This document shows positions 1-35,286 of a stretch of DNA of 35,286 bases, piece after piece. How positions within the stretch are numbered: the stretch's first letter is position 1; every line of letters starts with the position of its first letter. Location: contig WBUQ01000035.1 of assembly GCA_008933635.1 (NCBI GenBank), forward strand, positions 1 through 35,286, read 5' to 3'. The stretch is from Desulfobulbaceae bacterium (GTDB lineage: Bacteria > Desulfobacterota > Desulfobulbia > Desulfobulbales > Desulfocapsaceae). Made by a program: the position numbers and the translations under genes. A model generated the notes under the pieces. It did not search any database, was not told the DNA's origin, and worked only from the letters and a program-made list of their open reading frames with translations.

Positions 1-915
1 AGCGCTGAGGAGGAACCGCGGCAAAAGGTGATGCCGTCGGCGGCCAGGGTGCTCGCCCAGAACCGGATTCCTGAGGAGCGGGTGAGCGGTACCGGCCCGG
101 GTGACCGGGTGTTGAAGGAAGATGCCCTGCGGGCGGCGGCAGGGCAGCAGCCGAAACCATCGCGGGAAGAACGGCCCAGGCCGACCCCTGCCCCGGCCGC
201 GGAAAAACAAACGGCAGCCGGCGAGCACCGTGTCCCCATGCCCCTCTTGCGCCGGACCATTGCCACCCGGCTGCTCGAAGCCACCCAAAACATGGCGATG
301 GTGACGACCTTTAACGAAGCAGACATGGCGGAGGTCAAGAAACTGCGAGCGGATTTCGGCCATGATTTTTCAAGGGTGCATGAGGTGCGCCTTGGTTTCA
401 TGTCCTTTTTCGTCAAGGCGGTCGTTGCCGGGCTCGCTGAGTATCCGCTGGTCAATGCCCGGATCGACGGCGATGATATCGTCTATCACGATTACTGCGA
501 TATCGGGGTGGCCATCGGCGGAGGAAAGGGACTGGTGGTGCCGGTTCTACGCAATGCGCAAACGCTCAGTTTTGCCGAGATAGAGAGGAAAATAGCCGAT
601 TTCGGCCAAAGGGCGAAAGACAACACCCTCTCTCCCGATGAGCTGCGCGGCGGTACCTTTACCATCAGCAACGGCGGGGTCTATGGTTCGATGCTCTCTA
701 CACCCATCGTCAACCCACCGCAGAGCGCCATCCTGGGGTTGCACGCCATCAAGGACCGACCGGTGGCGGTGAACGGCGAAATTATCATCCGGCCGGTGAT
801 GTATCTGGCCCTCTCGTATGACCACCGCATCATCGACGGCCGCGAGGCGGTGAGTTTTCTCAAAAGCATAAAGGAGCGCATCGAGCAGCCGCACAAACTT
901 CTCCTGGGGATCTGA
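1..915 (+). CDS. sucB: Dihydrolipoyllysine succinyltransferase, E2 of 2-oxoglutarate dehydrogenase (5' end outside window)
   Basis: The reading frame is open from base 1, so the true start, the lipoyl domain and most of the linker lie upstream of the window; 304 residues are visible. Near the visible N-terminus is a peripheral subunit-binding domain ([21 protein letters not shown]...), which docks the E3 subunit. An Ala/Pro-rich linker follows, then the acyltransferase domain with [32 protein letters not shown] and the catalytic SYDHRIIDG (HxxxDG) motif. [15 protein letters not shown]-type and AIKDRP motifs match SucB rather than pyruvate dehydrogenase E2. The enzyme transfers the succinyl group from lipoamide to CoA in the TCA cycle. 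The next gene, E3, starts 2 bases after the stop, so the two are co-transcribed. The E1 gene (sucA) is expected just upstream. Confidence 0.93.
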
Positions 916-917
916 GC

Positions 918-2321
918 ATGGCTTCGGACAAGAGTGTCAACGAGAAGTACGATCTGCTGGTCATCGGCGCCGGGCCCGGCGGTTATGTCGCAGCCATCCG
1001 CGCCGCCCAGTTGGGAAAACGGGTGGCCTGCGTGGAGAGGGGCGCAACGCTTGGCGGCACCTGCCTCAACGTTGGCTGCATCCCGAGCAAGGCGCTGCTT
1101 GAGTCGTCTCACAGGTACCACCAGTGCAGGGAGGCAATGGCGGTCCACGGGGTCAGGTTGGAAGGGGTCTCCCTGGATCTCGGGGCCATGATGGCTCGCA
1201 AGGAGGGCATTGTCAGGACGCTCACCTCCGGCATCGACTACCTGTTGAAAACGAACGGGATCGAGAGGTTTACCGGCTCCGCCCGCCTTCTGGACAACCG
1301 GACGGTCCGGGTGTCCGGGAAGAGTGAGTCGACTCTCAAGGCAAAAGCCGTGCTGATAGCCACCGGCAGCAAGGCCGCCTCCATAGCCGGGGTGGAGATC
1401 GATGGGCGAAATATTGTCACCAGCACCGAAGCGCTCGCCTTCAGCGAGGTGCCCGGGCGGCTGGTGGTGGTAGGGGCCGGGGCGATTGGCCTGGAGCTGG
1501 GATCGGTATGGCACCGGCTGGGGGCGGAGGTCACGGTGGTGGAGTATATCGACCGGGTGCTGCCCGGCGCCGACGGGGATATTTCCCGGCAGGCTCTGAG
1601 GATATTGAAGAAACAGGGGTTGAAGTTCCTCTTAAAAGCCAGGGTGGAAAGCATCGAGCAGAGCGGCGAAGGATGCCGGGTCCATATTGCCGGCCGAAAA
1701 CCGCTGCCGGCCGATAAGGTTCTCATGGCCACAGGCCGCAGGCCTTCTACCGAAGGTTTGGGATTTGAGGAGCTTGGCGGCAGGACGGATCAGCTCGGCT
1801 TCATCGAGGTGGATTCCTCCTGGCAGACCTCCCTTGCCGGGGTGTATGCCATCGGCGATGTCATCGGCGGGGCGATGCTGGCCCACAAGGCCTCCGAAGA
1901 GGGCGTGGCCTGTGTGGAAAAGCTCTATACCGGCTACGGGAAGGTCAATTATCAGGCGATACCGGGCATAGTCTATACCCATCCGGAGGTGGCCTGGGTC
2001 GGCCGCACCGAGGATGACCTCGCGGCCGCAGGGGTGCCGATAAGAACGGGAACCTTCCCGTTCAAGGCCAACGGCAGGGCGCTGGCCCTTGGTGATGCCG
2101 ACGGGCTGGTCAAGGTCATCGCCCACCGGGATACCGACAGGCTGCTGGGGGTTCATATCATCGGCCCGCAGGCGGGGGATGTGCTTGCCGAGGCGGCGGC
2201 CGCCATGACGTTTGCCGCCAGCAGCGAGGATCTGGCCCGGGTCTGCCACGCCCACCCGACCCTCTCCGAGGCAGTGAAGGAAGCGGCCCTCAATGTCGAG
2301 AAGGCCGCCATTCACGGATGA
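918..2321 (+). CDS. lpdA: Dihydrolipoamide dehydrogenase (E3)
   Basis: This 467-residue protein has the full flavoprotein disulfide reductase layout. The N-terminal FAD fold carries GAGPGGYVAAIRAAQLG, and the redox-active disulfide is GGTCLNVGCIPSK (C49 and C54). A second GxGxxG fold, GAGAIGLELG, binds NAD. YAIGDV closes the FAD domain, and the C-terminal interface domain ends with HAHPTLSE, which supplies the His446/Glu451 dyad. It reoxidises dihydrolipoamide on the E2 subunit and reduces NAD+. The gene sits 2 bases after sucB and its stop overlaps the next start in the frame of an ATGA, so this is one transcription unit. Length and motifs are normal for the family. Confidence 0.95.
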   Translation: MASDKSVNEKYDLLVIGAGPGGYVAAIRAAQLGKRVACVERGATLGGTCLNVGCIPSKALLESSHRYHQCREAMAVHGVRLEGVSLDLGAMMARKEGIVRTLTSGIDYLLKTNGIERFTGSARLLDNRTVRVSGKSESTLKAKAVLIATGSKAASIAGVEIDGRNIVTSTEALAFSEVPGRLVVVGAGAIGLELGSVWHRLGAEVTVVEYIDRVLPGADGDISRQALRILKKQGLKFLLKARVESIEQSGEGCRVHIAGRKPLPADKVLMATGRRPSTEGLGFEELGGRTDQLGFIEVDSSWQTSLAGVYAIGDVIGGAMLAHKASEEGVACVEKLYTGYGKVNYQAIPGIVYTHPEVAWVGRTEDDLAAAGVPIRTGTFPFKANGRALALGDADGLVKVIAHRDTDRLLGVHIIGPQAGDVLAEAAAAMTFAASSEDLARVCHAHPTLSEAVKEAALNVEKAAIHG

Positions 2322-2362
2322 AAGGAAAGCAGGGCGAAGTCATTACACTCGAAGGAGCTGAT

Positions 2363-4318
2363 ATGGGCGCAAACCTGACCCGGAGAATCATGGAGTCCCA
2401 TCTCGTGGAAGGCCAGCTTGTGGCCGGCGAAGAGATAGCCCTTAAAATCGATCATACCCTGCTGCAGGATGCCACCGGCACCATGGCTATGCTGGAATTC
2501 GAGGCGCTGGGCCTGGACGGTGTCCGGGTAGATCTCGCCGCCCAGTATGTCGATCACAATCTTCTGCAGACCGATTTCAGAAACGCCGATGATCACCGCT
2601 ACCTGCAGAGTGCCTGCGCCCGCTACGGCATCCATTTCAGCATGCCGGGCAACGGCATCTCCCATCAGGTGCATCTGGAGAATTTCGGCAGGCCCGGCCT
2701 TACCCTCATCGGCGCGGACAGCCATACCCCGGCGGCAGCCGGCCTGTCCCTCCTGGCCTTTGGCGCAGGAGGCCTGGATGTCGCCCTGGCCATGGCGGGT
2801 CGCCCCTATTATCTGTCCTGCCCGAAGGTGCTGGGAGTCAAGCTGGTCGGCAGCCTGCCGCCCTGGGTGAGCGCCAAGGACATCATCCTGGAGATGCTGC
2901 GCCGCTATGGCGTGAAAGGCTGTGTGGGAATGGTGGTGGAATACTTCGGGCCGGGGGTGGCCTCCCTGACGGTGGAGGACCGGGCCGCCATCGGCAATAT
3001 GGGCACGGAGCTGGGAGCAACCAGTTCGATCTTCCCCTCCGACGACAACACCCGGAAATACCTGGCCGCCCAGCAGCGGGCGGCGGATTGGCAGCCGCTT
3101 CGCGCGGATGACAACGCGCTTTATGATGAATATGACGAAATAGATCTGGCCGCGGTCGAGCCGCTTATCGCCTGCCCTTCGTCGCCGGGCAATGTCGTTC
3201 GCGTCAGCGAGGTGGCGGGGCTTCAGGTGGACCAGGTCATCATCGGCTCCAGCGCCAACAGCGGACTGAAAGACCTGCTGCGGGTCTCCGCCATTGTCGA
3301 GGGACGCCACAGCAGTCCCCGGACCGATCTGCACATCAACCCCGGCAGCCGCCAGGTGCTGGAGAACGTGGTGGCTGCCGAAGGTTTGATGGGACTGATC
3401 AGGGCAGGCGCCAAGATTCATCAGTCCGGCTGCCTTGGCTGTATCGGCATGGGCCAGGCACCCGGCACCGGGCAGGTGAGCCTGCGCACCTTCCCCAGGA
3501 ACTTCCCCGGCCGTTCCGGCACGAAAGACGATCAGGTCTATCTCTGCTCTCCGGAGACGGCCGCGGCCGCGGCTCTGAAAGGGGTGATCACCGACCCGCG
3601 CACCCTGGCGAAAGAGATGGACTATCCTCAGGTCGACGATCCTGAGAAGCGGCTGGTGGACAGGTCTTCCATTGTCTACCCCTCGCGAGAGTTGCGTGCC
3701 ACCGAGGTCGTACGCGGGCCGAACATCAAGCCCTTTCCCGAGCTGGCTCCGCTGCCTGAGAGTCTGCGCCTGCAGGTGGCCATCAAGGTCGAGGATAATA
3801 TCTCGACCGATGCCATCATGCCGGCTGGCAACAGGGTGCTGCCGCTCAGATCCAATATCGAGGCTATCAGTCAATATGTCTTTTATCAGATTGCCCCTGA
3901 TTTTCATGAACGCTGCCGGCAGCTGGGCGATGTGGCAGTCATCGGTGGCGAGAATTACGGTCAAGGCTCCAGCCGGGAGCATGCCGCCCTGGCCCCCCGC
4001 TACCTCGGGGTGCGGGCCAAGATCGCAAAGAGCTATGCCCGCATCCACAAGGCGAATCTGTGCAATTTCGGCATTCTGCCGCTGACGCTGAAAAATCCCG
4101 CCGATTATGATCGGATACACGAAGCATCGGTGATCGAGTTGCCTGCTGTGAGGACCGCTATCGCCAAGGGGGCAACGGAGATACCCATCCGCGTCGACGG
4201 GCGGGAGGTGTTGACGTGCCTTGAGGTTTCCGACCGGCAACGGCAGTGTCTCCTGGCGGGGAGCACCTTGAACCTGGTCCGCGGGGAATTGGGGAAGATG
4301 CGGCAGCTCGATTCCTGA
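2363..4318 (+). CDS. Aconitate hydratase, compact Aquifex-type, with one altered cluster ligand
   Basis: This is a single-chain aconitase of 651 residues that interconverts citrate and isocitrate. An in-frame ATG at 2318 overlaps the lpdA stop, but the ATG at 2363 has a good Shine-Dalgarno (GAAGGAG, 2351-2357). It also gives the usual family N-terminus (MGANLTRRIMESHLVEG), so I use 2363. Visible family blocks are DQTL-like DHTLLQDATGTMA, YVDHNLLQT, NADDHRYLQ, GADSHTP, FPSDDNTRKYL, RTFPRNFPGRSGT, SPETAAAAAL and, in the swivel domain, NYGQGSSREHAAL. Two [4Fe-4S] cysteines are present in SGCLGCIGMG (C357, C360). The third, normally in IGSCTNS, is Ser297 here (IGSSANS; codon 3251-3253). It follows the 2-oxoglutarate dehydrogenase genes, giving a TCA operon. 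The fold assignment is firm; catalytic competence is uncertain because of Ser297. Confidence 0.9.
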   Translation: MGANLTRRIMESHLVEGQLVAGEEIALKIDHTLLQDATGTMAMLEFEALGLDGVRVDLAAQYVDHNLLQTDFRNADDHRYLQSACARYGIHFSMPGNGISHQVHLENFGRPGLTLIGADSHTPAAAGLSLLAFGAGGLDVALAMAGRPYYLSCPKVLGVKLVGSLPPWVSAKDIILEMLRRYGVKGCVGMVVEYFGPGVASLTVEDRAAIGNMGTELGATSSIFPSDDNTRKYLAAQQRAADWQPLRADDNALYDEYDEIDLAAVEPLIACPSSPGNVVRVSEVAGLQVDQVIIGSSANSGLKDLLRVSAIVEGRHSSPRTDLHINPGSRQVLENVVAAEGLMGLIRAGAKIHQSGCLGCIGMGQAPGTGQVSLRTFPRNFPGRSGTKDDQVYLCSPETAAAAALKGVITDPRTLAKEMDYPQVDDPEKRLVDRSSIVYPSRELRATEVVRGPNIKPFPELAPLPESLRLQVAIKVEDNISTDAIMPAGNRVLPLRSNIEAISQYVFYQIAPDFHERCRQLGDVAVIGGENYGQGSSREHAALAPRYLGVRAKIAKSYARIHKANLCNFGILPLTLKNPADYDRIHEASVIELPAVRTAIAKGATEIPIRVDGREVLTCLEVSDRQRQCLLAGSTLNLVRGELGKMRQLDS

Positions 4319-4341
4319 AGCGGTGTCAGTGACGGTGCGGA

Positions 4342-4359
4342 GGCTGGATCTCCCCAGCC
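4342..4359 (+). terminator. Weak hairpin after the TCA operon
   Basis: The arms GGCTGG and CCAGCC form a perfect 6-bp stem with a 6-base loop, beginning 23 bases after the aconitase stop. It is followed by CACCCTTTG rather than a run of T, so it could be a weak or Rho-assisted end of the operon. The position is the main support. Confidence 0.3.
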
Positions 4360-4783
4360 CACCCTTTGCCTGGGAAGCCGCGGTTCAGGGTGTGGGTGAG
4401 AAGATTGTGCCGCCATTCTCACATGTGCACAAGGTGGTGGTTCTCCTTGTATTCAGGGAAAACGAGAGTGTTTCACAGCTCATGGTTACAAATGGGCGGC
4501 AACCGGTGGGGGAGTTCACCTTGCCACCTGCGCCATGCTGCAATCCCGAAGGTTGCCTGTTTCAAGAAACGGATCAACTCTGGATGAAGGCGACGTGGCA
4601 TGGACACCATTGTCACTGTGGCTGTCCGTTGCGCCGCTTCAATGAGTATTTTTCCCGATCCGAAGCTTGATTTTGCCGTATCCAGTCCATAGAAGTGAAG
4701 AAGACCGTAGTGCCGGTAAGGGGGAGATTTCCCGGCAGGATGCCATCACAGACTAATTCGATACGAAAAGGGAGGCCAGAAAA
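4360..4783. other. Intergenic stretch without a convincing gene
   Basis: Open frames exist here (for example 4323-4670 on +, 115 codons), but their translations show no recognisable domain, no good ribosome binding site and an unnatural composition. I do not call them. A small inverted repeat (TGCCGG at 4711-4716 with CCGGCA at 4732-4737) lies about 45 bases before the next gene and may belong to its leader. Confidence 0.5.
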
Positions 4784-4993
4784 ATGAATAATACCCCGAA
4801 GAGCCATTGCCCTGGGTTTGAACGATTCAGGGACCTGCAGTCTTTTGTTTGTAAATGCCAGTCCTGCGGTGCGGAAATAGAGATTTTTTCCGATGAATTC
4901 GAACGCGAGCGCACCTGTTCGGCCTGCCATCAGAAACTCGACTTTTCCAAATGCACGTACAGCGGCGGCGGGGCGGATCCGTCACCGCGCTGA
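4784..4993 (+). CDS. Small zinc-ribbon protein
   Basis: A 69-residue protein starts at ATG 4784 behind a strong ribosome binding site (AGGGAGG, 4769-4775). It contains C23-x-C25-x2-C28-G and C45-x2-C48, two knuckles separated by about 16 residues and typical of a rubredoxin-like or zinc-ribbon fold. C9 and C57 are additional cysteines. There is no signal peptide or membrane segment, so it is cytoplasmic. It lies upstream of a ferritin-like gene and may be an accessory metal-binding or electron-transfer partner of it, which is inference from position. The tail after about residue 58 is low complexity (SGGGADPSPR). I do not recognise a named family. Confidence 0.72.
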   Translation: MNNTPKSHCPGFERFRDLQSFVCKCQSCGAEIEIFSDEFERERTCSACHQKLDFSKCTYSGGGADPSPR

Positions 4994-5174
4994 ACAGCCT
5001 GCTGTTACGCCCGGGTGAGCGTCTGCGACCGGCCGTTCACCCGGCAAGGGGCGCCAGGCGTCTGTGCCTCGTACCGCAGTCCCACTGGCGTTGTGCACTG
5101 CTTTTGATATTGATCTTCTGTTAAGGCCGGCCTGCGGGCTGTCGTTTGACGGGAACCTCAATCAAGGAGTGATA

Positions 5175-5672
5175 ATGAACATTTACGATTTCGCCATGCA
5201 GATGGAGAAGGACGGGGAGAACTACTATCGGCAGCTTGCGGCAGCCAGCAAAATTGCCGGTCTGGAAAAGATCTTCGGCATGCTGGCTGACGAGGAGGTC
5301 GAGCATTTCCGGGTGCTAAAGCAGATGCAGCAGGAGAACAGCCAGGCGCAGTTGGCGGAAAGCCATATCCTGGCCGATGTAAAGAACATCTTTGTCGATA
5401 TGAAGGAGAAGCCGGGGGATCTGCATGTCGACACCACGGCGGATACCGAAGCCTTTCGCAAGGCGAGGGATATCGAACAGAAGAGCATAGATTTTTATCT
5501 GGAAAAGGCGGAGGAGGCCGAGAATCAAGCGGTGAAAAATCTCTTTATCCGCCTGGCGAGGATGGAGGAAAGGCACCGGAATATCATGCAAAACCTCGTT
5601 GATTTCGTGTCGAGACCCGAACCCGGCCACTGGCTGGAAAATGCGGAATGGCATCATCTGGAGGAGTATTGA
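5175..5672 (+). CDS. Ferritin-like (rubrerythrin-type di-iron) protein without rubredoxin domain
   Basis: The start is ATG 5175 behind AAGGAG (5164-5169); the frame is open further upstream but without a ribosome site. The 165-residue product begins MNIYDFAMQMEKDGENYYRQL. It has the four-helix ferritin-like pattern: a first Glu in MEKDGE, an ExxH in DEEVEH, then a second half with RDIEQKSIDFY and MEERH. These pairs supply di-iron ligands as in the rubrerythrin N-terminal domain. No C-terminal rubredoxin (CxxC pairs) is fused; the zinc-ribbon protein encoded upstream could play that part. Such proteins in anaerobes detoxify peroxide or store iron. It is followed after 40 bases by a flavin-binding protein gene, so the trio looks like an oxidative-stress or redox unit. 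Confidence 0.85.
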   Translation: MNIYDFAMQMEKDGENYYRQLAAASKIAGLEKIFGMLADEEVEHFRVLKQMQQENSQAQLAESHILADVKNIFVDMKEKPGDLHVDTTADTEAFRKARDIEQKSIDFYLEKAEEAENQAVKNLFIRLARMEERHRNIMQNLVDFVSRPEPGHWLENAEWHHLEEY

Positions 5673-5712
5673 TGCGAGTGGCGGGTTGCACCCTGCGGGG
5701 AGGGAAGAGCTT

Positions 5713-6114
5713 ATGATACCGAATCACCTTGCCGAGGCCCTGGAGCAGGCCGCGCAGGTCGGCCAGCTCTTTGTGGCCACGGCTGACGCCCATGGCGTTC
5801 CGCATCTGGCCATTGCCGAGGGAATCACCCTGGAAGGGGAGGATACGGTCGGCGTTACCGGCTGGTTCTGTCCCAGGACGGCAGAGAATACCGATGCGAA
5901 TGCAGGTATCTCCCTGGTTGTCTGGGATGCTCGACAGGATGCCGGGTTTCAGCTGATCGGCGAGGTGACGCAGATGCTTGATATTGCCATGCTGGATGGC
6001 TATATGCCGGGGGAGACCGAGGCCGCGGCCCAGGTTGAGCGAAAGCTGGTGGTCAGGGTCCATCACATCCTCACGTTCAGCCATGCGCACCATAGTGACA
6101 TCGATTTGGGGTGA
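5713..6114 (+). CDS. Pyridoxamine 5'-phosphate oxidase-like FMN-binding protein
   Basis: The start is ATG 5713 behind GGAGGGAAGAG; the frame is open upstream but lacks a ribosome site. The product has 133 residues. The pattern FVATADAHGVPHLAIAEGITLEGEDTV... followed by a VGVTGWF strand, GISLVVWDA and GFQLIGEV is that of the split-barrel FMN-binding PNPOx-like superfamily. Members range from true PNPOx to F420- or FMN-binding and heme-degrading proteins, so the substrate cannot be stated. A His-rich C-terminus (VHHILTFSHAHHSD) could bind metal. It is the last gene before an intrinsic terminator and probably co-transcribed with the ferritin-like gene. Confidence 0.75.
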   Translation: MIPNHLAEALEQAAQVGQLFVATADAHGVPHLAIAEGITLEGEDTVGVTGWFCPRTAENTDANAGISLVVWDARQDAGFQLIGEVTQMLDIAMLDGYMPGETEAAAQVERKLVVRVHHILTFSHAHHSDIDLG

Positions 6115-6173
6115 GGCTCGTGAGTAGCAAAAACATGGGGTCTTCAATTCAAGCTAAGCGGTATTCCTCAACC

Positions 6174-6201
6174 GGGCGAGGTCGACTCCTCGCCCTCTTT
6201 T
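6174..6201 (+). terminator. Rho-independent terminator
   Basis: A perfect 8-bp GC-rich stem, GGGCGAGG (6174-6181) with CCTCGCCC (6188-6195), has a 6-base loop and is followed directly by TCTTTT. It lies 60 bases after the PNPOx-like gene and before the oppositely oriented acetoacetyl-CoA synthetase, which is where a terminator is expected. Confidence 0.85.
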
Positions 6202-6229
6202 GGGCAACAGGTTGAATTATATTCCCTCA

Positions 6230-8182
<1,953 letters not shown>

Positions 8183-8244
8183 ATTGTGCCTCCATGGGTC
8201 GTTCAGGCTCTCGTCGTATCCTAACGACATCAGCCTCTACACGA

Positions 8245-8272
8245 CTTATAACACCGGCCATCCCCATTACAA
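8245..8272 (-). promoter_or_regulatory. Candidate sigma70-type promoter of aacS
   Basis: On the minus strand TTGTAA (8272-8267) is followed by 16 bases and TATAAG (8250-8245), resembling -35 and -10 boxes. It would place the transcript start about 50-60 bases before the aacS ATG at 8182. It was identified by eye only. Confidence 0.4.
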
Positions 8273-8353
8273 GAATTGATGGCGTTTTATTGCGCCGGGC
8301 TACATGTTTCAAAACGCCATTTTCTCGCGTAAAGATTGTAATAAATCAGATAT

Positions 8354-8377
8354 TTGTTGACGTGAAAATGTCAACAA
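8354..8377. promoter_or_regulatory. Operator-like palindrome between divergent aacS and acyl-CoA dehydrogenase genes
   Basis: A perfect 8-bp inverted repeat, TTGTTGAC (8354-8361) and GTCAACAA (8370-8377), is separated by 8 bases (GTGAAAAT). It lies alone in a 446-base divergent intergenic region, about 80 bases upstream of the candidate aacS promoter. The pattern GTTGACRT-GAAA-ATGWCAAC also describes the site at 26451-26469 upstream of a TetR gene. The symmetry and position fit a TetR-family operator for fatty-acyl or acetoacetate catabolism; the regulator is not proven. Confidence 0.55.
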
Positions 8378-8541
8378 CCCGGCGAGTTCCCCGACCAAGA
8401 TGACCATGTGGTTTTCCTGGCGGCGCGGCGGGAGACATTTCTATTGGTGTTGATGGAGAAACAAGGAGTCGGATTGGGCAATAACCTGATCGCCTCGTTG
8501 AACGCTCTTTTTACGACATTCCATTTACGCAGGACTCAACC

Positions 8542-8569
8542 TTGTTCTCAGCGGGAATTGACCTATACT
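8542..8569 (+). promoter_or_regulatory. Candidate sigma70-type promoter of the acyl-CoA dehydrogenase operon
   Basis: TTGTTC (8542-8547), 16 bases, then TATACT (8564-8569), giving a predicted transcript start near 8576 and a leader of about 50 bases before ATG 8629. The rest of the divergent region (8378-8541) shows nothing I can name. Confidence 0.4.
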
Positions 8570-8628
8570 CTGTAATACCAGCCTGATTCACCGGCATGAT
8601 CGATAAATGTCTCCTGGAGGTCCGGCAG

Positions 8629-9768
8629 ATGGATGATTCGCTTCATGAAGATCAGATATCGTTTCAAAAATCCGTCAGGGAATTCGCACGGAAGGAACTG
8701 AAACCGGGCGTGGCCCAGAGGGACGAAACGGGTGAATTCCCCCGTGAAGCAATAAACACAATGCAAAAGATGGGGCTGATGGGACTGGTTTTTCCCCCCG
8801 AATACGGCGGCAGGGGAATGGACTACGTCAGTTATACGGTCGCCGTCGAAGAATTGGCACGTGTCGATGCAGCGGCGGCAATCACCCTCCTGGCCCACAT
8901 GCTCTGTTCGTATCACATCTTCAGATTCGGCTCCGAAGAACAGAAGAAAAAACATCTCGCGCCCCTGGCGAATGGAGAGAAGCTGGGAGCCTGGGCACTC
9001 ACGGAACCGGGGGCCGGAAGCGATGCGGCCGCAATCGGGACCGAGGCGTATAACGAGGGGAAAGAGTGGGTGCTGAATGGGAATAAATTTTTCATCACCA
9101 ACGGTTCTCTGGCAGACACGCTGGTCGTCATGGCATCCACTGAAAAAAGCAGGGGAAGCAAAGGCATTTCCGCATTCATCATGGACGGTAACGCTCCGGG
9201 GCTCAGGAAAGGGAAAAATCTCGACAAACTCGGTTTCCGCTCCAGCAATACGGTCGGGCTTTTCCTGGAAAACGCCAGGATTCCCGAAATAAACATCATG
9301 GGTGAGCTGAACTCCGGGTTCTCGCAGACCATGGAAGTGCTGGACGCCGGCAGAATCGGACTTGCCGCGATGGCTGTCGGGATCGCGGCGGGATGCCTTG
9401 AATCCAGCATCGAATATGCGCGGGAAAGACAGGCATTCGGCAGCCCCATCGCCGATTATCAGGCCATCCAGTGGATGATAGCCGACATGGCGACGGAACT
9501 GGAGGCGTCCAGGCTCCTCGTCCGCAGGGCTGCGCGCCTTCACGATCAGCGCAGGAAATTCACCCTGGAGGCGTCCATGGCCAAGCTGTTCGCCTCCGAA
9601 ATGTGCGTGAGAGCGGCGCTCAAGGCCGTGCAGATCCACGGTGGTCACGGTTATATCAAGACCCATCCCGTAGAACGCTATCTCCGGGAGGCAAAACTGT
9701 GTGAAATCGGCGAGGGAACCTCGGAGATACAAAGAATGATAATCGCCAGGGAGATGTTGAAAACGTGA
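8629..9768 (+). CDS. Acyl-CoA dehydrogenase
   Basis: The start is ATG 8629 with GGAGG at 8616-8620; an in-frame ATG at 8596 lacks such a site. The 379-residue product is a full-length FAD-dependent acyl-CoA dehydrogenase. The N-terminal helical domain is followed by FPPEYGGRGMDYVSYTVAVEELARVD, the beta-domain signature GAWALTEPGAGSDAAA and the flavin-contacting FFITNGS. The C-terminal helical domain carries ERQAFGSPIADYQAIQWMIADM, IHGGHGYIKTHPVERYLREAK and IGEGTSEIQR. The catalytic base Glu362 sits in the EGT motif, the position used by short- and medium-chain enzymes. It oxidises an acyl-CoA to the 2-enoyl-CoA with ETF as acceptor. It leads a probable operon with the thiolase and DUF35 genes. 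The chain specificity is not readable. Confidence 0.93.
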   Translation: MDDSLHEDQISFQKSVREFARKELKPGVAQRDETGEFPREAINTMQKMGLMGLVFPPEYGGRGMDYVSYTVAVEELARVDAAAAITLLAHMLCSYHIFRFGSEEQKKKHLAPLANGEKLGAWALTEPGAGSDAAAIGTEAYNEGKEWVLNGNKFFITNGSLADTLVVMASTEKSRGSKGISAFIMDGNAPGLRKGKNLDKLGFRSSNTVGLFLENARIPEINIMGELNSGFSQTMEVLDAGRIGLAAMAVGIAAGCLESSIEYARERQAFGSPIADYQAIQWMIADMATELEASRLLVRRAARLHDQRRKFTLEASMAKLFASEMCVRAALKAVQIHGGHGYIKTHPVERYLREAKLCEIGEGTSEIQRMIIAREMLKT

Positions 9769-9859
9769 AGAGGTTTTCAGGTGTCAGGTGTCAAGTAAAC
9801 GTCAATCCAAATCTCCTGTGGCGGCGGCATGGACATGGCGTGACCAGTTGTTTTTTCAT

Positions 9860-9874
9860 GTCTCAAGGCTGAGA
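9860..9874. other. Small hairpin between acyl-CoA dehydrogenase and thiolase genes
   Basis: GTCTCA and TGAGAC form a perfect 6-bp stem with a 4-base loop in the 147-base gap. It lacks a T-run, so it may be a processing or attenuation element, or chance. A direct repeat, GGTGTCAGGTGTCA, lies nearby at about 9780-9793. Confidence 0.25.
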
Positions 9875-9915
9875 CCTCATTGTGTTCATCCTGTACTTTG
9901 TGAAAGGAGGTGGCC

Positions 9916-11205
9916 ATGCGTCCCGTGTACATGATTTCAGGCGGCATCACCAAATTCGCCAAGGCCCACCCGGAAATGGATTTCAGGCTTATGGTGAAAG
10001 AAGCCTTTGACTACGCCATGAACGACGTTCCCGGGCTCTCGCGGGAGATGATCGACGGAAGCATCTGTTCCTACTTTTCCGACCACTTCACCCGCCAGTT
10101 GAAGGCCGGAGCCATGGTACAAGACTATCTCGGCCTGTGTCCGAAACCGTCGAAAAGAGTGGAGGGCGGCGGAGCGACCGGCGGACTCGGCCTGCAGGCG
10201 GCCTGGGAGGCGGTGGCCTCGGGGAGGATGGAGGTATGCGTCGCCTTCGGCTTTGAGACCATGAGCCGGGTCAATACCTGGAAGGGAAACGAATTCATAG
10301 CTCAGGCCTCTGACACAAATTTCGATTATCCTGTGGGCGGTTTCTACACCGGATACTACGCAATGATGGTTCGTCGTCACATGCATGAATTCGGCACCAC
10401 GGTGGAGCAGATGGCCAAGGTTTCCGTGAAGAATCACCGCAACGCAGTGCACAATCCCTACGCCCAGAGTCCGGGGAAATTGACCATCGCGGATGTACGT
10501 TCATCGCCCATGGTTGCAACTCCCCTGACCATACTCGACTGCTGCCAGATGTCGGACGGGGCCGCAGTGGCTATACTCGCTTCGGAAGAGATTGCGGGAA
10601 AACTGTGCAGGAAACCGGTCAGGATTAGCGGCATCGGGTGTGGCACCGATGCCATGCGTATGGCGGATCGGCCGCACGGCAAGGTCATCCTGCTGCCCCA
10701 TGAATCGGAAGCTGATTACAAAGACCTCAGATATCCGGGGGTGCACTCGTTCCGCGGCGGAAGAACGGCGGCAAAGCTAGCCTACCGAATGGCCGGGATA
10801 CTGCACCCGGTCGAGGACCTCGACTTCATCGAACTTCACGACGCCTATACTTCATCGGAGATTCAGACCTATGAAGATCTCGGACTGTGCAGGTACGGCG
10901 AGGGCGGCCGTTTCGTCGACAACGGCTCACCATTCATGCCGGGAGTCGACTACGGGCTGGACCTGCCGGAACGTCCGGCAATAAGCATACCGGTCAATCC
11001 TTCGGGAGGCCTGCTCGCCTGCGGACATCCGGTGGGTGCCACCGGCCTGATGCAGGCGGCTTTCGCCTTCTGGCAGCTGCAGGGGACAACCGGCAAACAT
11101 CTGGGAGACGATACGCTGCAGTTGAAAGGGGCAAAAAGAGGGCTGATTCACAGCCATGCCGGGACGGGGACCTATATTACTGTTACGATTCTGGAAAAGG
11201 CCTGA
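9916..11205 (+). CDS. Thiolase-fold acyltransferase lacking the usual nucleophilic cysteine
   Basis: The start is ATG 9916 with AAAGGAGG (9903-9910) upstream; product 429 residues. It belongs to the SCP-x/archaeal type of thiolases that pair with DUF35 proteins. The usual acylation motif (VExxCATG) reads VEGGGATGG here, with Gly86 (codon 10171-10173) where the nucleophile normally sits. The other thiolase elements are present: IELHDAYTSSEIQTYEDLGL and the C-terminal GGLLACGHPVGATGLMQA, with its His and Cys. This points to a clade that either uses another residue or catalyses a condensation or acyl transfer different from classic thiolysis. The next gene encodes the likely obligate OB-fold partner 16 bases downstream. 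It could also be annotated as acetyl-CoA acetyltransferase, with reduced certainty about the reaction. Confidence 0.82.
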   Translation: MRPVYMISGGITKFAKAHPEMDFRLMVKEAFDYAMNDVPGLSREMIDGSICSYFSDHFTRQLKAGAMVQDYLGLCPKPSKRVEGGGATGGLGLQAAWEAVASGRMEVCVAFGFETMSRVNTWKGNEFIAQASDTNFDYPVGGFYTGYYAMMVRRHMHEFGTTVEQMAKVSVKNHRNAVHNPYAQSPGKLTIADVRSSPMVATPLTILDCCQMSDGAAVAILASEEIAGKLCRKPVRISGIGCGTDAMRMADRPHGKVILLPHESEADYKDLRYPGVHSFRGGRTAAKLAYRMAGILHPVEDLDFIELHDAYTSSEIQTYEDLGLCRYGEGGRFVDNGSPFMPGVDYGLDLPERPAISIPVNPSGGLLACGHPVGATGLMQAAFAFWQLQGTTGKHLGDDTLQLKGAKRGLIHSHAGTGTYITVTILEKA

Positions 11206-11221
11206 AGTAAACGGAGGGAGC

Positions 11222-11701
11222 ATGAGCCAAAATATCAAACTTCCGGAGACGGAGGAGGGAACAATTCTCTTCAATGTCGACCCGATTATAATCAAACAGC
11301 ATTACGAGATCGATTACCTCCATTCGTACGCTCAGGATTCCCCCTTCTTCGCCGGACTGGCAAAGGGGAAGCTTCTGGGAAGCAGGTGCACCGGCTGCGG
11401 CTATACCTATGCAACACCTCGCGGCCACTGCATGGAGTGCGGCGAAAAGACCGACTGGTTCGAGCTTCCCCAGAACGGTCGGGTTCACACCTTCACCACT
11501 TGCCATTTCGGAGGCGAAGCCTTTCTGAAGGAAACGCCGTTTACTCTTGTACTGGTTGAGTTCGATGGAGTCGAAACACTCTTCCTGTCGCGCCTGATTG
11601 GGGTTGAAGCCGACAATGTGCAGATCGGCATGCCGGTACGCGCAAGATTTCTGCGCAACAGCAAGTTCATGGCTACCGACGTGTATTTCGTGCCGGAGTG
11701 A
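11222..11701 (+). CDS. DUF35 OB-fold/zinc-ribbon protein, thiolase partner
   Basis: A 159-residue protein starts at ATG 11222 behind GGAGGGA (11213-11219). After an N-terminal helical segment (IIIKQHYEIDYLHSYAQDSPFFAGLAKGKLLGSR) comes a rubredoxin-like zinc ribbon (CTGCGYTYATPRGHCMECG). An OB-fold follows: GRVHTFTTCH, PFTLVLVEFDG, SRLIG, GMPVRARF. This order defines the DUF35 family, whose archaeal and BbsA-type members form complexes with thiolases and organise or shuttle the acyl-CoA intermediate. The position 16 bases after the thiolase gene supports a complex. It ends the operon; no clear terminator follows. Confidence 0.9.
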   Translation: MSQNIKLPETEEGTILFNVDPIIIKQHYEIDYLHSYAQDSPFFAGLAKGKLLGSRCTGCGYTYATPRGHCMECGEKTDWFELPQNGRVHTFTTCHFGGEAFLKETPFTLVLVEFDGVETLFLSRLIGVEADNVQIGMPVRARFLRNSKFMATDVYFVPE

Positions 11702-12006
11702 GCTGATAAAACGGTTGCCGGGCTTTCGGTATCTCGTTCATCAAATTCCGAACAAGGCCGCCCGATTGAAAAGCAGCCTGAAAAAATTCAATGGTTACAA
11801 TATGATGGCCATAACAGGCCATTCCATCTCGTGCCTGTCGCACTGCGATCCGATCGGGTTGAGCCGGGTAATCTCCTGAGGCAGGGCAAGGTCGATTTCC
11901 GTACTTTCTTCCATTCTCCGGATAATCTCCCTGGCCCTGATATGCGCGGATTGATCTCTTCGACCTTTCCGCGATCCAGAAGGCCGTATGCCGATTTCTA
12001 GGAGAG
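11702..12006. other. Intergenic stretch with an unassigned minus-strand open frame
   Basis: Between the DUF35 gene (+) and the membrane-protein gene (-) there is no recognisable gene. On the minus strand a frame at 12037-11795 encodes 80 residues including IRAREIIRRMEESTEIDLALP. This looks natural but matches no family I know, and it overlaps the end of the upstream gene. It may be a gene remnant. Confidence 0.35.
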
Positions 12007-12936
12007 CTACTGCGCCATGTTTCGGGAAAACCACCACACGATGGCTGCTGCAATTGCGACTGGAACGAGAGCGAAAATGGCACTGGTGACTGCCTGTCTG
12101 AGCAGCGTGCGGCGCGCTTTCTCCACGGGCCCGCGGCGGATGACGACGGGGGCGAGGATCTCGGCCCCTGGTTCAGCTCTTACTCCGCCGAGTCTCGAGT
12201 CCCATATACCGATCGCGGTAATCTGCTCGCGATCGACTATGACTTTCTCGTAAAGCCTGTAGTCTCCTTCGAGGAAGTCGGAGGGAAGCGGGCCGAAGTC
12301 TCCTTTGACGTTGCCATCCCGGTCCGAATGCAGCTGCTTGACGGCTGCGATGCCGAGGTTCGTTGCACCGTAGCCGGTAGGCTCGAGTTGCGTCGCGGCA
12401 AAATACGCCGCGGCCCTTTGCCGCACGGCAGGATCGGTCAGCTGTGGCGGTTTTTCATCGATATCGGTGTAGCTGAGCAGTCGGACCTCCCGATATGGGG
12501 TTTCTATGTGCGAAGGTGTCAGCGCGTACCCCCAGGCACATAGAACGTCGGTTCTGCTGGATCCCCGGGTGGTGCAGCGCACCTCGTAGGAGTAACACAG
12601 GCAGTCAGTGCCGGTGAAGGGAGACTTGAGGAGCGGTCCGTCGGCCACCACCGTTCCGAACGCGACAATCCGCTCGCCATCGCGGGTGGTCGTCATGCGC
12701 TTCATGCCGAGACGTGCGCGATCACTGAGCCGCTGGAGAGAATCCTTTATCCCGAAGAGTGCGAAGGTCAGCAGGCCGGAAGCAGCAAAGCCGATGCCGA
12801 GCGCGTAGCCGAGTTTCATCGCGAACGGAGCAGAGAACCCCGGCAGAGGTGAGGGAATCGTTGATAGTAGCGCCAATCCGGCGAGGATGCCGACGCCGAG
12901 GAAGAATCCGAGATAAACGAGGCACGATCGCTTCAT
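12007..12936 (-). CDS. GIDE/MULAN-like (BAM-domain) membrane protein
   Basis: The start at 12936 (ATG) follows GGGGGGAAA; product 309 residues. Two N-terminal hydrophobic segments (LVYLGFFLGVGILAGLALL and a second around residues 40-65) precede a soluble domain, and a C-terminal transmembrane helix (AIFALVPVAIAAAIVWWF) ends the protein. The soluble part begins FGTVVADGPLLKSPFTGTDCLCYSYEV. That resembles the GIDE domain of eukaryotic mitochondrial E3 ligase MULAN and its bacterial homologues (G-x-V, PLxSPxTGxxCxxY). It ends with VIVDREQITAIGIWD, the usual closing strand. There is no RING finger. The function in bacteria is unknown; a role in membrane stress or signalling is speculation. It stands alone on the minus strand. 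Confidence 0.65.
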   Translation of the reverse strand: MKRSCLVYLGFFLGVGILAGLALLSTIPSPLPGFSAPFAMKLGYALGIGFAASGLLTFALFGIKDSLQRLSDRARLGMKRMTTTRDGERIVAFGTVVADGPLLKSPFTGTDCLCYSYEVRCTTRGSSRTDVLCAWGYALTPSHIETPYREVRLLSYTDIDEKPPQLTDPAVRQRAAAYFAATQLEPTGYGATNLGIAAVKQLHSDRDGNVKGDFGPLPSDFLEGDYRLYEKVIVDREQITAIGIWDSRLGGVRAEPGAEILAPVVIRRGPVEKARRTLLRQAVTSAIFALVPVAIAAAIVWWFSRNMAQ

Positions 12937-13260
12937 TTTCCCCCCATTCCCGCATGCCTCCCCGCGATATTGACGTGAACGCCAGGGCAGCAAGGACGCG
13001 AGTATCTGCCTGCTATGATGCGTTCCCTGGTTGCCGGTCTCAATGCAGGGGACGCGAAATTACATCGTCAGAGCTCTCAGTCCGAGACCATGATCGAGTA
13101 TTTCGGCTGCCGCCGGGGCCGGAAAGGTCAAATGCTCCTGGAGCGTGGCGGCAGGCGGTCAGCTAGAACGACCGGTTGGGCATGCCATAGTATTGTCACG
13201 AAATTCTTGTACAGAGAATATATGACACTACGGCGTAACAGTGTCACCGGGTTTTTGGCA
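12937..13260. other. Intergenic stretch with an inverted repeat
   Basis: No gene is supported here. A perfect 7-bp inverted repeat, TGACACT (13223-13229) and AGTGTCA (13240-13246), lies just past the stop of the DUF3617 gene, with a T5 run at 13252-13256 on the + side. It could be an end-of-gene hairpin or a protein-binding site. Confidence 0.35.
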
Positions 13261-13698
13261 TTATTTGCATGGGCCTAGCCATCTGGCCTTCATTGTAAAA
13301 GTCGATTTTCTCGTGATTTCGGGCGATTTGATCTGGGTAGTAACAACACCTTCATACGCTGAGTCCAATGAGCCTTGTAAGGAATAATCAGTTGTCGTTG
13401 TTGTTTCTTCATCCAGCTTGCATTCAGTATGGATAGTTATCGTATCGCCTGAGCGCTTGACCTCTGGTGTTTTGCATTCAACACCTTCAGCCGCTGCATC
13501 TTGTTTGAACAGGTTGTCGGTATTCTGGTCGACGCATTCCTGAACGGCTCCCATGTCAGGCATCCCTTCAATTTGTCCTTTAATTTCCCATAACCCAGGT
13601 TTGCGTTTTGGCGTGTCGTCTGAGAAAGCGTTTGTTGCGATTGCAACCAAGAGACAGCAGCCGATTACTGAAAAGCAGGATTTCGTTATCATGCTCAT
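13261..13698 (-). CDS. DUF3617-type exported protein
   Basis: The start at 13698 (ATG) has CGGAG upstream; the frame extends further but without a ribosome site. The 145-residue product begins with a signal peptide (MSMITKSCFSVIGCCLLVAIATNAFS), so the mature protein starts near residue 27 in the periplasm. The mature part opens with RKPGLWEIKGQIEGMPD and contains a cysteine pair pattern (QECVDQN, VECKTPEV, ECKLDE), then TTTTDYSLQG and a final MKARWLGPCK. This is the layout of the DUF3617 family of small periplasmic proteins of unknown function. It is unlike its neighbours in its lower GC content. Confidence 0.72.
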   Translation of the reverse strand: MSMITKSCFSVIGCCLLVAIATNAFSDDTPKRKPGLWEIKGQIEGMPDMGAVQECVDQNTDNLFKQDAAAEGVECKTPEVKRSGDTITIHTECKLDEETTTTTDYSLQGSLDSAYEGVVTTQIKSPEITRKSTFTMKARWLGPCK

Positions 13699-13801
13699 AC
13701 AATTACTCCGGTGAAAAGGTTTTAAGTCACTCAAAAAGTTTACATTTCCTGGTATAAACATAATCGGGGTCCGTCCCCTGTTTTCCTGTTTTTCCATCCT
13801 C

Positions 13802-14485
13802 TCACGCTGGCCCTGAATCACTCAGGATTGATGGTAAAACCCGTTCGCCTTGAGCCCAGTGATGGACAAGGTCAGGTGTTTGCAAGAAAAGGCCAATAGT
13901 CGATGAAAGCTCAAATTGGGCAGATTGCAAGCCTAATTCTGCCAGTGCCAGTTCAAAAGCGACAGAATAAAGTTCTCTGCTCCGTTTGAAGTCAGGATAG
14001 CAGGGGATAGCGGTTTCGGCCCTGTCAAAGAAGCCGGTTTCGCATCGTTGTCTATTCAGGGAATGATAGGCTCGGCAGGTAAACGGACGGACTTCATAAA
14101 TGGTGCACAATGCTGTTTTCTGTTCAAGAAACAGACAAGGAACTGAATTTTCAAGCCACCATGAGTTGGCCGAAACGGCTCGTTGGGCAAGCGACTCGCG
14201 CAAAGTGTTGACCCGCTCTTCATACTGATGCCGTTGATCATGTTCTCGCAGATAATCAAGTATGATGAGAGCCTCTGCAACCGATACGCTTACCCTGAGA
14301 TGGCAGCAATAACCGCACCCCGGGGCGCAGTGAAATTCTTCTTCAGTGAAGGGGGGCAACTGGGTGAGGAAATAGCGATACAGATAGTTCAGGGTGTTAT
14401 ACGTAAGCCCTCTCAATTTGATCGAATCGAAAACGATCCGGGACGCAGACTCGATGTATGGACGAAATCTGTCGAATTGTTTCAT
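13802..14485 (-). CDS. YkgJ-family cysteine-cluster protein
   Basis: Starts at 14485 or 14515 are both possible (M-K-Q in each case); I use 14485, which has a weak GGGGACG upstream. The 227-residue product shows two cysteine clusters: CAPGCGYCCHL, and CLFLEQKTALCTIYEVRPFTCRAYHS with a further CETG and IPCYPD. CxxxCxxCC followed by CxxL...C.IYE.RP..CR is the signature of the YkgJ/UPF0153 family, thought to bind zinc or an iron-sulfur cluster. It is cytoplasmic, with no signal peptide or transmembrane helix. The biological role of the family is not established. It lies upstream of the DUF3617 gene on the same strand and about 100 bases away, possibly co-transcribed. Confidence 0.82.
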   Translation of the reverse strand: MKQFDRFRPYIESASRIVFDSIKLRGLTYNTLNYLYRYFLTQLPPFTEEEFHCAPGCGYCCHLRVSVSVAEALIILDYLREHDQRHQYEERVNTLRESLAQRAVSANSWWLENSVPCLFLEQKTALCTIYEVRPFTCRAYHSLNRQRCETGFFDRAETAIPCYPDFKRSRELYSVAFELALAELGLQSAQFELSSTIGLFLQTPDLVHHWAQGERVLPSILSDSGPA

Positions 14486-14774
14486 TTCCGTCCCCGAAGC
14501 CTCCAGCTGTTTCATCGATCTGGTCTTATCGCATTCTCGGGTTGATGACAGGAAAGGCAGGCCATGAATTGTATGAAAGTACCAAGTACAACCCAATTAC
14601 TTCGGCACCGCTATTCAGAAAAGGAAATTCGACAGATGCTTCTCCCATCCAACATGAACAGTGAACGGCAGTTATCGAAAGTTTTAATTTCCTAATCGGT
14701 CAGGTTACAGCCTGGCTGGCTGTATCTTTCCAGACGGCGCGGTGTTCATGCCAACTTCCGGATACGGCCGTTGT

Positions 14775-17700
14775 TCAACCCTCGAAAATCTCTCTCAGTT
14801 TGTTTGCCAGTTCCTTCTTGGTGAATGGTTTCTGGAGAAAGTTGATGCCTTCCTTCAGGATGCCGTGATGCTCTATGACGTTCGCCGTATACCCTGACAT
14901 GAACAGCACCTTGATATCCGGACAGCACAGTCGAACGGTCTTGGACAATTGACGGCCATTCATCTCCGGCATGACCACATCGGTCATGAGGAGGTCGATT
15001 TTTCCCGGGTGTTGACGTGCCATTTCGATCGCCTGGGCCGGTTTTCTCGCAGATATGACGTGGTAGCCGAGTCGCTCGAGCATGACTTCCGACATCCTGA
15101 GGATCGACGGTTCGTCCTCAACCAGGAGAATCGTCTCATTCCCTTTGAGATCGGGAGCTGGCGCTGCAGTGCTCGGCGCTGCGGTCACAACCTGATCGAC
15201 GCACGGAAAATAGAGCTTGAATGATGCCCCCTGCCCCGGTTCACTGTACACATCTATGAAGCCATTGTTCTGCTTCACAATACCGTAAACAGTCGCCAGG
15301 CCGAGTCCGGTTCCCTTTCCGACTTCCTTGGTGGTGAAAAATGGTTCGAAAAGCTTGTTCTGCACATCCTTCGACATGCCGTAGCCGGTATCACTGACGA
15401 TCAGCGCGACATATTCCCCTGGCTGACAGCCCAGATGGTTGTCGCAATACGCTTGATCGAAGGTCTTCATGCTGGTCTCAATGGTGATGCTGCCGACATC
15501 GAGGATGGCGTCGCGGGCGTTTACACAGAGATTGACGAGGATCTGGTCGAGCTGGGACGGATCCATTTTCACTGGACCGATGTTTGTTTTTGGCTTCCAG
15601 ATCAGGTCGATATCTTCACCAATCAATCGCCGCAGCATTTTCAGCATGCTCTCGATTGTCGAGTTCAGATTGAGGTGTTTGGGGGAAATTGCCTGTTGTC
15701 GGGAAAAAGCCAGAAGCTGACGGGTAATGTCCGCCGACCTGCTTGCGGCATTCAGGATTTCTTTCAGATCTGAATACAGCGGCTCGTCCGGGCTGATTTT
15801 TTCCAGCGCCATTTCGGAGTATCCGACGATGACGCCCAGCATATTGTTGTAGTCGTGGGCAACCCCACCCGCCAGTCGCCCCACGGACTCCATCTTCTGG
15901 GCCTGGACAAGCTGCCTGTTAAGGGTCTCCCTTTCCTGCTCGGCCAATTTTCGTTCGGAAATGTCCTGGGCAACGCCACGGATGCCCGTTGTCTTCCCAT
16001 CTTTGTCAACCATTGCCATGCCATGCACCCACATCCATCCGTTGGGACCATCTTCCTGAACGGTTTCCAACTCGAGCGTATAGGGTATTCCCGTATCTAT
16101 TGTGTTTTGGAGTGCGGCGGACAATCTCTCCCAGCTTTCCGGGGTGAACAATTTCATATGCTCGCTATACGGGGGCGGAGGTTGCGCCGGGTCAAACCCG
16201 CACATTCTGTACAGCTCGTCCGACCAGACGACTGAATGTGTCGCAATGTCTAAACGCCAATTGCCGATGTGTGCAATTCTTTGTGATTCCTTCAGATCTT
16301 CTTCGCTGATCTTCAGGGCCTCTTCGACCTTTTTTCGTTCAGTTATGTCGACAATAATTCCGTGCCACAGAATACTCCCGTCAGCCAGCTTCTGCGGCTG
16401 TGCCTGGGACCAGCGCCACCGCAATCCCTGCTGCGGCAGGAGTACCCTGAACTCACAGTAAAACGTCTCCAGCGTCCTGGCCGACCGGAGGATATCCTGG
16501 GTAACCCTTTCCCGGTCTTCATGATGCAGCCTGCCAAATACCGGTGTGGCGTCCTCTTTCACCTCCTCGGGGGTGACTTCATAGATGTCGAACATTCCCG
16601 GACTGGAGTAGGGGAAAGCGGAGCGACCGTCCGGGTACAGCCGGTACTGATAGATGACCCCTGGCACCAGGCTGGCTAAATTGTTCAGCAGCTCGTTGCT
16701 TTCACATACCTGTTTTTCAGCAAGCAATTGTTCTGTGATATCCCTTGCAAACAGCGCGATCCGGTCGACTTTCCCGCTCTGGTTCACGACAGGCCACAGG
16801 TGCGCCTCCAGATCCATACCATCCCGGTTGTCCCGCACTGTCACCGGCAGGCCCGAACGAGCGACCTGCCGGTACGCTGCTTGCCGATGCTCAGCAATTT
16901 CCGGGGGGAACATGGCGAAGATATTGCGGCCCAGGCTTTCCCGGGCGGTGATGCCGAGTCGCCGGGCGGCCGCATCGTTTGTCAGGAGAATGTTTCCTTC
17001 CAGGTCAAGGAGTTGGATGCTTTCCTGGGTCGCGTTGAGGATGGCGCTGAGGTTTTGCTCGTTCTCATGTCTGTCGATTTCGGCAATCCGCTGTTCCGTC
17101 GTGTCGGCAAGGAATATCAGACTTGCGGCCCTGCCATTCCACGCGATGACCGCGCCCTGCGCCGAGAGCCATCTGACCATTCCATCCTGACGGATGATTC
17201 TGAAATGATGCGGCGCATCTGCGGCTTCTCCGCGCAAACGTCTTTCATGGTAATCCATGACGCCCGGTCGGTCCTCCGGGTGGACAAAGTGTATGAACGG
17301 CTCGGCCTGCAGACGTTCAGGCGTGAAGCCCCCGATGCTCTCGGTCGCGGCATTGAGAAAAACAATTCGTTGATCCTGGATGATGATGATGCCTTCCCGG
17401 GCATTTTCGACGACGAGTCGATATTTCTCTTCGGATTGGCGTAGTTGCTCATCCGCCAGGTGTTTCGCCAGGGTGATGGCCACATACGCCACCAGATGCT
17501 CGAGCTGTTCGATACGCTCGCCTGGCAGCTGACCTTTGCGACGGTCGTTGAATTGAAAGAGACCGAAGGTTTTCCCCTGGTATCTTAACGGAATGAGTGC
17601 CACAGACTCATACCCCTCTCCATTGCAGCGATTCCGCGTCCGGGACTGACAATCGCTCTCGCTGGTGGTCGTCAGCAGGCCGGAGGTGCTGTTGGTCCAG

Positions 17701-18281
17701 AAGCTTCCCCTGGGCGTGAAGAATGGCAGGGAGGGATTGAAGCGTTCGCGCAGGATATTGCCGCACATGCATTCAAGGACGGGATTGCCTTGTGGATCGC
17801 GGACAGGTTCTCCAAGAGAATCCTGTATGCACAGAGAGCTCTCCGCCATGACAAAGGCTGCCGGGAAACCCTGCGTCGTGTAATAGGGGAAGTCATCGCC
17901 CTGGTGCAATCGCACACCTACGGCTTCGCAGCCGGTCAAATCCGCGAAAAACACTACCAGTTGCGACATCAGCTCCCTGATGGTTTTCGCCGTTTGACAC
18001 ATTTGCAATAATTCCCGCTCCGCTTCGCCCCGCACCTCGTTCTGTTTCTGTCTGGAGGCATCGACAGCCTGATTCACCTCTGCCAGACGCCCCTCGGCAT
18101 CGAGGGACTGATATGCGACAGGGATGTCGGGATACTGGCGATGCAAGGTCTTGCAGCTGCCCTTCAGGCTGGTGCCGGTGATCTCAAGCTCTTCTGCGCG
18201 AGTATTGAGAGAGGTGATTTCGTCTTGATTTTTCATGCTTTTTGACCATTTGCCGGCGATGCTGATTTCTTGGAAAAACAT
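14775..18281 (-). CDS. Hybrid sensor histidine kinase: GAF, four PAS, HisKA, HATPase, receiver
   Basis: A cytoplasmic kinase of up to 1168 residues (ATG 18281; an alternative ATG at 18236 loses only 15 residues, and neither has a strong ribosome site). A short coiled N-terminus leads into a GAF domain (about 95-260) with an unusual cysteine set: SSLCIQD, VLECMCGNIL, ESDCQSRTRNRC. Four PAS units follow, starting near EEKYRLVVENAREGI, NLSAILNATQESIQL, LLNNLASLVPGVIYQ and ESQRIAHIGNWRLD. The H-box GGVAHDYNNMLG has His809, the ATPase domain has DTGYGM and GTGLGLATVYG, and the receiver has Asp1101 in MTDVVMPEMNG. No transmembrane segment is seen, so it senses an internal signal. There is no adjacent output regulator. 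The sequence TATAAT (minus, 18304-18299) may be its -10 box. Confidence 0.92.
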   Translation of the reverse strand: MFFQEISIAGKWSKSMKNQDEITSLNTRAEELEITGTSLKGSCKTLHRQYPDIPVAYQSLDAEGRLAEVNQAVDASRQKQNEVRGEAERELLQMCQTAKTIRELMSQLVVFFADLTGCEAVGVRLHQGDDFPYYTTQGFPAAFVMAESSLCIQDSLGEPVRDPQGNPVLECMCGNILRERFNPSLPFFTPRGSFWTNSTSGLLTTTSESDCQSRTRNRCNGEGYESVALIPLRYQGKTFGLFQFNDRRKGQLPGERIEQLEHLVAYVAITLAKHLADEQLRQSEEKYRLVVENAREGIIIIQDQRIVFLNAATESIGGFTPERLQAEPFIHFVHPEDRPGVMDYHERRLRGEAADAPHHFRIIRQDGMVRWLSAQGAVIAWNGRAASLIFLADTTEQRIAEIDRHENEQNLSAILNATQESIQLLDLEGNILLTNDAAARRLGITARESLGRNIFAMFPPEIAEHRQAAYRQVARSGLPVTVRDNRDGMDLEAHLWPVVNQSGKVDRIALFARDITEQLLAEKQVCESNELLNNLASLVPGVIYQYRLYPDGRSAFPYSSPGMFDIYEVTPEEVKEDATPVFGRLHHEDRERVTQDILRSARTLETFYCEFRVLLPQQGLRWRWSQAQPQKLADGSILWHGIIVDITERKKVEEALKISEEDLKESQRIAHIGNWRLDIATHSVVWSDELYRMCGFDPAQPPPPYSEHMKLFTPESWERLSAALQNTIDTGIPYTLELETVQEDGPNGWMWVHGMAMVDKDGKTTGIRGVAQDISERKLAEQERETLNRQLVQAQKMESVGRLAGGVAHDYNNMLGVIVGYSEMALEKISPDEPLYSDLKEILNAASRSADITRQLLAFSRQQAISPKHLNLNSTIESMLKMLRRLIGEDIDLIWKPKTNIGPVKMDPSQLDQILVNLCVNARDAILDVGSITIETSMKTFDQAYCDNHLGCQPGEYVALIVSDTGYGMSKDVQNKLFEPFFTTKEVGKGTGLGLATVYGIVKQNNGFIDVYSEPGQGASFKLYFPCVDQVVTAAPSTAAPAPDLKGNETILLVEDEPSILRMSEVMLERLGYHVISARKPAQAIEMARQHPGKIDLLMTDVVMPEMNGRQLSKTVRLCCPDIKVLFMSGYTANVIEHHGILKEGINFLQKPFTKKELANKLREIFEG

Positions 18282-18353
18282 TCTCTGCAAGCGGCTGCAT
18301 TATACCATATCCGGACAGGCGGTCTATACATGCTCTTTGAATGCCGGTTAGGA

Positions 18354-19811
18354 TCATACGGTGCTGCCGGAAGATGAAGGGCGCGATGCCAGGGCGCGGC
18401 TGCCAGCTGCGATCAGCAGCGCGACAACAATCAGAATTGCCGCGGCCGTGTACGTGATCCGCATGCCGGTGGCAACGGCTTCGGGTTGCGCCGTTTCGAT
18501 GCCGCCTGTCGCCGATGCGAGCGCGAATACCGCGCCCATCAGGGATGCACCGGTGATGCGGCCGAGATTGCGCGAGAGGTTGAGCGTCCCGGAAACGACC
18601 CCCCGCTGGTCCGGGTGAATATCTTTCATGACGGCGGTGTTGTTGGCCGTCTGGAACAGGGCATAGGCGCCGGTAGTGACGATGATCGGGGCGATGTAGC
18701 CAGGGATGCCGAGGCTGGCCGGCAGCATTGACAGGATTGCGCAGCCGGCCGCCATGCCGATGAGCCCGATGCTGGTCATGCGTTGCGGGCCAAAACGGTC
18801 CGAGAGATAACCGGCCGGCATCGCTGCAAGGGCGGCGGCCAGCGGGCCGGCCGACAGGACGAGTCCTGCCGTGGCCGGATCGAGGCCGAGTGCGGCGGTG
18901 AGATAGAAAGGGCCGACCACCAGCGTGGTGGTCACCACCGTCGCAACGAGCGCACTCATGGCGAGGCCCGCGCTCAGCGCCGGATCGCGGAACATTACCA
19001 GCCGGATTAACGGAGATGCCACCCTCGCCTCGGCGATCACGAAAAGACCCGCTCCGGCAGCGGCAGTCAGCAGCAGCGCGACGGTGAGGGGAGCGAAGCT
19101 GCCGCGTCCCACTGTCATGGCGAGCGCATATGCGGCGAGTGTCAGGGCAAGCAGCAGCGTGCCCGCCGGGTCGAAACTGTCGCGACCGGCTTTCGGCCCC
19201 CGACGGTCAGCGGGCAGGTGGCGAATCGCGAGCAGAAAGGCAAGCATGCCCATCGGCAGGTTGACGAGGAAGATTGCCCGCCAGCCGAATCCTGCGATCA
19301 GGATGCCGCCGAGCGATGGGCCGAGGGCGGTGCCGATCGCGGACATCGTTCCGAGCAGCCCCATGGTGCTGCCGATCCTTGCCTTCGGGACTGTCTCGCC
19401 GGCAATCGCCATTGGCAGGGCCATCATGATGGCACCCCCGAGGCCCTGCGCGGCCCGGGCGGCAATCAGCAGCCAGAGAGTGGGAGCGAGGCCGCACGCA
19501 GCCGAGGCCACCGTGAACAGGGCAATCCCGGCCAGCAGCAGCCGGCGGCGGCCCACCATGTCGCCGAGCCGGCCGACGCCGACAATCAGGGCCGTGATGA
19601 CGAGCAGAGAGGCGAGAACGACCCACTGGACTTCCTGGAAGGAGGCGGCGAACGCCTGTGTCAGCGTCGGCAGGGCCACATTGGCGATGCTGGTGTCGAG
19701 CGATGACAGCAGCATGGATAACGAAAGGCCGGCGAGTGCCCACCGGTCCGAAGAGGTCCGTTCCGCGCTTTCCGTTGCCGCCACGTCAAGTTGTATTGTT
19801 GTCGGTTTCAT
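18354..19811 (-). CDS. MFS multidrug efflux transporter, DHA2 (EmrB/QacA) type
   Basis: The start at 19811 (ATG) follows GGAG with 9 bases spacing; the frame stays open far upstream but that part is not protein-like. The 485-residue product is rich in hydrophobic segments and long enough for the 14-helix DHA2 group. Motifs include SLDTSIANVALPTL in helix 1 (motif D1 of DHA2 transporters), GRLGDMVGRRRLLLAG (motif A between helices 2 and 3) and GPSLGGILIAGFGWRAIFLVNLPMG (motif C region). It should export small hydrophobic compounds using the proton gradient. It is divergent from a LysR regulator, 160 bases away, the usual arrangement of a regulated efflux pump. Higher GC content than its neighbours suggests acquisition as a pair with the regulator. 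Confidence 0.9.
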   Translation of the reverse strand: MKPTTIQLDVAATESAERTSSDRWALAGLSLSMLLSSLDTSIANVALPTLTQAFAASFQEVQWVVLASLLVITALIVGVGRLGDMVGRRRLLLAGIALFTVASAACGLAPTLWLLIAARAAQGLGGAIMMALPMAIAGETVPKARIGSTMGLLGTMSAIGTALGPSLGGILIAGFGWRAIFLVNLPMGMLAFLLAIRHLPADRRGPKAGRDSFDPAGTLLLALTLAAYALAMTVGRGSFAPLTVALLLTAAAGAGLFVIAEARVASPLIRLVMFRDPALSAGLAMSALVATVVTTTLVVGPFYLTAALGLDPATAGLVLSAGPLAAALAAMPAGYLSDRFGPQRMTSIGLIGMAAGCAILSMLPASLGIPGYIAPIIVTTGAYALFQTANNTAVMKDIHPDQRGVVSGTLNLSRNLGRITGASLMGAVFALASATGGIETAQPEAVATGMRITYTAAAILIVVALLIAAGSRALASRPSSSGSTV

Positions 19812-19903
19812 GATGAACTCCGTTCCTGGGAGGACTGCGTTTTCCGGCGCCGTCTTGAACCGGACTGTCTGCAGGAGACGATAGTCCCTCCCTTGACATG
19901 GCG

Positions 19904-19934
19904 GAATACGCACGGCCTGCACTGTATTCGTGCG
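19904..19934. promoter_or_regulatory. Candidate LysR-type binding site between efflux and regulator genes
   Basis: Two interleaved perfect inverted repeats occupy the divergent intergenic region: GAATAC (19904-19909) with GTATTC (19924-19929), and CGCACG (19909-19914) with CGTGCG (19929-19934). Position and dyad symmetry fit an operator used by the LysR protein for itself and the efflux gene. Confidence 0.45.
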
Positions 19935-19971
19935 TTTGACGCCATCGCTCAGGCTGTGGTAGAGTTGATGC

Positions 19972-20880
19972 ATGCCGACACCCGATCTCAACTTGCTTGT
20001 CACCCTTGACGTGCTGCTCGCGGAAGGCAGCGTTGTACGCGCAGCCCGACGGTTGCGGCTCAGTCCGTCTGCGATGAGCAGGGCGCTGGCGCGGTTGCGG
20101 GAGGCGACAGGGGATCCGCTTCTGGTCCGGGCCGGGCGCAGTCTCGTCCCGACGCCACGCGCCCTCGAAATTCGCGGCCGCGTCGGTCAACTCGTGCAGG
20201 ACGCAAAAACGGTCTTACGCCCTGCTGAGAAACTCGATCTCAAAGCGCTGGTCCGGACATTCACTCTGCGAACCAGCGAAGGTTTTGTGGAAAATTTCGG
20301 GGCGGACCTGCTTGCCCGCATCAGCGGGGAAGCCCCCGGAGTGCGGCTGCGCTTCGTTCAGAAGCCAGACAAGGACAGTGCGCCGCTTCGTGACGGAACC
20401 GTCGATCTGGAAACCGGCGTTGTGGAGGGAGCGATGAGTCCGGAAGTGCGCACGCAGGCACTGTTTCGAGATAGATACATTGGCGTGGTGCGGAACGGCC
20501 ACCCGCTGACCCGGGGTGAGATTACCCCTGCCCGGTATGCAGGCGGCAGGCACATCTGCGTCTCGCGGCGGGGACTCGACAGGGAACCGATCGATGAGGC
20601 CCTGGAGGTGTTCGGAGTGAGACGGGACATCGCCGTCACGATCGTCGGCGGCTTCTCGACCGCACTGGCTCTGGCCCGGGCGTCCGACCTGATAGCCAGT
20701 GTTCCCGAACGCCACACCGGAAAACTGCGCAGCGGAATGCAGAGCTTCCCGCTTCCCGTCGCCACCCCGGAGTTCACGGTTTCAATGCTCTGGCACCCCA
20801 GGCTGGATGCAGATCTGGCGCATCGCTGGCTGCGCGGGTGCGTCCGGGATGCATGCGCTCAGAACTTGCCGGGTTTTTGA
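19972..20880 (+). CDS. LysR-family transcriptional regulator
   Basis: A 302-residue protein. The N-terminal helix-turn-helix is clear: DLNLLVTLDVLLAEGSVVRAARRLRLSPSAMSRALARLREATGDPLLVRAGRSLVPT, with the hallmark pairing of ALRRL-type recognition helix and LFVR-like LLVR. Residues from about 90 form the co-inducer-binding domain (TFTLRTSEGFVENFGADLLARI...). The start at ATG 19972 is preceded only by a weak GAG. It most likely controls the divergent efflux pump in response to a substrate of that pump. Base composition is GC-rich like the transporter. Confidence 0.93.
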   Translation: MPTPDLNLLVTLDVLLAEGSVVRAARRLRLSPSAMSRALARLREATGDPLLVRAGRSLVPTPRALEIRGRVGQLVQDAKTVLRPAEKLDLKALVRTFTLRTSEGFVENFGADLLARISGEAPGVRLRFVQKPDKDSAPLRDGTVDLETGVVEGAMSPEVRTQALFRDRYIGVVRNGHPLTRGEITPARYAGGRHICVSRRGLDREPIDEALEVFGVRRDIAVTIVGGFSTALALARASDLIASVPERHTGKLRSGMQSFPLPVATPEFTVSMLWHPRLDADLAHRWLRGCVRDACAQNLPGF

Positions 20881-20895
20881 CACACAGAAAACCCG
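20870..20895. other. Perfect hairpin overlapping the LysR stop codon
   Basis: CGGGTTTT (20870-20877) and AAAACCCG (20888-20895) form an 8-bp perfect stem with a 10-base loop that contains the stop codon. There is no T-run after the stem on either strand, so it is not a classic terminator, though it may stabilise the mRNA end. The remainder of the gap to 21104 shows nothing clear. Confidence 0.4.
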
Positions 20896-21104
20896 TCGGT
20901 ACGCAAGGTCTGTGGCGCTTCCTTCGTCCATCTCTCCACGCACAAATGCCGTCCAACCCAAGGAGGAGTATTTCCTTTGTCCCGCCGGCAAATAGCCCGT
21001 TACTCTGATCACCGGGTTAACGGCAGAATTGTTGACTCAGAGTCAGGCTCTATCAAAAGTATTTCAAAAAGTACAAGTGAGGTTTGGTTTCCGCTTTTTT
21101 CAAG

Positions 21105-21806
21105 CTACTTGAATCCCTCCTCCAGTTTGATTTTCGGTGGTCCACAGTTGAGCGGAAAAGTATCCTTCATGGCAATTTCGGCTGCCGTTTCCCGGGCATG
21201 TAAGGTTTCATATGCGTTCAGCTGCCAGCCATAGGTGCGTGACCGCATAAGGTTTTCGTCTGAATCCTGTCGATGACGCAGGTCCAAGGCATGACCAAGC
21301 TCGTGGGCGGCAGTGCGGGCAGCTGATGATCTGGCTGGATTTGCGGCGTGTGCCAGGACAGGAGCATCGCTCATTTGGATGTGTTCGCCATCGTAGTAGC
21401 CGTTGTATCCACCGATATCAGGCGAAAACCACATGTCGAGCCCGTCAGCAAGGGTGGTATCATGATTTACTATCTGGATTTCAAAACAAATACCTGCCTG
21501 TGTCTGCCAGATTGTATTTATTTCAGACAGAATCGATACGAATTCCTGTGGAGATCTTCTGCTGTTTGCCACATGGACCCGCAGCTTAATGCGATAGACG
21601 GGCAGATGGGCAGGGGCTTGTGAGTTTGCCACCGCTTGCATCGATTTAAGTGAGACATCCGTCAACACTGCATTTTCAGGGGCGGCTTCGGCCTCGGAAA
21701 ACAAAAGGATGGCCACAAACAGGACGAAAACCGACTGGTAGATCAAATGTTTAAATACATGTAATCCGATTTTGCTATTACGGTTATCGAATGATTCTTG
21801 GCACAT
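21105..21806 (-). CDS. Secreted metzincin-like zinc metalloprotease
   Basis: ATG 21806 has AAGGA just upstream; an in-frame ATG at 21824 lacks a site. The 233-residue product has a hydrophobic segment (LIYQSVFVLFVAILLFSEAEAA), a signal peptide with a long N-region, so it is exported. The catalytic sequence HELGHALDLRH (H168, E169, H172, H178) is the extended HExxHxxGxxH-type zinc site, with Leu in place of the usual Gly. A downstream ENLMRS supplies a possible Met-turn. Mature cysteines at GICFEI and NCGPP may form a disulfide. No partner gene is evident; the target is unknown. The related composition of its neighbours gives no clue. Confidence 0.7.
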   Translation of the reverse strand: MCQESFDNRNSKIGLHVFKHLIYQSVFVLFVAILLFSEAEAAPENAVLTDVSLKSMQAVANSQAPAHLPVYRIKLRVHVANSRRSPQEFVSILSEINTIWQTQAGICFEIQIVNHDTTLADGLDMWFSPDIGGYNGYYDGEHIQMSDAPVLAHAANPARSSAARTAAHELGHALDLRHRQDSDENLMRSRTYGWQLNAYETLHARETAAEIAMKDTFPLNCGPPKIKLEEGFK

Positions 21807-21873
21807 ATAATCCTTACGACTCATGCCAGCAGGTTGATGGCAATGGCAGCGGCAAAGTTTGATCTGTCCGCGG

Positions 21874-24792
21874 CTAATTTTGTGGCAGAGAGTTCAGTAC
21901 CTGCTCGAATTCATGGATGTTGTAGGGTTTGGCAATGGCGCCGCGGAAACCGAACTTTTTATAATTGGCCACGATCGGGTCATTCGAATAGCCGCTCGAG
22001 ACAATCAGGTTGGCCTCTGGGGCCATGGCAAGTATCTGCTCGGCCGCCTCTTTCCCTCCGAAACCGCCTGGAATGGTCAGATCCATGATTACCGCCCGGA
22101 AGGACAGACCTGATTCCACGGAGTTCCTGTAGAATTCAACCGCCTCCTCACCGCTGGTGCAGGTGACAACCTCATACCCGAGGTGTCTGAGCATTGCAGT
22201 CGCGATCGCCCTGATCATCTCTTCGTCATCCATCACCAATATCGTGCCGGCATGTGTGGTTGTGGAATTCAGTGAGGCAATCTGCGGATGTTCGACATGA
22301 GAGATGCCGATTGACGGCAGGTGTATGGTGATAGTCGTCCCTTTGCCGACTTCGGAGTGAACAGTGATGCTACCACCGTGCCTGATGATGATCGAGTGGG
22401 TCGACGCTAGTCCAAGCCCGGTGCCGTCAACCTTCGTGGAGAAATACGGATCAAATATTTTCCCCAGATTTTCATCGGGAATGCCGCACCCTTCATCTTT
22501 CATTTCGATGCTGATGTAGGGCCCTGCCGGCAGGTCGAATCGGTTCTCTGCCGGCAGGAGGACATTGTCAGCGGAAATCGTCAGCGTCCCGCCTTCCGGC
22601 ATGGCTTGGGTGGCGTTGAGTATCAGGTTGTTGAGCACCTGACTTATCTGTCCCTCGTCGGCGATCAGGGACTGGAGCAGATCGGGGATGTTGAGCACCG
22701 CTTTGACATTTGATCCCCGAAGCATGAGAGAAACGGCTTCTCTCAGAAGATGCCGGACAGAAACCACTTTTTTGTTCGGCTCGCCGCCACGGGCAAATGT
22801 CAGGAGCTGTCGGGCGAGTTCGGCTGCCCTTGTCGATGCCTTTTCGGCCTCGGCAAGAGGTTTGCCTGCCTTGTGACCTTGTTCGATAAGGACCTGGGCA
22901 AACGAGATATTGGCCATGATACCGGTCAGAATATTATTGAAATCATGGGCGATCCCGCCGGCAAGAATTCCCAGGCTTTCCAGTTTTTCAAGCTTGTGCT
23001 GCTCGGCCTCATGTTTTTTCAGCTCGGTGAGATCCTCCAGAGTGGCGATGACTTCGGTGGGTGAGCGACCTGGCAGGACAGGGCTGAACTTGGCGCGCAG
23101 AAAAGCGGTTCTGCCGCCGGTAATCGAGGTGTAGAGATCTTCAAAGGTGGCAGTCTCACCGGCCAAGGCCTTCTTTATGGCTTCCCGCATCTTCGGGGAA
23201 CTCTGGCGGGCCGTATTGATTCCGAGCAGTCTCTCTCTGCTTGAGCCCATCATTTCGACAAACTTGTCATTGAAATCAACAATGGTTCCTTCGGAATCGA
23301 AACTGATCAAGGCGAGTGGTGATCTCTCAAAAATAACCCGGTATCTCCGCTCACTATCCCGCAGTGCCTCCTCTGTCTGTTTTCGTTCTGTGATATCAAT
23401 GGTAAAGCCGGCGAGAAGGTTTCGTTCGCTCTGGCGGATTGGAAATTTGATGGTGGCATAAATACGGCCCAGCAAGTGATCTTCCAGTTCAACCGGAACC
23501 CCGCCCTTTACAATAGCCCTGTCTTCAAGGGTCACCTTCTCGGCGTAGTCCGCTGGGAAAATTTCAAACATGTTCTTACCGACGATTTCCGATACGGGTT
23601 TCCCGAGCATCTGCCGGTAATTTTCGCTGGCCTGCACTACCAGACTGTCTGTTTTAGTTACCTCCTTTATATAGACATAGACCGGCGAATAGCGCATCAA
23701 CGAGGAAAAAAGTTCGTTGATATTGTGAATCTCGGCAATGGCTTTCCTTCTGGCAAGGGCATCTCCGATGTGTCTTGCCACGTATCTCAGAATCTCCTTG
23801 TCCTTTTCTGTGTAGATGACTTCGCGGTAACTTTGAACCACAACTACTCCTGACAGGTGGTCGATATAAAAGGGAGACCCCATCAATGAATAGGCTTTCG
23901 TACCCAGTGGGTTGATATCGTTGTCATGGCAGAACTGGTCGAAGTCGTTCGGGCCCAGGAGAACAGTCTGGCCGCTCTTGAGTAAAAAACCAGACATGGA
24001 AGATTTGGCAGCCGGATCAATTTTGAACTCCATTCCCTGGAAATGCGGATCACATTCGTCAAAATAATAGACAAAATGGATGTACTGTTCACCGTTGCGT
24101 TCTTTTCTGAGAGCTATGAAAAAATTCCTGGCATTGAGGAAGCGGTTGACGATCTGGTGCATTGACGCAAAAAGATCCTCCTCGCTTGAAACGATATGCG
24201 TTTGTTCGCTTATCTCGTAAAGGGCCTGCCGAATCTGCTCTGAAGCCTCCAGCGAGGCCACGGAATTTCTGGCTGTTGACATTTCGTCCATGCGCTGAAT
24301 CTGTGAGCCGATAAGAGCGGCGATGGTTTCCAGAACTAAAGGCAACGCATCGTAAGGTGATTGTGGAGATCGCCAGCCAGCATAAAGAATGGCCCTTATC
24401 TCAGCACCAAGTCGTATCTGGATGAGCAGGTGGCAGAAGTTGCCGGTTGCGCTCAGAATAGGTGAAGTGGATGCGTCATCAGCGTTCACCTGCAATGATC
24501 CGGCGGTGTTGAAAAAATCAGTAAGCCATGGATCTTGCCTGGGGATGTGCGCAGGAACGCTGTTCCCATGAAACGAGGCCCCCTCAGTGGCGCGGAATGG
24601 AGGCCGGAAAACAGTCAGATCATTGACAGGGAAATAGATCTCAGTTGAAACCAGGTCGAGTGAGTTGAAAACCTGTTCCCGCAGTAAAGTGTCAAGATCT
24701 TCAAGGCTTGAGATATCCCTGCAGCCACAGGTGAACCTGGTGATGAGCTGAAGATATTCCTGCAGGCTGAAAAATGGTCCTGTCGTGCTCAT
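21874..24792 (-). CDS. Hybrid sensor histidine kinase: GAF domains, two PAS, HisKA, HATPase, receiver
   Basis: A 972-residue soluble kinase. An N-terminal region to about residue 170 resembles a degenerate GAF. It is followed by a clear GAF (about 195-345: SSEEDLFASMHQIVNRFLNARNFFIALR). Two PAS domains follow, at ELFSSLMRYSPVYVYIKEV and ERRYRVIFERSPLALISF. The H-box GGIAHDFNNILTG has His616. The ATPase domain shows NLILNATQAMPEGG, DEGCGIP and GTGLGLASTHSI. The receiver has Asp904 in IMDLTIPGG and the lysine in AKPYN. No transmembrane helices are visible. The fused receiver means phosphate can leave through a separate phosphotransfer protein; none is encoded nearby. The start is ATG 24792 with no strong ribosome site. 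Confidence 0.93.
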   Translation of the reverse strand: MSTTGPFFSLQEYLQLITRFTCGCRDISSLEDLDTLLREQVFNSLDLVSTEIYFPVNDLTVFRPPFRATEGASFHGNSVPAHIPRQDPWLTDFFNTAGSLQVNADDASTSPILSATGNFCHLLIQIRLGAEIRAILYAGWRSPQSPYDALPLVLETIAALIGSQIQRMDEMSTARNSVASLEASEQIRQALYEISEQTHIVSSEEDLFASMHQIVNRFLNARNFFIALRKERNGEQYIHFVYYFDECDPHFQGMEFKIDPAAKSSMSGFLLKSGQTVLLGPNDFDQFCHDNDINPLGTKAYSLMGSPFYIDHLSGVVVVQSYREVIYTEKDKEILRYVARHIGDALARRKAIAEIHNINELFSSLMRYSPVYVYIKEVTKTDSLVVQASENYRQMLGKPVSEIVGKNMFEIFPADYAEKVTLEDRAIVKGGVPVELEDHLLGRIYATIKFPIRQSERNLLAGFTIDITERKQTEEALRDSERRYRVIFERSPLALISFDSEGTIVDFNDKFVEMMGSSRERLLGINTARQSSPKMREAIKKALAGETATFEDLYTSITGGRTAFLRAKFSPVLPGRSPTEVIATLEDLTELKKHEAEQHKLEKLESLGILAGGIAHDFNNILTGIMANISFAQVLIEQGHKAGKPLAEAEKASTRAAELARQLLTFARGGEPNKKVVSVRHLLREAVSLMLRGSNVKAVLNIPDLLQSLIADEGQISQVLNNLILNATQAMPEGGTLTISADNVLLPAENRFDLPAGPYISIEMKDEGCGIPDENLGKIFDPYFSTKVDGTGLGLASTHSIIIRHGGSITVHSEVGKGTTITIHLPSIGISHVEHPQIASLNSTTTHAGTILVMDDEEMIRAIATAMLRHLGYEVVTCTSGEEAVEFYRNSVESGLSFRAVIMDLTIPGGFGGKEAAEQILAMAPEANLIVSSGYSNDPIVANYKKFGFRGAIAKPYNIHEFEQVLNSLPQN

Positions 24793-25365
24793 TGGGAAAT
24801 GGGCATAGAGTTTTTCTGCCGTATGCAGAGCCGTGTTAATGAAAAAACTGAAGCAATCTACAACCGAAAATCAACAATCAAGCAGATGGATGATGAGGAG
24901 GTGTGGGGATAACTGCTCGCTTTTCCGACCTTTAATAAGGGCTTTTCCAGCGAAGATTTATCCAGTCTAACCCACAGAAATTACCTTATTTTGAAAGTTT
25001 TGACAATTATTCTTAGGTAAGGCAAAAGAGCTGGCCCTGGACCATCTTCGCCATGCCCATAGTCTGAAAAGACATGCATTGAACCATCAAGATCTGGCAC
25101 CAGTGTCCAGGGCTGCAGACAATGATGATACCGGCACATGGATCAAAGATCCCTCGCAGCTGGGCCATCTGCCATCCATACCGAGTGACTGTCAATCCAT
25201 TTCAGCAGACATGTATTCGTCATGGCAATCCTCGCTTGGAAAGCAGAACTCAAAGCCGACCTTCTTTCTGAGCCAGTAGCGTCCCCCCTCCAGCCTATCC
25301 GCATCATGGTGTATACTCAAGTGTGGGCATACCGCCCGTAGACCCCCAACCACAGGAGGTGCACC
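24793..25365. other. Intergenic/accessory stretch with a 9-bp inverted repeat
   Basis: No gene is supported. GCCCTGGAC (25034-25042) and GTCCAGGGC (25105-25113) are a perfect inverted repeat 80 bases overall; it could be debris of an insertion or a structured leader. Short frames on both strands in 25013-25407 are not recognisable. The region directly precedes a broken integrase and may be the edge of the former element. Confidence 0.35.
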
Positions 25366-25982
25366 ATGAAAGTAACCCAGGCCGTCGATTTCCATCTGCA
25401 GTACCACAGAGCCAGCTCGAATAAATTATACGGTCAAGACATGTGAGTTCGTGCTCCGGCGTTTTACTGAGCGATTTGGTCAACGTGACCTCGCCAGTAT
25501 CTCCCAAGAGGAGGTGTTGGAGTTTCTCCTCGCAATGACGAAGGACAACCGACAGACCACCAAGCGGAATCGATACTCGGTTCTTGCATCCTTCTACAAC
25601 TTCAGTATCAACACCGGACTTCCTGCGCTCACCAATCCATGTAACAGTTCAGTCATCAGAAAGATCTCCAAACGCCCACAAGCCATACAGTGGCAGATTG
25701 TCGACAAAGAGACTGTCGACGAGATCATCTTCAGGACCAGAAACACTCGGAACCGGCTCATGCTGGAACTGATTGAAAAAGGCTGGCAAGATGGTCAATA
25801 TCGAACTGCGTCCACACGACCTCCGACGACATGCAGCCACGTATGCGTCAAGAGCTGGCACTCCCATTGAAATTGTCAGCAAAGTCATTCTGCGGCATGC
25901 AGACCTTTCCACCACTCAGAGGTATCTCGGGAAGGTAAATGACACGGAAGCGATCAGGTGGATCGAGACACTTCATGGATAA
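25366..25982 (+). pseudogene. Broken tyrosine recombinase (integrase) with frameshift and internal deletion
   Basis: ATG 25366 with an excellent AGGAGG (25353-25358) begins MKVTQAVDFHLQYHRASS, then runs into a stop at 25444-25446. The continuing N-terminal core-binding domain is in another frame (TVKTCEFVLRRFTERFGQRDL...KRNRYSVLASFYNFSIN...RNRLMLELI), from about 25420. At about 25773 the frame changes again and jumps to the C-terminal catalytic domain (KKAGKMVNIELRPHDLRRHAATYASRAG...VILRHADLSTTQRYLGK). That domain still has HDLRRH and the Tyr nucleophile of QRYL. The piece with the first catalytic Arg (expected after LMLELMxxGG) and the lysine hairpin is missing, so the protein cannot be active. 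Intact relatives of about 290-300 residues are familiar from sulfate-reducer genomes. The pseudogene marks an old integration. Confidence 0.85.
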
Positions 25983-25990
25983 TCATGGTG

Positions 25991-26020
25991 AAACGGGTGG
26001 GGACGCATCCTTACCCGTTT
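25991..26020. other. Hairpin just after the integrase remnant
   Basis: AAACGGGT (25991-25998) pairs perfectly with ACCCGTTT (26013-26020) around a 14-base loop, 8 bases after the integrase stop. There is no T-run. It may be the end of the integrase transcript or a recombination-related structure. Confidence 0.35.
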
Positions 26021-26450
26021 GGAGCAACAGCAGGCATCATAAATATCTAAAATTTTATCCGAAAGTACCTTCAAGGTGGCAGTCTTAACCGTACCTCTTG
26101 AGGCGACATCAATTTCTCTCAAAAGCGATTTCAAAATTGCTGCCGCGTTGCATGGAACTAGGCGTAGCTGCCATGCCATTATCGTCATGATGCCGGGAAT
26201 CGATGTTGCGATGGATAACTTCGGTTGAGCGATTTTCACGAGCGCGCACCTTGACAGCGCCGAACCTGAATTGAAGGTCCGTGCACGCCATTCCTGTCGA
26301 TCCAATCCTCTCGTTATCGAAGAGGTGTTCAGAATCCATCCGTATAATCTTTAAAAGTCTTTTATCCCAAGATCTTATCTGGTCAATTTTCGAATCGATA
26401 CACGTCTCGCGCTGAAAAACCAAAAGTGTATTTTCAGGAATCAATTTTAC
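26021..26450. other. Intergenic stretch with no assignable gene
   Basis: On the minus strand a frame at 26510-26109 encodes 133 residues, with a central part (DSEHLFDNERIGSTGMACTDLQF) that reads like protein but matches nothing I know. It would start within the operator palindromes and has no ribosome site. I do not call it a gene. Confidence 0.35.
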
Positions 26451-26486
26451 GTTGACATGAAATGACAACTGTGTCATTTTGACACA
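26451..26486. promoter_or_regulatory. Two abutting operator-like palindromes upstream of tetR
   Basis: First site 26451-26469: GTTGACATGAAATGACAAC, a 19-base near-palindrome with arms GTTGaCAT and ATGaCAAC. Second site 26470-26486: TGTGTCA-TTT-TGACACA, a perfect 7-bp repeat starting at the very next base. Such tandem symmetric TGTCA/TGACA arms upstream of a TetR gene fit an autoregulatory operator. The first site shares its core with the palindrome at 8354-8377. Confidence 0.6.
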
Positions 26487-26567
26487 AATGTCATCTTGTT
26501 GAATGCGCAATACGAGGGCGGTGCAAGTAGTCTATGTATCGGCGAGCCGTGACTGTTCTTTGCCGGG

Positions 26568-26675
26568 ATGACTGCATTGACTGAGAAAGAGGTAGCAGCT
26601 TGGCAAAAGGATGGGGAACCTATGATTTTGCGTCTGAGTATCGCACCTCTGGAAAATACTTATGAAGGATCATAG
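26568..26675 (+). CDS. Possible small ORF overlapping the tetR start
   Basis: ATG 26568 opens a 35-residue frame (MTALTEKEVAAWQKDGEPMI...) that ends at TAG 26673-26675, 14 bases inside tetR. The composition is protein-like. The ribosome site is weak, and no homologue comes to mind. It might be a leader peptide that couples translation of tetR, or a truncated gene start. Confidence 0.3.
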   Translation: MTALTEKEVAAWQKDGEPMILRLSIAPLENTYEGS

Positions 26676-27309
26676 AACCATTGTCGCAGAAGAACGGCGG
26701 CAGAGAATGCGTGCACGCCTTTTGAAAGGGGCTTTCCAGGTGCTCTCCCAGTATGGCTCTGAGGCAAAAGTCATTGACAAGGTCATAAAAACTGCCGGAG
26801 TGTCCCGTGGCACTTTTTATAACTACTTCAAAACGAACGAAGAATTGTTCGCCGAGGTCTCCAGGGCGGTCAGTAATGAGATAATTCGGATTGTCGATCC
26901 CATCGTTGTCCAACAACGAGATCCTGCCGCGCGCATCGCCTGCGGACTGGTTTTAGTGCTCAGATTGGCAAAACGTGCGCCTATTCTCGCACACTTCGTT
27001 GCTCGAGGTGGGCCATTGGCCATGGGTGTGGGAAATGTAGCAACCGAAGTGGTACCGAGGGAAATCAGAGCAGGTAGAGCATCCGGCCACTTCACTATCG
27101 CTGACGAAGAACTCGCATTCGATCTGGTTCTCGGTCCGATCATCATGGCTTTTCATAGAATTGCCCAAAGCGAGATATCAGAAGCATACTCGACTCAATT
27201 TGCCCAGAACGTCCTGCAAGCACTGGGAGTAGAACCAAGACTCGCCAAAGAGTACGCATCTGTTGACTTTGCCGACATCGAATTGCCCGAGCATTCAATG
27301 TTGATATGA
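26662..27309 (+). CDS. TetR/AcrR-family transcriptional regulator
   Basis: A 215-residue protein. The N-terminal DNA-binding domain is typical: RRQRMRARLLKGAFQVLSQYGSEAKVIDKVIKTAGVSRGTFYNYFKTNEELFAEV, with the recognition helix VSRGTFYNYF. The rest is the ligand-binding helical domain (VLRLAKRAPILAHFVARGG..., DLVLGPIIMAFHRIAQ). The start codon has no strong Shine-Dalgarno and may depend on coupling with an overlapping upstream frame. Two palindromes lie about 175-210 bases upstream, probably its own operator. Nearby potential targets are the sulfatase gene downstream and, through a similar palindrome, the acetoacetyl-CoA/acyl-CoA cluster at 8.2 kb. The ligand is unknown. Confidence 0.9.
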   Translation: MKDHRTIVAEERRQRMRARLLKGAFQVLSQYGSEAKVIDKVIKTAGVSRGTFYNYFKTNEELFAEVSRAVSNEIIRIVDPIVVQQRDPAARIACGLVLVLRLAKRAPILAHFVARGGPLAMGVGNVATEVVPREIRAGRASGHFTIADEELAFDLVLGPIIMAFHRIAQSEISEAYSTQFAQNVLQALGVEPRLAKEYASVDFADIELPEHSMLI

Positions 27310-27342
27310 ATTTTTTTACCAAAGGCGGGTGGGAAGATCGTG

Positions 27343-27360
27343 GAAGTGCGCGTCCACTTC
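27343..27360 (+). terminator. Possible weak terminator of tetR
   Basis: GAAGTG (27343-27348) and CACTTC (27355-27360) form a 6-bp stem with a 6-base loop followed by TTTG, 34 bases after the tetR stop. The stem is short and the T-run brief. Confidence 0.3.
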
Positions 27361-27806
27361 TTTGACGCTATTGCATAGCTCTCTATCCAAAAAATAAAAA
27401 AAGCATTCCCCGTTGCTGGTGAACCACAATGTTGACATCACCCCACGTGCGACATTCAAGAGGAGGTGCCCGACGCCCCCCCATCAACTCAAGCCAGGAC
27501 ATGCCCGTCCCTTGAATACGAAGCAAGGGATCGTTTCCAGGGCCAATCATACAGCCTCAGCTTGAGCAAGAAGTTCTAACCCGAACGAACAGTTCATCAA
27601 AACATTTCCGATGAAGATATATTTCTCCTATATATCATTAAGTTACCTGTTGACCGTTGACGAGGTCGATGGACGCCTTGATGAGGAATCCGGTGAGGGG
27701 CAGGTTTTCACCCTTCGGGTGGGTCTGGCAGATTCATGAACTCTCCGGGTGAGACTGCAGCAGAAGATATGTACGGGATGATCAACCTCTCAATGCAGGA
27801 GTCGCT
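27361..27806. other. Intergenic stretch before the sulfatase gene
   Basis: No complete gene. On the minus strand a frame ending at 27638 reads ...GENLPLTGFLIKASIDLVN... and ends GQQVT; it may be the C-terminal tail of a lost gene. It is cut off by a stop about 31 codons upstream. GTTGAC half-sites occur at 27432-27437 and twice near 27650-27661, similar to the arms of the operator palindromes. The sulfatase promoter should lie here but I cannot place it. Confidence 0.35.
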
Positions 27807-29615
27807 ATGAAGAAACACGACACCACCCCCCTGTCAATTTCGCGGCGTGAATTGCTTCGCCTGGCCGGCACCGGGGTAACCGCACTCGGACTCAGCGCCA
27901 TTGGCGGGTCAATCATGGCAGCACCGGCAAGTACAGGCGGCGGATATGCTCCAGCGACGGGCTCGCCACCCCGTGGCCCCTATAATATCCTTTTTCTCCT
28001 GACCGATCAGGAGCGATTCTTCCGCCCGGGCGAGCTGCCGCAGGACTTCAGCCTGCCGGCCCGTGAACGCCTGAGCAAACAGGGTACCACATTTGTCAAC
28101 CACCGCATCAACTCCTGCGTGTGCACGCCTTCGCGTTCTGTTCTGTACACTGGACAGCACATCCAGCACACCAGGATGTTCGACAATACCAATTTCCCAT
28201 GGATCAGCAGCATGTCCACCGAGATCAGGACGCTGGGCGACATGATGCGCGAGGCCGGCTATTACAGTGCCTATAAGGGCAAGTGGCATCTGAACAAAGA
28301 CTTCGAGACCGTGAACACGCTTGGCACCCCTACCAAAATATTCACCAAGGAGATGGAGGATTACGGTTTTTCCGACTATTTCGGGGTCGGTGACATTATC
28401 GCCCACCACCAAGGCGGGTATCTGCACGATGGCGTTATCACGGCGATGGCGGCGAGTTGGCTGCGCGGCAAGGGGCGGGAACTGGCAGCGCAGAACAAGC
28501 CATGGTTTCTTGCGGTCAACCTGGTCAACCCCCATGATGTCATGTTCTACAACACCGATGCGCCAGGCACTCCGCACCAGGAACCGATGTCCCTAACCCA
28601 CGTGGTGCGGGAGCCGGACGATCCGCTTTACGCCCGGCAATGGCAGTTTGCCCTGCCGCCGAATCACCTGCAACCATTGAATGCCCCGGGCAGGCCGCCG
28701 GCCCACCGGGATTTTCTGCACTCCCATGACGCCCTGGTGGGCGAAATACCCAATGAAGAACCGCGCTGGCGCCGCCGACACAATTACTATCTGAATTGTC
28801 TGCGCGACGTCGATCGCAATATTGCCACGGTGCTTGCAGAGCTTGATGCCGCAGGTTTGACCGAACGAACTGTTGTCATCCTTACCTCGGATCATGGGGA
28901 CATGGACGGTGCACACCAATTACATGCCAAGGGTGCCGTGGCCTATCGTGAGCAGAATCACGTGCCTCTCATCGTCAGTCATCCTGCCTACCCGGGTGGA
29001 AAGCAGTGTCGCGCCGTCACGTCACACCTGGATATCGCGCCGACCCTGGTATCTCTCACCAACGTACAACCTGAGCGGCGTGACCAAATCGTCAAGGGGC
29101 TTCCGGGAAAGGATTTTTCAGGAGTGTTGGCGGCACCGGAGGCCGCAGGCCTGACGGCTGTGCGAGACGGCGTACTTTTCAATTACAACATGTTTGCCTA
29201 CCTGGACGGAGATTTTCTTTACAAGGCAGTTGCGTTCATTAAGAAAGGAGGAAACCCGAAGCAACTGAAAGAGGCAGGCATTGTTCCGGACATGACGAAA
29301 CGGGGTGCGATGCGGATGGTCTATGATGGCCGCTATGTGTTTTCACGCTATTTTTCGCCAAAGCAGCATAACACACCGAAAACAATAGAGGATATATACA
29401 GAACCAATGATGTCGAGTTGTTCGACCTCAATGCCGACCCTCTCGAGATGGAGAATATTGCAGCAAAGGGGAAACAGCATCAGGACCTTGTCCTCGCCAT
29501 GAACCAGAAGCTCAACAGGCTCATCGAAGCGGAAGTGGGAGAGGATCGCGGTCAGATGTTGCCAGGTGGAGTCGAGGCAGGTTGGGAAGTGACACCCGAG
29601 ACAATGGCACCGTGA
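27807..29615 (+). CDS. Tat-exported type I sulfatase (formylglycine-dependent)
   Basis: The start is ATG 27807 with AGGAG at 27797-27801; 602 residues. The N-terminus ISRRELLRLAGTGVTALGLSAIGGSIMAAPA is a twin-arginine signal, so the folded enzyme is exported to the periplasm. The alkaline-phosphatase fold is complete: NILFLLTDQ for metal binding, the modification motif C106-T-P-S-R (codon 28122-28124) where Cys becomes formylglycine, YKGKWHL, NPHD and TSDHGDMDGAHQLHAKG. It hydrolyses a sulfate ester or related substrate that I cannot specify. Activation needs a formylglycine-generating enzyme or an anaerobic sulfatase-maturating enzyme, neither of which is encoded in this window. A TetR gene lies upstream, with a 497-base gap. 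Confidence 0.92.
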   Translation: MKKHDTTPLSISRRELLRLAGTGVTALGLSAIGGSIMAAPASTGGGYAPATGSPPRGPYNILFLLTDQERFFRPGELPQDFSLPARERLSKQGTTFVNHRINSCVCTPSRSVLYTGQHIQHTRMFDNTNFPWISSMSTEIRTLGDMMREAGYYSAYKGKWHLNKDFETVNTLGTPTKIFTKEMEDYGFSDYFGVGDIIAHHQGGYLHDGVITAMAASWLRGKGRELAAQNKPWFLAVNLVNPHDVMFYNTDAPGTPHQEPMSLTHVVREPDDPLYARQWQFALPPNHLQPLNAPGRPPAHRDFLHSHDALVGEIPNEEPRWRRRHNYYLNCLRDVDRNIATVLAELDAAGLTERTVVILTSDHGDMDGAHQLHAKGAVAYREQNHVPLIVSHPAYPGGKQCRAVTSHLDIAPTLVSLTNVQPERRDQIVKGLPGKDFSGVLAAPEAAGLTAVRDGVLFNYNMFAYLDGDFLYKAVAFIKKGGNPKQLKEAGIVPDMTKRGAMRMVYDGRYVFSRYFSPKQHNTPKTIEDIYRTNDVELFDLNADPLEMENIAAKGKQHQDLVLAMNQKLNRLIEAEVGEDRGQMLPGGVEAGWEVTPETMAP

Positions 29616-29844
29616 TAAAAGGTGGTTCAAGTTTTTTACGCACCATCTGGAAAGGGCATAAATTCGACTCGGCAATATGAAACAATAAAAAAGACTGCTG
29701 GGTGAACTTGTTTCCTGAGCCATCCCGGAGCTCATGGAGAGAAACCCAAGGCAATCACTTGCTCCATCATCAGTTTGGAGAAACGGAAGAGCACCCAGCC
29801 TGCTTCAAATATGTTGCATCAGGGAAAAAGGGAGGATTCTCCTG

Positions 29845-32391
29845 TCAGGAATCAGGCTTTCGCGGCTTGGCCCGATTGGTAGGTGTTGCCGATAGTGGAT
29901 CATCAGGCCAGTAATGTTTTGGATATCTTCCCTTCATATCCTTTTTTACCGCTTCATATGACGAGCGCCAGAAGCCTGGCAGGTCTGAGGTGATCTGGAT
30001 GGGGCGACTGGCCGGGGAGAGCAGCTGCAAGAGCAGTGGCTGGCGTCCATTGGCGACTGTTGGCGTCTGGTCGAGGCCGAACAATTCTTGCAGTCGAACG
30101 GCCAGCACCGGAATATCGCCAGAGTAGTCGATGGGGATTTTCGAGCCGCTGGGAACTATGCAGTGGGTTGGCGCCAATGTATCTATCTGGTGTTGCAGCG
30201 GGTAGGGAATGCGTGCCTTGAGGGCACCGTCGAGGTCTATTGCTGCCAGCTCTTTTGCGGATTTTACATTATCCAGAAATGGTGCAAGCCACTCCTCCAG
30301 CTCTTCCAGGAGCTGCGCATCACTCATGTCGGGAAAGTTGTCGTCGCTTGCAAGAAACTTCCCGGCAAAACAGACACGCTGCTGCCAGTTGCGCAGCGTT
30401 CGGTTCCACGGCAGCAAACTCTGCTCCGATTTCCTGATCTGTTCCAGCAGGATTTTTTGTATGGCTTCCGGATTTGGTTCGGTGAGAGGTTTGCTGGTCA
30501 GCAGCAGCTTCTGGTAGTGGGTCTGCATTTCGGCAACGACAATACCGCGATCCCCATCCCAGGCCAGGTGCTCTTGCTCCTGCAGCTGGTCGGCAAACTG
30601 ATCGATCAGGGTGACGCGATCGTAGCCGAGGGCCAGGTAGATCCGGGCGTTGTTGCGATTGCCGTCTAGGCTGAAGACCGCAAGCCACTCATGACGGGAT
30701 AGACTGTCATTGGGGTCGAGATACGCGCCTTGGCCACCCGCCAGCAGGTAGTTGACTTCGCTCTGCGGGCGACGGCAACCGATCCGCTCTGGATACCCCC
30801 AGGCAAGCAATCTGCCGTAGTCGCAGTCGCGCAGTTTTTCCGGAGTATTCACTCTGCGGGCCAGGTCGCATGCAGTGGTGGCTATCCTCCGGGCAAGGCC
30901 CGTATCGATCATGCCGTTGTGGATACGGGGCAGGGATCTTGTCGAACCATTTTTCAGCAAACTCTCCATAATGTCGATGCGCAGCTGAAGGTCGGCCTGG
31001 TAGTGGTCGCGGTCAAAGCGGAGAAGGTCTTTTTCGCTTATCACTGCGGCCAGCAGACAGGCATTGAAGCCTGTACCATCTTCCACACCGAGCACCACCA
31101 TATGCGCGAGGCGCGGATGCAGGGGAAGGTCGGCGAGCTGTTTGCCGTGATCGGTGACCCGCAGTTTGTCGTCAAGCGCGCCAAGCTGTTGCAGCAGCAG
31201 CCTGGCAGCCGCAAACCGCTCTTTCGGCGGCGAGTCGAGCCACTGCAATCGGGCCGGGTCGCTGACACCCCAGACCGCCAGCTCAAGGACAAGCCCGGTC
31301 AGATCGCAGCCGAGAATTTCCGGCCGGTGCGACAGTATCAGCCCGCCGGTCGCATGCTCGCCCCAGAGCCGGATACAGATGCCCGGCTCCACCCGGCCTG
31401 CACGGCCGCTGCGCTGGATGGCAGAGGCCTGGGAGATCGGCATGGTCTGCAATCTGGTCAATCCTGTGGCTGGATCGAAGTAGGGCCTGCGCTGCAATCC
31501 GGTGTCGATGACGATGCGGATGCCCTCGATGGTGAGGCTTGTTTCAGCGATGTCGGTCGCCACGACGATTTTTCGTTTGCCCGGAGGGGCAGGCGCGATG
31601 GCATGATCCTGCTCACGGGCGCTGAGTGCGCCGAACAGCGGGGTGATCTGCCACTGTTCACCTAAAATGGTTGGCTGCTGCTCAGCCAGCCGCTGGCAGA
31701 GCTGGTGGATTTCTCCTGTGCCTGGGACGAAGACGAGAATGGAGCCCTCCTCCTGAGTCGCGGCCTGCAGCGTCTCACGGACGAGCTGGTCAATATTTGG
31801 CGCTGGGGTGTGCTCGCCGCGGTACCTGATCTCCACCGGGAACTGACGTCCGCCACAGGTGAGACTGGTGCTGTCTGCAAGCACAGCTGTGAGTTGCTCC
31901 GTGGGCAGGGTGGCGGACATTACCAGCAGCCTCAGTCCCGGGTTGAGTGCGCCCTGCAGGTCGAGGCAGAGGGCAAGGGCGAGGTCGCTGTCCAGGTTGC
32001 GTTCGTGAAATTCATCGAAGATGATGATGCCGGTTTCAGCCAGCTCCGGGTCGTGCTGGAGCATGCGGACGAGGATGCCCTCGGTGACCACCTCGATGCG
32101 GGTCGCTGCCGAAACCCTGGTGTCCATCCGTACCCGGTAGCCGACTCTCTGGCCAACCTCTTCCCCCAGCTGGCGCGCCATATAGCGGGCAGCGGAACGG
32201 GCGGCAAGACGCCTGGGTTCAAGCATGATGATTTTTCTGCTCGCCAGCCACGGTTCATCCAGCAGGGCGAGAGGCACACGGGTAGTCTTGCCTGCGCCCG
32301 GCGGCGCAGTGAGGATGACCTGATTCCGACGTGCAAGCGTTTCGCGCAGCTCGGCGAGGATCGTCTCTATAGGCAGGGTGGAGTTGTCCAT
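29845..32391 (-). CDS. hrpB: ATP-dependent RNA helicase HrpB
   Basis: An 848-residue DEAH-type helicase. Walker A is APPGAGKTTRVPLALL near residue 30, the DEAH-type box reads DEFHERNLDSDLAL, and motif III is VMSATL. IVVATDIAETSLTIEGI and QRSGRAGRVEPG form motifs V and VI. The C-terminal HrpB-specific region contains CRRPQSEVNYLLAGGQGAYLD and ends in a helicase-associated tail (PGFWRSSYEAVKKDMKGRYPKHYWPDDP), which is diagnostic for HrpB. The start at 32391 is 18 bases after the tatD stop, so both belong to one transcript. It acts in RNA metabolism; its precise role is not established. Length is normal. Confidence 0.95.
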   Translation of the reverse strand: MDNSTLPIETILAELRETLARRNQVILTAPPGAGKTTRVPLALLDEPWLASRKIIMLEPRRLAARSAARYMARQLGEEVGQRVGYRVRMDTRVSAATRIEVVTEGILVRMLQHDPELAETGIIIFDEFHERNLDSDLALALCLDLQGALNPGLRLLVMSATLPTEQLTAVLADSTSLTCGGRQFPVEIRYRGEHTPAPNIDQLVRETLQAATQEEGSILVFVPGTGEIHQLCQRLAEQQPTILGEQWQITPLFGALSAREQDHAIAPAPPGKRKIVVATDIAETSLTIEGIRIVIDTGLQRRPYFDPATGLTRLQTMPISQASAIQRSGRAGRVEPGICIRLWGEHATGGLILSHRPEILGCDLTGLVLELAVWGVSDPARLQWLDSPPKERFAAARLLLQQLGALDDKLRVTDHGKQLADLPLHPRLAHMVVLGVEDGTGFNACLLAAVISEKDLLRFDRDHYQADLQLRIDIMESLLKNGSTRSLPRIHNGMIDTGLARRIATTACDLARRVNTPEKLRDCDYGRLLAWGYPERIGCRRPQSEVNYLLAGGQGAYLDPNDSLSRHEWLAVFSLDGNRNNARIYLALGYDRVTLIDQFADQLQEQEHLAWDGDRGIVVAEMQTHYQKLLLTSKPLTEPNPEAIQKILLEQIRKSEQSLLPWNRTLRNWQQRVCFAGKFLASDDNFPDMSDAQLLEELEEWLAPFLDNVKSAKELAAIDLDGALKARIPYPLQHQIDTLAPTHCIVPSGSKIPIDYSGDIPVLAVRLQELFGLDQTPTVANGRQPLLLQLLSPASRPIQITSDLPGFWRSSYEAVKKDMKGRYPKHYWPDDPLSATPTNRAKPRKPDS

Positions 32392-32409
32392 GAAATCTGG
32401 TGTTACTGA

Positions 32410-33177
32410 TTACGACAGGATGTCGGGATAGAGCCTGAGCGTGTTGGCCAGCACCGTCTCCCGCACCTCTTCCACCGGGATATCCTTGATGTCGCTCACA
32501 GCCTGCAGGCTGTGGACGATATTGGCCGGTTCGTTGCGCTCTTTGGGCACAGGGCCGAGGACCGGGCTGTCGCTTTCCAGCAGCAGGCAGGAGAGCGGCA
32601 GTTGCTTGACCAGTTTCTGTTTCTGCCGCGAGTAGATGATGGACGGCGGGACCGAGAAGAAGAATCCGGCCTCCACTGCAGGCATTGCCGCCGACCACTT
32701 GCCGTCGAAGGCGTGCAGCTGTATGTTCCGGGCATCATTTTCCAGCAGGAACTCGATAACGTGCCGGCCCGCAGATCGCGAATGGATGTTCAGCGGCAGG
32801 TCCAGTTTACGGCCGAGCGCGATAAACCGGCGCAGGACCTCCCGTTGGACTTCGCGTTCTTCATCCTCCTTGGCCAGCCAGTAATCCAGGCCGACCTCGC
32901 CGATCGCGTGCAGCTTTGCGCTAGAGTTTCGGATAAAAGCGAACAAGGCCTCTGCTGCATCAAGTCCAGCAAATTCCGGGTATAAGCCCGCAGCAGGTTT
33001 GAGGATAGGATATTTTTCGCAAAGGGACAGGACCTTCTCTGCTTCAGCTAGCGTCTCACTGACGCAGATAATGGCGGAGACTCTTGCGTCAGCTGCCCTG
33101 ACCAAGACCTCCTCGCGGTCAACTGCAAAGCTGTCGATTGCGAGGTGGGCATGGGTATCGATAAGTGTGGCTGTCAT
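32410..33177 (-). CDS. TatD-family metal-dependent hydrolase (DNase)
   Basis: The start at 33177 (ATG) gives MTATLIDTHAHLAID, the typical N-terminal HxH metal site; the frame remains open upstream because of the neighbouring remnant. The 255-residue product has further metal ligands in GEVGLDYW (Glu), NIHSRSAGRHVIEFL (His), LHAFDGKW (His) and LESDSPVLGP (Asp; the usual ETD is ESD here). This is a TIM-barrel amidohydrolase of the TatD group, likely a cytoplasmic 3'-5' exonuclease. It is followed 18 bases on by hrpB. No good ribosome site is visible, so expression may partly depend on upstream transcription. Confidence 0.9.
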   Translation of the reverse strand: MTATLIDTHAHLAIDSFAVDREEVLVRAADARVSAIICVSETLAEAEKVLSLCEKYPILKPAAGLYPEFAGLDAAEALFAFIRNSSAKLHAIGEVGLDYWLAKEDEEREVQREVLRRFIALGRKLDLPLNIHSRSAGRHVIEFLLENDARNIQLHAFDGKWSAAMPAVEAGFFFSVPPSIIYSRQKQKLVKQLPLSCLLLESDSPVLGPVPKERNEPANIVHSLQAVSDIKDIPVEEVRETVLANTLRLYPDILS

Positions 33178-33197
33178 GGCTGCTTGCAGGTTTGAGA

Positions 33198-33803
33198 TTA
33201 CCTGGAGAGGATTTTTTGTGTTTTCTGGTCTCTCCTTAAAGGATAAAACTGCCGGTCGGCTCTGCACACTACCCTTGGAGCGTCTGGCTTCCATGTTGGT
33301 TGTGGCAACTTTGCAATATCATCAACCTCCTGCGAAGGAGAAAGATAAGCCCTCCCGCGGTCACCTTCCGCAACAACTGCCATCAGTCGTACGCCCATCC
33401 TCCATGCATTGGCTTCGTCGTCAATATAGGAGTAGCGAAAAGGGGTGTTGGACATCAGGCATCGAAAACTTCCTTGTGATAATTTTGTCCCCTTTTTTAC
33501 AGCTTCAGTATCCTTCGGCTTTCCCACTTTTACCATGAACCGGTAAGTGCTCCCCTCGATCACCGGCTCGACATAGGCCTCCATGCCCGCCTTCGTCGAG
33601 AGCATAAAGGTCGAAGCCAGTGGCACCTCGACCTCGGCGAAGGCCAGGTTCGGGCTTTTCACCGCCCGGGCCGCCGCCAGTGGCCGCCGCGCCCACCACA
33701 GATGGAGGGTGCTGGTATGGCTGTGACGGATCGATTTCTCCCGGGCACAGGCCTTGTTGATCGCATCGAGGGGCAGGGCCACCTCAATGAGCTTCTTTTT
33801 CAT
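33198..33803 (-). pseudogene. Deletion remnant of a DUF1156 DNA-methylase-type protein
   Basis: The first 48 residues ([29 protein letters not shown]...[16 protein letters not shown]) are the conserved N-terminus of DUF1156 adenine-specific methylases, normally about 900-1000 residues. At about 33659 the sequence jumps directly to the C-terminal region ([23 protein letters not shown]...[13 protein letters not shown]...[22 protein letters not shown]...WKPDAP). From about 33275 it leaves the family and ends in [17 protein letters not shown]. The whole methyltransferase core is gone. The N-terminal junction is in frame, so a 201-residue chimera may be made but cannot be an active methylase. Intact relatives belong to restriction or phage-defence loci. 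No ribosome site is visible. Confidence 0.8.
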
Positions 33804-33819
33804 TCTGACGATATTCTAC

Positions 33820-33836
33820 ACAACACGAGGTGTTGT
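33820..33836. promoter_or_regulatory. Perfect 17-bp palindrome upstream of the DUF1156 remnant
   Basis: ACAACAC-GAG-GTGTTGT is perfectly symmetric and lies 17 bases upstream of the remnant's start codon at 33803. It may be an operator once used for the methylase gene, or a small hairpin. The adjoining stretch to 34096 has a longer inverted repeat (ACCCGCC 33925-33931 with GGCGGGT 33967-33973) but no gene. Confidence 0.4.
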
Positions 33837-34096
33837 CTTTGGCGCGCATGGCTTGGGGTATCTGGCGCTGATCCACAGGAACAATAAAGGACTTGGTATG
33901 TATACAATACCCTGAAAACGAGTAACCCGCCGGGGTGCGCATGCATGAAGGCGCCTGCAGAGGCGTGGCGGGTGTTGTTCAATCGGATATGCCCCTCTTA
34001 CCTTCCCATTGGCATACCCCATCGTCATTCCCCGGAATTCCCAGCCTGATTGGCCAATCATGACGACAGTTGCCCGGGGCCTTCGGTGTAACCCTG

Positions 34097-34498
34097 TCAA
34101 TCTCCGACTTTAATTTCTTTCATTCCGAGAAGGGTGACCATCGGCTCGAAATCCCGGTCGTCATGCAGCAGTGGCAACTCGTTGTGAATGCAGAACGTCC
34201 CGATCATGACATCGATGGTTTTTCTGACCGTAATCCCTTTCTTCCTGAGAAATCTGTAATTGGTCGCACTCTTGAGGGCCAGGGCGTAGCCGCCCATCGC
34301 CATGAATGGCATTGCCGACAAGAGGTCCCTGGCCACAGTGAAGTCCTTGTCACGCTGAAAACCCTGAAGCACTTCGGTTAGGATGAGATCGCCCATGATG
34401 ATGGGAACAGTGCCGACCGAGGAATCGAGCCAATCGGTCTGGGCTGTCTTCCTGCCGTTGAAGTAATCAATCCACACGGATGAGTCGACGACGATCAT
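34097..34498 (-). CDS. vapC: PIN-domain toxin VapC
   Basis: A 133-residue PIN-domain ribonuclease. The start MIVVDSSVWIDYFNG has the first catalytic Asp; ILTEVLQGF supplies the Glu; TIDVMIGTFCIHNELPLLHDDRDF carries the later acidic residues. VapC toxins cleave specific RNA (often tRNA or rRNA) when freed from the antitoxin. Its ATG overlaps the antitoxin stop by ATGA, giving tight translational coupling. The length is typical. Confidence 0.92.
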   Translation of the reverse strand: MIVVDSSVWIDYFNGRKTAQTDWLDSSVGTVPIIMGDLILTEVLQGFQRDKDFTVARDLLSAMPFMAMGGYALALKSATNYRFLRKKGITVRKTIDVMIGTFCIHNELPLLHDDRDFEPMVTLLGMKEIKVGD

Positions 34499-34689
34499 TT
34501 GTCCAACCGCATCTCCTCAAGGTTGCCGTTCCATTTGAGCTTGCCCCGAAATCTCCGGATTTTTTCCTGACCTTTCAGTTGCACCAACAGGCGCAGCCCT
34601 TCTTCGATGGCATCCTTCTTGGTCTTTAACCCTGATGCCTTGAGTGCTGATTCCATCAGATCGTCGTCAATCACTACATTCGTTCTCAT
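34495..34689 (-). CDS. vapB: Type II antitoxin VapB-like
   Basis: A 64-residue protein, MRTNVVIDDDLMESALKASGLKTKKDAIEEGLRLLVQLKGQEKIRRFRGKL..., with a ribbon-helix-helix-type DNA-binding N-terminus and a C-terminal tail (WNGNLEEMRLD) that would wrap the toxin. The start at 34689 has GGAGG 7 bases upstream. It would repress its own promoter together with VapC through the inverted repeat at 34703-34732. Confidence 0.88.
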   Translation of the reverse strand: MRTNVVIDDDLMESALKASGLKTKKDAIEEGLRLLVQLKGQEKIRRFRGKLKWNGNLEEMRLDK

Positions 34690-34702
34690 ATCTCGCCTCC
34701 GT

Positions 34703-34732
34703 ATGTGTATTATTCTCTTTTAATATACACAT
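34703..34732 (-). promoter_or_regulatory. Candidate vapBC operator/promoter
   Basis: Inverted repeat ATGTGTAT (34703-34710) and ATACACAT (34725-34732), perfect 8-bp arms separated by 14 bases, directly upstream of vapB. On the minus strand an AATAAT hexamer lies 18 bases after TTGTTG, resembling -10 and -35 boxes that overlap the repeat. That is the expected layout for conditional autorepression by VapBC. Confidence 0.6.
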
Positions 34733-34778
34733 CAACAAGAGAATTTGGAAGCCTCATGGTGTCTTAAGCCGGCGTACC

Positions 34779-34937
34779 GCTGCGCGCGAGCAGCTCAACG
34801 AGAAGTCATCGGTTGGCGTGGCATTTGAATACCTGATGAGCGAGGAAGCAACTGTTCCGGCACCGGTGTTGCTTGCCGGCAGCTATACTGAGCCGGGGAT
34901 GTACTTTATGTCGGTTAATTACAGCTATCACTTCTAG
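34779..34937 (+). pseudogene. C-terminal remnant of an outer-membrane beta-barrel protein
   Basis: The last 47 or so codons before TAG 34935-34937 read EKSSVGVAFEYLMSEEA..., then a final strand MYFMSVNYSYHF. Alternating aromatic and polar residues and a terminal Phe are the signature of outer-membrane barrel C-termini, of the FadL or porin kind. There is no start codon or N-terminal part: the upstream sequence is the vapBC promoter. The fragment therefore looks like the surviving end of a gene cut off by the insertion of vapBC, or a partial duplicate. Confidence 0.6.
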
Positions 34938-34955
34938 CGAGTTCTGTCCTCTCTG

Positions 34956-34987
34956 TATCCGGTCAGACCCTTAAGTCTGGCTGGATA
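34956..34987 (+). terminator. Long hairpin after the barrel-protein remnant
   Basis: TATCCGGTCAGAC pairs with GTCTGGCTGGATA over 13 positions (two G-T wobbles) around a 6-base loop. It lies 18 bases after the barrel stop, where that gene's terminator would be. The following sequence (CGGCTTCTCAT) has no long T-run. The rest of the window, 34988-35286, shows no gene or site I can support. Confidence 0.5.
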
Positions 34988-35286
34988 CGGCTTCTCATAA
35001 TCGGGTGACACACAGAGAGTCTGACTTCTTTATCGGTGCCAGTGGCAGTGATATCCTCTGCAACATGGGCCATTTTAGGCTGTCAATCTCTGTATTTCAC
35101 CAGATATAGCTTATCCTTGGCAAGCCACCGGTTGGATTCAGATCCTGCAACTTTATATTCTTCCTGAGTATACGTAACAAATCCTGTTTTTTCTATTTAT
35201 CTTAAACTGTTATTGCTCTCCCATTTTCGCTGTTTTTCTCCTTTAAAGTCAAGGTAATCCATGAAGGAAGCTGTGCCTGGAAGCGA

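Follow-up and report, generated by a model that had tools for sequence, protein, structure and literature searches.

A cysteine-less thiolase-fold protein and its DUF35 partner as a candidate 2-methyl-3-hydroxyacyl-CoA lyase associated with isobutyryl-type B12 mutases

Pairs of a DUF35 protein and a thiolase-fold protein lacking the nucleophilic cysteine, namely Ltp2 and Sal, are described as retro-aldolases (PMC12329534). The bile acid aldolase CtSal carries a glycine at the nucleophile position and hence carries out no thiolysis, and in a model of this enzyme the amide of Gly89 touches the substrate hydroxyl; its catalytic residues are Tyr302 and Cys304, while TcLtp2 uses Tyr294 and Tyr344 (PMC12329534). 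In the igr system, a dehydrogenase, a hydratase, and an Ltp2:DUF35 pair together remove a propionyl unit (PMC12502768).

We examined a related gene pair in a 35,286-nucleotide stretch of DNA (the window), which is contig C197 of a 4.55-Mb Desulfobulbaceae genome (240 contigs, 96% complete). The window encodes a thiolase-fold protein of 429 amino acids, THL-A, at 9916..11205 on the forward strand, which we propose as an aldolase subunit. Its reading frame starts at 9916 (ATG) or at 9910 (GTG). As the initial annotation had correctly stated, a DUF35 gene (11222..11701, forward strand) follows after a gap of 16 bases; it encodes a 159-residue protein with a zinc ribbon and an OB fold (Pfam OB_ChsH2_C, 56.8 bits against a cut-off of 27.1; zf-ChsH2, 34.1 against 23.2), in which all four zinc-ribbon cysteines (Cys56, 59, 70, and 73) are present. 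Both genes are preceded by purine-rich ribosome-binding stretches. An acyl-CoA dehydrogenase gene (8596..9768, forward strand; Pfam Acyl-CoA_dh domains), the product of which has short-chain or butyryl-CoA dehydrogenases as its closest solved proteins, ends 147 bases upstream of THL-A and probably shares a transcript with it. Across 365 bases, an acetoacetyl-CoA synthetase gene (AacS; 6230..8230, reverse strand; TIGR01217, 926 bits against a cut-off of 521) diverges from the dehydrogenase gene.

THL-A exceeds the Pfam cut-offs for Thiolase_N (50.4 bits; cut-off, 26.4) and Thiolase_C_1 (88.5 bits; cut-off, 28). Its best NCBIfam model is NF004982 (PRK06365), with 690.9 and 692.9 bits in two scans, just below the curated cut-off of 695, and the next-best family scores 312.7 bits. 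The name of this model, "thiolase domain-containing protein," says nothing about function. Against the BbsB model NF053628, THL-A scores 170.3 bits and does not reach the cut-off of 750.

The defining difference from thiolases lies at residue 86. The nucleophile motif reads VEGGGATGG (residues 82-90; 10159..10185, forward strand), with Gly86 (codon at 10171-10173, forward strand) in place of the cysteine, as the initial annotation had reported with the right coordinates, and phmmer alignments place this column on a cysteine both in the archaeal thiolase 6esq (RVEAACASG) and in BbsB (VQSACSAG). A single scan for relatives returned 253 stretches encoding them, and we examined the best 80 of these 253 loci; together with the window they give 81 sequences, with 72-86% identity and no internal stops. 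Within these best 80 of 253, THL-A loci occur in records named Nitrospirota, Nitrospinota, anammox Planctomycetota, Geobacteraceae, and Methylomirabilota, as well as in Chloroflexi, Actinobacteria, Bacillota, Undinarchaeales, and others. Residue 86 is glycine in 81/81 sequences and is thus neither a product of chance nor a sequencing error, but a fixed trait of the family. The window protein also retains HDAY (residues 308-311; 10837..10848, forward strand) and CGHPVGATG (residues 369-377), whose CGHP portion (residues 369-372; 11020..11031, forward strand) holds the Cys369 and His371 kept from thiolases. Residue 371 is histidine in every sequence, and residue 308 is histidine in 80 and tyrosine in one (L061). 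THL-A is therefore a thiolase by fold and no thiolase by its defining residue.

Because the acylation cysteine is lost in all 81 sequences, thiolysis via an acyl-enzyme is unlikely, and a chemistry other than classic thiolysis, as the initial annotation had suggested, is very probable. Four other cysteines were weighed as occupants of the same pocket, and by sequence none is a candidate. Cys92 is missing from the window protein. Cys210 and Cys325 are invariant, but the cysteine-bearing 6esq and BbsB share a cysteine at both positions. Cys369 stands at what we take to be the second, acid/base position of thiolases, and residue 369 is cysteine in 73 sequences, serine in 7, and phenylalanine in 1. 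Likewise, no invariant serine, threonine, or cysteine stands in for residue 86 across the 81 sequences. The loss of the nucleophile could also mean that THL-A is a noncatalytic scaffold or pseudoenzyme. We regard this as highly improbable: 136 of the 429 residues, among them His371 and the HSHAGTGT loop (residues 412-419; 11149..11172, forward strand; unchanged in 81/81), do not vary across the 81 sequences, which come from many phyla, and the protein has a separate DUF35 gene, as active aldolases do. In the alignment, THL-A has lost the acylating cysteine only, with His371 and usually Cys369 retained. On our reading, such a protein could form and protonate an acyl-CoA enolate and would form no acyl-enzyme, which fits aldol or retro-aldol chemistry. 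We consider it likely that THL-A performs chemistry of this kind on some 3-hydroxyacyl-CoA.

An AlphaFold model of THL-A alone (mean pLDDT 80.9, pTM 0.88; low confidence at residues 58-60, 121-123, 125-145, 200-210, and 246-253) finds its best structural matches among SCP2-type and archaeal thiolases (7yvy, Z 48.3; 6esq, Z 47.1), with Z scores of 34-48 against solved thiolases. The aldolases Ltp2 (6ok1, Z 40.1) and Sal (9myr, Z 39.4) score lower than these top thiolases. The solved proteins nearest in sequence are also thiolases, at 170 and 160 bits, with Ltp2 at 72 and Sal at 64. In a tree of 25 rows, which used 10 of 25 aligned THL-A rows and left out rows L162 and L164 (translated from the wrong strand), THL-A groups with a sister cysteine-less family (family B) in a single clade (100/99). 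A second clade (100/100) holds the Ltp2-type rows, which were assigned by matching 6ok1 at 587 bits, and four cysteine-bearing proteins lie in between. In this tree, of the kind that the initial annotation had proposed, THL-A and family B thus stand apart from the Ltp2 type, but a single clade of all cysteine-less rows is not rejected (p-AU 0.24, in a tree without Sal), so that the cysteine may have been lost once or twice.

The catalytic tyrosines of Ltp2 have histidines as their counterparts in THL-A. The tyrosine of the Ltp2-type YDHF motif aligns on His308, and a tyrosine 50 residues further on, which fits Tyr344, aligns on His371. The HAGTG loop of THL-A ends in AGTG, as do 4/7 Ltp2-type rows and 0/4 cysteine-bearing rows, and family B has AGVG. 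Since His308 (80/81) takes the place of the catalytic tyrosine of Ltp2 and Sal, we do not file THL-A as a member of either group; by analogy, it most likely works as they do while being a separate variant.

We clustered the neighbors of THL-A and counted them with tblastn over the 81 loci, some of which end at contig ends; neighbor families were often named from one scanned representative per cluster, whereas E1 alpha and ETF beta were recognized by eye, as were the lysine-pathway genes in L041. A DUF35 gene lies within 2.5 kb downstream in 68/81 loci, and among the 13 loci without a near one, four end within about 1 kb and two have a DUF35 gene farther on. A mutase subunit is found in 45/81 loci (the large subunit in 34), and in 38 loci the small subunit precedes THL-A on its strand by at most 1.6 kb. 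An acyl-CoA dehydrogenase is found in 41/81 loci (in 31 loci within 2.6 kb and in the same orientation), which bears out the association seen in the window; mutase or dehydrogenase is present in 70/81. MeaB occurs in 22 of the 81 loci, all 22 with a mutase subunit, and PrpD or PrpB in 10, again all with a mutase subunit; enoyl-CoA hydratase occurs in 15. The divergent AacS of the window does not recur to the same degree, as AacS or a relative is found in 10/81 loci, with 7 of these 10 being the window's gene or close relatives (61-72% identity).

Two loci bring many of these genes together. On one strand, L016 carries pyruvate-dehydrogenase-type E1 subunits, E2, a thiolase, hydroxybutyryl-CoA dehydrogenase, and the mutase large subunit, then a metallo-beta-lactamase-fold protein, the mutase small subunit, THL-A, DUF35, MeaB, and hydratase, and finally PrpD, PrpB, citrate synthase, and an acyl-CoA ligase. 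In L057, ETF-like subunits, an iron-sulfur protein, a corrinoid adenosyltransferase, both mutase subunits, hydratase, THL-A, DUF35, dehydrogenase, and MeaB are present, with the pathway genes side by side.

The neighborhoods also bear on whether THL-A might act by retro-Claisen chemistry, as a hydrolase or acyl transferase in which water or a different residue does the work of the cysteine, for example, in converting methylmalonyl-semialdehyde-CoA to propionyl-CoA and formate. A 3-hydroxyacyl-CoA dehydrogenase, named as 3-hydroxybutyryl-CoA dehydrogenase, is found in 20/81 loci, and the thiolase residues His371 and usually Cys369 are kept, both of which would fit. However, this dehydrogenase is mostly accompanied by an ordinary cysteine-bearing thiolase (a cysteine-type thiolase is found in 19/81 loci) in Nitrospirota-type loci and is missing from most others, and the lack of any invariant replacement at residue 86 also weighs against this reading, which we judge very unlikely.

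The mutase bears on the substrate. Phenylalanine and glutamine at two specificity sites, which we take to be the isobutyryl-CoA mutase pair, are found in 33/33 clustered large subunits. Among the 46 further carrier genomes, whose loci hold no clustered large subunit, a mutase of the Phe/Gln type is found in 37: 27 are stand-alone by residues (that of G222 read from two fragments), 8 are fused by residues, and 2 (G198 and G207) are assigned by IcmF score alone. In total, an isobutyryl-type mutase occurs in 71/80 genomes, the window's included, a count that has no like-for-like control across phyla. The other 9 carrier genomes, many of them metagenome-assembled, yield no mutase match (4), the Tyr/Arg type only (4), or a truncated sequence (1). 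Tyrosine and arginine at the two sites mark methylmalonyl-CoA mutase (PMC7238569, citing Jost et al.). The window's genome encodes IcmF in its canonical form only (1,864.5 bits; cut-off, 1,500), with Phe/Gln and with an acyl-CoA dehydrogenase one gene away, and it also has a separate Tyr/Arg mutase. For one adjacent mutase that we searched, the best solved relative was 2-hydroxyisobutyryl-CoA mutase (604 bits); this identity was set aside, as Phe and Ala occupy the sites that we take to be its markers, Ile90 and Asp117.

We compared carriers and noncarriers within a single Geobacteraceae family (48 genomes; 9 THL-A carriers and 39 noncarriers). In this family, THL-A shows no association with canonical IcmF (4/9 carriers versus 20/39 noncarriers), which we dropped as a partner there. 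A second, IcmF-like fused mutase was found in 7/9 carriers versus 2/39 noncarriers (one-sided Fisher P = 1.6e-5, in a test that was picked after the data were seen and that ignores relatedness), and each of the 7 has Phe/Gln. Counting every fused form gave 8/9 versus 21/39 (P = 0.07). Around the second mutase (L144-L147) there were no common pathway genes, and one neighbor was common to L145 and L147 only.

Given the isobutyryl-type B12 mutase, the hydratase, the methylcitrate genes, and a methylmalonate semialdehyde dehydrogenase (MMSDH) that mostly does not exceed its cut-off, the wider context favors retro-aldol cleavage, where the initial annotation had left open a condensing or acyl-transfer system. 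We tentatively propose, stopping just short of calling it probable, that THL-A:DUF35 is a 2-methyl-3-hydroxyacyl-CoA lyase that converts 3-hydroxyisobutyryl-CoA to propionyl-CoA and formaldehyde. The chemistry class is well supported, while we infer the exact substrate from the gene context. MMSDH exceeds its cut-off (448.5 bits) in 1/46 carrier genomes versus 5/14 controls, and 12 more of the 46 have MMSDH-like matches of 340-393 bits, below the cut-off.

In the proposed route, butyryl-CoA would be rearranged to isobutyryl-CoA by the B12 mutase. In an isobutyrate-degrading syntroph, genes for a mutase, an adenosyltransferase, and MeaB lie together and isobutyrate is converted to butyrate (PMC5017805); here the mutase would run in the opposite direction. 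The acyl-CoA dehydrogenase would then convert isobutyryl-CoA to methacrylyl-CoA, and enoyl-CoA hydratase would yield 3-hydroxyisobutyryl-CoA, as a dehydrogenase and a hydratase do in the valine pathway (PMC7100375). The thiolase-fold:DUF35 pair would bind a 2-methyl-3-hydroxyacyl-CoA, most likely this one. His308 or His371 may take the proton of the 3-hydroxyl, and the Gly86 backbone, at the former place of the acyl-cysteine, would give room to and bind the leaving carbonyl. The C2-C3 bond would break, the propionyl-CoA enolate would be reprotonated through His371 or Cys369, and the products would be propionyl-CoA, which could pass into the methylcitrate cycle or on to methylmalonyl-CoA mutase, and formaldehyde. 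The reaction, its substrate and direction, and the histidine roles are put forward on what the sequences show, namely the loss of the cysteine, the conservation, the gene neighborhoods, the specificity residues of the mutase, and the scarcity of MMSDH; by analogy, the cleavage would be the igr reaction in its smallest form.

Several observations count against this proposal: histidine replaces the catalytic tyrosine of Ltp2 and Sal, canonical IcmF is unlinked to THL-A in the Geobacteraceae family, 9/80 carrier genomes yield no Phe/Gln mutase, the hydratase is confined to 15/81 loci, no formaldehyde gene recurs in the loci, 12 carrier genomes have MMSDH-like matches below the cut-off, and AacS is left unexplained. 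In the largely open-access literature searched, including PMC7100375 and PMC8706239, no natural enzyme cleaving 3-hydroxyisobutyryl-CoA was found. That such a lyase is the decisive step in a central route not yet described, from butyryl-CoA via isobutyryl-CoA to propionyl-CoA and formaldehyde, seems to us possible but doubtful.

Since aldol reactions are reversible, the pair might instead condense propionyl-CoA (or acetyl-CoA) with formaldehyde or another aldehyde, for C1 assimilation or biosynthesis, and the carriers do include autotrophic and C1-using groups, by record title. Yet the adjoining methylcitrate-cycle genes in 10 loci use up propionyl-CoA, and no supplier of formaldehyde is found among the locus genes, so that this direction appears quite unlikely. 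No formaldehyde gene recurs near THL-A in the 81 loci; the closest family to an alcohol dehydrogenase adjacent in L050 is formaldehyde dehydrogenase, but the score of 139 bits is far below the cut-off of 637.

Family B (L089-L092) raises the question of a different aldolase substrate. It scores 713 bits with NF004982, above the cut-off of 695, and about 350-374 bits with a THL-A profile. Like THL-A, it is cysteine-less (VKTGGATGG) and is followed by a DUF35 gene, but it shares 45% identity with THL-A, has CMHS or CMHA instead of CGHP, and has AacS and a dehydrogenase as neighbors; from a motif, we take the latter to be like isovaleryl-CoA dehydrogenase (IVD). Among 193 genomes sampled from the window's class, 16 carry family B and the window's genome alone carries THL-A. 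This rarity suggests that the window's lineage acquired THL-A laterally.

Such neighbors would suit an HMG-CoA lyase analogue, in which HMG-CoA would be cleaved to acetyl-CoA and acetoacetate at the end of leucine degradation and AacS would then activate the acetoacetate, or a 3-hydroxyisovaleryl-CoA lyase that releases acetone. AacS is divergently encoded next door in the window, the four family B carriers that we read (of 16) encode, near an IVD-like dehydrogenase, an AacS with 62% identity to that of the window, and no HMG-CoA lyase exceeds the cut-off in the window's genome. On the other hand, the recurrent neighbor of THL-A is the isobutyryl-type mutase and not leucine genes, AacS or a relative accompanies it in just the 10 loci noted above, and HMG-CoA lyase (437 bits) coexists with THL-A in G207. 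Nor does family B itself behave as a replacement for HMG-CoA lyase: the lyase exceeds its cut-off in 6/16 family B carriers versus 0/19 noncarriers of the same family, a distribution that misfits this idea. We therefore consider either role unlikely for THL-A, and yet a real rival, at least for family B.

If cleavage of 3-hydroxyisobutyryl-CoA by THL-A is true, a family present in at least 80 genomes, and hidden in curated models under labels like "thiolase domain-containing protein," would cleave C-C bonds of short branched acyl-CoAs, with a histidine pair doing the job of the tyrosines in the steroid aldolases. Members of the Nitrospirota, anammox bacteria, NC10, and Geobacteraceae would gain a route from C4-CoA to C3-CoA plus C1 that bypasses MMSDH, and B12 mutases would be tied to formaldehyde metabolism. 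In some Nitrospirota (L016), the gene set, its acetoacetyl-CoA thiolase included, could close an acetyl-CoA-oxidizing cycle via formaldehyde.

Of the described systems, Ltp2-ChsH2 (6ok1; igr/chsE-chsH-ltp2) shares with THL-A the thiolase fold, the glycine at the nucleophile position, the DUF35 partner, and the company of a dehydrogenase and a hydratase, and it releases propionyl-CoA from a 2-methyl-3-hydroxyacyl-CoA (PMC12502768), as we propose for THL-A. It differs in having YDHF and Tyr344 where THL-A has HDAY and His371, in falling into a separate clade of our tree, where one cysteine-less clade is not rejected, and in acting on a steroid substrate with no B12 mutase. CtSal with its DUF35 partner Shy (9myr) likewise resembles THL-A in fold, partner, and glycine, but it has YDCY with Tyr302 and Cys304 (PMC12329534), against His308 and Ala310 in THL-A. 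The benzoylsuccinyl-CoA thiolase BbsAB (7pxp) and the archaeal thiolase/HMG-CoA synthase complex (6esq), to which the initial annotation had compared the locus, share the fold and the DUF35 subunit and are nearer in sequence (157 and 170 bits); both retain the nucleophilic cysteine that THL-A lacks, and Ltp2 and Sal with their DUF35 partners are the better models. Finally, the classical valine route, by way of a hydrolase, a dehydrogenase, and MMSDH, would share both the 3-hydroxyisobutyryl-CoA substrate and the C3 product, but it passes through free 3-hydroxyisobutyrate and methylmalonate semialdehyde, whereas the THL-A route would not need MMSDH.

A second fused mutase resembling IcmF, the fused form of the B12-dependent acyl-CoA mutase, was found in four loci (L144, L145, L146 and L147, from genomes G208, G226, G213 and G271, respectively). 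This protein is approximately 1,040 to 1,160 aa long, scores 560 to 880 bits against the IcmF model, which is under the cut-off, and carries Phe/Gln, the pair of isobutyryl-CoA mutase, at its specificity sites. It co-occurs with THL-A, the thiolase-fold protein with Gly86 in place of the acylation cysteine, within one Geobacteraceae family, by a test that was chosen after the data were seen and that ignores relatedness.

One Thermoleophilia genome carries two copies of THL-A on the same contig (L052 and L059), separated by about 1 Mb, and in L039 an ordinary-looking HDCF-type thiolase relative (6111-7499; 37% identity) lies immediately upstream of THL-A. We also recognized a sister family, family B, of thiolase-fold proteins that lack the cysteine and have their own DUF35 partners. 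It is present in 16 of 193 sampled genomes of the window's class and is accompanied in L089 (8894-14443), L090, L091 and L092 by acetoacetyl-CoA synthetase, an acyl-CoA dehydrogenase with a motif like that of isovaleryl-CoA dehydrogenase, and an HTH regulator.

At one end of the window, consecutive plus-strand genes (1-4318) encode a SucB-type E2, interrupted by the contig end, a dihydrolipoyl dehydrogenase and a PRK07229 aconitase, with scores above the curated cut-offs for all models except PRK05704. Near the other, a 201-aa minus-strand ORF (33198-33803) appears by eye to combine the beginning of a DUF1156-type DNA methylase with a segment from farther along that protein; it may be a relic that has undergone an internal deletion.

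A metallo-beta-lactamase-fold hydrolase (L055, 6730-7575), nearest to YtnP lactonase at a score under the cut-off, occurs with its relatives in 24 of 81 loci (the window and the best 80 of 253 stretches encoding relatives); in several Nitrospirota its gene sits between those for the large and small mutase subunits. In the anammox locus L041, the genes 3' of the mutase and THL-A (10863-16441) look by eye like those of anaerobic lysine degradation, with a cleavage enzyme, a dehydrogenase and proteins resembling lysine 2,3- and 5,6-aminomutases.
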